Assembly: GCA_903903635.1 (NCBI GenBank)
Contig: CAIUZK010000211.1
Span: forward strand, 1 to 64,000
From: an uncultured Bacteroidota bacterium
Lineage (GTDB): Bacteria > Bacteroidota > Bacteroidia > Chitinophagales > Chitinophagaceae
Direction of reading: 5' to 3'
Length of the DNA: 64,000 nt
Made by a program: the position numbers and the translations under genes. Numbering within the stretch: the first letter of the stretch is position 1; every line of letters starts with the position of its first letter. Of this stretch, positions 1-64,000 are shown one piece after another. A model generated the notes under the pieces. It saw nothing but the letters and a program-made list of their open reading frames with translations. It ran no database searches and was not told where the DNA came from.

Positions 1-258
1 CACTTTTTTATTGGTAATCAATGGTTTAGTATGAAAAAATTGCGCATTTGGGTGTTGAGTGTGCAATTTTGTGTGCAATGTCTGAATCGCGGATTAATGG
101 GATTAAAGGATTTCGCGGATTGTATCATGTGTGTCGTCCTGAAAATTGCACAGTGCTGTGCAAAATATTTTTTTGCGCACATTTTTATTGGTTATCAATG
201 ATTTATCTGGTGAAAATTGCGCAATTTAGGGTAATGTGTGCAATTTTTGTGTGCAATG
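1..258. repeat. Two ~80-bp imperfect direct repeats
   Basis: Bases 1-80 and 179-258 are copies of the same segment, roughly 80% identical by eye. Both carry TTTTTATTGGT, ATCAATG, AAAATTGCGCA and end in TTTTGTGTGCAATG. The period is about 178 bp. No convincing coding frame covers them, and the open frame across 48-386 looks accidental. The function is unknown. Confidence 0.6.
79..125. repeat. Dispersed intergenic repeat, copy 1
   Basis: This segment begins TGTCTGAATCGCGGATT and ends GGATTTCGCGGATTGTAT. A second copy lies at 61377-61423 near the other end of the window. Both are in gene-free DNA. It resembles short intergenic repeats I recall from other Bacteroidota genomes, but I could not verify that. 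Confidence 0.55.
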
Positions 259-414
259 GTGCTTTTTGGAATCTGCTGTTTCATGATGGAATTAATTTAT
301 GTTTATTGGTGAATTTTGGGACAAATGTAAAGCGCATAATTGACAATTCCAAATTAATTGGAGTGTTTATTTTTATTGGTGGTTAAGAGGAATGGGGTGA
401 AAAAACTGAATCCT

Positions 415-518
415 TTTGTGGGGCCACCAGAAATTGAATCTGGGTCCACCAATAATTGGCGAAACATTCGTGTTATCGCATTTGTGGGCCCACCAGAAAT
501 TGAACCTGGGTCCACCAG
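415..518 (-). repeat. Two tRNA 3'-end-like fragments
   Basis: Two near-identical segments (about 415-450 and 481-518) read on the minus strand as a tRNA T-arm plus the 3' acceptor strand. The copy at 481-518 has CCAGG, loop TTCAATT, then TCTGG; the copy at 415-450 has a perfect CCAGA/TCTGG stem with the same loop. Each is followed by TGGGCCC or TGGCCCC and A. No D-arm, anticodon arm or 5' acceptor strand is present, so these are not functional tRNAs. They may be remnants of integration at tRNA 3' ends or a dispersed tRNA-derived repeat. Confidence 0.45.
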
Positions 519-639
519 ATTAGGGAGAAGTATACTTTCGGAGCGAGGTTGGTTTACGGCGTTTGTGTTATGTGAGGTTGCTTCGCTGCAATTGGCTTTA
601 TTTTCGTTGATCTGGTTTTTGTAGCGGCTGCCAATGACA

Positions 640-850
640 TTATATTAACGTCAGTTCGGAGTATTAATAATTGATTATCAAAATATTAGATCCAGATATT
701 CGGTTGAGCTTCAAGACATGCGATACCTCCGGCATCGGTGTAGGGTCTTGGGTTGTTTCTATAAACATGTAATCCCTTCAGGATTAGTGTTGATTGTCCA
801 AATAATCGAGTTAAATAATAACAAATGTCATCGAACTGACGTTATATTAA
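640..850. repeat. ~210-bp element with imperfect inverted ends
   Basis: About 19 bp at 640-659 (TTATATTAACGTCAGTTCGG) reappear inverted at 831-850 with about two mismatches. The interior, read on the minus strand, contains CCTGAAGGGATTACATG and TTTATAGAAAC, which resemble abundant Bacteroidota intergenic repeats I remember. No transposase is encoded, so a non-autonomous element is possible. Confidence 0.4.
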
Positions 851-921
851 TGATAATCACAAGTGGGAAAGAGAAACAAAAAGGCTTTTGTGCTCATCTC
901 AACAATACTTCATGGGATATC

Positions 922-1122
922 CTATTTCAATTGCGCCTTATAACTTTTAATGATCAGCTTTTCCATAATGCTCCATACGATAAGTATACAAATTACCAGT
1001 AAGGAAACACTGATGCCATTAATTTCAGCTTTTGTCATCAATGCAAAAATAAAGATCAAAAACCTCAGGATGATCGAAACCTGTTCCCACCTAAAAGCCT
1101 TTGGTTTAAATGTTGTTTTCAT
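922..1122 (-). CDS. Small hypothetical membrane protein
   Basis: An open frame of 66 codons. A basic N-terminus (MKTTFKPKAF) is followed by two hydrophobic stretches at about residues 16-30 and 37-56 and a lysine-rich tail, which would suit a two-helix inner membrane protein. No family is recognised. It stands alone between the repeat-rich left end and the DUF2147 gene, and the sequence upstream of the ATG is only AT-rich. It could be a chance frame. Confidence 0.35.
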   Translation of the reverse strand: MKTTFKPKAFRWEQVSIILRFLIFIFALMTKAEINGISVSLLVICILIVWSIMEKLIIKSYKAQLK

Positions 1123-1229
1123 AAAATAAAAATACAGCGTTTAGTAAAAGAATCTAATGTTTCTTACCCTTAAACCTCCGATAAATCAAACATGCAGTTT
1201 AAGCAATTATATAAACAGGCAGGCAATAC

Positions 1230-1676
1230 TCAGTCAGCTCTCGTCCATTTGGTAGTGCGGCCCAGCAATGAGAAACCAACATAGCCACGCACATTGAGTT
1301 CATTGCCTTCAAACGTCATTTTACAACTATAGGTTTTCCCGTTTTTCGGATCATAAACAGTGCCATCCTGATATCCTTTGGCCCCGTCTTTTACAAATCC
1401 ATTCAGGATAACCAGCCCAAGTTCAGGATCATTTTGCCTGGCCTTATCAGGATTATGAATATCCGTTTTGGGCTTGCCGTTACGGTCGGGCTCTTTCAGC
1501 CACACAATTTTACCATAGAATTTATTATCAGTGCCTTTGTAAATCTGGATCTTTGCACTTTTCTCTTCATTAAACCAGACATGCTCAATCTGATCGGCCT
1601 GTGCAAATGCATACAGCCTTGATACCAGTAATAGTAATGCAATGGAAAATATGCGAATTGAAAATCTGCCAGCCAT
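1230..1676 (-). CDS. DUF2147 family secreted protein
   Basis: 148 residues. A signal peptide of about 25 residues ends in the AFA-QA region. The mature part has the hallmarks of DUF2147: GKIVWLKEPDRNGKPKTD, a NPD...LGLVILNGF block, DGTVYDPKNGKTYSCKM and RGYVGFSLLGRTTKWTR. The family consists of small periplasmic or secreted beta-rich proteins whose molecular role is not established. The ATG begins directly before the basic MAGRFSIRI signal. It lies 59 bp downstream of the GIN-domain gene on the same strand, so co-transcription is possible. Family assignment is confident. Confidence 0.88.
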   Translation of the reverse strand: MAGRFSIRIFSIALLLLVSRLYAFAQADQIEHVWFNEEKSAKIQIYKGTDNKFYGKIVWLKEPDRNGKPKTDIHNPDKARQNDPELGLVILNGFVKDGAKGYQDGTVYDPKNGKTYSCKMTFEGNELNVRGYVGFSLLGRTTKWTRAD

Positions 1677-1734
1677 GATGTTGATTTTAGATTAAATATA
1701 GCGATTTATAACGATTTCCAGATTAACTGCAATA

Positions 1735-2469
1735 CTAATTGGCATCGGAAACAGAACCAACCCCTGAAACATCCTGGGTTACTACAGGATGGCCTTTATA
1801 TTTTATAGAGCCTGCTCCATTTATCTCAGCAGTGAGTTTCTGCAATGCAGTTACCTCACTATTCCCCGCCCCTGAGATCGAGGCCACCGTTTCATCGGTC
1901 TTTAGTTTAAATGCCTTCAGGTCGCCCGCACCATTGATCTCATATTCGGCATGCTTTACGTAGCCGCCATTTACTACTACATCCCCTGCACCCGATACTT
2001 CTATTGAAAAATCATCCACATTTACACTATCCATTTTAATTGTGCTTGCACCTGAAATAGCCACCTTTAACTCCTTACCTGCTATTTTACCATGCACATC
2101 AGCATCAGGTGAGCCATTCAATGCTAAGGCGGTTAATGACGGCAGCGTAATTACAACAGACAAATCTTTATCCTCTATCTTCCAGGTCTCATCCAGGTCG
2201 GAATATATCTTCAGCTTATTATTCTCTACTGTTGTCTTTATGTGTTTCAGAATATTGTCGTAGCTGTTTAACTGAATTCCCGGCTGAGCGCCTTCCACAA
2301 CATTGATCACAGCTTTTAGCGACACATCAATATCTACAGCGTCGAATGCGGAAAGTACCGGACTCTTTACAGACTTGTTCCCCTCCCCTGTCAGTACATT
2401 CATTCTGCAGGAAGAGAATAAAAATAAAACGATGAAAAGATAAGCACCCGAAAAAAGATATTTTTTCAT
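1735..2469 (-). CDS. GIN-domain (DUF2807) lipoprotein
   Basis: The start is placed at the ATG of MKKYLF, eight codons inside the longest frame, because it gives a clean lipoprotein signal (LFLFSSC) with lipidated Cys about 21 residues in. The rest is a beta-helical GIN domain: LSAFDAVDIDVSLKAVINVV near the N-terminus, then repeated turns containing SGA, SGAGD, NGAGD, SGAGN and NGAGS. Such proteins (the putative auto-transporter adhesin head family) are abundant in Bacteroidota, attached to the envelope, and of unknown ligand. The gene follows the small CxxC membrane protein gene and the oxidase cluster on the same strand but is probably a separate unit. Confidence 0.85.
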   Translation of the reverse strand: MKKYLFSGAYLFIVLFLFSSCRMNVLTGEGNKSVKSPVLSAFDAVDIDVSLKAVINVVEGAQPGIQLNSYDNILKHIKTTVENNKLKIYSDLDETWKIEDKDLSVVITLPSLTALALNGSPDADVHGKIAGKELKVAISGASTIKMDSVNVDDFSIEVSGAGDVVVNGGYVKHAEYEINGAGDLKAFKLKTDETVASISGAGNSEVTALQKLTAEINGAGSIKYKGHPVVTQDVSGVGSVSDAN

Positions 2470-2525
2470 ATTGCAATAGATTAAAATATTCAATCTCGCC
2501 TTAAGGAACTTTACTATGCCCTGAA

Positions 2526-2741
2526 TTATTGACGCTGATTACTATTTTTCCACCAGATGAAACCTACCGAGCCCATAATAATAAGCGGCAAAAAAGCAAG
2601 ATAAATGATACCACCATTTAGCCCACGGGCGCTTTTATCATCAAGACCCTGAGCTGTTTTAGTACATATGCTGCAACCCTGGCCATAGGAATGGCCACAA
2701 AATAAAATCAAAAAAGCGATGAATAAAACGGCTCGTTTCAT
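2526..2741 (-). CDS. Small CxxC membrane protein at oxidase cluster end
   Basis: 71 residues. A signal-like N-terminus ends near SYGQ and is followed by GCSICTKTAQGLDDKSARGLNGG, then one transmembrane helix (IIYLAFLPLIIMGSVGFIWW) and a short polar tail. The CSIC pair faces the periplasm if the signal is cleaved, which would suit a redox or metal-handling role. I recall similar small proteins beside cytochrome oxidase genes in Bacteroidota, but no function is established. It is 89 bp downstream of the DUF420 gene, on the same strand, and is plausibly the last gene of the respiratory cluster. Confidence 0.7.
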   Translation of the reverse strand: MKRAVLFIAFLILFCGHSYGQGCSICTKTAQGLDDKSARGLNGGIIYLAFLPLIIMGSVGFIWWKNSNQRQ

Positions 2742-2830
2742 TAATTAAAATTAGCACGAAGTAAGAAGAAAGCCAAATAAATAAAGCTTACCGGACTGAA
2801 ACCATCGTTTGCAGCTAATTGCCTGATGTT

Positions 2831-3394
2831 TTAATGCACTACAGGCAGATAATACGGGCTAATGAGCACATAAACCAGCACACCGGTAATACTTACATAC
2901 AACCAGAGTGGCCAGGTAAATTTAGCCAGTTTTTTATGCTGTCTATACTCACCTGTCAATGCCCGGTAGGCCGTGAATAAAATGAATGGGAGTATTATAG
3001 TTGCCAGTATAATGTGTGTAATAAGTATGAATAAATAGAAAAAATAAAAGGCATCATGAGGTCCGCCAAACTTAGTTTCGTTGGCAAGCAGATGATGCCC
3101 GATATAAGTAACAAGAAATAGTACCGACAAAAAAATCGCGACAAACATCAGGCTTTTATGAAGCGCATAGTTTTTGTTTTTCACAGCAAACAAAGCCCAT
3201 ATCAGTAAAACGGACACTGTGCCGTTAATGATTGCATTGCAGAGTGCCAGAATATGTACATTGAAACCCAGATTAAGCCCGGTTAATACCTTTACATTCG
3301 TAAGAAAACATACGGCGGCAAAAACAACCAGCGAAACAATCCATATCAGCAGGTTTGCCTGTTTGTCGTTCTTTTTCAATACAGGTGTAAGCAT
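2831..3394 (-). CDS. DUF420 (CtaM-like) membrane protein
   Basis: 187 residues with about five transmembrane segments. It shows the DUF420 pattern of conserved membrane histidines: FNVHILALCNAIIN, YALHKSLM, YIGHHLLANETKF and LITHIILA. The Bacillus family member CtaM (YozB) is needed for assembly of haem A-containing oxidases, and DUF420 genes commonly sit beside caa3/aa3 oxidase genes. Here it lies 127 bp downstream of SCO in the same orientation, which supports a role in oxidase maturation. The family assignment is strong; the assembly role is inferred from family and context. Confidence 0.85.
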   Translation of the reverse strand: MLTPVLKKNDKQANLLIWIVSLVVFAAVCFLTNVKVLTGLNLGFNVHILALCNAIINGTVSVLLIWALFAVKNKNYALHKSLMFVAIFLSVLFLVTYIGHHLLANETKFGGPHDAFYFFYLFILITHIILATIILPFILFTAYRALTGEYRQHKKLAKFTWPLWLYVSITGVLVYVLISPYYLPVVH

Positions 3395-3521
3395 TGGACG
3401 AAAATTTTAAGTCTGTTTAAAAATAAGTTTTCCTGAACCGGTATATGCAAAAATAGCAAACCAAAATTACATAATAAAACCCCGATATGTATCCCTGGTT
3501 TCAGGCAATTTTAAGAAATAG

Positions 3522-4235
3522 CTAATGCTTTTTCTTCTCGAGGGTAAGGTACACGATATCATCAGCGCATTTACTGGTACTGGTGTCTTTCAGCCCGTCG
3601 TAATATCCCCTGATGTGCCTGTCTCTATCCAGCAGCACCATCTTTTCAGTATGGATAAAATCGTCAGCGCCACCATCGCCCGGCCCAACAGTAAGTTTCA
3701 ATTCATTTCGGGCATAATTATAGATCGCTTTTTTATCCCCGGTAAGGAACCACCAATGATCATGATTGGCGCCGAAACGATCGGCATAGGCACGCATGGC
3801 CTGGAAAGTATCCCGCTCAGGGTTAACCGTAATGGAAATAAACTGCACTACGGTGTCCAGGGAAGCTTCTTTCTTCGGGTCCTTTTTGTAGCTCAACTGA
3901 AGCCTGTGCATATTGGTGGTAAGCAGCGGGCAAATAGACGGGCAGGTAGTAAAAAAGAAATCTATTACCAGCATCTTTCCCTTCAGGTCTTTGTTCAAAG
4001 ACACTTTTTGCCCCAGTTGGTTGGTAAGTTCAATATCCGCAACCTGGTGGTAAACCGAATCATAAACCGTTTTCCCGCCAACCTGCTGGCTATCCAACCG
4101 CTCAAAACTATAGTAAGGGGGCATCCTGGATTTGCCTTTTGACAAGCGGCTGACTATCAAAAAACAAAATAGCGGTACCATTAAGGCAACCGCTATCCCT
4201 ACAAAAAACTTCCTGTTCGACTTTTTATTATTCAT
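3522..4235 (-). CDS. SCO1/SenC copper chaperone-like protein
   Basis: 237 residues. One N-terminal membrane anchor (about 12-29) is followed by a thioredoxin-fold SCO domain. The copper-binding motif is TTCPSICP with Cys98 and Cys102, and the distal ligand is His195 in DDFIHTEKMVL. SCO proteins deliver copper to the CuA site of cytochrome c oxidase or reduce its cysteines. The ATG overlaps the end of the subunit IV gene by 8 bp, indicating translational coupling. All three metal ligands are intact. Confidence 0.93.
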   Translation of the reverse strand: MNNKKSNRKFFVGIAVALMVPLFCFLIVSRLSKGKSRMPPYYSFERLDSQQVGGKTVYDSVYHQVADIELTNQLGQKVSLNKDLKGKMLVIDFFFTTCPSICPLLTTNMHRLQLSYKKDPKKEASLDTVVQFISITVNPERDTFQAMRAYADRFGANHDHWWFLTGDKKAIYNYARNELKLTVGPGDGGADDFIHTEKMVLLDRDRHIRGYYDGLKDTSTSKCADDIVYLTLEKKKH

Positions 4236-4677
4236 GAGTTACCTGATGTATTGCACTATTATGCCTTGCCGGTGATTCGTCATTCATTCTCAGCCAGAAA
4301 CTACCGTCGGCAAGGAACGCAATGATAAACCAAACAAAAAGCACCAATGGGATCAAAACTGTTGTAATAAATCCCTTCACTTCATCGCCAAGGTGCATAA
4401 ACACTTTTACTATATAGCCTGCCTTTACAAGTGTAAGAACAAGAAATAGAAAATTAGCTATACCACGTGGCATTAAATGGCTGAATTTCATCCCCATCAC
4501 TACTTCTATCAATGTGATTACAAGTAGAAACCAGAATATCTTCCAGATAAGTTTTACCTGGCCTTTACTTTCATCCGAATTAACATCCGAATGGTGCGAC
4601 AATACGCCAGAGTAAAGCTTTGACTGATCGCCTTCATATAAATACTGTATATTATCCTGCTGAGTGTGTGCTGACAT
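4228..4677 (-). CDS. Cytochrome c oxidase subunit IV (caa3 type)
   Basis: 149 residues. A hydrophilic N-terminus of about 45 residues precedes three transmembrane helices (about 45-62, 73-95 and 103-123). The middle shows the typical LVKAGYIVKVFMHLGDEVKGF stretch of prokaryotic subunit IV proteins, then a short tail. Subunit IV is a small accessory subunit of the haem-copper oxidase. It lies 66 bp after subunit III and overlaps SCO by 8 bp. Confidence 0.88.
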   Translation of the reverse strand: MSAHTQQDNIQYLYEGDQSKLYSGVLSHHSDVNSDESKGQVKLIWKIFWFLLVITLIEVVMGMKFSHLMPRGIANFLFLVLTLVKAGYIVKVFMHLGDEVKGFITTVLIPLVLFVWFIIAFLADGSFWLRMNDESPARHNSAIHQVTHE

Positions 4678-4743
4678 GTTTAAATAATTGTAGGTTTGAA
4701 TAATGTGGTTTTGAAAAGAAAAATTGTGGCTTAATCCTTCTAT

Positions 4744-5499
4744 TTATAACAGATAGAAGCAAGTGAATACAAATACCCAAACAAGATCTACGAAGTGCCA
4801 GTAAAGACCTATTTTTTCAACCATCTCATAATGACCCTTGCGCTCATAAACACCATTAACTGTGTTCACCAGGATCAGGATATTAAAGATAACACCCGAG
4901 GTAACGTGACCACCATGGAAACCTGTAATGGTAAAGAAGTAATTGAAGAAGTTGTGCGTAGACTGCATAGCCACCAAAGGATGTGCATCGACATAGGACA
5001 ATGAATGCTCACCGAAAAAATGACGGAACTGACTAACCGGTGTATTGATATCAGTAAAACTACCCCAAAGCCCGTTACACTCGCCATGAAGATGTGTCCA
5101 CTCCCATGCCTGACAGCTAAGGAAGCAAATACCACCAATGATTGTCCATAATAACCATTTGGCTACATTCTTTTTATCTCCGTAATGACCGGCATGAACT
5201 GCCAACACCATGGTGACACTACTCATAATAAGGATAAAGGTCATAAGGCTCACAAACACTAATGGCAGATTGTGCTCGCCCATAAAGGGGAATGACTTGA
5301 ATACTTCGTTGGCATCCGGCCATACGGAACTAAAAAACCTTGTTGTCCCGTATGCAATCAAAAGGGCGCCAAAAGTCAGTGCATCCGATAAGAGGAAGAA
5401 CCAAATCATCATTTTTCCGTAGCTCACGTTAAAAGGTGAGCGACCGCCGGCCCATAGCTTTGGTTCCGGCGCTGTAGTAACTACTGTAGTTTGTGACAT
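4744..5499 (-). CDS. coxC: Cytochrome c oxidase subunit III
   Basis: 251 residues. Seven hydrophobic segments and the conserved C-terminal block GLYWHFVDLVWVFVFTCFYLL identify haem-copper oxidase subunit III. Other family features are WFLLSDALTFGALL near the N-terminus and FFTITGFHGGHVTSGVIFN in the second half. The subunit packs against subunit I in the inner membrane. Together with the next gene upstream it forms a tandem subunit III pair, an arrangement I know from other Bacteroidota. The ATG begins 53 bp after the upstream paralog. Confidence 0.93.
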   Translation of the reverse strand: MSQTTVVTTAPEPKLWAGGRSPFNVSYGKMMIWFFLLSDALTFGALLIAYGTTRFFSSVWPDANEVFKSFPFMGEHNLPLVFVSLMTFILIMSSVTMVLAVHAGHYGDKKNVAKWLLWTIIGGICFLSCQAWEWTHLHGECNGLWGSFTDINTPVSQFRHFFGEHSLSYVDAHPLVAMQSTHNFFNYFFTITGFHGGHVTSGVIFNILILVNTVNGVYERKGHYEMVEKIGLYWHFVDLVWVFVFTCFYLL

Positions 5500-5552
5500 A
5501 ATAATTTTTAGGTGTGGTCTTGAATAATATGCGTGCGAATTTCTTAATTATT

Positions 5553-6185
5553 TCATTGATTTACTAAAAAGAATACAAATAAATATAACCACAATACATC
5601 GACAAAGTGCCAGTAGGTAGCTGTAATCTCCATTGGGGTGCTGTTTCGCGGCTTTTGGGTGGTTCTGAAGGAGGTAAAAAATACAATAAATAAGGCTATC
5701 AGACCTCCCAGCAAATGGGCTAAATGCAATCCGGCTATAATAAAAAGGAAGGATTCACTGGGATTTCCGTTGATCCTTACGGTAGACATTTCATTTAAAA
5801 CCTGGCCATTGATCCTGATGTGCTGCAACTGATGGTATAACTGATAGAACCCCTGCAACTGCATAAGGCCGAACACAATACCCAGCAACAACGTAATACC
5901 GATCATGCCCCTGGACCTGGCAAATTCATTGATTTTATATGCCTTTATTGCCAGCATAATTGTAAAACTACTGATAACAATAGGGATAGTAGAGTACCAG
6001 AATATTGAAGGCAAAGTGTAATACCGCCAGTTGCCCTGAGCCTCGCGAACCATGTAGCCGCTGGTTAATCCGGCAAATGCCATGGTTATACTGGCAATTG
6101 CTATCCACATCATGAATTTTTGAGGATGAATCCTCTTCCTTTCTTTTGCTCCTGCCGCAACCACTGTGTTTTGATCTGTTACCAT
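5553..6185 (-). CDS. Second haem-copper oxidase subunit III paralog
   Basis: 210 residues with five main hydrophobic segments. The C-terminus ATYWHFVDVLWLYLFVFFL matches the subunit III signature, and IIAGLHLAHLLGGLIALF corresponds to the ITGFHGGHV region of the neighbouring subunit III. It is shorter than the adjacent protein and has a charged Lys/Arg-rich N-terminus. Two different subunit III proteins in tandem suggest a heteromeric or split arrangement around subunit I. It is 90 bp downstream of cyoE. Confidence 0.9.
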   Translation of the reverse strand: MVTDQNTVVAAGAKERKRIHPQKFMMWIAIASITMAFAGLTSGYMVREAQGNWRYYTLPSIFWYSTIPIVISSFTIMLAIKAYKINEFARSRGMIGITLLLGIVFGLMQLQGFYQLYHQLQHIRINGQVLNEMSTVRINGNPSESFLFIIAGLHLAHLLGGLIALFIVFFTSFRTTQKPRNSTPMEITATYWHFVDVLWLYLFVFFLVNQ

Positions 6186-6275
6186 TTTTTTACCCCCAAG
6201 GGCTTTATTGAATTACGTATAAAAACCTACCCGATTTTTTTATTGATATTACCTGCTGTGAAGAAAATATAGAAC

Positions 6276-7196
6276 CTAAATTTTATCAATTACCAACGCA
6301 AGCAAAATGGATGGCAGATAGATAAATGATGCAAACATTACTCTTCTTGCCGACTTATAATCATTTTTTAAATAAAAAAGTATTGATGCCACAAAGTACA
6401 TTAATCCACAAAGAAGGCAAACCCATGTACCAATATTCCCTACCAAACCTATAGACCTTGGCAACAAGGCTAAAGGAATAAGAACCAGGCTATAAAGCAT
6501 ACACTGAATGCCGGTAAACCGGGTCTCTTTTTCCCTGGTAGGCAGCATACGAATTCCCGCCCGGTTATAATCATCGAAAGCCACCCAGGCTATAGCCCAG
6601 AAATGGGGAAACTGCCAGAAAAACTGCAGGGAGAATAATACCCAACCACCTATACCGAAACTACCGGTAGCAGCCACCCAACCTATAAGTGGGGGTAATG
6701 CTCCGGGTACAGCGCCTATCAAAACTGCTACCGGATGCACCTTTTTCATGGGTGTATAGGCAAATGCATATAATAATAAGGAGAAAAAACTGAGCGCCCC
6801 TGCCTGCGGATTAAAAAAATAGCCTAGTAACAATGCTCCGGAGATCCCTGTTATTGCGGCAAATACCCAGGCTTCATAATGGTGCATTCTGCCATCGGGC
6901 ATCGGGCGGTTGCGGGTGCGCTGCATTAGTGAATCACTTTCCCGTTCCAGGATCTGATTTATGGTATTGGCGCCACCGGTAACCAGCATACCGCCAACAA
7001 ACAATACTATTATCCGCTGCCACAACCCGAAATCACTGAATACAAACTGTATATTCGGCGCCATAAGAAAACCTATCACGCTGCTGAACACAACCATTCC
7101 ACTCAGGTTGGGCTTAAGCAACTGATTATAATCTCTGGCGCGTGTTATCGCCACAATGTGCCACTTAGCCTTAACAGACTCTTGCCTCAACATCAA
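6276..7196 (-). CDS. cyoE: Protoheme IX farnesyltransferase (haem O synthase)
   Basis: 306 residues of the UbiA prenyltransferase superfamily with about eight to nine transmembrane helices. The prenyl-diphosphate-binding motif reads NQILERESDSLMQRTRNRPM, the family's N...D...M.RT..RP signature. A second loop, YTPMKKVHPVAVLIGAVPGALPPLIGW, is characteristic of haem O synthases. The enzyme farnesylates haem B to haem O, the precursor of haem A for the oxidase encoded downstream. A second ATG directly follows the first. It is the first visible gene of the cluster; no coxA, coxB or ctaA lies upstream. Confidence 0.94.
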   Translation of the reverse strand: MMLRQESVKAKWHIVAITRARDYNQLLKPNLSGMVVFSSVIGFLMAPNIQFVFSDFGLWQRIIVLFVGGMLVTGGANTINQILERESDSLMQRTRNRPMPDGRMHHYEAWVFAAITGISGALLLGYFFNPQAGALSFFSLLLYAFAYTPMKKVHPVAVLIGAVPGALPPLIGWVAATGSFGIGGWVLFSLQFFWQFPHFWAIAWVAFDDYNRAGIRMLPTREKETRFTGIQCMLYSLVLIPLALLPRSIGLVGNIGTWVCLLCGLMYFVASILFYLKNDYKSARRVMFASFIYLPSILLALVIDKI

Positions 7197-7711
7197 ATAA
7201 TATAAAATTAAATTATTATAGGGCGCAAAAGTACAACTATTTATGATTCAGGCATTCTGTATTTATCAATGGCAGGATCACCAAATTCAATTCAAATTTT
7301 ATGATCAACTCCGGTTTCAAATAGCCATAACTTATCCATTCTGAGGAGGTGTACCATCTCCACGATGCAGATATAACAGTAAAAGTTGAGAATGGAATAG
7401 CAATAACTACAAAAAACAGGTTTCATCCGAGAGATACGGAATTTCAGGTTTAAAATAGCAATAAGAACCCTGCATGGCGCCAACGCCGTGAGTGCTTAAA
7501 AGGAGTAATGGCATTCGGACACAAAATTTCCATTTAATTCCTCAACCTATCCATTGTCCGCAGTAGCTTCAGCGAAGGCGGAAACTTTTCAACCTTTCAA
7601 CTTATCAACTTTTCAACTTTTCAACTTATCAACTTATCAACTTATCAACTTTTCAACTTATCAACTTATCAACCTTTCAACTAAACTTCTTTCTCCGTAA
7701 CTTTAACTGCT
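7197..7711. other. Intergenic region between cyoE and VWA gene
   Basis: About 515 bp between divergently transcribed genes. It must hold the promoters of both units. The left part is AT-rich, and the open frame at 7292-7483 on the minus strand lacks family features. The right part contains TCCGCAGTAGCTTCAGCG near 7558 and then the 8-bp repeat array described separately. Confidence 0.6.
7583..7682. repeat. 12-copy 8-bp tandem repeat (AACTTWTC)
   Basis: Twelve consecutive octamers, AACTTTTC, AACCTTTC or AACTTATC, run from 7583 to 7678, followed by a partial AACT. The array ends 29 bp before the ATG of the VWA gene. Shorter runs in the same 8-bp phase occur at 36708-36731 and 58470-58490. The unit length is not a multiple of three and there are no spacers, so it is neither coding nor a CRISPR array. 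Copy-number slippage could alter spacing upstream of the gene. Confidence 0.85.
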
Positions 7712-8809
7712 ATGCTAGGCTTTCATTTCTCTAAATACAATCCCGACGAAAACGCAAAAACACCGTTTCAGAAGCTGCTGGACCTGTTTTTGCAGTTGCT
7801 CAACTATACCGATGGCGAACCGGCCGAGGCGCTCGACTGGCTCACCAAACTGGACAGGGAACATAAACTATCGACAAAGGATTATGGCATAGGCGATTTT
7901 ATTGAAGACCTGAAAGCCAACGGCTACATCAAAGAAAATGAGCAGGATGGCGCATGGAAACTGACTGCCAAAACCGAGCAAACCATACGCAAGCGCTCGC
8001 TGGAAGAGATCTTCGGGAAAATGAAAAAGGCGAAGCAGGGCAACCACCGCACATTCAAAACCGGGCAGGGCGATGAACCCAATCCCGAGATCAGGCCCTA
8101 TGTGTTTGGTGATGCGCCCGAAACTATAGACTATACCGGCAGCCTTAAAAATGCCTTTATCAATCATGGTTTCGAGAGCTTTGCCATGAACCAGGACGAC
8201 CTCGAGATACATGAAACGGATTTCAAATCGCAGACGTCAACGGTGCTCATGATCGATATCTCGCACTCCATGATACTATATGGCGAGGACCGCATCACGC
8301 CCGCCAAAAAGGTGGCCATGGCGCTCAGCGAACTGATCACTACCCGCTACCCTAAAGACACACTGGATATTGTTGTATTCGGCAATGATGCCTGGCAAAT
8401 AGAGATGAAAGACCTGCCCTACCTGAATGTTGGCCCATACCATACCAACACAGTAGCCGGGCTCGAACTGGCCATGGAACTGCTGCGCAGGCGCAAGAAC
8501 CCCAACAAGCAGATATTTATGATAACTGATGGCAAGCCCACCTGCCTCAAAATAGGCCATAAGTACTACAAAAACAGTTTCGGGATAGACAGCAAAATAC
8601 TCAACCGCACCCTCAACCTCGCAGGCCAGCTTCGCCGCATGAAGATCCCCGTGATCACCTTCATGATTGCCGATGACCCATACCTCCAGCAGTTTGTGCG
8701 CGACTTTACCGAAGTAAACGGTGGCAAAGCTTTCTACTCCTCAGCCGACGGCGTAGGCGATTATGTGTTTGAAGATTATGTGAGGAATAAAAGAAAGACG
8801 GTGAGGTAG
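7712..8809 (+). CDS. VWA (von Willebrand factor A) domain protein
   Basis: 365 residues, no signal peptide, predicted cytosolic. The N-terminal 150 residues are polar and helical. The VWA domain starts near residue 176 with strand [12 protein letters not shown]; Asp182, Ser184 and Ser186 form the DxSxS metal-ion-dependent adhesion site, and TNT and ITDGKPT supply the remaining MIDAS elements. Such bacterial VWA proteins usually work with a MoxR or magnesium-chelatase-like AAA+ ATPase in metal insertion or complex remodelling. No AAA+ gene adjoins it here, so its partner would have to be encoded elsewhere. Confidence 0.85.
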
Positions 8810-8850
8810 AATTCTGGCATTTTGTAGGAGTATTTTTTTACTTTTATGGA

Positions 8851-10215
8851 ATGCCGTACTTTTTATTAAAGGCCAGGTCATTTCTATTGTGCATAATTGG
8901 CGCATTGATATTGATGTTCGTGTGCTTTTATAATGGATACCCGATTTATGAGGGGGATACCCATTCCTACATAACGGTTGCATTTAATAATATTTTTCCT
9001 GAAGACAGAACACCTTTTTACAGTTATTTTCTAAGGATCTCCAGTTTTTGGGAATCCCTATGGTATACCATATTTTTCCAATGCCTCCTGCTTTCATTTT
9101 TATTGTTACGTTACATTCGCCATCTTAATAGTTCAGGGCCAGCTTTCAGCAGCGGAATTATTGCCATAATGGTGATAGCTACCTTCACTTGTGTATCCTG
9201 GATAAGCTCCAAGCTGATGCCCGATATTTTTGGTGGTATACTGCTGGTTGCAGTTTTATTATATCTATTCGAAAATGCATCCAAACCATGGCGGAAGGCA
9301 TCATACCTGGTTATAATCTTTCTTATCATAAGCATACATAATTCTCATTTTCTAATCACAGCGCTATTTTCATGCTCCATCCTGATTTTTTCACTCGTCC
9401 GGAAAAACAAAGCCTTACTAAAAAAGAGCCTGGCGTTGATGGGCGTTTCAGTTCTATTTTATATAACCATGTGCTCACTTAACCTGGCCCAGGGTAATGG
9501 ATTTGTTTTCTGCAAAGCAGCCCCGGTTTTCACCATGGCAAAATTGGCATCCAACGGAATTCTTGATGTATATCTCGATGATAATTGTGAAAAAAAGAAC
9601 CTTCGGTTGTGCAGTTGCAAAGGCCAACTGACCGAATATCCATGGGATTTTATGTGGCCGGCGCCATCAAGCGCATTGTCAAAAATAGGGGGATGGGATT
9701 CGTGCAAAAACGAATACAATGGGATACTTTCTGATGTTTTTACAAGCCCAAGGTATCTTAAATTATACATCCAGAAATCATGTACCTCCACCATGCGGCA
9801 GCTATTTGAAATACAGATAATGCCTACTTACGCTGATGACAGGGAGTCCGGGTCAACTAAACAATACAAAAAATACTTTAATGAAGAATTTAAAGAGTAT
9901 ACTATTTCGAGGCAAAACCGCAACTGCCTAGATATAACCTATTTCAACCTGATATATAACCTGTTTTTCATACTTACCACTGTATGGATATTTCTTTTAT
10001 ATAGCAGGTCTCCCAACAAAGATATAATGCATCTATATGCATCCATTATTGTGTTCTTACTTATTAATGCATTTGTTTCGTCTACCTTTTCAATGGTTCA
10101 CTACAGGTTTCAGGCAAGGGTATTCTGGCTCCTGCCAGCCACAAATGCAATTCTTATTCTTAAATACCTTCAGGCAAATTACAAAGCCTCTCAGAACCTA
10201 CCTATTAATAAATGA
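8851..10215 (+). CDS. Polytopic membrane protein, GT-C-like
   Basis: 454 residues with about ten hydrophobic helices spread over residues 1-215 and 355-450. Between them is a hydrophilic block of about 140 residues containing several Cys. The first extracytoplasmic loop has YEGDTHSYI, an acidic position similar to the catalytic loop of GT-C glycosyltransferases, but I cannot assign a family. The C-terminal half has HYRFQARVFWLLP, typical of such membrane glycosyltransferase-like proteins. The gene follows the VWA gene by 41 bp and converges with pyrH. A role in envelope glycan assembly is inference only. Confidence 0.65.
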   Translation: MPYFLLKARSFLLCIIGALILMFVCFYNGYPIYEGDTHSYITVAFNNIFPEDRTPFYSYFLRISSFWESLWYTIFFQCLLLSFLLLRYIRHLNSSGPAFSSGIIAIMVIATFTCVSWISSKLMPDIFGGILLVAVLLYLFENASKPWRKASYLVIIFLIISIHNSHFLITALFSCSILIFSLVRKNKALLKKSLALMGVSVLFYITMCSLNLAQGNGFVFCKAAPVFTMAKLASNGILDVYLDDNCEKKNLRLCSCKGQLTEYPWDFMWPAPSSALSKIGGWDSCKNEYNGILSDVFTSPRYLKLYIQKSCTSTMRQLFEIQIMPTYADDRESGSTKQYKKYFNEEFKEYTISRQNRNCLDITYFNLIYNLFFILTTVWIFLLYSRSPNKDIMHLYASIIVFLLINAFVSSTFSMVHYRFQARVFWLLPATNAILILKYLQANYKASQNLPINK

Positions 10216-10235
10216 CTGAGAATGCAATACCTATA

Positions 10236-10946
10236 TTAGCTCACCAAAGTACCAACCAACTGGCCGGTGACTACGCTAAGGAGGTTGCCGCCTTTGTTCA
10301 TATCGAACACAATTATGGGAAGATTGTTCTCCTGGCATAAAGTGAAGGCAGTCATATCCATCACTTTGAGGTTCTTGCCAATAACATCGGCAAAGGAGAG
10401 ATGTTCAAACCTTGTAGCAGCAGGATCCTTTTCAGGGTCGGCAGAATAGATACCATCTACCCTGGTTCCCTTTAGAATAACATCGGCATTTATTTCGATG
10501 GCCCTGAGCGAGCCTGCTGTATCGGTTGTAAAATAGGGATTACCTGTACCCGCACCAAATATCACTACCCTGCCCTTCTCAAGATGGCGCATAGCCCTTC
10601 TGCGAATGTACGGCTCGGCAACCTGCTCCATTTTAATGGCGCTCTGAAGGCGGGTGTTCACCCCTTCCTTTTCCAGTGCAGCCTGCAGGGCCATTCCGTT
10701 GATCACGGTAGCCAGCATACCCATGTAGTCGCCCTGGGCACGCTCAATGCCGGTCTCAGCCTCATTCATGCCACGGTATATATTGCCGCCACCTATCACA
10801 ATGGCCACCTGTACACCTATCTCAGTGATCTTCCTGATTTCCTTGGCATATTGTTCCAGCATCTTTGGGTCGATGCCAAAATTACGTTCACCCATCAGTG
10901 ACTCACCCGAAAGCTTTAAAAGAACCCGACTGTACTTTGGTAGCAT
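10236..10946 (-). CDS. pyrH: UMP kinase
   Basis: 236 residues, the usual size for bacterial PyrH of the amino acid kinase fold. Motifs include KLSGESLMG near the N-terminus, [10 protein letters not shown] for phosphate binding, [20 protein letters not shown] for the UMP-binding region and [16 protein letters not shown]. It phosphorylates UMP to UDP in pyrimidine synthesis in the cytosol. It stands alone on the minus strand and ends 20 bp from the convergent membrane protein gene. Confidence 0.96.
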
Positions 10947-11288
10947 ATTTTGCGTGTTAAAAGGATATTAAATGCAAAAGAAAGAAAAAATATCCACTGT
11001 TTTGGTGATTAAGGAACTATAAAAAAATAAGTTCGGAAAATGACGCCCCATATTATAAAATTCAGCAACCATAGCCCAGATACTCGCGACCGGTTTTTAG
11101 TTAATATATTCAGCCGATGACAGACAACTGTGGCCCGATTTTTAGCATATTATAAGCATGCACCCATTTCCGGATTAGTTACCTTTGCTATATAACCATT
11201 ATTATCACCATCTCTTGTTTTATATCCCTTGCCCATGACAGGTGAGCAAAGTACAACAACTGTATTCAGGTTTTAGAGAAAAGAATTT
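10947..11288. other. Intergenic region upstream of secreted protein
   Basis: 342 bp between divergent genes. I see no coding frame. A Bacteroidota-type -7 box TACCTTTG lies at 11180-11187, about 100 bp before the next ATG; a clear -33 TTG partner is not evident. Confidence 0.5.
11180..11187 (+). promoter_or_regulatory. Putative -7 box TACCTTTG
   Basis: It matches the Bacteroidota -7 consensus TAnnTTTG exactly and faces the gene at 11289. The 5' untranslated region would be about 95 nt. The weak -33 region lowers confidence. Confidence 0.4.
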
Positions 11289-12629
11289 ATGAAGGTTCAG
11301 AAAAAAACGATATTAATAATTGTCCTGCTGCTGAGTCAGTGCTACTGGGCTACTTCCCAGACGGCCACTAAATCTGTGCCTGAAAATTCTTTTACTACTA
11401 CTAAAACAATATGCCTGCTTGCAGCCACAACCTCGCCACAAAAGATTTACGACTGGCAGAAAATAATACAGATAGGCATAGACCAGAAAAAATACCCCGG
11501 CAAATTCAAAGTAGTTACAGATATACTCAACAGCCTGGCAGCCGATGCCGCAGGCCAGGAGATTTTCGGGAATATTGCCAAAAACAATCCCGGCAAAATA
11601 TTGATCAAGGATAAGGAAGATGTAGTAACTGCCAACAATGCAGAAGGAGTAAATGGCATGTTCTCGGCCGATTATGGCATTCAGGTCATAAAGCAGGATA
11701 TGAGGTACAATCCTATCGATAATGAATTGGTGCTCAATTTTGGCAAATCGGGAGAAATGCTGAGTTTTGATGAGCAGAAGCACCAGTTTTTCAAAATAAG
11801 TCTGAACAGTACCATTGCCACCGAGCTGGAGATAGCAGGTAATGAGCAATCCGCATCAGTAAAAAACTGCCGGCAATTTATTCGCAAAATGAGTGCGGAC
11901 GAAAAATTCCTTTTCGAAAACTATAAGGACCTGATGGGTGAAAAATTCAGCAGCGACGATATAGAACACTGCCGCAGCAAGAAGATAACCATACACAATT
12001 TTACATCCAATAAGGACGAGACTTATACGTTCAGCGATATTGTAACAGATGCTCTACTGGAGTACCGGGAATTTGCGGTAGCCTACAAAAACAATGCCTA
12101 CTCATTGCATGCCCACGAAATGGTACTGGCCCAGAAATATACCGATAAGCTTGGCGAGCCCCACAGATCCAAAGAGCCTGTATTTACCGTGCGGCTGGGC
12201 GAAAACAGGTCGAGGGCACTGCAGTTTGGCCCTGTGACGGGCACCGATTATGTAGCAGTAGCCGAAGGGCAGCAAAATGTATACAGAAACCTGTCTGTTT
12301 TCTACGATACCGAAGGTGGCCAGAAAGTGGATAATCCCACAGCCCTTACGCGGATAAAGGAAGAATACATTGCCCAGTTAAAGTACAACACAGAGGCCCT
12401 CAACTCGTCCAAAATGCTGGAGTATGTAGACCGCCTCAAGAAATACTTTAACAACGATTATAAAGCCAATACAGATTACGCGGCTATTGTTGAAGCAGAA
12501 GTAGCCAAAGCCATGGATAACAACCCCTACCTGGAAGGGGCCAACAAAGTTATTATAGCCGAAGTCATTTGGCTGGAAACAAAGCCAGAAAAAAAAGGCA
12601 AGAAGGATCAGCAAAGAAGACCTCAATAA
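11289..12629 (+). CDS. Secreted protein of unknown function
   Basis: 446 residues. A classical signal peptide (basic MKVQKKT, hydrophobic LIIVLLLS, cleavage near ATSQ) precedes a soluble mixed alpha/beta protein without recognisable catalytic motifs or a T9SS sorting tail. The C-terminus is basic (KPEKKGKKDQQRRPQ). No family is recognised. It is followed after 94 bp by a membrane protein gene on the same strand. It is likely periplasmic or surface-associated. Confidence 0.7.
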   Translation: MKVQKKTILIIVLLLSQCYWATSQTATKSVPENSFTTTKTICLLAATTSPQKIYDWQKIIQIGIDQKKYPGKFKVVTDILNSLAADAAGQEIFGNIAKNNPGKILIKDKEDVVTANNAEGVNGMFSADYGIQVIKQDMRYNPIDNELVLNFGKSGEMLSFDEQKHQFFKISLNSTIATELEIAGNEQSASVKNCRQFIRKMSADEKFLFENYKDLMGEKFSSDDIEHCRSKKITIHNFTSNKDETYTFSDIVTDALLEYREFAVAYKNNAYSLHAHEMVLAQKYTDKLGEPHRSKEPVFTVRLGENRSRALQFGPVTGTDYVAVAEGQQNVYRNLSVFYDTEGGQKVDNPTALTRIKEEYIAQLKYNTEALNSSKMLEYVDRLKKYFNNDYKANTDYAAIVEAEVAKAMDNNPYLEGANKVIIAEVIWLETKPEKKGKKDQQRRPQ

Positions 12630-12723
12630 TTCTACCTGGTTCGCCCTCATAAAATCCACTTATTCCCGTTATTCATTACGGCAGACTAAAACTTATTTTA
12701 TATTTACCCTCTTAACCCCGGGC

Positions 12724-14097
12724 ATGCTCAAAAAAATATATCACATTGGCTTTTGCGCCTATCTGGTAATGCTGGTACTCTCTTTGATATTTTACAAAGA
12801 ACGCACCATCTTTCTTGATGCAGCTTACAATATGTTCTATATCATTGGCCCGGGTCATTTTTCCATCACTAATTTCCGATTTGGCAATGTGCTTAACCAA
12901 TTCCCGCCTTTACTGGCAGTAAAAGCGGGGATACCCATAGCTCATGTATTGCAGCTCTATTCAGCCGTATTTGTTGTGTATTATATGGCCGCTTATTTTG
13001 TTTGTGGCTCAATATTGCGCCGCTACGATTACGCGCTGGTTATCCTGCTGCTGAACATATTATTCGCTGCCGATACATTTTATTGGATGCTGAGCGAGTT
13101 GCCACAGGCTATAGCAATATTTATGATCCTTCTTGCGATGGTGAGCAACAGGCAGTTAAAAAACATCAACCCTTCACAGTGGATTATTATGGTTCTGGCA
13201 CTCATTACCATGGTATTCTTTCATCCGCTGGTCTTGTTTGTGTTGGTGTACGCGCTGGTCTTCTTTTTGCTAAGTAACTTCGAAGTTATTGATCGTAATG
13301 TGGCCTATGTTATTGCATCGGTTTACTTTACCGTAATGCTGGTAAAGTTTGTCGCATTCAAAACGCCCGCTGAAGTACATTCTATGGGTGGAATGAAAAA
13401 CTTCTTCACGCTCTTCCCTGATTATTTCAACACCTATGCCAACAGGAATTTTCTTACAGGTTGCATTACAAAATACTATTGGATACCACTGGTATTTTTT
13501 TCGGTAGTGGTGGTATACATAAAGTCCGGAGCATGGCGCAGGTTAGTATGGTTTACCGGCTGCTTTATAGGGTATCTGGGCCTGATCAATATTTCTTATC
13601 ACTCATCTGCAACTCCCCAGTTTTATATCGAAAATCTGTACCTGCCGCTTGCCGTTTTTCTGGCGCTCCCATTTGTGTGGGATGTGTTGCCAATTCTTCA
13701 TCGGCGCAAACTGGCCATACCAGTATTTGCACTAATACTGCTCACAGGCTGCATAAGAATGTATGCCACACACCCGGTATATACAAACCGCCTGGCCTAC
13801 GACCGAACGCTGCTCGATAAATTCGGCACTAAGAAAGTGATTGCCCAGGCCACAAGCCAGGACACCACAGCCTTGATTTTGGTGTGGGGCGCACCTTACG
13901 AATGCCTGCTGCTGGCTGCAGTTGAAAGAAATAAAACAGCATCTATTGTGCTTGATGATAATCCGGCACAACGCATTTGGGCAGGCACTCACAAATCAGC
14001 GATTGTGGTCAATTATAATATCATTCCCTACATGGATATCGATAAGCGTTATTTCCGGTTCGAGGATACTTCTACTATCTATGCCATAATAAAATAA
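12724..14097 (+). CDS. Polytopic membrane protein, GT-C-like
   Basis: 457 residues with about eleven hydrophobic helices over residues 1-345 and a soluble C-terminal domain of about 110 residues. The overall layout resembles GT-C glycosyltransferases (helix bundle plus periplasmic domain), including an acidic FLDAAYNMF in the first loop, but I see no decisive signature. It is one of three such proteins between 8.8 and 19.6 kb, near two AlgX/AlgJ-like proteins, suggesting surface polysaccharide or glycoprotein work. Function is not assigned. Confidence 0.65.
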   Translation: MLKKIYHIGFCAYLVMLVLSLIFYKERTIFLDAAYNMFYIIGPGHFSITNFRFGNVLNQFPPLLAVKAGIPIAHVLQLYSAVFVVYYMAAYFVCGSILRRYDYALVILLLNILFAADTFYWMLSELPQAIAIFMILLAMVSNRQLKNINPSQWIIMVLALITMVFFHPLVLFVLVYALVFFLLSNFEVIDRNVAYVIASVYFTVMLVKFVAFKTPAEVHSMGGMKNFFTLFPDYFNTYANRNFLTGCITKYYWIPLVFFSVVVVYIKSGAWRRLVWFTGCFIGYLGLINISYHSSATPQFYIENLYLPLAVFLALPFVWDVLPILHRRKLAIPVFALILLTGCIRMYATHPVYTNRLAYDRTLLDKFGTKKVIAQATSQDTTALILVWGAPYECLLLAAVERNKTASIVLDDNPAQRIWAGTHKSAIVVNYNIIPYMDIDKRYFRFEDTSTIYAIIK

Positions 14098-14118
14098 GGG
14101 CACCGAAGCGCCCTTATT
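14093..14118. terminator. Stem-loop between convergent genes
   Basis: AATAAGGGC (14093-14101) pairs with GCCCTTATT (14110-14118) over nine perfect base pairs with an 8-nt loop. The left arm overlaps the stop codon of the upstream gene and the structure lies 24 bp from the end of gcvT, so it may serve both strands. The following T-tract is short. Confidence 0.6.
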
Positions 14119-14141
14119 AAATATTGAATGCTTACTAATAA

Positions 14142-15230
14142 TTATTGAAGGAATGGCAATTTCACCACCTTAGCCTTAATGGCCTTATCCCTGATGCTGA
14201 TAAATATTTCTGTTCCTACGGCTGCATTTTCCTTAGTTACATAACCCATACCAATAGCCTTACCCAGTGTAGGAGATTGTGTACCTGATGTAACACCACC
14301 TATTGCCTCACCAGCAGCATTCTGTATTACATGATAATGGCGTGGAATACCTCTGTCTACCAGCTCAAAGCCTACGAGGCATTTTGTTACGCCATTCTTC
14401 TTCTGGTTCTCAATAAAAGCCCTGTTGGTAAAGTCTTTAGTAAACTTAGTGATCCAGCTCAGGCCAGCTTCTATCGGGCTGGTAGTATCATCTATATCAT
14501 TGCCATACAGACAGAAACCTTTTTCCAGCCTAAGTGTGTCGCGTGCAGCAAGGCCAATAGGCTTCATGCCATGCGGCTCGCCGGCAGCAAATACAGCAGT
14601 CCAGATTTTTTCGGCATCGCCGCCCTTGTCTTCAAAATAGATTTCCACACCACCTGCGCCGGTATAACCGGTATAACTTACCAGTACATTCTCGACCCCA
14701 GCAAAAGTGCCCTTGGTGAAGGTGTAGTATTTAAGGCCGGTAAGGTCCATATCGGTCAGGGTCTGCATATAGGCCGTTGCTTTTGGCCCCTGCACAGCCA
14801 GCAGCGCTGTCTTGTCGGATATGTTGGTCATGTCAACACCCTTGGTATTATGGCTGCTGATCCAATTCCAGTCTTTATCAATGTTGGAGGCATTTACCAC
14901 CAGCATATACACCTTGTTCTGCTCCACACAGTATACCAGCAGATCGTCTACGATACCTCCGTCATTGTTAGGCAGGCAGCTATACTGGGCCTGTCCATTG
15001 GTAAGCTTCGATGCATCATTGGTAGTAACACGCTGAATAAGATCGAGCGCATTTTCCCCCTTGAGCATGAACTCTCCCATATGGCTCACATCAAACACGC
15101 CAGCATTGTTTCGGACGCAACTGTGTTCTTCGTTGATACCTGTATAGGATATAGGCATATTGTAGCCTGCAAATTCTGCCATTTTTGCGCCCAGCGCAAT
15201 ATGTTTGTCTGTAAACGGTGTATTCTTCAT
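14142..15230 (-). CDS. gcvT: Aminomethyltransferase (glycine cleavage T protein)
   Basis: 362 residues, full length for GcvT. Motifs are [15 protein letters not shown] near the N-terminus, the folate-binding region with [47 protein letters not shown] and [22 protein letters not shown] protein transfers the methylene group of the aminomethyl lipoyl H protein to tetrahydrofolate and releases ammonia. No gcvH or gcvP adjoins it. The gene is divergent from the SGNH gene at 15379. Confidence 0.96.
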
Positions 15231-15378
15231 AATTGCTGATTGAAAGTGGGTGCAAAAATAATCGGTTTTTAGAACTTTGCAGTTATTTTCAGAAATAGGA
15301 CATAATCATATCTGAAAAACCTATTTTTAAACAGTATTGATAGATACCTCAAATGCATTCATTACTTTAGATTTTACA

Positions 15379-16524
15379 ATGGGCCACAAAATAAAAAAAG
15401 GACTTTTCAGCTTTCTGTTTATAGTCCTTTTATTGCCATTTATACAACAAAACCTGCCATTCATTAAGAGTGGGCAGTTAGCAGGTTTCGCAGATTATGC
15501 AAAGAATATAGAATTCTCCCGGGAAAAATGGTTTGATGGATCATACCAGCAGGAAAAAAACAAATATTATAATGACAATACCGGTTTCAGGCCAGATATG
15601 GTAAGACTAAATAACCAGATTGAATTTTCATTGTTTAAGAAAATGGCCGGAGGGGTTGTATTAGGGCATAATAATTTCCTATTCCACGATAGCTACATTG
15701 ATGCTTATAATGGAGTAGATTTTGCAGGTAAAAAAGTCATCCTTGAAAGGTTACTGAAATTGAAAGCCATCAGCGACACACTTGGGCGTCTGGGGAAAAC
15801 CTTTCTCCTGGTTTATGCGCCTAACAAAGCGTTCTTATATCCACAGAATATTCCTGAACCTTACGATCATCAAAAAAAAGAAAAAAACAACCTGGAGGTT
15901 TATAAGCAGATAGGCGATTCCATTGGCCTCAAACAAATAGATTTTAATAGCTGGTTTATTTCAATTAAAGATACATGCAGGGAATTGCTCATTGCCAAAC
16001 AAGGTATTCACTGGACCATCTATGGAGCCTATATTGCCGGAGATAGTCTGGTGAAATGCATCGAAAACATAAGAAATATTCACATGCCACATCCTGTCCT
16101 GTCCAGAATTATACATACTCATTCACCTAATGCTGCTGATGTGGATATTAAAGAACTGACAAACCTGATTTTCCCCCTGGCAGAAGAAACGTTCAGTTAT
16201 CCTGATTTTAAGTATACTGATGACACCTCTAAAACCAGGCCGCGGTTGATCTTTATAGGCGATAGCTTTGTATTTAACATGATCAATAACAAAATCCTCC
16301 AGAACACATCAAGCGATTGGCAGTTCTGGTTCTACTTTGGCGTGCTCCTGAACAGCAAAAATGAACAGGTAACTAAAGAAAACACACTCATAAAAAACTA
16401 TGATTGGAAAAGTGAAATCAATAAAACAGACTGCATAGTAATGCTGTATTCCTCAACTAATCTGACTCACCTCGGTGATGGCTTTATTGAGCAGGCATAT
16501 GATCATTATTATCCTTTACAATAA
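15379..16524 (+). CDS. AlgX/AlgJ-like SGNH protein, copy 1
   Basis: The start is placed at the ATG of MGHKIKKG, which gives a signal anchor (LFSFLFIVLLLPFI); an upstream in-frame start would add 14 residues. The 381-residue product has an AlgX/AlgJ-type SGNH fold: NNFLFHDSYIDAYNG early, LLVYAPNKAFLYP, the histidine motif GIHWTIYGA and, late, IGDSFVFN with the candidate nucleophile Ser. In AlgJ the histidine motif is DxHW; here the Asp position is Gly. The family O-acetylates exported polysaccharides in the periplasm. It is the diverged twin of the gene at 16975. Confidence 0.72.
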   Translation: MGHKIKKGLFSFLFIVLLLPFIQQNLPFIKSGQLAGFADYAKNIEFSREKWFDGSYQQEKNKYYNDNTGFRPDMVRLNNQIEFSLFKKMAGGVVLGHNNFLFHDSYIDAYNGVDFAGKKVILERLLKLKAISDTLGRLGKTFLLVYAPNKAFLYPQNIPEPYDHQKKEKNNLEVYKQIGDSIGLKQIDFNSWFISIKDTCRELLIAKQGIHWTIYGAYIAGDSLVKCIENIRNIHMPHPVLSRIIHTHSPNAADVDIKELTNLIFPLAEETFSYPDFKYTDDTSKTRPRLIFIGDSFVFNMINNKILQNTSSDWQFWFYFGVLLNSKNEQVTKENTLIKNYDWKSEINKTDCIVMLYSSTNLTHLGDGFIEQAYDHYYPLQ

Positions 16525-16548
16525 TGGCCTGTCAGGAAACCGGACCAT

Positions 16549-16850
16549 TTACCTTATCCTGTACGCCCCGGTATCATCGGTTATGCGGCTATCAAGCAGT
16601 GTGTAGTTGGTCCTCATGAATTTCAGTATATTATCGTCAAGCCATGGTGTCATTTACCTGCCGGCTCATCAGATTTTCTTTTGTTTTGCTTGTCTGTGGC
16701 CTTGCTGGCATAGACAATTGCCTGCTTCCCTGTAACAATTATAATAAGCCTTGGGTGGGAGATGCCACACTATCACGGTCGCTCATATGCGCGTTGACGT
16801 AATCAAATATTGCCAAAGTATAGGGACCCGGGACACAACCAGTTCATTCG
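16549..16850 (-). pseudogene. 3' fragment of glycosyltransferase gene
   Basis: Read from the minus strand, the last 34 codons translate to a tail beginning MTPWLDDNILKFMRTNY and ending DDTGAYRIR stop, matching the tail of the gene at 18127 (MIPWFDDNMRKFMRANY ... GDTEVYRVR). Homology continues upstream to about 16850, but a 4-nt length difference near 16655-16700 shifts the frame and no 5' part exists. It is a relic of the tandem duplication. Confidence 0.88.
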
Positions 16851-16974
16851 TTAATAAACGGTTTTTAGAACTTTGCATTTATTTTCAGAAACAGGACATA
16901 ATCATATCTGAAAAACCTATTTTTAAACAGTATTGATAGATACCTCAGATGCATTCATTACTTTAGATTTTGCA

Positions 16975-18108
16975 ATGGGCCACAAAATAAAAAAAGGACT
17001 TTTCAGCTTTCTGTTTATAGTCCTTTTATTGCCATTTATCCAGTATTGCCTGCCGTTCATTGACAGCGGCAAACTATATGGGTATTTCAACAATGCGCCC
17101 GACATTAATTTTTCGTTTGATAAATGGTTTGACGGTTCCTATCAAAATGCCAAAACCAATTATCTAAATGACCATGTGGGTTTCAGGCCTGATCTGCTCC
17201 GAATCAATGGCCAGATTCATTTTTCATTATTTAATAAGCCCGATTGTGGCGGCATTGTAATGGATAAAGACAACTCATTGTATTATGATAACTATATAGA
17301 TGCGCTTGTGGGCAAGGACTTTGCCGGCTACCCCAAAGCCCGGGAAAAGCTCAGTAAATTGAAAGCCCTGCAGGATACTTTTGCCCGCCGGGGCAAATCG
17401 CTGATCATGGTTTATTCACCGTCAAAGGCGTTCTACAATGCCGGATCTGCCGGCCTTTTGGCTGAAGGGTTTACACCTAGGGCTACCAACCTGGCTACCT
17501 ACCTGCATATAGGCGACTCCCTTGGCCTTAACCAGGTGGATTTAAACACCTGGTTTGTTTCTTTAAAAGGGAAAACAAAAGATTCTGTTTTCACCAAACA
17601 GGGCATTCACTGGACCGAATATGGCGCTATCCTGGCGGCCGATAGTGTTATCAGATATATGGAGCGGCTAAGGAAGATCCGCATGGCGCATCCAACATGG
17701 CAGCGTATAGAACATACCAACAAACCACGATCGACAGATAATGACGTGGCTGCAGTGCTCAACCTGATATTTCCGGTGGACAACGAAACTTTCAGTTATC
17801 CGCAACTTATTTTCGCCAGGGACACAACATTAACCAGACCCAGGACCATCTTTATAGGCGATAGTTTTGTTTGGACATTCATTACAACAGGTATTAACCA
17901 CAATGTTTACAGTAAAAGCGAGTTCTGGGATTATTTTGGTCAGTCGTTCCGGGAAGATCAGCCTGTAGTAAAAATGCCGGAATACAATTGGGCAGCAGCG
18001 ATCGATAGCGCCGACTGCGTGGTGTTGATGTACAACTCTATTAATCTGCCGAAATTGGGTGACGGATTTATAGAGCAGGCCTACCAGCATTATTATCCTG
18101 CGCGGTAA
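16975..18108 (+). CDS. AlgX/AlgJ-like SGNH protein, copy 2
   Basis: 377 residues from the ATG of MGHKIKKG. The first 22 residues (signal anchor) are identical to copy 1, after which identity drops to about half. The same motifs are present: NSLYYDNYIDALVG, LIMVYSPSKAFY, GIHWTEYGA and IGDSFVWTF near residue 300. The catalytic Ser and His are kept, with Gly in place of the expected Asp before HW, as in copy 1. It is likely membrane-anchored with its domain in the periplasm, acting on an exported glycan together with the neighbouring membrane glycosyltransferase. It converges with that gene, 18 bp apart. Confidence 0.72.
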   Translation: MGHKIKKGLFSFLFIVLLLPFIQYCLPFIDSGKLYGYFNNAPDINFSFDKWFDGSYQNAKTNYLNDHVGFRPDLLRINGQIHFSLFNKPDCGGIVMDKDNSLYYDNYIDALVGKDFAGYPKAREKLSKLKALQDTFARRGKSLIMVYSPSKAFYNAGSAGLLAEGFTPRATNLATYLHIGDSLGLNQVDLNTWFVSLKGKTKDSVFTKQGIHWTEYGAILAADSVIRYMERLRKIRMAHPTWQRIEHTNKPRSTDNDVAAVLNLIFPVDNETFSYPQLIFARDTTLTRPRTIFIGDSFVWTFITTGINHNVYSKSEFWDYFGQSFREDQPVVKMPEYNWAAAIDSADCVVLMYNSINLPKLGDGFIEQAYQHYYPAR

Positions 18109-18126
18109 GCTTCCGCCTGTTATATT

Positions 18127-19593
18127 TTATCTTACCCTGTACACCTCGGTATCTCCAGTCTTCTGGCTGTCGAGCAATACGTAGTTGGCCCGCATGAATT
18201 TCCGCATATTATCGTCAAACCAGGGTATCATGTATCTGACTTTAAGTTCATCGAATTTTCGTTTATTTTCCTCATCTGTGGCTTTGCTGGCATAAACTAT
18301 GGCCCGCTTGCCGGTAAACAGTGTTATTAGCCTTGGACGGGGGCAGGCTACAATATCGCTATCGCTCATATGGGCATTCAGGTAGTCAAATATGGCTATA
18401 GTAAAGCGGTCGGGCACGCAGCCCATACATTCATTCTTGCTTTGTTTTTTAAAATCATCAATGCCTATAAACAGGTATACCGCAGTAATGGCCACAGCTA
18501 TGCCTTTCGATTTAGATTCGAGCAAGGCAGGTAGCAACCTCCTCATGGCAGTGTAGCCATACAGCATATAAACCGGGAATGCCTCATACAAAAACCTTGC
18601 GCCCTGGTGTATGGGCATAAAAATAATGATGAGGCACATGAGTATAAAAAACAGGTCGTCTACCCTGAGTTTGCCAAACAGCGCTATAATAAAACCTATC
18701 AGCCCGATATAGAATGCCGTACTGCCTATGAGGTTGGCAAATGAATTAAAATACATGCGGGTAGGATAATGCAGCAGCGCCTCGAATAATGATTGCAGAT
18801 AGCTGAAATTATCCTTTACCATTTGCCAGAAGGTAGTTTCCATATGGCTGGCCATGCTGGTATAGTAATTAAACGTACTGGCAGGGGCACGGAAGATAAT
18901 ATTGTTGACCATAAAATACAGCAAACATGTGCCTGTAACCAGCCACAGTGAAGGCAGCTTGCTGATATTGGGCAACGATAGCTCCTTAGCCCTTATCAAC
19001 CGGTACACACTGAGTATTAAATACAGTCCTTCGGCAGCCAGCATCACCAGCCCCTGCGACCTGATGAGTATGATCATGGTGGCTATACACATGAGCAATA
19101 GTAACCGGGATACCGAAAACGCAGTGCTATTCCTTACCATCAGGTACAACACCACGAATAATGTACAGGGCATATCGGAGAGCAACTCTCCTTTGGCCTG
19201 CAACAGTTCGCCGCTATAAACTATTATGAGCGCCAGGCATACCGAAGCTACTGCCCCGGCATATTTACGGAAGTAGGCAAACAGGGCGAATAGCAGCGCC
19301 ATGGCCAGCAGCGCATTCATATACAGCATTGGCCTTATGGCAATGCCAAATACCTTTACCACGGGAGCCAGCAGCATGGGGTATCCTGGGGGGTATTGCG
19401 GCGGGCCATAACCCCAGTCCAGGTTGTTGAAAACCCAGTTGGTGGTATAGTAGGGCAAGCCCTTACTTATATTCTCCGCCTCTTTTACATACTGTGCAAA
19501 ATCATCGCCCAGGCCATGGGCATCTTTTACACCCAGAAAAAATAACGGGATGGAAAATAACAGCAATAATAAGTAAGGCAAATATTTCTTCAT
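18127..19593 (-). CDS. Membrane glycosyltransferase, GT39/ArnT-like
   Basis: About 488 residues from MKKYLPY; upstream in-frame ATGs at 19599 and 19611 would add two or six residues. There are about eleven transmembrane helices and a soluble C-terminal domain. The first loop has HGLGDDFAQYVKEA, the acidic catalytic pair of GT-C enzymes, followed by GYGPPQYPPGYPMLLAP, typical of the dolichyl- or undecaprenyl-phosphate sugar transferases of the GT39/PMT group. It probably transfers a sugar from a lipid-linked donor in the periplasm. The substrate is unknown. Its 3' end is duplicated at 16549-16850. Confidence 0.78.
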   Translation of the reverse strand: MKKYLPYLLLLLFSIPLFFLGVKDAHGLGDDFAQYVKEAENISKGLPYYTTNWVFNNLDWGYGPPQYPPGYPMLLAPVVKVFGIAIRPMLYMNALLAMALLFALFAYFRKYAGAVASVCLALIIVYSGELLQAKGELLSDMPCTLFVVLYLMVRNSTAFSVSRLLLLMCIATMIILIRSQGLVMLAAEGLYLILSVYRLIRAKELSLPNISKLPSLWLVTGTCLLYFMVNNIIFRAPASTFNYYTSMASHMETTFWQMVKDNFSYLQSLFEALLHYPTRMYFNSFANLIGSTAFYIGLIGFIIALFGKLRVDDLFFILMCLIIIFMPIHQGARFLYEAFPVYMLYGYTAMRRLLPALLESKSKGIAVAITAVYLFIGIDDFKKQSKNECMGCVPDRFTIAIFDYLNAHMSDSDIVACPRPRLITLFTGKRAIVYASKATDEENKRKFDELKVRYMIPWFDDNMRKFMRANYVLLDSQKTGDTEVYRVR

Positions 19594-19895
19594 GTTCATC
19601 CGTTGCGCCATGGCAAGTATAATCCCAGGTTTCCTAAACGTAATTTCATTGTTTTTGTTGCCATTATTTCCTTCTCACATTAATTCTCTATAACTCAATT
19701 GCACCTCGTTTGGGCAACAATGATACAGATTTATTTTTTTCATTATCCGGGAATAGTAAGCCAAAATTAAACCTAAATACCGTTTATTTATTGTCGAATT
19801 GTCAAATAATAAACCCAATAAAAGTAAATTGCGCCTAAATGGCACTAATATTGATGATGGTTTAAATTTTGCTACCTAAAAACAAAGATCTATTT

Positions 19896-20588
19896 ATGAA
19901 CCAAAACGAGTTTCGCAAATATGCCATCAAGCATCATGGCATCAGCAGTTTAACTTTAGATAGTTATACTTCTTCATTATTTAAAACACCTAAGGCGCTT
20001 ACTCCCTATATCATTGAAGAACGCCCTATGAATGTGGCATCTATGGACGTGTTTTCGCGCCTTATGATGGACCGTATCATTTTCCTGGGCGAGGGTATCA
20101 ATGATTATGTGGCCAATATTGTTACCGCACAGTTGCTATTCCTGGAAAGCACCGACCGCACGAGGGATATACAGATGTACCTCAACAGTCCGGGAGGCAG
20201 CGTATATGCCGGTCTGGGCATTTATGATACCATGCAGATCATCAATCCTGATGTATCGACCATTTGCACGGGCATTGCGGCCTCTATGGCTGCCGTGCTG
20301 ATGTGTGCAGGCAGCAAGGGCAAGAGAACGGCCCTGAAGCACAGCCGCATCATGATACACCAACCATTGGGTGGCGCAGAAGGACAGGCCAGTGATATTG
20401 AAATTACAGCACGTGAGATCGGCAAGCTGAAGAAAGAGCTGTATGAGATCATCTCGGTACATTCAGGGCAGGATCTGGCCAGGGTGGAAAAAGACAGCGA
20501 CCGCGACTACTGGATGACAGCAACCGAAGCCAAAGAATACGGCATGGTAGACGAAGTACTGGAGCGCAATCCTCGCAAGGTTATCTAA
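19896..20588 (+). CDS. clpP: ATP-dependent Clp protease proteolytic subunit
   Basis: 230 residues from the ATG of MNQNEFRKYAIKHHG; an in-frame start at 19869 would add nine residues not typical of the family. The catalytic triad is visible: Ser130 in GIAASMAAVL, His155 in RIMIHQPLGG, and an Asp in the YWMTATEAKEYG-preceding segment. The oxyanion motif LNSPGGSVYAG is present. ClpP forms a double heptamer that degrades proteins fed by ClpX or related AAA+ unfoldases. The partner clpX is not adjacent. A strong terminator follows. Confidence 0.95.
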   Translation: MNQNEFRKYAIKHHGISSLTLDSYTSSLFKTPKALTPYIIEERPMNVASMDVFSRLMMDRIIFLGEGINDYVANIVTAQLLFLESTDRTRDIQMYLNSPGGSVYAGLGIYDTMQIINPDVSTICTGIAASMAAVLMCAGSKGKRTALKHSRIMIHQPLGGAEGQASDIEITAREIGKLKKELYEIISVHSGQDLARVEKDSDRDYWMTATEAKEYGMVDEVLERNPRKVI

Positions 20589-20610
20589 TACTTTTTGGAG
20601 CTATTATATT

Positions 20611-20647
20611 ACTAAACCCACGGCTAGGCTGTGGGTTTAGTTTTTTT
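20611..20647 (+). terminator. Rho-independent terminator after clpP
   Basis: ACTAAACCCAC (20611-20621) pairs perfectly with GTGGGTTTAGT (20631-20641), with a 9-nt loop, followed by TTTTTT. Because the stem ends in T and the other side is A-rich, it may also work for the convergent gene at 20667. Confidence 0.88.
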
Positions 20648-20666
20648 GGGGAGCAAGGGCTGTTGT

Positions 20667-21404
20667 TTACCATTCGTGTTTTAAAACCGGAGCAATACCC
20701 CATGTATTATCGCATCTTCCAGTCATATCACTTAAAGCTGTTTTAAATCTTTTATAGCTCCCGATTAATTTAATTTTTATTTGCTGAGACTTTCGTCGTC
20801 TTGCATTAATAATGATAAAATTATTGAACCAATGAAATGGATTTCTAATTAAAAAATCATCTCCAATTTTAGGTCTAAGACTTAAATTGCATATGCTGGA
20901 ATCATATATTCTACCGTTAAATTGAGTTGGGCTTGCATACTGGTTCCCTTGCAGGGAATAAAGTTCAGGGATTTTCGGGATAATTAGATTAAAGATTAAA
21001 TTGAAATAAGCTCTATCGTCCAATTTTGAAAACATTAATCTTCCTTTTTTTATAACTTTTTTTAATGCCTTTACTGAATAATGTTCATAGGCTGAGTTTC
21101 CGTAATTAATTACATAGCACTTTCCAGATAAAGTATCTATAAACAAATTAATAGAATAACCGGATGAATATAGCCATGTTCGCAAATAAATCAAATCACA
21201 ATCGTTAAAATAAATTTGAGTATCAATTTTCACAAGTTCCTTTTCACTATGCTCTATGGCATATCTATTAAGCTCATCTAAATTTCGCAAGTTGTCTGTA
21301 ATAAAATCCCTGCATATCTTAACGTATGTCGAGTCGGAACAGTAAGCATTATTACACAACAATGAAATCGATAAGAACAATATTAAAGTCTTGATTAGCT
21401 TCAT
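20667..21404 (-). CDS. Secreted protein of unknown function
   Basis: 245 residues with a signal peptide (MKLIKTLILFLSISLLCNNAYCS). The mature part is basic and rich in Ile, Asn and Tyr; the gene is clearly more AT-rich than its neighbours, which could indicate transfer. No motif or family is recognised. It is flanked by the clpP terminator on one side and about 215 bp of featureless AT-rich DNA on the other. Confidence 0.6.
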   Translation of the reverse strand: MKLIKTLILFLSISLLCNNAYCSDSTYVKICRDFITDNLRNLDELNRYAIEHSEKELVKIDTQIYFNDCDLIYLRTWLYSSGYSINLFIDTLSGKCYVINYGNSAYEHYSVKALKKVIKKGRLMFSKLDDRAYFNLIFNLIIPKIPELYSLQGNQYASPTQFNGRIYDSSICNLSLRPKIGDDFLIRNPFHWFNNFIIINARRRKSQQIKIKLIGSYKRFKTALSDMTGRCDNTWGIAPVLKHEW

Positions 21405-21619
21405 GTTTTTAGAATTTAGGATTCTCCGCTTTGGATGTCCTTATACAACTGCTTACTGCCATCTCATTATAAACTAACACAAAACTACCCAGAAATATTA
21501 TTTATTAGCACAATAGTCTTTTAGGGTATCCCTTTTATATAACACCCGACATTTTATTGTAGCAGCGATGCACTCATTATGAGTGCTTTGATTAAGTCAC
21601 TTTCATCTGTATATAAACC

Positions 21620-22033
21620 TCAATTCGCACCTCTTTTAGTTACCATTTCCTTAGTAGTGATGATAAGGTAAAAAATTATCAGTAAGTCCACTATGGTTGT
21701 CCAAACTACCGTCACCCATGTTATATGTTCTTTGTTTGATGCGAAAATTCGTTTAGTTGAAACACTATAATAGATATTTACAGTTTGTGGCAATGCAGGT
21801 TCTCTATTCAGATAGTCAAGTTTCCTTACTACTGAATCATGCACATATTCATCAAAAAATTTCACCTCAAACAGATAGGTAGTAGGCTTGTCTTTTTGGG
21901 GAACAGTATAAGTAACAACTGTACCTTTAGCCTCCTTTCTGTTAATTAAAAAAATCATATCGCTTATTGTGCTACGAATTACCAAGACAAGTAAGCAAAT
22001 AGCAATCAATGCACTTAATAAATTCTTAATCAT
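21620..22033 (-). CDS. DUF3592-like membrane protein
   Basis: 137 residues with a transmembrane helix at each end (about 5-24 and 106-127) and a beta-rich extracytoplasmic middle. The central layout (KEAKGTVVTYTV, YLFEVKFF, VNIYYSVSTKRIF) matches the DUF3592 pattern, in which a substituted SH3-like domain sits between two helices. Function is unknown. It is isolated, ending 215 bp from the upstream secreted protein gene. Confidence 0.6.
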   Translation of the reverse strand: MIKNLLSALIAICLLVLVIRSTISDMIFLINRKEAKGTVVTYTVPQKDKPTTYLFEVKFFDEYVHDSVVRKLDYLNREPALPQTVNIYYSVSTKRIFASNKEHITWVTVVWTTIVDLLIIFYLIITTKEMVTKRGAN

Positions 22034-22111
22034 GATGGCTAATTAGTTATACCAAAATTGTGGTTAATCAACAAACAGTGAAGGAAAGCAGAAATATCCC
22101 CCGCTCTAAAA

Positions 22112-22138
22112 ATAAAAAAGCCCCGGAAAACCGAGGCT
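22112..22138 (-). terminator. Terminator after T9SS type B cargo gene
   Basis: On the minus strand AGCCTCGG pairs with CCGGGGCT (one T-G wobble) around a TTTT loop, followed by TTTTTATT. It lies 26 bp after the stop codon of the gene at 22165. Confidence 0.75.
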
Positions 22139-22164
22139 GATTTATTTTAGTTATTCTAAACCCG

Positions 22165-24855
22165 TCATCGGACGAGTGTAACATTTCCTTTATAGGCCCG
22201 GTTGGTGCCATCCGGATGGGCTACTATGAGTACATAGTTATATACACCAATATCCTGTGGTACACCCTGGTAAGTACCATCCCATCCTGTTTCAGGATCA
22301 ATAGTGCTGAATATTTCTGTACCCCACCTGTTGTAAACACTGAACTGTACGAGTTTCAGATTTTTCAGATCATGGATCCTGAACTTATCATTCAATCCAT
22401 CATTGTTTGGTGAGAAACCGGTTGGTATATGGTCGTATAAACTTGAGTCAACATAGACAGTTACATAAGCCGAATCCAGACAACCATTTACATCAAGACC
22501 AAAGACAGTATAGGTGGTAGTTACCGTTGGTGTTGCCATCGGATCACTGATATTAGGATTATCCAATGAACCATCATCAGGCCTCCAGTAATAATACACT
22601 TCATTACTTGCATTCAACTGAATACTACCTCCAAACAATATAGTGGAAGATGCGGTAAGATCGGATATTACATGGCCCAAAACAGAATTTACCCTGACTA
22701 TTTGCCGGATAGCACAACCCGGTATGGCGCCAGGCACGCCAGGGAACCAAATGGTTAATGTATCTATAAACAATCCGAAACCAGACAAAGTAGGATTGGC
22801 AATATTAATATCGCTCAGGTTAGGTGTTGGATATTCTGTCCACAAATAACTAGGCACCAAACCAGAAATAACCGGTGTCCATGTTACGTCATTGGTCATT
22901 GGCAGTGGCAAACTCAGACATAAAGTGGTATCGGTGAATGAAGATATATGCAGTTCAAGTACGATTACCGGCTTGGAAGCTGTAGATGTACAACCAATAG
23001 AGTCGGTAACAGTAAGTGTAGTCTGGAATAAACCAGAAGCATCGTAGGTATAGGTTGGCTGCCAAACTGTATCAGTTACACCATTACCATAATCCCATGC
23101 AGCGCCTACAGGTGTACCGGTTCCTAATGCCGGGTCGCCCAATGTGGTAACCGATGAATTGACCATTGTAGTTGGATAACCAAGACAGAAGGTATCTGGA
23201 GTGGGATTAAAGATAGCTGTGATAGTATGGCGCGTATCTATAGGGATAACCTTATATTCTGTGCAATGTGCATTACTAGAAGTAAGCTTGATATTGTACA
23301 CATTTTGTATGGGGTAAATATGGGTAACATGAATGTCCGTACTGGTTAAGCTGCCATCATTGAAATCCCAAACATAAGTGCTGGCATTTGTAGTTGTATT
23401 CAGCAGGTATACAGTATCAGCATAACAACCTCTCTTGATAACCGGTACAAAGTTTGGTGAAGTGCCCGGCCAAACATCTATGCTGGATGATGCCTTGCAA
23501 CCCCAAATAGTTGTTGCGATCACAGAATAGGTTCCCTGCATAGTAGAATCGAACGGAGAAACTACAGGGTTCTGAAGATTAGAAGTAAACCCTGCAGGCC
23601 CTGTCCAGGCAAATGTTTCGCCTAATGAATCAAGATTTGAAGTCAGCGCCAAAGGACTAACCAATGGATCGCAAAGCGCAATGCTGCTGCCCAGCGTAAC
23701 TACAGGTAATGGGTGAATAGTAACCAGTACACTGTCTACGTTAACTGCAACACCACCCAGGAATTTGGTAACATGATATACACCTGCATTGGCTCCTGAT
23801 GAAGGAAAAATATAAGTATACTGCTGTGTGCTGCTAAAACCGGCAGGACCAGACCATGAATAAGTTGCACCTATAGAGTCACCTACTGCACCCAGTTTAA
23901 TTGTATCGCCGATACAAGGATCATTGGCAACTGCTTTGAAACAAGTAGCCGGGCCTATGTGTATGTATTTCTTTGTAGTATCGCTGCAGCCTACTGCACA
24001 AGCCATGTACGTTGTGCCTGTTGCTGGTGAAACTGAAAGATCAGCGCCTGTGCCCAAGTATGCGCCTGTAGTGCTATCGTACCAGTAAACTGCCGAAGCC
24101 GCATAAGGTATTGGAGCATAAACAATAGGCGCTACAGTATAAGTTGCACCAGCCGGAGTAAACCGCCATGCTTCATTTGTTGTTACCCATGTTGGTGTCC
24201 AGTCCCTGAGTGGTGGTGCTGTAGAAACTGTACCGGCAGGATTTCTAACACCAACGATAGCCCGGCTACTGTTCCAACCTGTGGCACAAATGGTTCTGTG
24301 ACCGATATGAACTTCAGCCAAACCGCTACCTTCATAAATGACGATCTGTGTAGTCAACCATTCGGTAGTACAGGAAAACATACGGGTTCCGCACCATGTA
24401 ACAGCGAAATTTCTGTTTGGGGCAGTACCCTGCATAGAATACTCAATTGTACCACCGGCAGGAATATAAACATCGCACCATGGTCCGCAGATCACATTCC
24501 GGATATCAGCAGGGGCCGCGGCAAGCGCGCCGGAAATAGGCCATGTATTGTATGCGCCGGCACTTGCAGTATTAAACCCAAGACAACCATTGGAACCAAT
24601 AACGCATTGCGTATTAGGCAATCCGTAAAAGTTGTAGGTAAATCCGATAGGGATAATACCCGACCAACCATCATCCACCGTAATACCGGATGGGGTTGGT
24701 ATGATCCCACCTGTTACTTCCGCATGCAACACATGGTTGAAACAATGGATAGTGTCTGTTATAGTAATAACACCGGTGTCAATAACAATTGTTGTCTGAG
24801 CCTTGGTCCCAAATGATAAAAACAACGCTAATAGACCTAAAATAGAGTATTTCAT
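22165..24855 (-). CDS. PKD-domain cargo with T9SS type B sorting domain
   Basis: About 896 residues from the ATG of MKYSILGLL; longer in-frame starts exist, but this one gives a typical signal peptide ending GTKAQ. The body contains Ig- or PKD-like beta domains (for example YSWSGPAGFSSTQQYTYIFP, YVWDFNDGSLTSTDIHVTHIYP). The last ~90 residues are the gliding-motility-associated (type B) sorting domain: HIPTGFSPNNDGLNDKF, VYNRWGTEIF, WDGTYQGVPQDIGVYNYVL. Such proteins are exported by the type IX system and placed on or released from the surface, often as adhesins. A terminator follows. The binding target is unknown. Confidence 0.88.
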   Translation of the reverse strand: MKYSILGLLALFLSFGTKAQTTIVIDTGVITITDTIHCFNHVLHAEVTGGIIPTPSGITVDDGWSGIIPIGFTYNFYGLPNTQCVIGSNGCLGFNTASAGAYNTWPISGALAAAPADIRNVICGPWCDVYIPAGGTIEYSMQGTAPNRNFAVTWCGTRMFSCTTEWLTTQIVIYEGSGLAEVHIGHRTICATGWNSSRAIVGVRNPAGTVSTAPPLRDWTPTWVTTNEAWRFTPAGATYTVAPIVYAPIPYAASAVYWYDSTTGAYLGTGADLSVSPATGTTYMACAVGCSDTTKKYIHIGPATCFKAVANDPCIGDTIKLGAVGDSIGATYSWSGPAGFSSTQQYTYIFPSSGANAGVYHVTKFLGGVAVNVDSVLVTIHPLPVVTLGSSIALCDPLVSPLALTSNLDSLGETFAWTGPAGFTSNLQNPVVSPFDSTMQGTYSVIATTIWGCKASSSIDVWPGTSPNFVPVIKRGCYADTVYLLNTTTNASTYVWDFNDGSLTSTDIHVTHIYPIQNVYNIKLTSSNAHCTEYKVIPIDTRHTITAIFNPTPDTFCLGYPTTMVNSSVTTLGDPALGTGTPVGAAWDYGNGVTDTVWQPTYTYDASGLFQTTLTVTDSIGCTSTASKPVIVLELHISSFTDTTLCLSLPLPMTNDVTWTPVISGLVPSYLWTEYPTPNLSDINIANPTLSGFGLFIDTLTIWFPGVPGAIPGCAIRQIVRVNSVLGHVISDLTASSTILFGGSIQLNASNEVYYYWRPDDGSLDNPNISDPMATPTVTTTYTVFGLDVNGCLDSAYVTVYVDSSLYDHIPTGFSPNNDGLNDKFRIHDLKNLKLVQFSVYNRWGTEIFSTIDPETGWDGTYQGVPQDIGVYNYVLIVAHPDGTNRAYKGNVTLVR

Positions 24856-25320
24856 AAAAAGTCGGTTCATTCTAATAATATTAGACATCAAATAAAAGAA
24901 AAAGGTTTGGTACACTGATAAAATATATCCAAATAAATGTTCCGGACTACTTCGCCTTCCTTTCACTATTATTTCGGAACGAAATCAAAAGAACTCCCAC
25001 CACCGTACTCGTTATATGGTGGAACTTATTTCGTCAACGTTCCTAAGTAATTTGCTAAGATATGATATTTCTGAGAAATCTAAAAATAAACACCTCCAAT
25101 TTACTAACATTTAAAACACATTTTTTTATTTATATTTTTTATGTAATAAAACTCCGTACAGGTTGCCTTTTAGTTCAAAATCTTAGCATTAAAATAAAAT
25201 TTAAAAAACATATAAATAAATACACGACTATGATTTGCTAAAAAGTTTTCAATGAATTCTAAAAACTAGCCTAACTTAGTAAAAAATTTTAGTTCTGAAT
25301 AAGACAACTTAAACGCCCTG
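24856..25320. other. Intergenic region between two T9SS cargo genes
   Basis: 465 bp between divergent genes. It contains the inverted-repeat element at 24976-25043 and an AT-rich right half with no coding frame. Promoters for both cargo genes must lie here, but none is clear enough to place. Confidence 0.5.
24976..25043. repeat. Short inverted-repeat element, copy A
   Basis: The left arm, starting GGAACGAAATC and ending CTCCCACCA, and the right arm at 25017-25043 (TGGTGGAACTTATTTCGTC ... CGTTCC) are imperfect inverted repeats (about 19 of 27 positions) around a 14-nt interior. The right arm differs at only one position from that of the element at 37486-37642. Confidence 0.6.
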
Positions 25321-27210
25321 ATGAAATTAAGATTATTATTATCCATATTACTTACCATTACCGTATTCAACCTGCAAGCTCAGGTTGTCATCAACACTTT
25401 TGCAGGAGATGGAACGCCTGGTTATTCAGGTGATGGCGGCCCGGCAACAATAGCGCACATAAACAAACCTTATGGCGTAGTTGTTGATGGTATAGGTAAT
25501 GTTTATTTCACTGACTACAGCAACAACCGCATTCGTAAGATCGACACTTTTGGTAATATCCGGACTATTGCAGGAACCGGAGTTATGGGTTTCAGCGGAG
25601 ATGGAGGACCTGCCACAGCAGCGGCACTTAATAAACCGATGGGAATCGCCATCGCTCCTTCCGGCGATATCCTTTTTTCCGACTATACCAGGATAAGAAA
25701 AGTAAATCCGGCAGGCATTATTTCCACTGTTGCCGGAAACAGCATGGCAGGTTATGCCGGCGATGGAGTCCCTGCGACTTCGGCCGAACTCAACTTCCCA
25801 TGGGGAGTTGCTGCAGACCCATCGGGAAATATCTATATTGCCGATCAATTCAATTGCAGGGTAAGAAAAATAAATACATCGGGAATAATTTCAACCATAA
25901 CCGGCACTGGTATTTGTTTCGGTGGAGGTGATGGCGGCCCGGCCACTGCTGCCCTGGTGCAATATCCAACGGGTGTAGCCTGCGATGCCTCGGGCAACCT
26001 GTATATAGCCGACTATGGCAATAACAGGGTTCGCAAAATAAATCCGGCAGGCATTATTTCAACTATTGCAGGTGGCCCTACATTCGGGTTTTCGGGCGAT
26101 GGCGGTCCATCCACTGCGGCTCAGTTATCTTACCCGGAAGGCATAGCGACAGATGCTGCAGGCAATATATACATTTGCGATATTAACAACGACAGGATCC
26201 GCAAGATCAATGCAGCCGGGATTATCAGTACCCTCACTGGTATAGGATCTGCCGGGTATGGCGGTGATGGCGGACCACCAGCCCTGGCAGAGATTAACCG
26301 CAGCACCGGCGTGGCAGTGGGCGCAGGCGGGAAAATTTTCATTTCGGATAATGAAAATAACCGCATCAGATTCATCCATGTTCCCACACATGCTCCTGTA
26401 TTTATCAAAGGGCATACCCAGAGCTTAACCTTCTGTTCCACTGAAACGTTCGGTATTGATTCCCTGCTGACTGTTTTTGACATTGATACAGGTCAAACTG
26501 AAACCTGGAGTGTGGCCGTTCCACCAGCCAATGGCAGCGCTTTTGCAACTTTCACTACATTGTCGGGCGGTACCAACCTGTATACGCTAGGCCTGCAATA
26601 TAGCCCGTCGCTTGGTTACATAGGATATGACTCTTTCAAAATTCAGGTAACTGACGGCTTTTACTTTGATACCACAACTATTTACATCCACATAATTACG
26701 ATTCCCAACCCTGGTGTTATTACCGGTATCGACAGCCTTTGTCCGGGCGAAACATTTACATTCATTGATACTGCATCGGGAGGTACCTGGAGCAGCGCTA
26801 CACCATCCGTTGCAACTGTTTCCGGTACGGGTTTGGTAACAGGAATTACCAGTGGCATTACCTCGATTATGTATACGGTTACCAACATATGCGGCACCAC
26901 CCATGCCAATTATAATATCGCCATAAAATCGGATTGCCCGAGTGGCATTAAACCTACTTCGAGAGAATCCGGTAAGATCATGGTTTTACCCAATCCTAAT
27001 ACAGGTTCTTTCAGACTAATATTGCAAAGCGATCAGCCGCAAAATGTACATTACATCATTACTAATTTACTGGGCCAGAAAGTAAAAGAATTCAATGCAT
27101 TCAGCAGTAAGCCTACGGACATAAATCTGAATGAACCTGCAGGGGTTTATTTCATTTCTGCTACTACTGAAACCGGCTACTGGATTACAAAAATGGACCT
27201 TGTTAAATAA
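25321..27210 (+). CDS. NHL-repeat cargo with T9SS type A sorting domain
   Basis: 629 residues. The signal peptide ends NLQAQ. Residues about 22-355 hold six NHL-type repeats of about 55 residues with recurring GDGGPATAA, GNIYIADYGNNRVRKI and GIISTIAG, predicted to form a beta-propeller. A bacterial Ig-like region (about 440-550, with GGTWSSATPSVATVSGTGLVTG) follows. The C-terminus (VLPNPNTGSFRLIL ... LGQKVKEF ... GVYFISATTETGYWITKMDLVK) is a T9SS type A sorting domain. It is exported by the type IX system to the surface or medium; the ligand is unknown. Confidence 0.88.
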   Translation: MKLRLLLSILLTITVFNLQAQVVINTFAGDGTPGYSGDGGPATIAHINKPYGVVVDGIGNVYFTDYSNNRIRKIDTFGNIRTIAGTGVMGFSGDGGPATAAALNKPMGIAIAPSGDILFSDYTRIRKVNPAGIISTVAGNSMAGYAGDGVPATSAELNFPWGVAADPSGNIYIADQFNCRVRKINTSGIISTITGTGICFGGGDGGPATAALVQYPTGVACDASGNLYIADYGNNRVRKINPAGIISTIAGGPTFGFSGDGGPSTAAQLSYPEGIATDAAGNIYICDINNDRIRKINAAGIISTLTGIGSAGYGGDGGPPALAEINRSTGVAVGAGGKIFISDNENNRIRFIHVPTHAPVFIKGHTQSLTFCSTETFGIDSLLTVFDIDTGQTETWSVAVPPANGSAFATFTTLSGGTNLYTLGLQYSPSLGYIGYDSFKIQVTDGFYFDTTTIYIHIITIPNPGVITGIDSLCPGETFTFIDTASGGTWSSATPSVATVSGTGLVTGITSGITSIMYTVTNICGTTHANYNIAIKSDCPSGIKPTSRESGKIMVLPNPNTGSFRLILQSDQPQNVHYIITNLLGQKVKEFNAFSSKPTDINLNEPAGVYFISATTETGYWITKMDLVK

Positions 27211-27332
27211 TAAATAACAGGTCCTGAATGAATACATAGTGCGTTGCCTGATATTGGGAAAGATTAAGTTTATCAGGCTGCTTGGCCTGTTTCCAACTGT
27301 TACGTACTTTTAGCTCATCTTTATACATACTT

Positions 27333-28466
27333 ATGCAGGAACTAAGATCATTTTTTGAAGTAACTCATTTTTTAGAAACAAGGGAGAAAGGCAATTATCA
27401 ACCATTGCAATGGGGGGCCAATATCAGGAGCGTAGCAGATGAAGATTTTGATCTGGTAGATACCGACATGGTACTGGTGGGTTGCGGAGAATGGCGCGGC
27501 GCCGGAAATGATATGCCATACAGCAACAGCGCAGATATTATCCGGGAAGAATTATACAAACTATATCATTGGCATTCGGGTATCCGCATTGCCGATGCCG
27601 GCAATATAAGGCAGGGCGCCACTCTTGGCGACACACGGGCCGCATTGCTGACCGTGTTGCAGGAAATTCACAGTGCAGGAAAAATTGCCGTAATTATCGG
27701 AGGTTCGCACGACCTTACATTGCAACAGTATGAGGTCTTTAAAAAAGCAGCCCAACTTACCGTGGGCACAGTTGCTGACATGCTCATTGATCTTGACGAG
27801 GCAGAAGAAATAACCGCAGGCAGTTTCCTTATGGATATGCTCACCGGTACGCCTAATTTCATGAGTCACTACAGCCATATTGCTTTTCAGAGCTATTATG
27901 CACACCCGCGCATGCTGGAAACACTTGATAAACTTCGTTTTGATTTTTACAGGTTGGGTAAAGTGCGCGAGTCGGTGGAAGACATGGAGCCTGTGCTCAG
28001 GATAAGTAATTTTTTCAGCTTCGATATTTCAGCAGTGCGGTATTGCGATGCGCCATCAAATATAAAAGGTTCGCCAAACGGACTTACAGGCGAGGAAAGC
28101 TGTATGCTGACCCGTTATGCAGGCATGAGCGACAAATTATCTTCATTCGGCATTTTCGGATATGACCACAGAGATGATCAGCACAACATGACCGCACGGC
28201 TCATTACACAAATGATCTGGTATTTTGTGGATGGTTACCTGGTGAGGAAAAGTGAAGCCAAGCTGACCGACCGGCAGGAATTTGATATATTCAATGTTGT
28301 ATTTACAGATAATGATACCGTTTTCCTGAAAAGCAAGCGTACCAACAGGTGGTGGATGAAATTGCCTGACGGAACCTTTGTGCCCTGCTCTTACAACGAC
28401 TACCTGATAGCCAGCAATGACGAGATACCTGAGCGGTGGCTGCGCGAGCAGGAAAGGCTGATGTGA
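27333..28466 (+). CDS. Arginase/formimidoylglutamase-fold protein, altered metal site
   Basis: The start is at the ATG of MQELRSFFEV, 17 codons inside the longest frame. The 377-residue product has the ureohydrolase layout: VIIGGSHDLTLQQY with the first metal-ligand His, then MLIDLDEAEE where arginases have DAHxD, and FSFDISAVRYCDAPSN where they have SxDxD. The second-site His and at least one Asp are replaced (HxD to DEA, DxD to DIS), so manganese binding may be altered or lost. Bacteroidota proteins of this type are often labelled formimidoylglutamase. Catalysis cannot be assumed. It stands alone between the NHL gene and hflX. Confidence 0.75.
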   Translation: MQELRSFFEVTHFLETREKGNYQPLQWGANIRSVADEDFDLVDTDMVLVGCGEWRGAGNDMPYSNSADIIREELYKLYHWHSGIRIADAGNIRQGATLGDTRAALLTVLQEIHSAGKIAVIIGGSHDLTLQQYEVFKKAAQLTVGTVADMLIDLDEAEEITAGSFLMDMLTGTPNFMSHYSHIAFQSYYAHPRMLETLDKLRFDFYRLGKVRESVEDMEPVLRISNFFSFDISAVRYCDAPSNIKGSPNGLTGEESCMLTRYAGMSDKLSSFGIFGYDHRDDQHNMTARLITQMIWYFVDGYLVRKSEAKLTDRQEFDIFNVVFTDNDTVFLKSKRTNRWWMKLPDGTFVPCSYNDYLIASNDEIPERWLREQERLM

Positions 28467-28528
28467 TGCAGCATCGGGAAAGTATGGTTAGGGTAATTTA
28501 ACAAGCAGTAACAGATGGCAGCGTGAGA

Positions 28529-28554
28529 TTGGCTTTTAAAAATACATACCTTTG
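28529..28554 (+). promoter_or_regulatory. Putative hflX promoter (TTGG / TACCTTTG)
   Basis: The -7 box TACCTTTG at 28547-28554 fits TAnnTTTG perfectly, and TTGG at 28529 is a plausible -33 element. The hflX start lies 64 bp downstream. Confidence 0.55.
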
Positions 28555-28618
28555 TTTAGTACACAGGTGCAGACGTACATTTTTGCTTTTCACCTTATTT
28601 AACTTTTGACTTCCTCCA

Positions 28619-29806
28619 GTGCTCGATAAAAATAAGAAAATACAAAACGAAGAAAAGGCTGTGCTCGTAGGCCTCATCTACAAAGAGCAAACCGAAACCC
28701 AGGTAAATGAATACCTTTTAGAACTGGCATTCCTGGCCGAAACCGCTGGCGCGGTGACGGTAAAAACCTTTATCCAGAAACTACCTAAACCAGATAGCAA
28801 AACTTTTGTAGGCAAGGGTAAGTTGCAGGAAATAAAAGAGTTTGTAGCCGCTAAAGGTGTGAGCCTCGTTATATTCGATGATGAACTGACCGGTTCTCAG
28901 ATAGGAAACATTACCGATGAACTAGGTGTAAAAACCATAGACCGAAGCGACCTTATACTCGATATTTTTGCCAGCCGGGCCAAGACAGCCCAGGCCAAGG
29001 TACAGGTGGAACTGGCGCAATACCAATACCTGCTTCCACGCCTTAAGGGCATGTGGAAACACCTGGAACGCCAGGGTGGCGGTATAGGAAGCCGTGGTCC
29101 CGGTGAAACAGAAATTGAGACCGACCGCCGTATAGTAAAAGACAAAATTTCGCTGCTGCGCAAACGTCTTGAGGAAATAGACAAACAAGCTATTACACAG
29201 CGTAAAGAACGAGGCGTTTACATTCGTGTGGCCCTTGTGGGTTATACCAATGTGGGTAAAAGCACGCTGATGAACGTTCTCAGTAAGGCTGAAGTTTTTG
29301 CAGAAAATAAACTCTTTGCCACACTCGATACCACAACCCGTAAAGTAGTGTATGAGCAAACTCCCTTTTTACTCAGCGATACAGTAGGGTTCATTCGTAA
29401 ACTGCCCCATCATCTTGTTGAGAGTTTTAAAAGCACACTGGACGAAGTAAGGGAAGCAGATTGCCTGCTGCATGTGGTAGATATCTCGCACCCCGGATAT
29501 GAAGACCAGATGGGCATTGTAAATAAAACACTGCAGGAAATAGGCGCATTCGACAAACCCATGCTTACCATCTTTAACAAGATGGACCTTTATGAGCAAA
29601 CGGTATTTGATCCGTGGCTGGATGAAGAGGTAAAAAAAGACCTGCTCACACAACTAGAAACACGCTGGCAGCAGATTACGCACCACAGTGCCATTTTTGT
29701 TTCGGCTACCGAAAGGCGCAATCTGGACGGACTACGGAATACCATTCTGAACAGAGTAAAAAAGCTATATGAAGAACGTTATCCTTACCTCACAAAGTTC
29801 TATTGA
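28619..29806 (+). CDS. hflX: Ribosome-associated GTPase HflX
   Basis: 395 residues from a GTG start. The N-terminal HflX domain contains FVGKGKLQEIKEF and VIFDDELTGSQIGNI, followed by the glycine-rich linker RQGGGIGSRGPGETEIETDR. The GTPase domain has the P-loop GYTNVGKSTL, DTVGFI and NKMD. HflX binds the large ribosomal subunit, splits stalled or hibernating ribosomes under stress and hydrolyses GTP. No hfq or hflKC genes adjoin it, unlike in Enterobacteria. A family-typical ATG start is absent; GTG at 28619 is the best in-frame choice. Confidence 0.95.
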   Translation: MLDKNKKIQNEEKAVLVGLIYKEQTETQVNEYLLELAFLAETAGAVTVKTFIQKLPKPDSKTFVGKGKLQEIKEFVAAKGVSLVIFDDELTGSQIGNITDELGVKTIDRSDLILDIFASRAKTAQAKVQVELAQYQYLLPRLKGMWKHLERQGGGIGSRGPGETEIETDRRIVKDKISLLRKRLEEIDKQAITQRKERGVYIRVALVGYTNVGKSTLMNVLSKAEVFAENKLFATLDTTTRKVVYEQTPFLLSDTVGFIRKLPHHLVESFKSTLDEVREADCLLHVVDISHPGYEDQMGIVNKTLQEIGAFDKPMLTIFNKMDLYEQTVFDPWLDEEVKKDLLTQLETRWQQITHHSAIFVSATERRNLDGLRNTILNRVKKLYEERYPYLTKFY

Positions 29807-30035
29807 GGCCGTTTATTTTAAGTGAAATTCCATACCTGTTACCTGACTTGGCACAAGCTTAAAAAAAAGACACTCACATATTTAAATTTATTTTTATCTA
29901 ACAATTAAATATTTGGCAGAAACAGCAAAAAAGAGGCACATAGTTTTTTTTGCTATCTCACAAATCACTTTTTTAACTACTTTTCATTAGCTAAGGCAAT
30001 TCAGCACAGCAATTCAGCGCTATAAACGTACGCTT

Positions 30036-30284
30036 ATGAAACAGCAGGTCAGAGAATTATTAGTTACCGCCAAAGCCGCTAAAAACTGGCAGGGGCTCTT
30101 TAATGAAATGGTGGAAGAATTGATGGTGTTGGTAACCAAGGTCGATACCGACAAGCATGTTCTTGAAGCAGGTGAACTGCTTGATGTTTATCACAAAACA
30201 AAGGTGAAACCCGCCAGGCTCAAAAAGAAAAAAGTGAATGACTGCTGCGAAAAACCATTCGAATTCATGGTCTTCTGCAATTAG
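30036..30284 (+). CDS. Small hypothetical protein
   Basis: 82 residues, helical and mixed-charge, beginning MKQQVRELLVTAKAAKNWQG, with a lysine-rich stretch (KTKVKPARLKKKK) and a Cys pair DCC near the end. No family is recognised. Amino acid composition is credible for a real protein. It is preceded by a 229-bp AT-rich gap after hflX. Confidence 0.5.
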   Translation: MKQQVRELLVTAKAAKNWQGLFNEMVEELMVLVTKVDTDKHVLEAGELLDVYHKTKVKPARLKKKKVNDCCEKPFEFMVFCN

Positions 30285-30328
30285 CACAACCTGCTTATGT
30301 TACTTTCCTCAGTGTTATTAAATGGAGT

Positions 30329-30988
30329 TTAGTCTACTGCCCGGTTCAGGAAATCAATAAATGGTTTCATTTGTGTAAACACATCGGCTATTTTCTTGCC
30401 AAAGCCCTTACCGGTCAGGTCTGCATCAGGAATGTTGTGCATCACGGTGAAGCTTTTCAGTTTCAGGTATTCTATTGCCGGATTATCTTCTGTATAGCCT
30501 TGCGGCAGCGATTTGAGCTTATCGCCACTTATGGTTTCAAACAGCTTTTTGAACTTTTTATCATTAATGATTTTAGAAAACTCCCCGAAATTATAATCCA
30601 CTTCCTGGCGCACAGCCTTGAGTATTGGTGTCTCAGGCATCCATAATCCGCCACCCACAAAACTTTTGCCACCCGGCTCTATATGCAGATAATATCCAGC
30701 CCCCGGATATTTACGGCCACCCTTACTGAAAAAGGCGCCGAAATTAGGCTTGTAGGGCGATTTGTCTTTCGCAAACCGGACATCCCTGAATATTCTGAAA
30801 ATACAATCTTTTGCTTTCTGCTCCTTAAAAACAGGTTCTGATTTTGCTAATCCCTCCAGTATGCCGGATACTGCCACTTCAAAATCCTCCTTTGCGGCAG
30901 CATAGGCATCCTTGTTTTTTTCAAACCATGGTTTGTTGTTATTCCCGGCGAGCTGCTCAAGGAATTTTACCATTCCGGACTGTAACAT
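30329..30988 (-). CDS. DUF2461 (TIGR02453) family protein
   Basis: 219 residues; a second ATG five codons in is also possible. The characteristic blocks are present: FLEQLAGNNNKPWFEKNKDAY, IFRDVRFAKDKSPYKPNFGAFF and GAGYYLHIEPGGKSFVGGGLWMP. The family is common in bacteria and some eukaryotes, cytosolic, and without an established biochemical function. It lies alone, downstream of the desaturase on the same strand but separated by a 225-bp gap holding a long hairpin. Confidence 0.9.
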   Translation of the reverse strand: MLQSGMVKFLEQLAGNNNKPWFEKNKDAYAAAKEDFEVAVSGILEGLAKSEPVFKEQKAKDCIFRIFRDVRFAKDKSPYKPNFGAFFSKGGRKYPGAGYYLHIEPGGKSFVGGGLWMPETPILKAVRQEVDYNFGEFSKIINDKKFKKLFETISGDKLKSLPQGYTEDNPAIEYLKLKSFTVMHNIPDADLTGKGFGKKIADVFTQMKPFIDFLNRAVD

Positions 30989-31130
30989 AGCTTCAGTGTT
31001 CTGTTTTTCAGTTAAAGGCTAAAAATAAAACTTTTGGCGTACAAAAATTGAATCTGTGGCAAATCTATATAACTATTAGTATTTTGAGTAGCTTTAAAGT
31101 GGTTAATAAAATCTCACTTATGATTTAGCA

Positions 31131-31173
31131 GCGGTTAGAGTTCATTTTATAGAACGAAATGAACTCTAACCGC
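31131..31173. repeat. Perfect 17-bp inverted repeat
   Basis: GCGGTTAGAGTTCATTT (31131-31147) pairs perfectly with its complement at 31157-31173 across a 9-nt loop. It lies 40 bp after the desaturase stop codon (minus strand). Neither side has a T-tract, so it is not a classical intrinsic terminator; it could act as a processing site or a protein-binding palindrome. Confidence 0.75.
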
Positions 31174-31213
31174 AGATTTAAATACAATAGAAAATAATAC
31201 AGGAAACTATGCT

Positions 31214-32248
31214 TTAAGCCAAAGCCGGCGGGATATTCCCCATCTCATCAAAACCTATCATCCGGTTCTGGTCGGCATCCCATACCTTAAGTTTAAGGCA
31301 GGCCATAATGTCTTTTGGTTTCAGTGTGGTTACCTTGGCTTGTTGCAGTTCGGGGACAGCGACCATGGCTTCGGGCAAGCGGTAAAACGGGATTTTCGAG
31401 TTAAGATGGTGCACATGATGAAAGCCAATGTTGGCGGTTACCCACTGCATAAACCAATTCAACTTCATATAGCTCGATGATTCCAGCGCCGCATTGGTAT
31501 AACTCCATTCGGCATTCTTGCGGAACACGACACCGGGAAAATTATGCTGCGCGTAAAACAGGTAAGCACCCAACATCTGCGATAGAAAGAATGGCAAGAA
31601 GAAAGTGAGGAAGAAAGTGGCAAAATGAAACTGATACCAGATAAACCCACCTATAGAAAAATGCAGGATCAACACAACCAATGAATCCCAATGCCTGCGT
31701 GGACTGCTCAGAAATGAGGAGATACACATGCCAAACATGAACGTGGTAAAATAAGCGAAAAACATATTTACAGGGCTTCTTACTGCCAGGTAAACCATAC
31801 GCTCATTTTTGGTAGCCTCCATAAATTTCTGCCGGGTCATAATAGGAAATGAACCGATACTGGCGCTGAATAATTTGGCATTGTGGTTGTGGTGATGGTC
31901 GTGCGAACGCTTCCAGATATTAGGAGGCGTTATCATATATATACCGAATAAAGTGAAAATAATATTTGCCAGCCACGATTTGCGCAGTATGGTATGGTGC
32001 TGGTAATCGTGGAAAATAATAAAGAAACGCGCCAGCATTCCTGCAGTAGCAATACTGCAAATAATTTGCCCAATCAGATTAGTATAATGAAAGTTAGCCT
32101 TGTCTTTATAACCCAGATAAAGCCCCCCAGCAATAGATCCGGCAAGCAAAAAAAACGAAGTAAGTGTATGCCACCAACTCTTCCACCTTATTTCTTTAGC
32201 AAAAGGCTTGGTAGCCAGAATCAGTTCTTTTCCTGTAAGCATACGCAA
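31214..32248 (-). CDS. Fatty acid desaturase family protein
   Basis: 344 residues with about six transmembrane helices. The three histidine boxes that bind the di-iron centre are intact: HDYQHH at residues 80-85, HDHHHNHN at about 116-123 and HHVHH near residue 278. The enzyme is probably an acyl-lipid desaturase in the inner membrane that adjusts fluidity, although beta-carotene hydroxylase-like or sphingolipid activities share the boxes. No electron-donor gene is adjacent. Confidence 0.9.
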   Translation of the reverse strand: MRMLTGKELILATKPFAKEIRWKSWWHTLTSFFLLAGSIAGGLYLGYKDKANFHYTNLIGQIICSIATAGMLARFFIIFHDYQHHTILRKSWLANIIFTLFGIYMITPPNIWKRSHDHHHNHNAKLFSASIGSFPIMTRQKFMEATKNERMVYLAVRSPVNMFFAYFTTFMFGMCISSFLSSPRRHWDSLVVLILHFSIGGFIWYQFHFATFFLTFFLPFFLSQMLGAYLFYAQHNFPGVVFRKNAEWSYTNAALESSSYMKLNWFMQWVTANIGFHHVHHLNSKIPFYRLPEAMVAVPELQQAKVTTLKPKDIMACLKLKVWDADQNRMIGFDEMGNIPPALA

Positions 32249-32364
32249 ATTTAAGGAACATTCAGAAATAATAAAAACAAGAAGATCATTATATCTGTTA
32301 ATTGGCTGACTATTAATTTATTGGCTGATAGAAACTAGTTATCAATACATGAAAATAAAATAAA

Positions 32365-33162
32365 CTACCAGTCTCTTTTTTGGAGCATTGTACGCCCTGC
32401 AAGGTAATAAACCAGGCACCAGATCATAGTGCCTAATACGTAGGTGGACATGGACAAAGTGGACTCTACAGGCAGCAGAGATTTGGCCATAGTAGCCCAT
32501 GGCAGCGGCAGCAGCTCATCGCTTGACTGCAGCGGCAGAAGGTTACCGTATGGTTTTACCGTAAACCGGTTGATGATTCCGTAGCACAGATGCTCCAGAA
32601 ATAATGAATACATGAGAAATAATCCAATTGCCAGTCCGCTCTTCCTGATCCAGATGGCCAGAAAAAGGCCAAAGCCAAGGTAATTGAGCGAGAGAATAAA
32701 AAAATAGCCTACTTTATAGATATCTGTCATCGCCCCATTCAATGAGCCGGAATTAGCCCACCCAAACAACAAACCCAGCACAAACAGATATATGGTAGCA
32801 AGTGCGCTCATGGCCACAACCAGCATTACCTTACCATGAAAAAACTGAAGACGGCTCCAGCCATCAATCACATTCTGCCGGTTTGTGCGAAAAGTAAATT
32901 CATTGGTATTAATAATGATCATCAGAAAGGACAGGAACATTATAAAATAGCTTGCCCAGAAACCCAGATGCCCCCAAACCTCCGGAAAAGTGTATGCCGA
33001 AGTAAGAAAATTAACGCCCTTCTTCCCTCCCCCGAATTTCAGTAAACCTGCCGAGAATCCGTAATTCCAAAGCGGCAACACGATCATAAACAGGCCCATA
33101 AGTACCCAGAATGTCCTGTATTGCTTCAATTTCAGCCATTCAATCCTAAGTAATTCAATCAT
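32365..33162 (-). CDS. ABC transporter permease (ABC-2 like)
   Basis: 265 residues with six hydrophobic helices and a cytoplasmic segment TFRTNRQNVIDGWSRLQFFHGK between helices two and three, as in ABC-2 exporter permeases. It starts 6 bp after the ATPase gene on the same strand, so the two form a two-gene exporter operon. The substrate is unknown. Confidence 0.85.
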   Translation of the reverse strand: MIELLRIEWLKLKQYRTFWVLMGLFMIVLPLWNYGFSAGLLKFGGGKKGVNFLTSAYTFPEVWGHLGFWASYFIMFLSFLMIIINTNEFTFRTNRQNVIDGWSRLQFFHGKVMLVVAMSALATIYLFVLGLLFGWANSGSLNGAMTDIYKVGYFFILSLNYLGFGLFLAIWIRKSGLAIGLFLMYSLFLEHLCYGIINRFTVKPYGNLLPLQSSDELLPLPWATMAKSLLPVESTLSMSTYVLGTMIWCLVYYLAGRTMLQKRDW

Positions 33163-33168
33163 CGCAAA

Positions 33169-34056
33169 TTATTTTGTCAGCTCAATGAATTTTGATTCCA
33201 GACTTTGCTTTTTCAGCACCAGATGAGACAATACAATTCCTTTATTAAAGCAATAAGAATTTACATCCTCCGGCCTTATATAAGCCTCACACAACACACC
33301 GACAGTGTTATCGGCTAACCTGATTTTCTTTACTCCCGGCATCTCTTCCAATACTGCTTTCAGCGCTTCCATATCAGCAGCCCTGACCTCTATGTGATCC
33401 TCATTGCTCAATACCACATCCACCGGCCCTTGCACCAACAGGTTGCCTTTTTTAAGAATGGCCACATGTGTGCAGACTTTTTCCACCTCATCGAGCAGGT
33501 GGCTGGCTATAATTATTGTGTAACCCTCTTTATTCAGCTTTTTTATCAGTTCCCTGATCTCTGCTATACCGGCAGGATCAAGTCCGTTTGTAGGCTCATC
33601 CAGTACCAGCACTTTGGGCTTACCCAGCAGGGCCGCCCCGATAGCCAGGCGCTGTTTCATACCCAATGAATAGGTCAGGAACTTACTGTCCCGCCGTTCA
33701 AACAGCCCTACCTGCTTCAGTACCGCAATCCGGTCATCAAGGCCTTTTCCCCTGATACCGGCTGTAATTTCCAGATTATCGTAGGCCGACAGGTAATGAT
33801 AAAAATTGGGTGTTTCGAGCAGTGAACCAATCTGCTTTCTTGCATCTTCAGGCCGCATACCACCAAACCATTGGTAGGTACCGCCTGAGGCAAGGAGTAC
33901 ATCAAGCACAATGCCCAGCAAGGTGGTCTTACCACTGCCATTAGGCCCCAGTATGCCATATACACTTCCCTCCGGCACATCAAACGACACATCCTTCAGC
34001 GCCTGAATAAATCCATATTTTTTTGAAATGCCCTGTATGGAGAGTATCGGTTTCAA
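33169..34056 (-). CDS. ABC transporter ATP-binding protein
   Basis: 295 residues. Walker A is GPNGSGKT at residues 37-44, the signature reads YSLGMKQRLAIGAALLG, and Walker B is VLVLDEPTNGLDP. It has a C-terminal extension of about 85 residues typical of ABC-2 exporter ATPases (the CcmA/NatA class). It is the first gene of the operon with the adjoining permease and energises export across the inner membrane. The transported compound cannot be inferred. Confidence 0.93.
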   Translation of the reverse strand: MKPILSIQGISKKYGFIQALKDVSFDVPEGSVYGILGPNGSGKTTLLGIVLDVLLASGGTYQWFGGMRPEDARKQIGSLLETPNFYHYLSAYDNLEITAGIRGKGLDDRIAVLKQVGLFERRDSKFLTYSLGMKQRLAIGAALLGKPKVLVLDEPTNGLDPAGIAEIRELIKKLNKEGYTIIIASHLLDEVEKVCTHVAILKKGNLLVQGPVDVVLSNEDHIEVRAADMEALKAVLEEMPGVKKIRLADNTVGVLCEAYIRPEDVNSYCFNKGIVLSHLVLKKQSLESKFIELTK

Positions 34057-34199
34057 CTGATATTTATTTTCATTAAAAGTAATACAATCTATTTGTAAAT
34101 TACAAACATACCCGATAGTTTTTCCGCCATGTGTTTTCTTATAGTAGAATGATATGAATGTAGCTCCAGATACAGGTTTGCCAATTTTGCTTCATTCAA

Positions 34200-35021
34200 C
34201 TAATGCACATACAGATCCTTTTGCAAAGGGCCACCGGGGTTAACGGCATAATGAGCAAGATCTGTAATCCCTGCATCCCTGAGCACATCTTCATCCAGGA
34301 AAAGATTACCTGTACATTCGGTAGCCGGTTTCTGAAGGATGTAGAAAGCGCAGTCGGCCAGTATCTCTGGTTTCCTGCTCATATTCATCAGCATTTCGCC
34401 ACCAATAATATTTTTTACAGCCGAGGTAGCAATGGTTGTGACAGGCCACATTGAGTTTGCGGCCACATTGTATTTTTTGAACTCTTTCGCCCACCCTATG
34501 GTCATCATGCTCATATTGAACTTGCTGATGGTATAAGCCACATAAGGCGCGAACCATTTAGGGTCCATATCGAGCGGAGGAGATAAAGTAAGGATATGCG
34601 GATTGGCCGACTTTCGCAGAAACGGCAGGCAATGCCGGGTGATCAGGTAAGTGCCCCGTACATTGATATCGTGAATCAGGTCGAAACGTTTGGTTTCGGT
34701 CTGTTCGGTATTGGTAAGACTTATGGCCGAGGCGTTATTGATGAGTATATCTATTCCCCCGAATACAGTATTGGCCTGTTGCACAGCAGCAATGATCTGT
34801 TCTTCATCCCTGATATCGCACTGCAGCGCCAGTCCCCTGCCTCCGGCTGCATTTATCTTTTCTACTGCCGAATATATAGTACCTCCCAGCCTCGCATCCT
34901 CATGCACCGACTTGGCTACTACAACAATATTCGCACCCTCCCTTGCCAGGCGTAAGGCTATAGCCTCACCAATGCCCCTGCTGGCTCCGGTAATAAAAAC
35001 AGTTTTGCCTGTGAACACCAT
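34200..35021 (-). CDS. SDR oxidoreductase, HSDL2-like
   Basis: 273 residues of the short-chain dehydrogenase fold. The cofactor motif is TGASRGIGEAIALRL, the NNAS motif is ILINNASAI, and the catalytic Tyr-Lys is YVAYTISKFNMSMM. The long CDIRDEEQI and MWPVTTIATSAVKNI segments and the C-terminus match hydroxysteroid dehydrogenase-like protein 2 relatives, which act on lipid or fatty-acyl substrates. It is cytosolic. It stands alone between the ABC operon and rlmB, with 143 bp and 100 bp gaps. Confidence 0.88.
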   Translation of the reverse strand: MVFTGKTVFITGASRGIGEAIALRLAREGANIVVVAKSVHEDARLGGTIYSAVEKINAAGGRGLALQCDIRDEEQIIAAVQQANTVFGGIDILINNASAISLTNTEQTETKRFDLIHDINVRGTYLITRHCLPFLRKSANPHILTLSPPLDMDPKWFAPYVAYTISKFNMSMMTIGWAKEFKKYNVAANSMWPVTTIATSAVKNIIGGEMLMNMSRKPEILADCAFYILQKPATECTGNLFLDEDVLRDAGITDLAHYAVNPGGPLQKDLYVH

Positions 35022-35121
35022 AATTCAGTTATTAGATAAACCGAAGATAGGCATTGCCCGAAATGAAATCTATAAATAATGGAAACATTTTTCAGGAAGC
35101 TGCAAAATATCCCGCCAGCTA

Positions 35122-35889
35122 TTACTTTCCTCCCAGTCTTTGCCTTAATGCCTCATACAGTATCATACCGGCAGCTACCGATACATTCAGCGAATCAAAG
35201 TTGGTAACCATGGGTATCCTTATCAGTTGGTCGGCACGTTTAAGTACATCTTTGCTGATACCGGTATCTTCGGCGCCCATAACTATTACCGATGGTATGG
35301 TGAGATCACTTTCAAATACAGGCACACTACCCTTCATTTGCGTACCCAGTATCTGTATGCCATTCAACCGCAACACATCCATAGCCTGCTGCACCGATGG
35401 TGTGCGGCAAAGCAGGATTTTTCTTAACGCACCTGCCGAAGTCTTAATAGCATCTTCGGTAAGTGATGCAGCATGCGATGTGGGCAGAATAATACCCTGG
35501 GCGCCACAACACAAGGCACTCCGGGCAATGGCCCCTACATTGCGCACATCAGTTATACCATCCAGCAGCAGGAAGAGCGGCACTTCACCTTTTTCAACCA
35601 CATAGCTTATGCCCGCCTGAAGTTCGACATATTGCAGCAATGAGGTCCAGGCCACCACACCCTGGTGCTGCACCTTGGTCATATGATCCAGTTTCTCAAC
35701 CGGCACCTGGCTTATGGGAATATTAAGTTCCCGCGCCTTTTGCTTGATGCTGTTGATATCATTGCCATTGGCAGTACGCAATAAAAATAATTTCTCAATG
35801 GTCACACCCTGCTCCAGTGCTTCCAGCACCGGCTTGCGGCCCACCAATAATGGCAACGAACGTACTGGTTTCATCATATAGCTATTCAA
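35122..35889 (-). CDS. rlmB: 23S rRNA 2'-O-methyltransferase, TrmH/SpoU family
   Basis: 255 residues; internal ATGs at codons 5 and 6 (35877 or 35874) are plausible starts. The N-terminal substrate-binding domain starts VGRKPVLEALEQG. The SPOUT domain contains LLDGITDVRNVGAIARSALCCGAQGIILP, VIVMGAEDTGIS and IPMVTNFDSLNVSVAAGMILYEALRQR, which form the knotted SAM site. RlmB-type enzymes methylate G2251 in 23S rRNA; assignment to this site rather than another TrmH-family target is by overall similarity. Confidence 0.88.
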   Translation of the reverse strand: MNSYMMKPVRSLPLLVGRKPVLEALEQGVTIEKLFLLRTANGNDINSIKQKARELNIPISQVPVEKLDHMTKVQHQGVVAWTSLLQYVELQAGISYVVEKGEVPLFLLLDGITDVRNVGAIARSALCCGAQGIILPTSHAASLTEDAIKTSAGALRKILLCRTPSVQQAMDVLRLNGIQILGTQMKGSVPVFESDLTIPSVIVMGAEDTGISKDVLKRADQLIRIPMVTNFDSLNVSVAAGMILYEALRQRLGGK

Positions 35890-35918
35890 AAATCATTCTA
35901 ATAATTAACCACATCCCT

Positions 35919-35956
35919 CATTCTTTGTTCCTTCTTACATTCTATGTTCCTTCTTA
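35919..35956. repeat. 19-bp tandem repeat, two copies
   Basis: CATTCTTTGTTCCTTCTTA at 35919-35937 is followed directly by CATTCTATGTTCCTTCTTA. It lies in the 241-bp gap between rlmB and the toxin-antitoxin pair. Confidence 0.7.
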
Positions 35957-36102
35957 TCCGATACTATTTTCAATAGCGGAAGCATAATGGATTGAAAGGC
36001 AGGAATTGGCATTACTATTGATTTGAGATAAAGGTAAAACAATAACCAATTCATAATCATATTGAATTAGCATAATTTACTCAAAAACTCATCAAAATCG
36101 AA

Positions 36103-36110
36103 TAAATTTG
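36103..36110 (+). promoter_or_regulatory. Putative -7 box of toxin-antitoxin operon
   Basis: TAAATTTG matches TAnnTTTG and lies 20 bp before the antitoxin ATG, giving a short leader. The -33 region is AT-rich without a clear TTG. Confidence 0.5.
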
Positions 36111-36130
36111 TAGTACCAAATACTTAAACA

Positions 36131-36343
36131 ATGAAACAACTTACGATACAGGTTCCTGATAAAAAATACCCTTTCTTTATTGAGTTGGTTGATAACCTCG
36201 GGTTTAAGAAAATAGAAACTGAGGACGAGCCAACCAAAGAACAGATATTAAAAGGTATCAGTGAAGCTGTGGAAGAAGTGAAACAAATTAAGGCCGGAAA
36301 GAAAAAAGCAGTTCTGTTAAAAGACTTTCTAAATGAGTTATAA
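36131..36343 (+). CDS. Putative antitoxin of RelE-type module
   Basis: 70 residues. The N-terminus MKQLTIQVPDKKYPFFIELV forms a beta-strand and helix as in DUF2683-like antitoxins, followed by a charged helical tail with KAGKKKA that would wrap the toxin. It overlaps the toxin gene by 11 bp, the usual antitoxin-first coupled order. A -7 promoter box lies 20 bp upstream, and autoregulation by the complex is expected from known systems. Confidence 0.72.
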   Translation: MKQLTIQVPDKKYPFFIELVDNLGFKKIETEDEPTKEQILKGISEAVEEVKQIKAGKKKAVLLKDFLNEL

Positions 36344-36659
36344 GGTTGCCACTATTACTTCCTTTAGAAAGGAAGCGAAACAGCTTATCCGAAAATATCC
36401 CTCATTGCTTAAAGAGATAGAAGAGTTGGGCGACCAACTTGCTTCAAATCCGGCAATAGGCACTCCTATAGGCCATGGTTGCTATAAAATCAGGCTGTCG
36501 ATAGCATCAAAAGGTAAAGGCAAATCGGGCGGCGCCAGAATTATTACCTACGTATATGTTGCCGGCACAACGGTTTTCCTGCTATCTATTTACGATAAAT
36601 CAAATAGGGCAAACATTTCCGATGCGGAACTGAATGCCCTATTAAAAGAAATACCCTAA
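36333..36659 (+). CDS. RelE/ParE-superfamily toxin
   Basis: 108 residues. It has the fold markers of RelE-like nucleases: FRKEAKQLIRKYPSLLKEIEEL (N-terminal helices), an alternate strand GCYKIRLSIASKGKGKSGGARIITYV and the C-terminal VFLLSIYDKSN. The KSGGARIITY segment carries the basic residues used by mRNA-cleaving HigB/RelE toxins. Its start lies inside the antitoxin gene. It probably cleaves mRNA on ribosomes when free of the antitoxin; the family call is firm, the activity inferred. Confidence 0.82.
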   Translation: MSYKVATITSFRKEAKQLIRKYPSLLKEIEELGDQLASNPAIGTPIGHGCYKIRLSIASKGKGKSGGARIITYVYVAGTTVFLLSIYDKSNRANISDAELNALLKEIP

Positions 36660-36707
36660 CAAATTATAAATTCCAAATAACAAATCCCAAGTTCCAAAAA
36701 ATCATGA

Positions 36708-36731
36708 ACTTGTCAACCTATCAACTATTCA
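36708..36731. repeat. Octamer repeat run, three units
   Basis: AACTTGTC, AACCTATC and AACTATTC follow each other in the same 8-bp phase as the array at 7583. It sits between the convergent toxin gene and the YebC gene. Confidence 0.7.
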
Positions 36732-36746
36732 ACAACCCTACCGCAA

Positions 36747-37457
36747 CTACGCCATATTATGAAACACATGCTGAACGTCATCATCACCTTCCAGGCGCTC
36801 AATCAGTTTAAACACCTCTTCACTTTGTTCTTCGCTCACTTCAATTGTATTGGCAGGTATCCACTCCAGTTCCGATGAAATAATTGTGATCCCTTTTTCT
36901 TCAAGGGCTTTCTGCATATTACCAAAGTCGGTAAATCCGCAGCGGATAATAATATTACCTTCACTATCCTCACCTACTTCTTCCAGGCCAAAGTCAATCA
37001 ATTCCAGTTCCAGTTCATCCATATTCAGACCTTCCGGTTTCAGCTTAAACATACCCAGGTGCTTGAACAGGAAACTCACTGAACCACTGTTGCCCGGTGT
37101 ACCGCCACCTTTATTAAAATGGCTGCGCACATTGGCCACAGTCCTTGTTGTATTATCAGTTGCAGTAACTACCAGCAGGGCAATTCCATAGGGGGCATAA
37201 CCTTCATACAGCACCTCATCATAGTTGCTGGTATCCTTACCCATGGCATTCTTGATGGCCGCCTCAATACGGTCTTTAGGCATGTTGAATGACTTGGCAT
37301 TCTGCATTACCCTGCGCAGCATAGGATTAGTATCCGGCTCCGGACCACCCTTCTTAACAGCAATAGCTATTTCTTTACCTACACGGCTGAATTGTTTCGC
37401 CATCCGGTCGTACCGGGCAAACATGCTTGATTTACGTACTTCAAATATCCTACCCAT
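36747..37457 (-). CDS. YebC/PmpR family protein
   Basis: 236 residues from the ATG of MGRIFEVRKSSMFARYDRM; an in-frame start at 37499 would add 14 residues unlike the family and would run into the inverted-repeat element. Family blocks include FSRVGKEIAIAVKKGG, NMPKDRIEAAIKNAMGKD, YEGYAPYGIALLV, TDNTTRTVANVRSHFNKGGG and GNSGSVSFLF. YebC-type proteins (TACO1 in mitochondria) influence translation of polyproline stretches and are also described as transcription regulators. Gap to the RelE toxin is 87 bp. Confidence 0.93.
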   Translation of the reverse strand: MGRIFEVRKSSMFARYDRMAKQFSRVGKEIAIAVKKGGPEPDTNPMLRRVMQNAKSFNMPKDRIEAAIKNAMGKDTSNYDEVLYEGYAPYGIALLVVTATDNTTRTVANVRSHFNKGGGTPGNSGSVSFLFKHLGMFKLKPEGLNMDELELELIDFGLEEVGEDSEGNIIIRCGFTDFGNMQKALEEKGITIISSELEWIPANTIEVSEEQSEEVFKLIERLEGDDDVQHVFHNMA

Positions 37458-37485
37458 ATTATTTTCTAACAGAGAATTTAATTGA

Positions 37486-37642
37486 GGAACGATGACCAAA
37501 TAACTCCCACCATCTTACTTGTTCTATTCCATTTTTATTTCGTTGTAAAAGTCTTAAAATAATTCATTATTCGCAGATTTTACGCCTCATAAAAAAGAAA
37601 TATAACTTCGCAATATGGTGGAACTTATTTCATCAACGTTCC
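37486..37642. repeat. Inverted-repeat element, full copy B (157 bp)
   Basis: The left arm 37486-37512 and the right arm 37616-37642 are inverted copies matching at 22 of 27 positions, with termini GGAACG and CGTTCC. The ~100-bp interior contains AATTCATTATTCGCAGATTT, which recurs at 38078. Copy A at 24976 shares the arms but has a 14-nt interior. It lies entirely upstream of the chosen YebC start. No transposase is present. Confidence 0.7.
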
Positions 37643-37705
37643 TGAGGGCGCAAAAATAAGAATTGTTTCCTTAGGAACATGGAGAAAATATAGACCTGAA
37701 AATAA

Positions 37706-38005
37706 TTACTTCAATTTTCCGATCGCCTTTCTAAAATCATTTGTAGTTAAAGTATCCTCATTTTTCTTCGACTCCCTCATTAAATGCAACATACAATAAT
37801 CATCCACATCTTCATTTTCAATAATAGTCATCAGGTTGACTACATCATCTGCCGACCAGTTACCCCTTTGTTTTTTAGCTGAAAATGTTGCCGGTGTTAT
37901 ACCCATTTTTTTGCTCAAATAATCATTCCGGTAGCCACTTATCTCTATCAGTTCAGGTAGCATTCCCAGCAGCGCTCTATATTTATTTGCTATCTCAGTT
38001 ACCAT
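37706..38005 (-). CDS. Small XRE-like HTH protein
   Basis: 99 residues. The centre, RNDYLSKKMGITPATFSAKKQRGNWSADD, reads as a Cro/C1-type helix-turn-helix, with an N-terminal helix and a C-terminal acidic helix (TIIENEDVDDY). It could be a repressor of a small module or a solitary regulator. The gene is flanked on both sides by 57-bp direct repeats (37557-37613 and 38078-38134), which suggests it travels or was duplicated with them. No operon partner is visible. Confidence 0.65.
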   Translation of the reverse strand: MVTEIANKYRALLGMLPELIEISGYRNDYLSKKMGITPATFSAKKQRGNWSADDVVNLMTIIENEDVDDYCMLHLMRESKKNEDTLTTNDFRKAIGKLK

Positions 38006-38077
38006 ATCTGTTGATTTAAAACAAAAATAATGAATTTATGGTAAACACAAAAATATTTCCGCTACATAAAAAGCATT

Positions 38078-38134
38078 AAATAATTCATTATCCGCAGATT
38101 TTACGCCTTATTAAAAAGAAATAATTATTCGCAA
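38078..38134. repeat. Direct repeat of element B interior
   Basis: AAATAATTCATTATCCGCAG and the following bases match 37557-37613 closely (GCAGATTTTACGCCT is identical; a few changes near AAAGAAATA). The downstream GGGAGGAACATCTG resembles a decayed right arm of the element. The two copies bracket the XRE-like gene. Confidence 0.7.
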
Positions 38135-38175
38135 GAGGGAGGAACATCTGGTAAATGTATTTAAGAAAACAATGC

Positions 38176-38811
38176 TTACAACCGGGGTACATAAATAACG
38201 AACTTATCTTCAAACATAGGTTCATTAAAAATATTGCTCACACTCCATGCCTGTACTATCCTTTTCAGCCCTGAGTCATTTATTTCTTTGGTGAGGTCGC
38301 CACCTTTGAGGCAAATGAGTCCGTTAGGAAATTCATCGCTTTTCTGCCCTTTCCTGATCAATGGGCTTATCCATTTCCATAAATCTCCCAATGGGGCAAC
38401 AGCTCTCGATACAGCAAAATCAAAACTCCTGCCCTTCAATTCCTCCACCCTGCCATGAATGGCAGTAACATTCTTCAATCCTATGGCAGCGCTCACTTCT
38501 TCCACCACCTTGATTTTTTTACCGATACTGTCGACCAAGGTAAAATGAACATCAGGGAAAAATATGGCCAGCGGAATGCCCGGGAAGCCCCCACCAGTGC
38601 CGATATCTACAACTTCGGCTCCTTTGTCGAAAGAACATAGCACTGCGATGGATAAAGAATGTAAAACATGCTTTTCGTACAAGGCATCTATATCCTTGCG
38701 CGATATCACATTGATTTTCTCATTCCACTCTTTGTAAAGGGCTTCCAGTTTCCTGAACTGCTCAATTTGCTCAGGAGTAAAATCGGCAAAGTATTTTAAA
38801 ATTATGTCCAA
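38176..38811 (-). CDS. rsmG: 16S rRNA G527 N7-methyltransferase
   Basis: 211 residues, full length. The SAM motif is VVDIGTGGGFPGIPLAIFFPD; the N-terminal EKINVISRKDIDALYEKHVLHSL and the conserved FDFAVSRAVAPLGDLWKW complete the RsmG/GidB signature. It methylates N7 of G527 in the 530 loop of 16S rRNA. The ATG overlaps the end of the glycosyltransferase gene by 10 bp, suggesting coupled translation although the functions differ. Confidence 0.95.
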   Translation of the reverse strand: MDIILKYFADFTPEQIEQFRKLEALYKEWNEKINVISRKDIDALYEKHVLHSLSIAVLCSFDKGAEVVDIGTGGGFPGIPLAIFFPDVHFTLVDSIGKKIKVVEEVSAAIGLKNVTAIHGRVEELKGRSFDFAVSRAVAPLGDLWKWISPLIRKGQKSDEFPNGLICLKGGDLTKEINDSGLKRIVQAWSVSNIFNEPMFEDKFVIYVPRL

Positions 38812-39908
38812 GTCTTTTTGTTTTTCCAGGTTATGTATGGCAGAAAGGCAAAGTTATACAGCATCCACCCAATATCGAAGAGCGGGAATAAATAAACCCT
38901 GCTTTTTTCTTTAAGCTTGCCGGCATAATGCAGCCACAAAACAGAAACTACTGCTGACCGCAAACCGAGCAGACAAAGGGCAACCGGCCAAAAGGGTGTC
39001 AGCAGTAATGCAATCAGGCCTATCCACATCAGGGCATGAGACAGCCCATATGCGCCCAGCATTAACTGAACAGGCCACTTATAATACTTCCCTGTAGACA
39101 GATGCCGTTGTTTCTGCGCAATCCAATCTTTCCAGTTATCCTTAGCATCTGACCAGGTAAAGGCCGATGGTGCAGCTACTACAGCCATGTTATCTCCGGT
39201 GCCGCAAATGCTTACCAGCAGATCATCATCACCTGAGGGCACTTCGTTCCATATTTTGCTTTGCCGGGCTTTCAGAAAAACCTCCTTTGTACAAGCCATG
39301 TTCCGGCCCACTGCCATATAGGGATGACCAGCCCCGGCATAAGCGCTGTACTGTATAAAGGTATGCACGGTCTCCCACCTGGTAAAGGCGTTGAGCAGGC
39401 CCGCACCCTCATTATAGCCGCCATATCCTGCCACTATTTCTTTGCCGTTTGCAAGCGGCGCCACCATTTGCCTAAGCCAGGACTCGCTAGCAGGCATGCA
39501 GTCGGCATCAATGAGCAACAGCCAGTCGTACTTTGCAATAGCTACTCCCTTGCTCAAAGCATACTTCTTCCCTTTGAGATTCCTGCGCTCATAAGATGAA
39601 ATAATGACCTCAGTTAAATTGTCGCAAGCACTTTTCAGGATTTTCAAAACTTGTCCGGTATCATCATTCGAGCCATCATTGACAACAATTACCTCATAGG
39701 CTCCGTCATACACCTGGGATAGAACCACCGGTAAATATTTTGCCAGATTGATGCCTTCATTTTTCGCGCAAATGATGATGCTCACACTCCCCCAATTCGA
39801 AACCTGATTATTTGAAACTTCCGGATTTTTCAACTGGCAGACAAAAAACCAGGCCGTATAAACAATCTGGACAATAAGACAAGCAAAAATAATGTACAAT
39901 AAAACCAT
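38802..39908 (-). CDS. Family 2 glycosyltransferase, membrane-bound
   Basis: 368 residues. An N-terminal transmembrane helix precedes the GT-A domain: SIIICAKNEG, VIVVNDGSNDDTG, DWLLLIDADCMPASESW (the DxD motif) and the acceptor-region GDDDLLVS and QKRHLSTGKY. Two to three C-terminal helices follow. The product resembles processive or polyprenyl-phosphate-linked glycosyltransferases. It acts on the cytoplasmic face. It forms an overlapping pair with rsmG. Confidence 0.9.
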   Translation of the reverse strand: MVLLYIIFACLIVQIVYTAWFFVCQLKNPEVSNNQVSNWGSVSIIICAKNEGINLAKYLPVVLSQVYDGAYEVIVVNDGSNDDTGQVLKILKSACDNLTEVIISSYERRNLKGKKYALSKGVAIAKYDWLLLIDADCMPASESWLRQMVAPLANGKEIVAGYGGYNEGAGLLNAFTRWETVHTFIQYSAYAGAGHPYMAVGRNMACTKEVFLKARQSKIWNEVPSGDDDLLVSICGTGDNMAVVAAPSAFTWSDAKDNWKDWIAQKQRHLSTGKYYKWPVQLMLGAYGLSHALMWIGLIALLLTPFWPVALCLLGLRSAVVSVLWLHYAGKLKEKSRVYLFPLFDIGWMLYNFAFLPYITWKNKKTWT

Positions 39909-40060
39909 TAGTTGTAAAGGTAATGCGGGAACGTTTACCTAAACACAATACGGCTCATTTTCCCCGGTTTCAATGGAGATGCCATGTATAGGCCAATTTA
40001 AATTTGCTGATTAAATACAGCAAATCGACTTTCGACCAAACATAAAAACAAACTAATAAT

Positions 40061-40690
40061 TTACTGGCTCTTCACTACGATATCGTCAAATTCCACAACC
40101 TCTGAGTTTTCGATGTATAGCTTCACAGGGCAATCTGCAGGAAGAGTAACATCTTTTTTATACATCATTTGCCCGTTTGCATAAAATGTTGCCTGGCCGT
40201 TCTGGTAGGTTATCTCCCACTTATTATCTGCTGTCCCTTTCTTGTTGATAATTGCCTGCTCATTCCAGTCAACCAATGTTTCATACTTCTTTTCAGCGGA
40301 GTTATATTTCAATAACCGCCTATCTCCATCAGCATAAAGAAGGAAATAATAATCTCCCAGAATAACACCATAAGGACTGTAAGAATTATCTGTTTTCATG
40401 TTCTTAATCCATCTGGTAGTATAAGAAAGCGAAAAATTATTGGATGGCAATTTATAATCCGGCATCTTGATCCAGTATCCACCACCCTTGCCTGTGAGGT
40501 ACTTTTTTGCTTCCATCACTAATCTGCCGTTTTCTATTTTACGAACTACATTGTTATCTTCACCCAGGTTCCAGCCCCGGTCATTCTCCTTAAAGTGTTC
40601 CTCAACAAGCACCTTACCCGATTGTGCATGTGTGCTGGTAACCGGAGCCAATAAAAATACCATAGCTAAAAACTGAATTCCGTATTTCAT
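40061..40690 (-). CDS. Secreted protein, jelly-roll-like
   Basis: 209 residues with a signal peptide (MKYGIQFLAMVFLLAPVTSTHAQ). The mature part starts VLVEEHFKENDRGWNLG and is rich in beta-strand patterns (FSLSYTTRWIKN, YGVILGDYYFLLYADGDRRLLKYN, ATFYANGQMMYKKDV, PVKLYIENSEVVEFDDIVV). This is reminiscent of concanavalin-like or LamG-type domains that bind carbohydrate, but family membership is uncertain. It lies alone on the minus strand, 152 bp from the glycosyltransferase gene. Confidence 0.65.
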   Translation of the reverse strand: MKYGIQFLAMVFLLAPVTSTHAQSGKVLVEEHFKENDRGWNLGEDNNVVRKIENGRLVMEAKKYLTGKGGGYWIKMPDYKLPSNNFSLSYTTRWIKNMKTDNSYSPYGVILGDYYFLLYADGDRRLLKYNSAEKKYETLVDWNEQAIINKKGTADNKWEITYQNGQATFYANGQMMYKKDVTLPADCPVKLYIENSEVVEFDDIVVKSQ

Positions 40691-40867
40691 AATTTATTTT
40701 GATTTAGGTAAATAACTAAAAATCAACACAAAATAATGCCTGATATATACCAATGCAATACCCCAAATGCGGTATATTTCATCTGGATAGTTATTAATTA
40801 AAGGGTGATTTCCAAAAATCAATCCATTATATCCATCCTACATTCTTTTAGAGTTCACTATATTTGT

Positions 40868-43378
40868 ATGATAGTGACCGGTATCGAACAACTTAGAAAA
40901 TGGGCCAATGGCATTTGGTTGGCATCTGTCAACAAGGATACTAAAATCAGTATTTTAGCTATTGATAGCCGCAATATTGATTCGGAAAACACGTTGTTCA
41001 TTGCTATCAAAAGCGCCCACCGTGATGGTCATAACTTCCTGTTTGATGCATGGCAGAAAGGGGTGCGCAATTTCCTGGTCGACCATGAGCCTCTGGATAG
41101 CCGACTGGCTGACTCAAATATTATTCTTGTCAAGGACACAATTGCCGCATTGCAGAAAATTGCCGCCGGATACCGCAGCCTTTTCCATTGCCCGGTTATC
41201 GGCATTACGGGCAGCAATGGCAAAACAATAATAAAGGAATGGTTGTATCAGTTGCTCAGCCAGCATTACAATATTGTACGAAGTCCGAAAAGCTACAACT
41301 CACAGATTGGTGTCCCATTGTCGGTATGGCTTATGAACCCCGACAACGAACTGGCTTTATTTGAGGCCGGTATTTCTCAGCCGGGCGAAATGGAAAAACT
41401 GGAAAGAATTATCCAGCCCACCATAGGTATCATTACCAATATAGGCGAAGCACATAGCGAAAGTTTTTTGAACAGCCGCCAGAAGATCAATGAAAAACTG
41501 ATCCTCTTCCGCAATGTAAAACAACTGATTTATTGTCATGATCATGCTGAATTGAACCAGGCTATTGTTCAGTATATGCACCACGTAAAAGGAGGCCGGA
41601 CAGAAGAACCTTTGCAACTCTTTACCTGGTCTCAAAAATCAGATGCCGATCTCCGCATCACATCTGTAAGCAAAGAACATGGCAAGACAGAAATCAACGC
41701 TATCTGCAAGTCGGAAAACTTACAAATAACGATTCCCTTTACTGATGAGGCTTCAATAGAAAATGCTATACACTGCTGGTGTGTCATGCTGCTGCTTGGT
41801 GAGGATAAAAAGTACACTTCGGCGCAAATGGCTCATTTGCAGCCGGTATCCATGCGCCTGGAACTGCGCCACGGCATCAACGACAGCACGCTGATCAATG
41901 ATGCTTATAATTCAGACCTTACATCAGTTCAGTTGGCCTTAAACCACCTGGAGCAGCAAAAACAACACACCCACCATACCGTGATCCTGTCTGATATTAT
42001 GCAGCCGGGCAAAAGGGATATGGATCTGTATGAAGAGATTGCCTCCTACATCAGCCGAAGAAACATACAGCGGTTTATAGGTATAGGACCTGCATTGTAT
42101 AAAAATAAATCGGCCTTCAGGAAGCATAAAAAACTACGCAGTATTTTCTTTAAGTCGACTGAGGAGTTTCTTAAAAATTTCCACCTGCTTACGTTCAATA
42201 AGGAAGCCATACTGCTGAAGGGCGCAAGGATATTTGCCTTCGAAAAAATAGCATTGCTGCTGGAGCAAAAAGTACACCAGACTGTAATGACCATCGATCT
42301 TTCGGCGCTTACGCACAATCTGAATGTCTTTAGGGCTGAGCTGGCGCCGGGAGTAAAAACAATGGCCATGGTTAAGGCATTCTCTTATGGCAGCGGTAGT
42401 TTTGAAATTGCCAACAGACTGTACCAGGCAGGCGTTGATTATCTTACTGTGGCCTACACAGACGAGGGCATTGCCCTACGCAGGGGAGGTATCAAAATGC
42501 CGGTAATGGTGATGAGTCCTGATGCTACTTCCTTCGATCGCATGATAGCCTGGAAACTCGAACCTGAACTTTTTAATTTCCGTTCATTAGCTGCATTTGC
42601 CAGTATAGCCCAGACATTTGGGGCGGAAAACTACCCGGTACATATAAAGCTGGATACGGGTATGCATCGTCTGGGCTTTGGTCCCGAAGATATAGACGAA
42701 CTTATTGCACGCATCAACGAATGCCCTAACATCCGGGTTGCTACTATTTTCAGTCACCTGGCAGCAGGCGACGACCCAAGGGAGGATGCATTTACCATGC
42801 AGCAGGCAAACAGATTCAGGGAGATGAGCGATCAACTGATAGCCGGTCTGCCTGACCAACCCATGCTGCATCTGTGCAATTCTGCCGGTACGGTAAGGCA
42901 TCACAATCTGCATTTCGATATGGTGCGCCTGGGCATTGGTTTGTATGGCGCCGACAGCAGCCGTGAATTGCAAAACAAACTGAAACAGATCAGCACGCTC
43001 ACCACCAGCATTGCCCAGATAAGGAAGGTAGCTACAGGCGAGAGTATAGGATACGGTCATCATGCTATTGCCCCGAAAGACCTAACCGTTGCCACGATTT
43101 GCATAGGCTATGCCGATGGCTACCCCAGATCGCTGGGCAATGGCAAAGCCCATGTACTTATTCATGGACAGCCTGCCAAAACTATTGGTTCAATTTGTAT
43201 GGATATGTGCATGGTAGATATTTCGGAAATACCTGCCGCAAAAGAAGGCGATGAAGCTATAATTTTCGGACCTGAATTACCTGCCACAAAACTGGCTGAA
43301 TGGGCCGGAACTATCTCTTACGAAATCATGACCAGCATATCGCAACGGGTAAAAAGAATTTATGTAAATGAGGAGTAA
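40868..43378 (+). CDS. murF-alr: Fused MurF ligase and alanine racemase
   Basis: 836 residues from the ATG of MIVTGIEQLRKWANG; an in-frame start at 40805 would add 21 residues outside the domain. The N-terminal half is a Mur ligase: GITGSNGKT at about residues 112-120, the family GISQPGEMEKLERII, and LINDAYNSDLTS. The C-terminal half, from about residue 474, is alanine racemase with PLP-binding Lys503 in MVKAFSYGSG and GYGHHAIAPKD ... GYADGYPRSLGNG. The fusion makes D-Ala and adds D-Ala-D-Ala to UDP-MurNAc-tripeptide. This fusion is known in Bacteroidota. Confidence 0.93.
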   Translation: MIVTGIEQLRKWANGIWLASVNKDTKISILAIDSRNIDSENTLFIAIKSAHRDGHNFLFDAWQKGVRNFLVDHEPLDSRLADSNIILVKDTIAALQKIAAGYRSLFHCPVIGITGSNGKTIIKEWLYQLLSQHYNIVRSPKSYNSQIGVPLSVWLMNPDNELALFEAGISQPGEMEKLERIIQPTIGIITNIGEAHSESFLNSRQKINEKLILFRNVKQLIYCHDHAELNQAIVQYMHHVKGGRTEEPLQLFTWSQKSDADLRITSVSKEHGKTEINAICKSENLQITIPFTDEASIENAIHCWCVMLLLGEDKKYTSAQMAHLQPVSMRLELRHGINDSTLINDAYNSDLTSVQLALNHLEQQKQHTHHTVILSDIMQPGKRDMDLYEEIASYISRRNIQRFIGIGPALYKNKSAFRKHKKLRSIFFKSTEEFLKNFHLLTFNKEAILLKGARIFAFEKIALLLEQKVHQTVMTIDLSALTHNLNVFRAELAPGVKTMAMVKAFSYGSGSFEIANRLYQAGVDYLTVAYTDEGIALRRGGIKMPVMVMSPDATSFDRMIAWKLEPELFNFRSLAAFASIAQTFGAENYPVHIKLDTGMHRLGFGPEDIDELIARINECPNIRVATIFSHLAAGDDPREDAFTMQQANRFREMSDQLIAGLPDQPMLHLCNSAGTVRHHNLHFDMVRLGIGLYGADSSRELQNKLKQISTLTTSIAQIRKVATGESIGYGHHAIAPKDLTVATICIGYADGYPRSLGNGKAHVLIHGQPAKTIGSICMDMCMVDISEIPAAKEGDEAIIFGPELPATKLAEWAGTISYEIMTSISQRVKRIYVNEE

Positions 43379-43394
43379 GTACTGATGCTTAGAC

Positions 43395-43958
43395 TTATGA
43401 TTTCAGTAATTTTTTATTGCTTACTTCTTTGAGTTCGCCCAGCAACATCCTGACCGATATTATTTCGTCCTGAGTCATGTTTTTCTTCGAAATAATATTG
43501 GCAACCACGCTGCTTCCGTAGATCAGAAAAGCCCTTTTAATTTCAAGGATCTTAAAGGTTGCTTTCCAATCAACTTCAGAATAAAAACTTTCCCCTGTTA
43601 CTTTCATTTTTTCAGGAGTCAGCTCATAGGTTATTTCTTCCTGTAGCCTTTGGTAGGAATTGAAATTCTTTCTGGCTGTAACCTTAATTATTACATTTCT
43701 AACAAATACTATGTAGACACCCAAAACAAATGCAAGATAGGGTGGCTGATCATTATATAAAATACCCAGAAAGTATAATGGTAACAAGGCCAAACATAAA
43801 ACGCCCACACAGATCAGAACAATAATAAAGGGTTTCTTATAGGTTAGTTCCAAAACTATTTTATAATAATCAGGAAATTCCATTTTGGTTTTTATGATCA
43901 TGGCACATTTTTTCAATGAAAAATGCGATCTCCAATCCACATATTTTGTCTGAAACAA
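43395..43958 (-). CDS. YcxB-like membrane protein
   Basis: 187 residues; an ATG at codon 20 (43901, MIIKTKMEF) may be the real start since the first 19 residues are atypical. Two transmembrane helices (about 44-65 and 74-91) precede a cytosolic C-terminal part with ITYELTPEKMKVTGESFYSEVDWKATFKILEIKRAFLIY, the YcxB-like domain pattern. Function is unknown. It lies 4 bp after the kinase gene on the same strand, so the two are probably co-transcribed. Confidence 0.65.
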   Translation of the reverse strand: MFQTKYVDWRSHFSLKKCAMIIKTKMEFPDYYKIVLELTYKKPFIIVLICVGVLCLALLPLYFLGILYNDQPPYLAFVLGVYIVFVRNVIIKVTARKNFNSYQRLQEEITYELTPEKMKVTGESFYSEVDWKATFKILEIKRAFLIYGSSVVANIISKKNMTQDEIISVRMLLGELKEVSNKKLLKS

Positions 43959-43962
43959 AAGA

Positions 43963-44814
43963 CTACAACAACTCCTTGTAGTACTTTATCAATCCATCCA
44001 TGGGGCTCTTGATCACATTGCCGATTTCCAGTTCGTACTGGTGGCAGAGGTTTTCTATTACATCCCTGAATTCAAACGCAATTGAACCCGAAAAATAAAG
44101 CGGGAGGTTCCAGGTATTGCGGTGCTTCAGTATACTGGTATGAAAAAAATCATTGAGGCAATCTTCTATAATATTCTCCACCATGTAGTGCCCCCTGTTT
44201 TCCTTGAGCAGCGTAACAAACGAAGCAAGGTAACGGTTAGGATTTGGTTGATGGTATAGCGTATTGATTATTTGCCTGATGTCATCACCAAAACGCATTT
44301 CAAAACCCATTCTCAGTTCAGGGTCAAACGTTCCGTAGGCATAATACTGCAGTATACGCTTGCCCATATAATTGCCGCCGCCTTCATCTCCTGCTATATA
44401 TCCCAGCGATGGCTTCTGTTCCTTAATTATTTTACCATTGTAATAGCACGAAGCGCTGCCCGTGCCGAGTATGCAAACCACCCCCTTGTCATTGCCGCAC
44501 AATGCCCTTGCGGCAGCCATCATATCACCCTGCACATCTATCTTCTTAATACCAAAATGCGCCTTAAAAATATCATGCAGAAAAACCTGTTTTTCCGGAT
44601 TGGCAGCACCAGCGCCGAAGTAGGCCATCTGGTCTGTTTTATACTTTTTGTTATCCCACGGAATTTCGGTTCGCAAGATCTCTTCGATCATTTCCTTACT
44701 CTGCAGATAAGGGTTAATGCCCTGGGTACTGAATCGAACCGGCTTCCTGCCTTTCTTCATCAGGCACCAGTCTGTTTTAGTAGATCCGCTATCAGCAATC
44801 AGGTATGAAGCCAT
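43963..44814 (-). CDS. BadF/BcrA-type ATPase, N-acetylglucosamine kinase-like
   Basis: 283 residues of the ASKHA fold. Phosphate-binding loops are DSGSTKTDWCLM at the N-terminus and GTGSASCYY in the middle; the family GYIAGDEGGGNYMGKRI follows. It resembles N-acetylglucosamine kinases such as the human NAGK family. It may salvage aminosugars from cell-wall turnover, which would suit murF-alr nearby, but the substrate is inferred only. It is followed at 4 bp by the YcxB-like gene. Confidence 0.82.
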   Translation of the reverse strand: MASYLIADSGSTKTDWCLMKKGRKPVRFSTQGINPYLQSKEMIEEILRTEIPWDNKKYKTDQMAYFGAGAANPEKQVFLHDIFKAHFGIKKIDVQGDMMAAARALCGNDKGVVCILGTGSASCYYNGKIIKEQKPSLGYIAGDEGGGNYMGKRILQYYAYGTFDPELRMGFEMRFGDDIRQIINTLYHQPNPNRYLASFVTLLKENRGHYMVENIIEDCLNDFFHTSILKHRNTWNLPLYFSGSIAFEFRDVIENLCHQYELEIGNVIKSPMDGLIKYYKELL

Positions 44815-45067
44815 AGAATTGTATTACTATACAAATATGCGTAATTGAAGTGTATAATCCTAGCACTTTAACAAATAAAAAAACTGAAGACAAAACCACC
44901 TTTTTCGATTGATTTTTTTCGTGACTTTCATAGATCAGAGGCTAGGCTATCTTACTTTATTTTGCCTGTGCAGTGCCTGGAATTTCCCCAACCCTCATTA
45001 AATAAAACTATGTCCTATTTTGCTAAATATGGACATTCTTGTAACTTTAGGCTTTAAAAACAGTAGT
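44815..45067. other. Intergenic region before parD-like gene
   Basis: About 250 bp, AT-rich and with no strong ORF. It must hold promoters for the minus-strand kinase and the plus-strand antitoxin gene. None is clear. Confidence 0.4.
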
Positions 45068-45301
45068 ATGAATATCAGTTTCACCGAAAAACAGCAGAAT
45101 TATATCTCCAATCAGGTATTAGGTGGTGATTATCAAAACGCATCTGAAGTAGTAAGGGATGCGCTGCGCCTGCACGAACTATACAGAAACAAAGTGCTTG
45201 ATGAACTTCGTGGAGAAATCGCCAAGGGATGGGATAGCCCAGTAAGCAAGAGGAGCGTAAAAGATATTATCAATGCGAAAACCAAAACATTAAAGGGCTA
45301 A
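45068..45301 (+). CDS. ParD-like antitoxin
   Basis: 77 residues from the ATG of MNISFTEKQQNYISNQV; a longer frame to 45020 exists but its extra residues do not fit. The N-terminus is a ribbon-helix-helix, followed by GGDYQNASEVVRDALRLHELYRNK, the hallmark of the ParD/CC2985 antitoxin family. The stop codon TAA is followed immediately by the ATG of the broken parE. It therefore appears to be an orphaned antitoxin. Confidence 0.82.
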   Translation: MNISFTEKQQNYISNQVLGGDYQNASEVVRDALRLHELYRNKVLDELRGEIAKGWDSPVSKRSVKDIINAKTKTLKG

Positions 45302-45442
45302 ATGGCCATTTTACATAAGCCATACGAACTCAGCCAGGAGGCAGACAATGATCTTGTGGAAATACTTGATTATTCGGTAGATCAATTCTGATTAGACCAG
45401 ACAATCAAGTATTTGAGGGATTTTGAGACTATTTTCGGCTGA
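45302..45442 (+). pseudogene. Truncated, interrupted ParE-type toxin gene
   Basis: From the ATG at 45302 the frame reads HKPYELSQEADNDLVEILDY, the start of a ParE toxin, but it hits TGA at 45389-45391 after 29 codons. Reading on in the same frame gives LDQTIKYLRDFETIFG before a second TGA at 45440. TGA probably replaced GGA (Gly) at codon 30. The C-terminal half of the toxin, about 50 residues, is missing. Confidence 0.85.
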
Positions 45443-45493
45443 TTGACTAAATTTGCTTTTCAATTATATTTAATGGCACTACAATCAGTATTT

Positions 45494-45880
45494 ATGAAAA
45501 GACTCAGTATGCTTGTTTTGGCGCTAATGATTACGCTCTCGGCCTGCGGCAAGAAAGGGAAAGCGCTGGATGCCTATGACAATGGCAAAACAATTGTTAT
45601 GAAAATGGGCCGGACATTCACGGTTACACTGACTAATCCCGGCGATGGTGGCTATTCCTTTTTGCCACCAACCTATGACAGATCGATGATAAAATTAGTA
45701 TCTCACAGCCATACTGTCCGTAAACACCCTGCTGCTGGCGATTTTGGCTCCGATGATTGGGTATTTAAGATTATTGGTAATAATAGCCAAAGTAATGTGC
45801 TGATACAGGCTCAGCGAGGCTGGGAGGCGGGTAAGGAAAACCCAATTACTATGTTTAGTGTTACGATAAAAGTTGAGTGA
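45494..45880 (+). CDS. Chagasin-like (I42) protease inhibitor lipoprotein
   Basis: 128 residues from the ATG of MKRLSMLVL. The lipoprotein signal ends LSACGKK. The mature domain has the inhibitor I42 pattern: MGRTFTVTLTNPGDGGYSFLPP corresponds to the GNPTTGYxW loop, and NVLIQAQRGWEAGKEN to the RPWE loop. The canonical NPTTGY Thr residues are changed here to NPGDGGY. Family members inhibit papain-like cysteine proteases. It is probably anchored to the periplasmic side of a membrane. The start is 51 bp after the broken parE. Confidence 0.72.
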   Translation: MKRLSMLVLALMITLSACGKKGKALDAYDNGKTIVMKMGRTFTVTLTNPGDGGYSFLPPTYDRSMIKLVSHSHTVRKHPAAGDFGSDDWVFKIIGNNSQSNVLIQAQRGWEAGKENPITMFSVTIKVE

Positions 45881-46040
45881 GGAATGTTTTTCCCTTTTTC
45901 TATGCTCACATGAACTCTTCAATCAGAAAACTAAAAAGTACCATCTGGTGTGAAAATGGTGAGCAGTTTGTGATTGCTACAGCCTATGCTGATTTCCATC
46001 TTTTCTTAGAATGAATGCCTATAAGCGCTAGAGGTTAAAG

Positions 46041-47873
46041 CTACTCCTTCAAAAACTTCCTCACCTCAGTGCCGTTTATCCTGATGAGGTAAATGCCGGA
46101 GGGCAGGTTGGCTACATCAATTTGTACCTGCTGGGAGCAATACTTTTGGCTACTAAATGTTTGCCCTATGTAGTTTGTGATATCAGCAGAGGTTATTGGA
46201 TTGTTTGAAGTAATTGTAAGGGTGTTAAAGGCAGGGTTTGGAAACACTTCTATAGATCCATCGCGGGGGGATATGGTGTTGAATGTAGAATTGATACAAT
46301 CACTACTGGAGCTTATTATAAAGGTATAATGTGTGGTATCTGTGCCGCATGAATTAGTAAGGATATATTCAAGATTTACAGTCCCACTTGAAATGCCTGT
46401 TAACAATCCTATGGAAGGGTTAGTATAATGCGGATCAGCAATTACAGTAGCAATTGAATTATCTAAACTCAGCCAGATGCCTCCGGTTACTGAGTTGTAA
46501 ATATCTGTACTGGTACCAGGACAAATACTATCAACGTATGCCAGTAAAGTACCGCCTACCGGAATTGAATTAACTGTTACTGTTTTGGTGGCTGAAAAGC
46601 CAGATTTTGTGTATGATATCGTAACTATACCTGCGCTTAAACCAGTTACACTGCCAATAGTATCTACGGATGCAATTACTGCATTACTGCTGCTCCAAAA
46701 GCCACCGGTTTTGACTTCGTTTAGCAAGATAGTGTTTCCTGCACACAATTGGTTTGCCCCTGTAATGGGGGATAAAATGGTATCAACTCTCATTACCGTA
46801 GCTTTACCACCATAGCTGCCATCGGAGAATGAAACATAAGGATTTCCACTCCTGTCCATTGCTAAATCAGGACACCAGGCAGGACTAGTTGAGACGGTGG
46901 GTCCACCAACTGAAACCCAACTGCTACCAATGAATTTCTTGACTATCACCGGACTGAAACCTCCATAATTAATATAGGACACATAGGGAATACCACCGGC
47001 ATCAATTGCAATAGATGTAAAAGCTGCATATTCTGTTGAGAATCCCGGACTTCCGACAAACACCCAGTTACTACCATTATATTTCATAACAGTAGTCTTG
47101 CCAGCAATTGCAAGGGCACTATCCACCCAATCCTCAAAAACTACATAGGGCGTGCCGTGCATGTCAATTGCTATAGAGGTATACTGAGCCTTCCTGTACG
47201 GGAATCCTGTGCCGGCAGATACCCAGGTAGTTCCATTGAATTTCATAACTCTTGCTGCTCCGGCGGCATTAAAATCGCTGTAAACAACATAGGGTGTACC
47301 AAGACTATCTATAGCTATAGAAGGACTTAGGGCCATGCCTCCTGAGAACCATGCACTACCAACCAATACCCAATCAGTACCATTGTATTTCATTGAGGTA
47401 GCACCACCACCGGCACCATCCATATACACAACATATGTTGTGCCATCGGGTGCAATCGCTATTGATGGTGTCACTGCTTCATATGCCGAGAAACCCTCCA
47501 TACCAACCGTTACCCAACTTGTACCATCAAATTTCTTAACTGTAGCTTTAAGGCTATTGTAATAATCTGAATAAATTACAAAAGGGATATTATTACCATC
47601 GATAGCAATTTTAGGTGAACTTACTGTACTATCTGAGAACTGTCGGCTGCCAACAAAGGACCAAATGCCTCCAGTGCATTTCATAACAGTAGCTTTACCG
47701 CTATCGACAAAAACCAAATAGGGTATGCCTCCAGTGTCTATTGCTATGGATGTTGTTTGTATATAAGCAGGCGAGAATCCAGGGCTACCTACAGGTACCC
47801 AGATTTGTGCCGAGGCGGGTAAAGAATATAATAGACTGATAAAAATGATATAATACAGAAGCGCATTTTTCAT
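46041..47873 (-). CDS. Propeller-like cargo with T9SS type A sorting domain
   Basis: 610 residues with a signal peptide (MKNALLYYIIFISLLYSLPASAQ). Residues about 24-365 contain seven ~50-residue repeats, each built on SIAIDxxGTPYVVYxD, KATVMKFNG and WVxVGxxGFS, likely a beta-propeller. An Ig-like (BIG2) pair follows (GGFWSSSNAVIASVDTIGSVTG). The C-terminal ~80 residues (IEVFPNPAFNTLTI ... VQIDVANLPSGIYLIRINGTEVRKFLKE) form a type A sorting domain. It is exported by the type IX system. The 84 bp at its 3' end are about 95% identical to the neighbouring gene. Confidence 0.88.
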   Translation of the reverse strand: MKNALLYYIIFISLLYSLPASAQIWVPVGSPGFSPAYIQTTSIAIDTGGIPYLVFVDSGKATVMKCTGGIWSFVGSRQFSDSTVSSPKIAIDGNNIPFVIYSDYYNSLKATVKKFDGTSWVTVGMEGFSAYEAVTPSIAIAPDGTTYVVYMDGAGGGATSMKYNGTDWVLVGSAWFSGGMALSPSIAIDSLGTPYVVYSDFNAAGAARVMKFNGTTWVSAGTGFPYRKAQYTSIAIDMHGTPYVVFEDWVDSALAIAGKTTVMKYNGSNWVFVGSPGFSTEYAAFTSIAIDAGGIPYVSYINYGGFSPVIVKKFIGSSWVSVGGPTVSTSPAWCPDLAMDRSGNPYVSFSDGSYGGKATVMRVDTILSPITGANQLCAGNTILLNEVKTGGFWSSSNAVIASVDTIGSVTGLSAGIVTISYTKSGFSATKTVTVNSIPVGGTLLAYVDSICPGTSTDIYNSVTGGIWLSLDNSIATVIADPHYTNPSIGLLTGISSGTVNLEYILTNSCGTDTTHYTFIISSSSDCINSTFNTISPRDGSIEVFPNPAFNTLTITSNNPITSADITNYIGQTFSSQKYCSQQVQIDVANLPSGIYLIRINGTEVRKFLKE

Positions 47874-47914
47874 GACGGGATATTATATACTAAAGATACT
47901 CATTTAATTAATTC
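47871..47914 (-). repeat. 44-bp leader shared by two cargo genes, copy 1
   Basis: The sequence from the start codon of the gene at 46041 upstream for 44 bp (CATGACGGGATATTATATAC onwards, plus strand) is identical to 49443-49486, the leader of the adjacent cargo gene. On the minus strand it contains TATCTTTAG, a partial match to TAnnTTTG, so a shared promoter is plausible. Confidence 0.8.
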
Positions 47915-47918
47915 ATTT

Positions 47919-49445
47919 CTACTCCTTCACAAACTTCCTTACCTCCGTGCCATTTATCCTGATGAGGTAAATGCCGGAGGGCAGGTTGGCTACATCAATT
48001 TGAACTGATTTGTTATAATATTTATTGCTAACAACCTCTTGCCCAATCGGGTTGAAAATAATTACTGATGTTATCGGGTTATTGGATGATATAGTAATCG
48101 ATTTATTCGTAGGATTTGGGAAGATATAATAATTAGAGGAAGGTTTTTGGGTTTCAATAACGGACACTGAAGAGTCAATAACTGCAACCGTATCAGGTGG
48201 GGTGCCACATCTTGTGCCATGCATATTGTAATAAATTAAATGAGATTGTTCAAAATTTGGAGAATCTCCATCCCAATGATAATAGTAGGTCAATCCAATC
48301 CCAAGTTTGAAATACGACCAATCATATTCACTACCTAACCCCCCTGCGTAAAAATTGGCTGGCTCTACAACATAAACAGGGCTATGAGAACAATAACTCG
48401 TATCATTTGGAATATAAAAAAGATAATTTCCTAATAAAATTTGCTCTTCAGGCATATATGATGTGTCCATCAGCGGGTAGATGCTGCTTGAAAAATAATA
48501 TACTCCTCGAGTAGAGACAAAAGTGCAGGGATAATGTGTATACCCAGTGAAGGAACAGGTACCAGCTGAGCCAACCAAATTCAGGATGGCCAAGGAACCC
48601 GAAAGTGATTTAGAGCTAACTGTATCTAAAATTTCTTCAGAAACATTATAAGACATCATAGGTGATATTCCATAGAAGTGCGAACTTCTAATCACATCAC
48701 CACTATCCCAATTGTATAATTGTTGCGTATTGGGGTTTATAAAATCAACCAGCTTAAAAATAGTGATATTCGGGTTAGGCATAACTGGAGTTGATAATGC
48801 GAAATTAATATTTGAACTCGTACATGTTGACCTGTCGAGAAAGAAATCTAAACCAATCCGGTACGCCGAATCTGGTTTATGATATGGAAATGTATAAAGA
48901 TCAAAAACCTGAACAAAACCATGATTTTTGCTAAGAATAATTTTGAAGCTGTCCAATGGGTCAGAAGGCACTATACCTGTACCATTATTGGCTGTAATCA
49001 TAATTGTCTTAATGGAGTCAGGAACTGATAGTACCGTCATTGTATCCTTTGAGATTACCGTGGCTTTATAATACAGGCTACTGGAATCTCTATAAAAATC
49101 CCAACTGTCTCCTATGTTGGCCTGAGTCTTAATAATTACTGAATCATTCCAATAACTATCAAAAACAAAAGTGCCATCATTTAGTTGGCGTACCTTCTTC
49201 CCTAACCAACTTCCACCATAAGCTAAAAAAGGATATCCACCTGTCCCATAGGTTCCTCTTGGTGTTTGAAATGGATAATAAACAATAGTATCCCCTAATG
49301 TATCAATTGCATCTATCCTGATGCCTCGCAGGTAGCCGTTGCCATTAATAAAATAATGCTTAACACCTGCCTGCAGGCATTGGTAATTTTGTGCATTGCA
49401 GAAATTGGCACTGCAAATCAGAATAATGAGCAACAACCTTTTCAT
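47919..49445 (-). CDS. Secreted protein with T9SS type A sorting domain
   Basis: 508 residues with a signal peptide (MKRLLLIILICSANFCNAQ). The body shows no recognisable catalytic domain; it is rich in Tyr, Ser and Asp and has features of unclassified extracellular beta-proteins (for example YNMHGTRCGTPPDTVAV before the tail). The last ~75 residues (YYIFPNPTNKSITI ... GQEVVSNKYY ... VQIDVANLPSGIYLIRINGTEVRKFVKE) are a type A sorting domain nearly identical at DNA level to that of the gene at 46041. It precedes that gene on the same strand, 45 bp apart. Confidence 0.8.
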   Translation of the reverse strand: MKRLLLIILICSANFCNAQNYQCLQAGVKHYFINGNGYLRGIRIDAIDTLGDTIVYYPFQTPRGTYGTGGYPFLAYGGSWLGKKVRQLNDGTFVFDSYWNDSVIIKTQANIGDSWDFYRDSSSLYYKATVISKDTMTVLSVPDSIKTIMITANNGTGIVPSDPLDSFKIILSKNHGFVQVFDLYTFPYHKPDSAYRIGLDFFLDRSTCTSSNINFALSTPVMPNPNITIFKLVDFINPNTQQLYNWDSGDVIRSSHFYGISPMMSYNVSEEILDTVSSKSLSGSLAILNLVGSAGTCSFTGYTHYPCTFVSTRGVYYFSSSIYPLMDTSYMPEEQILLGNYLFYIPNDTSYCSHSPVYVVEPANFYAGGLGSEYDWSYFKLGIGLTYYYHWDGDSPNFEQSHLIYYNMHGTRCGTPPDTVAVIDSSVSVIETQKPSSNYYIFPNPTNKSITISSNNPITSVIIFNPIGQEVVSNKYYNKSVQIDVANLPSGIYLIRINGTEVRKFVKE

Positions 49446-49486
49446 GACGGGATATTATATACTAAAGATACTCATTTAATTAATTC
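49443..49486 (-). repeat. 44-bp leader shared by two cargo genes, copy 2
   Basis: Identical to 47871-47914. It lies immediately upstream of and includes the ATG of the gene at 47919. The rest of the 289-bp gap to the sigma factor gene is AT-rich without other features. Confidence 0.8.
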
Positions 49487-49734
49487 CAACTATCCTAATC
49501 AGAAATTATATCCGGAGTACTAAATCCCCCCACTAATAAACACATTCAAATATATTATCTTATAAATTTATCAGCAGACATCTTCAGAAATACAAAAAAT
49601 ATTAATCCTAAATTAATAATTATCGCCCCACTTTCCGCCCGATTCGTTAATTTTAATTGTGTTTGCATCAATTACCCAACCATTTTAAGAATGGTACAGT
49701 CTATATTGATGTTTAGTATTAATAACAAATATAC

Positions 49735-50310
49735 TTGTCTATAGCTTTGGCATATACTACTACGGGCCATGCCAGTGAGTTGGAGCAACTCATTCAAGGA
49801 TGTATCCACAACGAACGTGGAGCACAGGAGAAGCTATATCATCTCTTTTATCCGAGAATGATGGCTTTGGTCCGCAGGTATATTGATCATGAAATGCAGG
49901 CAGAAGAGGTGTTGAATAATGGTTATCTCAGGGCTTTCCAGAAAATTAAACAATATAATTTTCAAGGATCCTTCGAAGGATGGCTGAGAAAGATCATTTT
50001 TCATGCCGTGGCAGACTATGTGAAACAGAATGCGCGTTATAGCAACAATATAGTTCTTATAGAAAAAGATGAATTTGTGCATAAAGATCATGCCGATAAG
50101 CTGTATTACGATCAGCTTATACAACTGGTTCAGGCTTTACCTGATGCCACCCGGTCGGTATTCAATATGTATGTAATGGACGGATTTACGCATAAAGAAA
50201 TAGGAAATTTATTAGGTATAAGTGAGGGTACATCCAAATGGCATTTATCGGAAGGCAGAAGGGTATTGAAAGAAAGGATTGAAAAACTGGAGTTGCACCT
50301 GAAAATATGA
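49735..50310 (+). CDS. ECF-family RNA polymerase sigma factor
   Basis: 191 residues from TTG at 49735; no in-frame ATG precedes the sigma domains, and TTG at 49747 or 49780 are alternatives. Sigma region 2 spans about residues 22-90 (EKLYHLFYPRMMALVRRYI, EEVLNNGYLRAFQKI, FEGWLRKIIFHAVADYVKQ); region 4 about 125-185 (LPDATRSVFNMYVMDGFTHKEIGNLLGISEGTSKWHLSEGRRVL). A TAGCTTTG box at 49742-49749 suggests transcription may begin within the 5' codons, favouring the 49780 start. The next gene starts 41 bp after the stop and is a likely membrane-bound partner. Confidence 0.88.
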   Translation: MSIALAYTTTGHASELEQLIQGCIHNERGAQEKLYHLFYPRMMALVRRYIDHEMQAEEVLNNGYLRAFQKIKQYNFQGSFEGWLRKIIFHAVADYVKQNARYSNNIVLIEKDEFVHKDHADKLYYDQLIQLVQALPDATRSVFNMYVMDGFTHKEIGNLLGISEGTSKWHLSEGRRVLKERIEKLELHLKI

Positions 50311-50350
50311 TTTGGCAATAACTATTTTAAAAATAAAAAAACTTATCCAA

Positions 50351-52909
50351 ATGGATAATAATTTAATCAACATCGATGACCTGGTAAGGCAGCGATTAAC
50401 AGGACGGGAGGAGCGGGAGCCTGCCGGTGCATGGTTGCGCATGCGCGAACTTCTGGATAAAGAAGAAGAACGTAAGCCCGTCGGCTTTATCTGGCGCCGC
50501 ATGTTTGGCGGCCTGGCTATTCTGGTGCTGATCTCCGCGATCAGCCTGGGTAGCTATGAGCTTTCATCTTCTTACAAAAGGTCGGCAGGAAACAATACTC
50601 CCGTTATTGCTTCCTCTGACGTGAACACCAATACACATAACAATCAGAATCCCGCAACCAATAATAACAGTATTGCTCCGGTAGCCGCAAACGATAATAC
50701 AACTGACAAGCATAACAAATCAACCAAAACATCTGCCGCTTCAGGCATTTCAGATAACCATTCTAAAACAACTGCTAAAGAAAACACTACTACTCCTGTC
50801 GTTACATCTGCTGTAACAAGTACTTCTGTTACTCAGCCTGCACATCATAACACGCACAATACTGCCGACAATGTAAAATCAACAATTGCCGCTACTAATT
50901 CGGAAACTGCAGGCAAGACCAACATTTCTGAAAACACAACCGATAATAATACTGTTGCCGATAATCATGATGCTGCGCCACACAACACACCGGCTGTTGC
51001 AAAAACTACAGGTAAAACACCTAAGACTGCAATAACAACCAGGACTTCTGAAACAACTTCAGGTAGTACTTATGCCGGTTCTGCCACACCTGCTGCTAAA
51101 GCCGGTGAAACCCCTGCTGTTGCTACTACTAAAACCGGTAGCAATACCAATGGTTTGACTGATACCAAAACCGAAGCTAAAAAGTCTTCCCTGTCCGGAA
51201 CCAATAAGCATACCCAATCGGATATCAGTGAGCCTGCGGTTGCAACAAGCAATACAACTGCCAACTCAACTGATAAGAGTGCTCCTGCGGTTGCAACAAC
51301 CAATACTAATGCCAACTCAACTGATAAGAGTACTACTGAAACTTCAGCCAATACAAAACATAGTATTGCCGGTAATTCATCTAAGCCGGATGGCACAGCT
51401 AAGAAGCCCGGAACAAAAACTCAGTTAGCCGGGAATAACAAAAAACATACAGGGATAGCTGCAACTAATGCTACTACTGCTAAAACCGGTAAAGGCGTGA
51501 ATATTAAAACCATTCCTTTGGCTGGCGCTGCACCCACACCTGTGGCTACCACAAACAGTCCGGCTAAAAAGCATGGCATAGCTTCATCTATCAAAGCCTC
51601 AGGTTCGGCTAAACACATTCCATCAGACAAGAAGACCGATAAAACTGCAATCGCAGGCGCAGATTCTAAATTGACTGATGACGGCGATATAACAACAACT
51701 ATTGCCGATAAGCCAGCTATTAAAAAAGCCGGCAAGCGCGGAGGTACCATTACGGCAACTACGGCTCCTGTTACGGCTAAAGGAACAACAAGCATTGCGC
51801 ATCATGCAAAACCTGTTACTCCTGCTTTATCCAAAAAATCAATTATCACCACCGGTTCCGGAATTGCTGAAAACGACAATACAGAAGCCGTAAGTATAAG
51901 AAGGGGCAATAAAACTATAGATAAGGTAACTATTACAGAAAGGTATATCAAGATATCTCCAAACACTTATCTCCTGCATCTGGATACCATATCTATGGAG
52001 AATATTAATGAAGAATATTCTATTACTAATGTTGCCAAATCTGAAAATTCAGGCCCTTCAAAGGAAGCTGAAGAAAATGGCAATCTTACTGTCAATAACG
52101 GAAATGCGCTGATGGCACCCGGCGCTCAGCCACCATCTGAATCAAAAACTGATGAAGCAATTCCCGCAAAGGAAACTACCAAAATAAAGAAAGCGAATGG
52201 CCATCCGTTTGAGCCTTTGCAGAATGCTTTCAACGATATCAAGTATAAGATAAACGGCACCCAGTTTGCAATGGGTCTCACAGGTGGTATCAACGGTACT
52301 TTCTTTGGCCCAAGCAGTTTCAACGGTTTCCAGTTTGGAGCTACCGCCAACTTCGTTTTCAGCGAATCATTAAATGCAATGGCCGAGCTTAAGTATTTCC
52401 ACCGTGCAAATAACGACTACACCCTGAACGATAACTACAGCACCTATACTTATAGCGGCAATGGCTATACACAACAGCAAATGAGTCTGCCTTATACATT
52501 TTCTACCTTGCACAGTTTTGAAATGCCTGTATCCATACGCTATACAAAAGGCAAATTCAATTTCTTTGCCGGCGCAAACCTGGTTTATTCATTTGCAATC
52601 AACGAAAGCCAGGGATTGCCTGTTGCAGGCGCCACAAAATCCTTTACAGGATTGGTACCGGGTAATGATACTACAGCAAAAATTAAAACCGGTGATTTTG
52701 ATGCCCGGTTTGGTTTAGGCTATCTGTTCGGTGTTTCCGTTCAGTTGTCGCCAAGTATGTCGCTCGATTTCAGGGATGTTCAAACCTTTTGGGATAATGC
52801 ACATTCGGCAGGAGCAAAAGAAATATCAAGCCAACTTTACAGGGCCCCATCTTTCCAGATTTCATTGGGATACAGATTTGCCGGCAAGAAAGAAAAAGAC
52901 AAAGAATAA
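50351..52909 (+). CDS. Putative envelope-spanning regulator with beta-barrel
   Basis: 852 residues from the ATG of MDNNLINIDDLV. Residues 1-50 are charged and helical (DDLVRQRLTGREEREPAGAW), resembling the cytosolic head of Bacteroidota anti-sigma-like proteins. One transmembrane helix spans about 51-69. Residues about 75-620 are low-complexity Thr/Asn/Ala/Lys/Ser, including a 17-residue repeat pair (PAVATxNTxANSTDKSx). From about residue 638 a beta-barrel follows (FAMGLTGGINGTFFG ... FNFFAGANLVYSF ... FQISLGYRF), ~210 residues, matching porin/OMP_b-brl-like domains. The order suggests one chain passing from cytosol to outer membrane. It follows the sigma gene directly. Confidence 0.78.
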   Translation: MDNNLINIDDLVRQRLTGREEREPAGAWLRMRELLDKEEERKPVGFIWRRMFGGLAILVLISAISLGSYELSSSYKRSAGNNTPVIASSDVNTNTHNNQNPATNNNSIAPVAANDNTTDKHNKSTKTSAASGISDNHSKTTAKENTTTPVVTSAVTSTSVTQPAHHNTHNTADNVKSTIAATNSETAGKTNISENTTDNNTVADNHDAAPHNTPAVAKTTGKTPKTAITTRTSETTSGSTYAGSATPAAKAGETPAVATTKTGSNTNGLTDTKTEAKKSSLSGTNKHTQSDISEPAVATSNTTANSTDKSAPAVATTNTNANSTDKSTTETSANTKHSIAGNSSKPDGTAKKPGTKTQLAGNNKKHTGIAATNATTAKTGKGVNIKTIPLAGAAPTPVATTNSPAKKHGIASSIKASGSAKHIPSDKKTDKTAIAGADSKLTDDGDITTTIADKPAIKKAGKRGGTITATTAPVTAKGTTSIAHHAKPVTPALSKKSIITTGSGIAENDNTEAVSIRRGNKTIDKVTITERYIKISPNTYLLHLDTISMENINEEYSITNVAKSENSGPSKEAEENGNLTVNNGNALMAPGAQPPSESKTDEAIPAKETTKIKKANGHPFEPLQNAFNDIKYKINGTQFAMGLTGGINGTFFGPSSFNGFQFGATANFVFSESLNAMAELKYFHRANNDYTLNDNYSTYTYSGNGYTQQQMSLPYTFSTLHSFEMPVSIRYTKGKFNFFAGANLVYSFAINESQGLPVAGATKSFTGLVPGNDTTAKIKTGDFDARFGLGYLFGVSVQLSPSMSLDFRDVQTFWDNAHSAGAKEISSQLYRAPSFQISLGYRFAGKKEKDKE
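51233..51334 (+). repeat. 51-bp in-frame tandem repeat in spacer
   Basis: CCTGCGGTTGCAACA recurs at 51233 and 51284, with the following bases largely the same, encoding PAVATSNTTANSTDKSA and PAVATTNTNANSTDKST. The unit encodes 17 residues, so gains or losses keep the reading frame of the spacer. Confidence 0.75.
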
Positions 52910-52932
52910 CCTATAGTTTAGGTTACTATACA

Positions 52933-52966
52933 GAAACCTGGGTGTGCGCTCAGGTTTCTTTTTTTA
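52933..52966 (+). terminator. Terminator after the envelope-spanning gene
   Basis: GAAACCTG (52933-52940) pairs with CAGGTTTC (52951-52958) around a 10-nt loop, followed by seven T. It lies 23 bp after the stop codon and ends the sigma-barrel operon; the convergent transporter gene ends at 52983. Confidence 0.88.
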
Positions 52967-52982
52967 TATCCTTTACCGGTCA

Positions 52983-53768
52983 TTATTCATTGACCTTGCC
53001 CATAGCGGCATGTTTCATTTGCCCGGTTACAGCCTTACCCAGATAGCGTTCTATCGCCCTTTCTATAATATAGATAACCGGTGTAAGCACAATAGCCATC
53101 GTAAATTTATAAGCATAGGTAACCATACCTATTGCCAGTACCCGCTGAAAGGTCCATCCCTTGCCAATTTTGAACGCGATAAACAATACAATGAAACTAT
53201 CGACAAGCTGAGATACCAGTGTAGAGCCTGTAGCCCTGAGCCAGACCCGCTTTTCACCAGTCACCTTTTTTATTCTGTGAAATATCCACACATCCACCAA
53301 CTGGCTTACCATAAACGCAACCAGGCTACCTACAATAATCCACATTCCCTGCCCGAAAATGTTTGAAAACGCCGACTGCATATCCGGCACTCCGGCAGCC
53401 TGCTGGCTGCCTGTCCAGAAAGAGGTATCGGCAGGTATGCCTATGGCCAGGTAAAACATGAGGAATGCATAACTTATCAGTCCGACTGCTATATAGGATA
53501 TCCGTTTTACTGCCCTGGGGCCATAGTATTCATTTACAATATCGGTCATTATAAATTCAAGTGGCCAGAGTAATACACCGCAGGTTAGTGTAAAGGTCAA
53601 ACCCGGCTCCCCAAATAAAGTAAAGGGCGTGGGAATCATACCAAAAACCCGCTCCAGCGAAAATAGTTTACCACCAATGCACTCAGCTATCAGTGCATTG
53701 GCAACAAAAAAAGAAGTCAACAGGATAAACAGCCGGGTTGGCTTATCATTTAGTATTTTATGAATCAT
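52983..53768 (-). CDS. Queuosine precursor transporter (YhhQ/VUT family)
   Basis: 261 residues with about seven helices. The characteristic segments are FFVANALIAECIGGKLF, LLWPLEFIMTDIVNEYYGPR, and the C-terminal LVSQLVDSFIVLFIAFKIGKGW and YAYKFTMAIVLTPVIYII. The family imports preQ0 or related precursors of the tRNA base queuosine across the inner membrane. No queuosine synthesis gene is near. It stands alone and is convergent with the sigma-barrel operon. Confidence 0.86.
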   Translation of the reverse strand: MIHKILNDKPTRLFILLTSFFVANALIAECIGGKLFSLERVFGMIPTPFTLFGEPGLTFTLTCGVLLWPLEFIMTDIVNEYYGPRAVKRISYIAVGLISYAFLMFYLAIGIPADTSFWTGSQQAAGVPDMQSAFSNIFGQGMWIIVGSLVAFMVSQLVDVWIFHRIKKVTGEKRVWLRATGSTLVSQLVDSFIVLFIAFKIGKGWTFQRVLAIGMVTYAYKFTMAIVLTPVIYIIERAIERYLGKAVTGQMKHAAMGKVNE

Positions 53769-53886
53769 TATTACCGCGCTTATTATAATTTCACATACCG
53801 CTCCCGGCAGGATACCAGGATATATCTGCCGATAAAGCTATCCGTTTTTTTCCATATCTGGTTTATACAGGTATAGAGATAAGCGT

Positions 53887-53894
53887 TAACTTTG
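53887..53894 (+). promoter_or_regulatory. Putative -7 box TAACTTTG
   Basis: Exact match to TAnnTTTG, 17 bp before the ATG at 53912. The -33 region has no clear TTG. The leader would be very short. Confidence 0.5.
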
Positions 53895-53911
53895 AAATAA
53901 AATGTAACCGA

Positions 53912-54334
53912 ATGGAGATTACCAGATATATTTTACCGGTTGTTTCAGGCGCTATGATCGGAATTTTGGTCATAGTGCTGGGTGAAAATATAGTACATAG
54001 TATATATCCCTATCCTCCCGGAACAGACTTAAGCAACCCTGAATCTATAAGACTTGCTATAAAATTAATGCCTGCGAAACTACTGATAATGGTGCTGGTC
54101 AATTTCGCCATAGCCTCATTTATTGCAGGCTTTGTAGCGTCAATTGCTTCCAAAAGGATTACTGCCATGCCTGCACTTGTGGTAGGGCTGGTACTTACCT
54201 TATCGGGAATGTATAATGCCCTGTTTCTGCCCCACCCTTTATGGTTTACTCTTGCTAATCTGGTGGTATATCTCCCGTTTTCCTACCTGGCCTATCTCCT
54301 CATCAGAAAGAAAGATTTAACACCAGTTTCATAA
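53912..54334 (+). CDS. Small four-helix membrane protein
   Basis: 140 residues with four hydrophobic helices (about 5-27, 54-78, 84-103 and 109-131) and short loops, with positively charged ends. No family recognised. It precedes the OmpA-like gene by 63 bp on the same strand and may be co-transcribed. Confidence 0.65.
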   Translation: MEITRYILPVVSGAMIGILVIVLGENIVHSIYPYPPGTDLSNPESIRLAIKLMPAKLLIMVLVNFAIASFIAGFVASIASKRITAMPALVVGLVLTLSGMYNALFLPHPLWFTLANLVVYLPFSYLAYLLIRKKDLTPVS

Positions 54335-54397
54335 ATTCCGGCACAGAAAATGTGTACTATTTATAAAAAGACCGACCTTTTTAGTACTTTAGTGACG

Positions 54398-55282
54398 ATG
54401 TTTAAAACAATACTGACCATATTATTTTCTGCAATCATATATCCTGCTTTCGCACAGCGGGCTACCGACACTTTTAGTGTATATTTCGACCTTGGCATAC
54501 CCACACTGAATGCAAATACCGAAAAGCGTATTGATTTGCTGGTGTACAATGACAAGATCATTAATGGCAGTTCGATTATGATCATTGGCTATGCCGATTT
54601 TCTGGGCACCGAAAAGCACAATAAAGACCTGTCGATGGAGCGTGCGAAAAATGTAAAAAACTACCTGGTCAAGTATGGCATCAATGCCGATAATATAAAA
54701 CTTTGTGTTGGCAATGGCGAGGTGCACAGAACCGGCATTAACGATAAAAATGGGTTCCCGACAGATCGCAGGGTAGACATTGTTGTCAATAACATGAAGG
54801 AATCGAACGAAAAGATCGCATCGACAGGTAAACCAAAAAAAGATACGGTTAAGGGTAAAAAGCGCCCTGTAAAAACCAACTTTGAAGAAATCAAAAATCT
54901 GAAAGCTGGTTCAACAATTACGCTTCAAAATGTTTACTTCCCTCCCGACAGGCACACCATTAAACCCGAATCAAAAGAAACGCTTGAAAAATTATTCAGT
55001 GTACTCAAGCAATATCCTAATCTCAAAATCAGCATAGAAGGTCATGTATGCTGTATAAAAAGCGAGATTGTGGATGCGCTGGATATTGATACTTACGAAC
55101 CAACACTTTCTATCAACAGGGCAAAAGCAATTTACAATTATCTGGTAAGCAAGGGCATCGATACTGCCCGTTTAAAGTATGCCGGTTACGGCCACAGAAG
55201 GCCTGTGGTGGTGGTTGAGCAAACCAATGAAGACCAGGAAAAAAACAGGCGGGTTGAGATCCGGATAACCGAAAACAAGTAG
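54398..55282 (+). CDS. Periplasmic protein with two OmpA-like domains
   Basis: 294 residues from the ATG of MFKTILTILF with signal peptide ending AFAQ. The first OmpA-like domain (about 20-135) has DLGIPTLNANTEKRI, IIGYADFLGTEKHNKDLSMERAKNVKNYL and TDRRVDIVV. A charged linker (KPKKDTVKGKKRPVK) leads to a second (about 165-290): VYFPPDRHTIKPESKETLEKL, ISIEGHVCC, LSINRAKAIYNYLVSKGI, YAGYGHRRPVV and NRRVEIRI. OmpA-like domains bind peptidoglycan. Double domains in one chain are uncommon; no barrel or lipid anchor is present. Confidence 0.8.
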   Translation: MFKTILTILFSAIIYPAFAQRATDTFSVYFDLGIPTLNANTEKRIDLLVYNDKIINGSSIMIIGYADFLGTEKHNKDLSMERAKNVKNYLVKYGINADNIKLCVGNGEVHRTGINDKNGFPTDRRVDIVVNNMKESNEKIASTGKPKKDTVKGKKRPVKTNFEEIKNLKAGSTITLQNVYFPPDRHTIKPESKETLEKLFSVLKQYPNLKISIEGHVCCIKSEIVDALDIDTYEPTLSINRAKAIYNYLVSKGIDTARLKYAGYGHRRPVVVVEQTNEDQEKNRRVEIRITENK

Positions 55283-55289
55283 CGCTCAA

Positions 55290-56180
55290 TTATTTTTCTT
55301 CCCCGGTCACCTTCCTTTTATGCTTCCATCTTCTGTGCGACCAAAGCCATGATTCCGGCTGTAGTATGATATCTTTTTCGAGCCGGCGCGTGTGCATTTC
55401 CGATATCTCCCCTTCCCGGGTTGCCGCCGGATTATCTACCAGCGCCTCGGCAAACATTTCATAATAGCCACGTTTCACTTTGCGCATAGATGCATAAATA
55501 ATGGGCATGTTAAGCTTGCGGGCTATTACTTCAGTTCCTTTAAACACAGGTGTGTCCTGGTTCAGAAATGTTGTCCAGTAAGCATTGTCGGGCATAGGGG
55601 TTTGGTCTGATATAAAGACGGTACAGGTAAGGTCTTTTCTGTGGGCCAGCATCTCTTTGAATGCCGTTTGCATTGGTATCATTTTGGTACCAAAACGGCT
55701 GCGCATCCTCAGCATTAGCCGGTCGAAATATTTATTGGCCAGCGGATGGTAAAGCACTACCAGTTTGTGCTGGCATTTCAGACTGAACGGATGCCCTGCC
55801 CACTCCCAGTTGCCCAGGTGCCCCATCACCATGATCACGCTGCGCCCTTCATCTGCATATTTTTTGAACACCTCAAACCCCTCCTTATTGAATTTGCAAT
55901 GCTCCAGGATGTCCTTTTCGCTTATCGTAAGTATTTTAAAAGTCTCCACCATAAAGTCGCACAGATTATGGCAGAAAGCCTTACGGATGATCTCTATTTC
56001 ATGCCCGGTTTTATCGGGAAAGGAGTTACGCAGGTTTTGCAGTATCACCTCTTTGCGGTAACCGATGCAGGTAAACAATATGAAGTATAAAAAATCGGAA
56101 AAAGCATACAGTACCGGGAAGGGCAATATGGAAAGCAGGTAAATGAAAGGAAGAGTGATATAATAGACTATTGCATCCAA
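55290..56180 (-). CDS. Lipid A-type lysophospholipid acyltransferase
   Basis: 296 residues with an N-terminal membrane helix. It shows the LpxL/HtrB family pattern: VIMVMGHLGNWEWAG (the HxxxxE catalytic motif), VVLYHPLANKYFDRLM, FISDQTPMPDNAYW, and PVFKGTEVIARKLNMP. The enzyme acylates lipid A or a related lipid at the inner face of the inner membrane. It ends 7 bp from the OmpA-like gene and is convergent with it. Confidence 0.9.
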   Translation of the reverse strand: MDAIVYYITLPFIYLLSILPFPVLYAFSDFLYFILFTCIGYRKEVILQNLRNSFPDKTGHEIEIIRKAFCHNLCDFMVETFKILTISEKDILEHCKFNKEGFEVFKKYADEGRSVIMVMGHLGNWEWAGHPFSLKCQHKLVVLYHPLANKYFDRLMLRMRSRFGTKMIPMQTAFKEMLAHRKDLTCTVFISDQTPMPDNAYWTTFLNQDTPVFKGTEVIARKLNMPIIYASMRKVKRGYYEMFAEALVDNPAATREGEISEMHTRRLEKDIILQPESWLWSHRRWKHKRKVTGEEK

Positions 56181-56267
56181 ACCTGATCTGATTTAAGTGT
56201 GAAAATAAAATAAAAACCGCAAACCATCAGGCTTCATTCTGTAATTATCTCTGTGTTCAATACCCGG

Positions 56268-57218
56268 TTACTTTTCAATCATAAAGCACTTCCTGTTCAG
56301 CTTACCTTGAAAATCAAACGGGGTGGTCATTCCGGTAATATCCTTTACAGTTAGTGCGGGTATACTATCACGGTCAAGAACAAAATCGCGGTAATTATTG
56401 CTGAAATAGATCTTGCCGCCATCCGTGCAGCCCTTCAGCAATTTCTTGAGCAGAAATACATGATCGCGTTGCACATCAAAGTTATCTTCCATGCGCTTAC
56501 TGTTGGAGAAAGTAGGCGGATCGCAGATAATGAGGTCGTAGGCATTGGGTGGCATATACTCCAGCCACTCAATCACATCGCCATGTATAAAATCGTGCTG
56601 GGTATCTTTATACAGCTTGTTGTACTGCATATTGCGCTTAGCCCAGTTGAGGTAGGTTTTCGACATATCCACCGAGGTAACCGTACTGGCGCCACCATGC
56701 GCCGCATACACACTGAACGACCCGGTATAGCAAAACAAATTCAGTACATTCAGTCCCTTAGCCTCCTCGCGCACCAGCCCTCGGGTTATGCGGTGGTCAA
56801 GAAACAGGCCGGTATCGAGGTAGTCGGTAAGGTTAATGATAAAGTTCAATCCGCCCTCAGGTACTATGCGCTCCGTTTTCAGCTCATCAAACTTTTCATA
56901 CTGCCCCTGCCTGCCAGCTTTACGCTGCCTTACTTTCATGAAAATATTATCCTGCGATATTTCCAGCACAGCAGCCAGCACCTCCTTGCATTGCTGCAGC
57001 CAGGCATCATGCTCCTCATCTTCCATGCCGTGCCTGCGCTTGTATTCAGCCGCATGCACCACCCCATTATACCAGTCAATAGCAAAAGGAAATTCCGGCA
57101 GGTCATGATCATAAAACCGGAAGCATGCTATTTCCTGCCTGCGTGCCAGTTTACTGAAGTGCTTATACACCTTCAGCAGGCGGTTATGAAACATGGGTAG
57201 TTTAGATTCTGTAGGCAA
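56268..57218 (-). CDS. RlmI-like SAM-dependent methyltransferase
   Basis: 316 residues; starting MPTESKLPMFHNRLLK or at Met9. The methyltransferase core contains LNLFCYTGSFSVYAAHGGASTVTSVDMS (motif I), and DLIICDPPTFSNSKRM, the PPTF active-site motif shared with RlmI/RlmK C-terminal domains. The PUA domain of RlmI is replaced by a shorter N-terminal part. It probably methylates an rRNA cytosine or guanine in the cytosol. Confidence 0.87.
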   Translation of the reverse strand: MPTESKLPMFHNRLLKVYKHFSKLARRQEIACFRFYDHDLPEFPFAIDWYNGVVHAAEYKRRHGMEDEEHDAWLQQCKEVLAAVLEISQDNIFMKVRQRKAGRQGQYEKFDELKTERIVPEGGLNFIINLTDYLDTGLFLDHRITRGLVREEAKGLNVLNLFCYTGSFSVYAAHGGASTVTSVDMSKTYLNWAKRNMQYNKLYKDTQHDFIHGDVIEWLEYMPPNAYDLIICDPPTFSNSKRMEDNFDVQRDHVFLLKKLLKGCTDGGKIYFSNNYRDFVLDRDSIPALTVKDITGMTTPFDFQGKLNRKCFMIEK

Positions 57219-57228
57219 AAAATAAAGT

Positions 57229-57621
57229 TTAAAGATTATTCCATGGGTTAATAAAACTTAGCCCCTTAATATTTTCAAAATCTACTGTGTTACGTGTTAC
57301 CAGAGTAAGTTTATGAATTATAGCTGTTGCTGCAATTATTGCATCCCCCAGTTTAATTTTTCTATACTTTCTCCGTAATAATATAGTTTGTTGAACTACG
57401 TCTTCATTTAATGGTAATACTGTTGCTGAATTAATAAACTCTGTCATTAAAACAAGTTTGTCAGGAATATGGTTATATCCCAATACTTCTATTTTAACAA
57501 CTGTGGAAATTATGAAATTCGAATTGAAAATCTGCTCACAAAAATCACTGGCGTGGGAAGGTAGTACCCCTGCTGAATAATCAATAATTATGTTGCTATC
57601 AATTAAATATCTCGGTCCCAT
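57229..57621 (-). CDS. VapC-type PIN-domain toxin
   Basis: 130 residues. The acidic residues of a PIN nuclease are in place: YLIDSNIIIDYSAG near the N-terminus, VVKIEVLGY, KLGDAIIAATAI, and TRNTVDFENIKG at the C-terminal end. VapC proteins cleave tRNA or rRNA. It overlaps the antitoxin gene by 19 bp, which is the coupled arrangement of such pairs. Confidence 0.87.
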   Translation of the reverse strand: MGPRYLIDSNIIIDYSAGVLPSHASDFCEQIFNSNFIISTVVKIEVLGYNHIPDKLVLMTEFINSATVLPLNEDVVQQTILLRRKYRKIKLGDAIIAATAIIHKLTLVTRNTVDFENIKGLSFINPWNNL

Positions 57622-57836
57622 TCAGTGCGGGCTTGCTTTAAATACTGATGGAATTGTGCTCCCTCATCCTTAGTCAAAAGGCCCTTGAATCTGGAAGCAT
57701 TTTTAACCTTGGTAATGTTTTCTTCCTTCAACTCATCTTTAGCAAATAATAAAACCTCAATTTCTTTTCCGATATAGCTATTCGGGACAGACAACTGAAT
57801 GTTGTTATTATCTGGAGTTATTACTGTTCTTATCAT
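57603..57836 (-). CDS. Putative antitoxin of PIN module
   Basis: 77 residues. The N-terminal part (MIRTVITPDNNNIQLSVPNSYIGKEIEVLLF) reads as an AbrB-like or unclassified beta-fold, and the C-terminal half is a charged helix suited to binding the toxin. It precedes and overlaps the PIN toxin gene. It is identified by position as much as by sequence. Confidence 0.68.
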   Translation of the reverse strand: MIRTVITPDNNNIQLSVPNSYIGKEIEVLLFAKDELKEENITKVKNASRFKGLLTKDEGAQFHQYLKQARTEWDRDI

Positions 57837-57962
57837 AAGAAAATATCCGGGAATTCAATAAATCAGAATTAAACGAATAGTATAAAGGTACAACAATTTC
57901 CAAATTACCTCATTTGGCAAAGCCAATTTCTAAGGAGCTTTTCTCTTTCAGCAGATCTTCAT

Positions 57963-58412
57963 TTATTTCCCCTGCTTCATTAAAATATACTTTAACGGTG
58001 GTTTCATTTCATGCAGGGTGGTATCCAGTTTTTGCAGATTACCATTTTTATAGCGTAGAAAATATTGTACCACTCCCGGGGCATCAATTTCCACCACGGT
58101 AGCATTATCATCTGTCGCGGAGCCTTTGAGCACGGTCCAGTCGCCACGGGTCTCTACAGTACTTTTACCGCCTTTTTTATTCGTTTCAAACAATAGGAAG
58201 TTACCCATATCTGCATAAGGTTTGTGCCACAATATAAGTTCTGTTATCACCTCATTCCCATTAGCCGGGATCGTTCCTTTAAAAACATCCGTCAGAACAG
58301 AATCCTTGTTTTTGGGGGCCAAAGAACCCTTTTTAACCGGCGGCTTGCCCTGCGCATATCCATTGGCTGTTGCCAGGCACATCATTAAAAAGACAATAGT
58401 AAAAACCCTCAT
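57963..58412 (-). CDS. NlpE-like secreted protein
   Basis: 149 residues with a signal peptide (MRVFTIVFLMMCLATANGYAQ). The mature part resembles the N-terminal domain of NlpE: VFKGTIPANGNEVITELILW, FETNKKGGKSTVETRGDWTVLKGSATDDNATVVEI, and YFLRYKNGNLQKLD. The Cys pair used by NlpE for copper or redox sensing is absent. NlpE senses envelope stress or lipoprotein defects; whether this protein does is unknown. Confidence 0.65.
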   Translation of the reverse strand: MRVFTIVFLMMCLATANGYAQGKPPVKKGSLAPKNKDSVLTDVFKGTIPANGNEVITELILWHKPYADMGNFLLFETNKKGGKSTVETRGDWTVLKGSATDDNATVVEIDAPGVVQYFLRYKNGNLQKLDTTLHEMKPPLKYILMKQGK

Positions 58413-58469
58413 CCCTCAAAAATACAAAAATCCCTAATCCATCCCAAAACCAATAATAACCCACCATTC

Positions 58470-58490
58470 AACCATTCAACTAATCAACTT
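58470..58490. repeat. Octamer repeat run before trhO
   Basis: AACCATTC, AACTAATC and AACTT are in the same 8-bp phase as the array at 7583. The run abuts the -7 box of trhO. Confidence 0.7.
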
Positions 58491-58497
58491 ATATTTG
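58490..58497 (+). promoter_or_regulatory. Putative -7 box TATATTTG of trhO
   Basis: Exact match to TAnnTTTG, 31 bp upstream of the ATG. It begins at the end of the octamer run. Confidence 0.55.
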
Positions 58498-58514
58498 CCG
58501 TTTCTCACAAAAAC

Positions 58515-58523
58515 AAAGGAGGT
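58515..58523 (+). promoter_or_regulatory. Strong Shine-Dalgarno site AAAGGAGGT
   Basis: A full-length anti-16S complement lies 5 nt before the ATG at 58529. Bacteroidota genes generally lack such sites, so it is unusual here and supports the chosen start. Confidence 0.85.
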
Positions 58524-58528
58524 ACACC

Positions 58529-59599
58529 ATGCCAGTGCTACACAACCGCGTAAACAATGAGGAACTGAAACAGCTTATGCTGGCCGAAACCGAGCCGCGT
58601 ACCACAGTTTCCTTTTATAAGTATTTTTCAATTGCTGACCCCACAGCTTACCGCAACCAGCTATACACTGCATTTACAGCCCTGAAGGTTTTCGGGCGTA
58701 TCTATGTGGCCCATGAGGGTATCAATGGGCAGGTAAGTGTGCCGGCCAGCAATTACGAAGCCTTTAGAACAGCCTTATACCAATCGGCGCCTGAACTGAA
58801 CGGTATTCGCATGAATATAGCCCTCGAAGATGATGGAAAATCATTCTGGGCGCTCCGGCTAAAAGTAAGGCCCAAAATTGTGGCCGATGGTATTGATGAT
58901 CCCGGTTTCGACCCGGCCAAAACAGGTAAATACCTGAAGGCCCGAGAGTACAATGAACTGTCTGCCAAGCCCGATACCATAATTGTGGACATGCGCAACC
59001 ATTACGAGTATGAAGTTGGTCATTTTGAAAATGCAATCGAAGTACCATCTGATACTTTTCGTGACCAGTTGCCTATGGCGGTTGATATGCTAAAGGACCA
59101 GAAGGATAAGAATATCATCATGTACTGCACAGGTGGCATTCGTTGCGAAAAGGCCAGCGCCTATATGCTGCACAATGGGTTTAAGAATGTGTTTCATGTA
59201 GAAGGTGGCATTATTGAGTATGCCCGTAAGGCTAAGGAAGAGGATCTGCCCATAAAGTTCAAAGGCAAGAATTTCGTTTTCGATGAGCGCCTGGGCGAGC
59301 GCATTACCGAGGATGTATTGGCTCAGTGCCACATCTGCGGCAAGCCCTGCGACACCCACACCAACTGCAAAAATGATGGCTGCCACCTATTGTTCATTCA
59401 GTGCCCCGATTGTGCGGCAAAATATGAAGGCTGCTGCAGTGAAGAATGCCGTGAAGAAAAAAACCTTCCGCCCGATGAGCAGCGGGCACAGCGTGCCGGC
59501 CGTGAAAACGGGATGATGATCTTCAATAAATCGAAGCAGCACCCCTTAAGGAAACATAGAAGTGAGTGGGAAATCAACAGAAAAACTAACAACGAATAG
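58529..59599 (+). CDS. trhO: tRNA uridine-34 hydroxylase TrhO (rhodanese family)
   Basis: 356 residues. The N-terminal half includes [14 protein letters not shown], the family motif, and a rhodanese domain follows with the active Cys200 in [19 protein letters not shown] and [10 protein letters not shown]. The C-terminal third is cysteine-rich ([26 protein letters not shown]), probably binding zinc. TrhO makes 5-hydroxyuridine at position 34 of certain tRNAs. The strong ribosome-binding site and -7 box mark the start. Confidence 0.92.
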
Positions 59600-59651
59600 T
59601 GAAGCCACCTTCACTACCCTATGCGCACCACACTATTCACTACTCGTTGTT
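59588..59651. terminator. Inverted repeat spanning two convergent stop codons
   Basis: AACAACGAATAGTGA (59588-59602) and TCACTACTCGTTGTT (59637-59651) pair over 14 of 15 positions with a 34-nt loop. The left arm includes the trhO stop codon and the right arm overlaps the stop of the minus-strand gene at 59650. There is no poly-T tract. Confidence 0.6.
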
Positions 59652-59847
59652 AAATCGTTCTTGCCATCCTCATCAGGTTGGTAATGGCCTCTTGTCTTGG
59701 TTGCATGAGGTCTTTTGCATCTTCGCGCAATGCATATAATTCCTGGGAAAACCCGGCCAGCATATCCTCACTATCCGTAAATAGTAGTGTCTGTGTGTGC
59801 TCGTAATAATGTTTTCCAGTAAGTTTCTTGTGTAAAGTTTTGTTCAT
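59650..59847 (-). CDS. Small hypothetical protein
   Basis: 65 residues, helical and basic to acidic (MNKTLHKKLTGKHYYEH ... GFSQELYALREDAKDLMQPRQEAITNLMRMARTI). No family is recognised. It faces trhO and ends inside the shared inverted repeat. Confidence 0.55.
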   Translation of the reverse strand: MNKTLHKKLTGKHYYEHTQTLLFTDSEDMLAGFSQELYALREDAKDLMQPRQEAITNLMRMARTI

Positions 59848-59981
59848 CAGATGTAATTGGTTTTCAAAAAAACGTACAACATGCTCTGATTATTGCATAG
59901 AAACCCGAAATTAATGTTAAACCCTAACCAGACCCTGTTTTATTAAATAATAAATTAATATTTTTAGTTCAAATCAATCTA

Positions 59982-60896
59982 ATGAAAACCATTGGCATAA
60001 CAGGCGGTACAGGTTTTGTGGGGCAGCATCTTAAAGCATTGCTGCTTAAAAACGGCTATAAAGTGATCATTTTCACCACCGGCAGCACTAAAAAGGCTGA
60101 AGAGTTCCATGTAACCTATGCCAACTGGAATCCTGAAAAAGGAACGATTGACCAGGAGGCCATGCGTCAAATTTCTGCTATGGTGCATCTTGCCGGGGCA
60201 GGCATAGCCGATAAAAGATGGACCTCGGCCAGAAAAAAGGAAATTGTGGACAGCAGGGTGAAAGGCACTGAGTTTCTTGTTGCCCAACTGAAGCAATACG
60301 CTGTTTTTTGCGAAACCTTTGTTTGCGCTTCGGCCACCGGTTTTTATGGCGAAGACAAAGGCGGACAGCCATTTACCGAAGATGCCCAACCCGCCACCGA
60401 TTTTCTGGGCGAGACCTGCCGCCAGTGGGAAGAAGCTGCCCACAAAGCCGAAGGATCGTTCAAAACAGCCATACTGCGGTTTGGCATAGTTCTGGGTAAA
60501 GAAAGCGGGGCATTCGCCGAATTTGTGAAACCCATGAAGTTCAACATCGTACCCATCCTTGGCTCCGGCCGGCAGATGGTAAGCTGGATCGAGGTAAACG
60601 ACCTGGCCCGGCTCATCCTGTTTGCTATAGAAAACAAACAATTCGAGGGCATTTACAATGCAGTAACGCCCGGTGCGGTATCGCACAAAGCAATGATGAA
60701 AACTATTGCGCTGCATAAAATGAGCCTGGCAATAACCGTACCTGTGCCTGCCATCCTGCTTAAATTAATGCTGGGCGAAATGAGCACCGAGATCCTGAAA
60801 AGCTGCCATGTAAGTGCGAAGAAAACGCTTGCCTCAGGCTTTACCTTTTATACTCCCGACCTGGTAAATGCAGTGGTGGAAATTTTGTCAAAATAG
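59982..60896 (+). CDS. TIGR01777-family NAD-dependent epimerase
   Basis: 304 residues. The nucleotide-binding motif GITGGTGFVGQHLKALLL opens the Rossmann domain; MVHLAGAGIADKRWT, FVCASATGFYG and the C-terminal YNAVTPGAVSHKAMMKTIA (DUF1731-like region) follow the family pattern. Relatives include SulA/YfcH-like epimerases of unknown substrate. Cytosolic. Confidence 0.88.
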   Translation: MKTIGITGGTGFVGQHLKALLLKNGYKVIIFTTGSTKKAEEFHVTYANWNPEKGTIDQEAMRQISAMVHLAGAGIADKRWTSARKKEIVDSRVKGTEFLVAQLKQYAVFCETFVCASATGFYGEDKGGQPFTEDAQPATDFLGETCRQWEEAAHKAEGSFKTAILRFGIVLGKESGAFAEFVKPMKFNIVPILGSGRQMVSWIEVNDLARLILFAIENKQFEGIYNAVTPGAVSHKAMMKTIALHKMSLAITVPVPAILLKLMLGEMSTEILKSCHVSAKKTLASGFTFYTPDLVNAVVEILSK

Positions 60897-61022
60897 ATCA
60901 TCCTATCTTAAACGACTTTAATCTCGGGTTCTCAGCTACATTACCGGTATGCTTCAGTACGCCCCAGCTTTGCAGTTGGCCCCTTAGGGCGATTTTGGAT
61001 AAGTAACAATAGTGATTTTGAA

Positions 61023-61139
61023 CTTCCGGTTTGCTTCATGAGACTTCTGGTTTTACTTCAGGCCGCTTCTGGTTTTGCTTCTGGTTTGGGGCGAAAAACT
61101 TCTGGTTTGCTTCATGAAGTTTCCGGAAATCGGAAGTTT
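61023..61139. repeat. Degenerate CTTCTGGTTT repeats
   Basis: Five copies of CTTCYGGTTT begin at 61023, 61044, 61066, 61079 and 61099, two of them followed by GCTTCATGA. Spacing is irregular (13-22 bp), so this is a decayed local repeat. Confidence 0.65.
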
Positions 61140-61376
61140 CTAAAATTGCAACTGATTGGTTTTCAGTTACTTATAATTTTATTACCAAATTGCAGCCAAT
61201 GAGGTAATTAGTTTTGGGTTGATTTGGCAATTCAACAATTATTTTATGGCAAATATTTTGGAATTTTGATTGTTTCATAGTTTGATATGTGGTTTTTATG
61301 GTAAAAAACGGGCCAAAGGTAAAATAGATAATTGGAATTTCCTATTTTTTAGGCATATTTATTTTATAAGGTATTT

Positions 61377-61423
61377 TGTCTGAATCGCGGATTTAACGGA
61401 TTAAGGGATTTCGCGGAATGTAT
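61377..61423. repeat. Dispersed intergenic repeat, copy 2
   Basis: TGTCTGAATCGCGGATT ... GGGATTTCGCGGAATGTAT matches 79-125 with only a few differences. It lies in gene-free DNA just before the direct-repeat island. Confidence 0.55.
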
Positions 61424-61470
61424 GGAGAAATTTCTGATTTCTAATTGTCGGGCATCCATTCTATTCATGT

Positions 61471-61819
61471 AAATATGTCCATGTTACGTGCCAGGCGCGA
61501 GTCTACTTTTCTTTTCTACAGCAAAAAGAAAAGTAGCAAAAGAAAGTGCCGCCCTTTTTAAAATGCTCCGCGGCAAAAGGGTTAGCTCTACGCTGTGGTT
61601 GTGGGGGAATGCTATTGAGGGTCGTCGGGAGACGCTTACTATTGGGCATCAGTAATTCACTTTGGAGGGTATTTTTCAGGTATTCTATTTCTCGCTTTGG
61701 TATGCCCTCCCGAAATTCTTCGGGAGGCTGGTAGTGGCTATACCCGCCAGTTATAAACTTGCGAGATTGCTCAGACACAGCTGCTATACACAGGGCTTTG
61801 CTACAGACCTGCGCCAGAG
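61471..61819. repeat. 349-bp direct repeat, copy 1
   Basis: About 96% identical to 62191-62539, 720 bp away. Within it are a perfect 13-bp hairpin (CTACTTTTCTTTT at 61503-61515 with its complement at 61524-61536) and a 9-bp hairpin CCTCCCGAA-ATTC-TTCGGGAGG at 61706-61727. The open frame at 61546-61734 is unlikely to be translated. No transposase or known element is recognised. Confidence 0.88.
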
Positions 61820-62070
61820 TGAACAGAAACGCAAGCGGGATTGCCCATAATAAGACCAAGCGGGCTTGGACTAGTGGAGAATTTCCAATTGTGGTGCGTG
61901 AGGTGCGCGAGTGCACCACCCCTGATTGTACGAGGCAGTCGCCCCGTACAATCGTCCCACTCCTTCCCGAAATTCTCCGGGATCTTCGAAATAACCGGAG
62001 GGGAGCCTGTGTTACGTGGCTTGTGTTGCGTGGCCCATGTTATGTGGCTAATGTTATAAATCCGTGTAGG
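61820..62070. other. Spacer between direct repeats
   Basis: About 250 bp of non-coding DNA with several small inverted repeats: GTGGTGC/GCACCAC near 61890-61920 and GATTGTACG/CGTACAATC near 61924-61955. GTTACGTGGC recurs near 62010. No gene is supported. Confidence 0.45.
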
Positions 62071-62189
62071 CATGCCCTCCCGAAATTCTTCGGGAGGCTG
62101 GTAGTGGCTATACCCGCCAGTTGTAAACAGGAGATTGCTAAGACACAGCTGCTATACACAGGGCTTTGCTACAGACCTGTGCCAGACAG
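62071..62189. repeat. Partial third copy (tail of the 349-bp unit)
   Basis: Starting GCCCTCCCGAAATTCTTCGG, it repeats only the last ~120 bp of the direct repeat and runs directly into copy 2 at 62191. Confidence 0.8.
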
Positions 62190-62190
62190 A

Positions 62191-62539
62191 AAATATGTCC
62201 ATGTTACGTGCCAGTCGCGAGTCTACTTTTCTTTTCAACAGCAAAAAGAAAAGTAGCAAAAGAAAGTGCCGCCCTTTTTAAAATGCTCCGCGGCAAAAGG
62301 GTTAGCTCTACGCTGTGGTTGTGGGGGAATGCTATTGAGGATCGTCGGGAGACGCTTACTATTGGGCTTCAGTAATTCACTTTGGAAGGTATTTTTCAGG
62401 TATTCTATTTCTCAATTTTGTATGCCCTCCCGAAATTCTTCGGGAGGCTGTTAGTGGCTATACCCGCCAGTTGTATACAGGAGATTGCTAAGACACAGGT
62501 CGGCTATGCACAGGGCTTTGCTACAGACCTGCGCCAGAG
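62191..62539. repeat. 349-bp direct repeat, copy 2
   Basis: It matches 61471-61819 with about ten substitutions in the first 290 bp and small indels at the tail. It includes both hairpins. A short run after it (GACAGACCTGCGCCAGAGA) repeats its end once more. Confidence 0.88.
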
Positions 62540-62623
62540 AAGACAGACCTGCGCCAGAGAAGTTCTCTTCTCAGGCCTTCGTTCTTATCGAAGGAAATTG
62601 ATATCTTCACAAAAAAGCAACTT

Positions 62624-63067
62624 ATGAAAAATGTCATGATCGCGGTGGCAATAACAACGATTTGCGTCTTTGCAAGTTGTAGCAAAAGCAAAAAAAGTAC
62701 CACTCCTACCGGTTCAATGACAGCCATTGCCAATGGCAGATCGTTTACATCTCACGACTGTATTATCGTGCCATCCAGTCGGAGCGGTTTAAATGTTATT
62801 GGATACGAGGGACCACGGGGCTCAAGTCGTAATATTAATTTCGGCGTTGCAAGTTATACAACCGGTGCAACGGGCACCTTCACTATCACCCCTTACCCTG
62901 ATCTATCTGTAACAGCAGACCTGGATTCAACCAATGGGGGGCATTGGGCTGATTCGGGCACTATTACAATAACGACTGCTTCTGCTACGGCTGTGTCCGG
63001 CACTTTTTCATTTACAACTAAGTTCGGCGATGTTGTGACAAATGGGGTTTTTACAGCCGTAAAGTAA
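62624..63067 (+). CDS. DUF6252-like lipoprotein
   Basis: 147 residues. The lipoprotein signal ends CVFASCSKSKK. The mature domain has the pattern I associate with DUF6252: MTAIANGRSFTS, LNVIGYEGP, a GTITITTASATAVSGTFSFTTKF segment and TNGVFTAV at the end, predicted beta-sandwich. It is probably an outer-membrane lipoprotein of unknown role. It follows the direct-repeat island; a CCTTCG/CGAAGG stem lies 50 bp upstream. Confidence 0.68.
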   Translation: MKNVMIAVAITTICVFASCSKSKKSTTPTGSMTAIANGRSFTSHDCIIVPSSRSGLNVIGYEGPRGSSRNINFGVASYTTGATGTFTITPYPDLSVTADLDSTNGGHWADSGTITITTASATAVSGTFSFTTKFGDVVTNGVFTAVK

Positions 63068-63482
63068 CATCTGTCCTACAAGCATCCGCACCGGCGAGCG
63101 TGCTCCCTTTAGCAACTCTATTGGGCTGTTGTGCAATGAATGCCGGATAAACCGGATGATTTGGATAGGAGTGATCCTGAGGAACACCTACGCCAATAGT
63201 ACCCCAACATTGGTCTTTGGCGCTTTTGCATTTAGCTTCAGTTCAATGAATACCTTAAAAGAAGGGGTTTTATCTGCACTTCCAGATTCCCTTCGGAAAA
63301 TTGTATACAACCCGATTTCAAAATGCTGATATTCAATAATTTGCAACAATGGGTTGTAATCACTTTGTTGCTGAATTTCTCAGCTTTATGAATCAGGAAG
63401 AACATAGAAACAAAATTAAAAGCAATGGCTTACTTACATTGGAATTGAATAAATAAGTACCTTTAACCTAATAGATATACCA
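63068..63482. other. Intergenic region, nothing supported
   Basis: About 415 bp. An open frame at 63129-63329 has no signal, motif or good composition. AT-rich; the promoter of the next gene must lie here. Confidence 0.5.
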
Positions 63483-64000
63483 ATGAAAAAGGAATTGCTC
63501 CTATCTCTTTTTTCCCTTTTGAGCATTTCTTCTTTTTGTCAGAAGATTAGGCTTAGTGATACTACGAATCAATGGAAGGTTTTCTATTATAGTTGTGTGG
63601 GTGATCTGGGTTCTTCATTTAATATTAGTAGGTATTCAACAGATACTATTTATCATGGTATTGCATATAAAGTACTACAAGATGGATATTATACCTCTTT
63701 TATCAGAGAGGATACTACTGCTAAGAAAATATTTGCCATAAGAATTGTCAATTGGATTCAACCTACATCTGGTCCAGATACTGCTGAACAATTGTTATAC
63801 GATTATACATTGAATATAGGAGATACATTTAGATGTGCTGTTGCAACACATTATGTGTCATCGATTGATTCTGTAATAATTAATAGTACATGGCATAAAA
63901 CATGGCTATTGCTCCCGTTTAGTTGTATAGGTTGTCCGTCCAGTTATACCGCATTTCCATATTGTGTCATAGAAGGTATTGGCTCAACTTTCGCTCCCCT
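63483..64000 (+). CDS. Secreted protein, 3' end beyond the window
   Basis: Open from the ATG at 63483 to the window edge, at least 172 codons. The signal peptide is MKKELLLSLFSLLSISSFC-QK. The N-terminal part (YYSCVGDLGSSFNISRYSTDTIYHGIAYKVLQDG) resembles the start of Bacteroidota secreted cargo, often with a T9SS sorting tail. That tail cannot be checked here. Confidence 0.7.
   Translation, partial: MKKELLLSLFSLLSISSFCQKIRLSDTTNQWKVFYYSCVGDLGSSFNISRYSTDTIYHGIAYKVLQDGYYTSFIREDTTAKKIFAIRIVNWIQPTSGPDTAEQLLYDYTLNIGDTFRCAVATHYVSSIDSVIINSTWHKTWLLLPFSCIGCPSSYTAFPYCVIEGIGSTFAP

Follow-up and report, generated by a model that had tools for sequence, protein, structure and literature searches.

The Dma family was reportedly founded and named by Pardue et al. 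in a 2024 PNAS paper. The Dma1-Das1 and Dma2-Das2 pairs of B. thetaiotaomicron have the same organisation as the gene pair described here: Dma proteins combine an N-terminal anti-sigma region, a transmembrane helix, a disordered tether and a barrel, and genes for ECF21 sigma factors adjoin theirs (PMC13088901). In the passages of that paper drawn on here, deletion of dma1 or dma2 turns the sigma factor on, the dma2 deletion phenotype requires its sigma factor, and which substrates Dma2 senses is, according to the authors, unknown. The window, by which we mean the whole 64,000-nucleotide stretch analysed from an uncultured Chitinophagaceae bacterium, carries a comparable pair:

49735..50310, + strand: ECF sigma factor of 191 aa with a TTG start (Pfam matches for regions 2 and 4; the start codon is TTG in 63/64 loci).
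50351..52909, + strand: Dma-type two-membrane protein of 852 aa, a putative anti-sigma factor (open reading frame, layout and AF2 model; 64 full-length relatives).

Both Sigma70_r2 and Sigma70_r4_2 exceeded their Pfam cut-offs in the sigma factor, and TIGR02985 scored 71.4 bits, below its cut-off of 126.4. A single-sequence model of this protein was poor (mean pLDDT 54.5) and was left out of the conclusions. The second reading frame is open over 50312-52909, and the ATG at 50351 yields the 852-aa product after a 40-bp gap, in agreement with the spacing and length given by the original prediction. The Dma-type protein itself gave no Pfam match at E 0.01 and no NCBIfam match. The neighbours scanned code for T9SS cargo, a Vut_1 transporter and an OmpA-family protein; a search for a FecR-type anti-sigma factor with a TonB-dependent receptor returned no FecR match and no such receptor among these neighbours. 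A neighbouring pair of genes that encode T9SS type-A surface proteins (46041-49445, - strand, Por_Secre_tail) points away from the sigma operon and has its upstream region in common with it. Elsewhere in the window, an 857-aa product fuses Mur ligase domains with an alanine racemase (40805-43378, + strand).

The layout of the 852-residue protein, predicted from its composition, hydrophobicity and AF2 model, is as follows:

50351..50500, + strand: cytosolic head, residues 1-50, putatively sigma-binding (the best conserved of all segments in each of the four identity bands).
50501..50557, + strand: transmembrane segment, residues 51-69, within a model helix at 47-74 (hydrophobicity, AF2 model).
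50558..52261, + strand: low-complexity tether with a pre-barrel helix at residues 621-636 (composition, AF2 model).
51899..52024, + strand: predicted beta-hairpin within the tether, residues 517-558, with a DT(I/V) motif at 545-546 (AF2 model, recurrent motif).
52262..52876, + strand: C-terminal outer-membrane beta-barrel, residues 638-842 (AF2 model, Foldseek, Pfam on relatives).

Residues 51-69 form the best 19-residue hydrophobic window of the protein, and the tether behind them spans about 543 aa, 85% of which are N, S, T, A, P, G, K, Q, D, E or H. The AF2 model, built on a 65-sequence alignment, has a mean pLDDT of 57.5, lowered by the disorder of most of the chain; its ten C-terminal strands at 638-842 mostly exceed a pLDDT of 90, and the short head helices at 9-16 and 27-36 are of low confidence (pLDDT about 50-63). 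The best Foldseek matches of the model in the PDB were the OmpA, OmpW, NspA and OmpX barrels (E 2e-6 to 6e-5), and Pfam recognised OMP_b-brl_2 in 34 and OMP_b-brl in 20 of the 65 family members. By sequence, searching the PDB with the family profile gave marginal matches only (opacity protein OpaA60, E 0.001, and low-complexity matches to TolA). The original prediction of a ~50-residue charged head, a single transmembrane helix at 51-69, a spacer of over 500 residues and a C-terminal barrel of ~210 residues fits the model, with the C-terminal part modelled as a barrel and not as a soluble fold; the hairpin is our addition to the spacer.

Searching 60 genomes of the same family with the single sequence gave matches in 15 (own genome included), and a scan of the genome contigs yielded 69 loci, uncultured Bacteroidetes, Flavipsychrobacter, Taibaiella and other Chitinophagaceae among them. 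The two-gene arrangement expected from the original prediction recurs in them: a sigma ORF lies directly upstream in 67/69 loci, and the contigs of the other two (L059 and L065) end first, so the pairing of the sigma factor with the Dma-type protein is not due to chance. Head and barrel are encoded by a single ORF in 64/69 loci; left out of the alignment were L093 (split ORF), L103, L105 and L112 (contig ends) and L114 (no barrel match). In L093, positions 2339-4217 hold the homologue as two overlapping ORFs, the head in one and the barrel in the other, through a frameshift or an assembly error. Among 198 genomes of the phylum, the subfamily profile matched 10, own genome included, only two of them at E <1e-50, so the subfamily looks, at the level of sequence, local to the Chitinophagaceae.

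Within the own genome, a Dma-like layout lies downstream at four of the 18 sigma places, namely the window and contigs C221 (515 aa), C124 (523 aa) and C188 (383 aa), the last three (L321, L324 and L318, respectively) judged by the position of the transmembrane segment, length and C-terminal sequence. The search for a Dma-like head in distant matches used a narrow pattern and covered 3 of 29 loci, two of which are the same C221 gene.

We compared segment identities across four bands of sequence pairs, covering the sequences with a DT motif. The head, about 45 residues, was best conserved (mean identity 0.57 to 0.94), followed by the barrel (0.39 to 0.89), and the tether before the hairpin stayed at 0.28-0.29 except in the closest pairs. 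Hairpin identity exceeded that of the rest of the tether in close pairs and fell to tether level in distant ones; conservation by identity was for this reason rejected as support, and the hairpin claim rests on the model together with the recurrent motif. In the model the stretch forms two long strands with a core pLDDT of about 82-85, and 60/65 sequences have a DT followed by I, L, V, F or M in their tether, whereas shuffling the tethers leaves it in 14.5 sequences on average and in 28 at most. The motif is absent from the 515- and 523-aa Dma-like paralogues of the own genome. The predicted tether hairpin with its recurrent DT(I/V) motif looks new.

Since the architectural features that can be checked by computation are present (a transmembrane helix, a long disordered tether, a C-terminal barrel, an adjacent ECF sigma gene and a conserved head of about 45 residues whose sigma binding is putative), we file the window protein, on its modelled architecture, as a new Dma-type member. 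The original prediction had held that one chain could link a sigma-binding head to an outer-membrane barrel, and knew of no established mechanism; model, orthologues and published relatives bear out the one-chain layout beside the sigma gene, while the second part falls with the description of Dma1-Das1 and Dma2-Das2.

The region upstream of the sigma gene holds a conserved promoter:

49674..49703, + strand: sigma-type promoter ACCCAACC-N17-GTCTA, with the -35 box at 49674-49681 and the -10 box from 49699 (same motif at the same spacing in 64/64 loci; best site of the genome).

Boxes of the ACCCAAC/GTCT kind are typical of ECF promoters. In all 64 loci (63 named loci with a complete sigma gene plus the window), [A/G]NCCAAC followed by 18 bases and GTC lies upstream of the sigma gene with identical spacing, whereas a looser pattern was found in shuffled regions of 1.9 loci on average and of at most 7 of the 64. 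With a model built on 47 of the 64 promoters, the window promoter was the best site of the whole genome (26.8 bits). The sigma start codon is also conserved, TTG (49735-49737 in the window) being used in 63 of these loci, and 62 have no in-frame ATG or GTG in codons 2-20. The position of this conserved promoter suggests that the sigma factor would regulate its own operon.

We then asked where else the motif occurs, pooling genomes according to whether they carry a strong orthologue (profile E <1e-50; 13 genomes) or not (47 others, 16 of them with weak profile matches). ACCCAAC-N18-GTCTW was found at 44 sites in the 13 orthologue genomes versus 6 for the reversed control, and at 16 sites in the 47 others versus 53 for the control (Fisher P = 8e-13; P = 4e-11 for the 37 sites left without the seven sigma promoters). 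An ORF of 150 codons or more encloses 3/37 of the sites in the 13 genomes and 10/16 in the 47 (P = 8e-5). The exact motif was absent from two genomes with an orthologue (G031 and G032), and in two of the 47 others (G017 and G040) it precedes PorP-type genes.

A downstream ORF (ATG within 450 nt, 60 aa or more) was present at 33 of the 37 sites. According to NCBIfam, run on all 33 products (one giant protein by its first 1508 residues only), nine carry the type-B T9SS sorting domain TIGR04131 (one at 33.3 bits, under the cut-off of 35), six the type-A domain TIGR04183, and four are PorP/SprF proteins (TIGR03519). Three more are BamB-like PQQ propellers with a lipoprotein-like N-terminus, their matches being far below the BamB cut-offs. 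The remaining 11 fall outside all four groups; five are cut by contig ends and one is an ECF sigma gene. Given a background in the 13 genomes of 335 type-B, 66 PorP and at least 1588 type-A matches (2325 type-A candidates), the probability of such counts by chance is 3.5e-12 for type B, 2.2e-7 for PorP and 0.001-0.008 for type A, assuming about 42,900 genes; these binomials assume one gene per 1.1 kb and treat as independent genera that are related, and with a density of one gene per 1.3 kb the probabilities become 1.5e-11, 4e-7 and up to 0.017, respectively. Several targets recur: BamB-like ones in three genera (30-43% identity), PorP ones in three genera (52-63%) with a fourth more distant, and one giant type-B protein in two genera (50% over 970 aa). 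Viewed from the PorP side, only 8 of 24 readable loci (30 of the 66 matches taken) have a site of more than 7 bits, four of which are already among the 37. One further promoter match, of 21.3 bits, lies before a small helix-turn-helix-like gene (site at 1501 of L286; G033 C532:2107). The predicted target set is coherent, since type-B proteins are held at the surface by PorP-like barrels (PMC9143113); the sigma factor would control T9SS surface display. The promoter ACCCAAC-N18-GTCT together with its predicted regulon also looks new.

The own genome does not carry this result by itself. With a shorter pattern it gave 8 sites versus 12 for the control, so a regulon drawn from this genome alone was rejected and the enrichment comes from the pooled orthologue genomes. 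Three further exact sites precede one BamB-like lipoprotein gene and two type-A T9SS genes. The second-best site of the genome (22.6 bits; G000 C272:22231-22264, - strand, read in L158 and L213) is not followed by any substantial ORF. A terminator-like hairpin with a U-run follows it at about 130-160 nt and could end a sigma-driven small RNA or be the terminator of the preceding gene; the fold of the stretch after this promoter as a whole was not unusual (z -1.37). The window adds a candidate regulon member:

24880..24911, - strand: weaker promoter-like site of 15.5 bits (a score above 15 was met 0.07 times per simulated window).
22165..24966, - strand: T9SS type-B surface protein gene behind this site (TIGR04131 50 bits, CHU_C; likely ATG start downstream of the site).

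The computed evidence comprises the pairing of the genes, the layout of the domains, sequence conservation, the promoter, the enrichment of its motif and the content of the regulon. The reading we favour from it, with a probability of about 0.68, is that of an autoregulated ECF sigma factor which, with its Dma-type anti-sigma factor, drives a T9SS surface-display regulon. Promoter evidence bears on the transcription step (own operon and display genes), and we infer the earlier ones: that the head binds the sigma factor, how the chain is placed in the cell, what the signal is and how the sigma factor is released. The head would hold the sigma factor at the inner membrane, and the transmembrane helix, disordered tether and C-terminal barrel would connect it to the outer membrane. 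A change in the state of the barrel (failed insertion, displacement or occupancy), tied to surface display, would be the signal, much as the original prediction had proposed control by barrel state or assembly, upon which the periplasmic part would be cut or repositioned by a change of docking and the sigma factor freed. Freed sigma would transcribe from ACCCAAC-N18-GTCT promoters, amplifying its own operon and raising expression of type-B T9SS proteins, PorP/SprF anchors, some type-A cargo and the BamB-like lipoprotein. Direct mechanical tension through the tether was considered and set aside as unlikely: the periplasm is much narrower than tethers of roughly 250-670 residues, the range seen in relatives, appear to be long, which makes a cut or a docking change more plausible than pulling.

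The motif could instead be read by another sigma factor, the window sigma gene being merely one of its targets. The genome has 18 places with Sigma70_r2, the motif is present in G017 and G040, which lack a strong orthologue, and weaker look-alike sites precede the sigma genes on C188 (13.5 bits) and C109 (11.5 bits). Yet none of the 17 other sigma genes exceeds 13.5 bits compared to 35.8 for the window sigma gene, the motif stands before window-type sigma genes in all 64 loci, and its excess over the control is confined to orthologue genomes, so we hold this reading to be unlikely. Nothing in the present data tells the sign of the effect, and bacterial surface signalling includes sigma regulators with a positive action; the Dma-type protein might hence activate the sigma factor as a co-activator or pro-sigma partner and not only inhibit it. 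We regard this as quite improbable, given that in B. thetaiotaomicron it is the loss of dma1 or dma2 that turns the sigma factor on.

Two other readings concern the protein as a physical object. A very long tether, an OmpA-like barrel and a head whose sigma binding is putative would suit a mainly structural link between the membranes that merely has its operon in common with a sigma factor, but the head is the best conserved segment and the sigma pairing holds in 67/69 loci, which leaves this reading very unlikely. It is likewise quite unlikely, though less so, that a constitutive cut keeps the barrel from staying joined to the inner membrane, head and barrel acting apart. A long disordered tether would be an easy protease target; against this stands the single ORF in 64/69 loci (the rest being three contig ends, one split and one without a barrel match), a weak argument since gene layout does not report on the protein itself.

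The Dma-type protein might moreover be a resident reporter of T9SS display capacity, a possible but doubtful extension. Its barrel would use the same assembly or shuttle routes as PorP/SprF, and loss of its proper state would free the sigma factor, which would then raise the output of type-B cargo, PorP/SprF barrels and a BamB-like lipoprotein. In this subfamily the tether hairpin would be the site of docking or cleavage, and the circuit might be closed by a small RNA under the control of the sigma factor. The sharp promoter and coherent predicted targets that accompany this Dma-type pair make what the barrel senses and controls testable with ordinary reporters.

In E. coli, RpoE-RseA is the familiar case of a membrane anti-sigma factor reporting the state of outer-membrane proteins; RseA has no barrel of its own, and other proteins sense the unfolded porins. 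The window pair would resemble it in having a membrane anti-sigma factor tied to the outer membrane and, unlike RseA, would carry its own barrel. Among the papers listed in our literature search none links Dma proteins with T9SS; the one among them in which the term Dma occurs together with type IX secretion and gliding, PMC12045153, has that term in its reference list only. SigP of Porphyromonas gingivalis, which works with PorX/PorY, is likewise an ECF sigma factor over T9SS genes, porP included, and differs in its two-component partner, its T9SS component genes as targets and its proposed motif (PMC4800418); the partner of the window sigma factor is a membrane protein, and its predicted targets are cargo and cargo anchors. 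The SM6 promoters of Flavobacterium psychrophilum also have an ECF-type -10 and target T9SS genes and one sigma/anti-sigma pair, but the T9SS targets named are the machinery parts GldN and PorU, and the sections of PMC9723704 drawn on mention no two-membrane anti-sigma factor. SigP and SM6 are earlier cases of T9SS genes under ECF control that differ in partner, motif or targets. The closest likeness is to the Dma pairs of B. thetaiotaomicron, which, in the passages drawn on, have in common with the window pair the order of anti-sigma region (putative in the window protein), transmembrane helix, long disordered tether and C-terminal barrel, the adjacent ECF sigma gene and the phylum Bacteroidota. 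The work in PMC13088901 concerns one gut species, whose Dma outputs described there are vesiculation, NigD1 and PULs, whereas the window pair sits in a lineage with type IX secretion and its predicted output is T9SS surface display.
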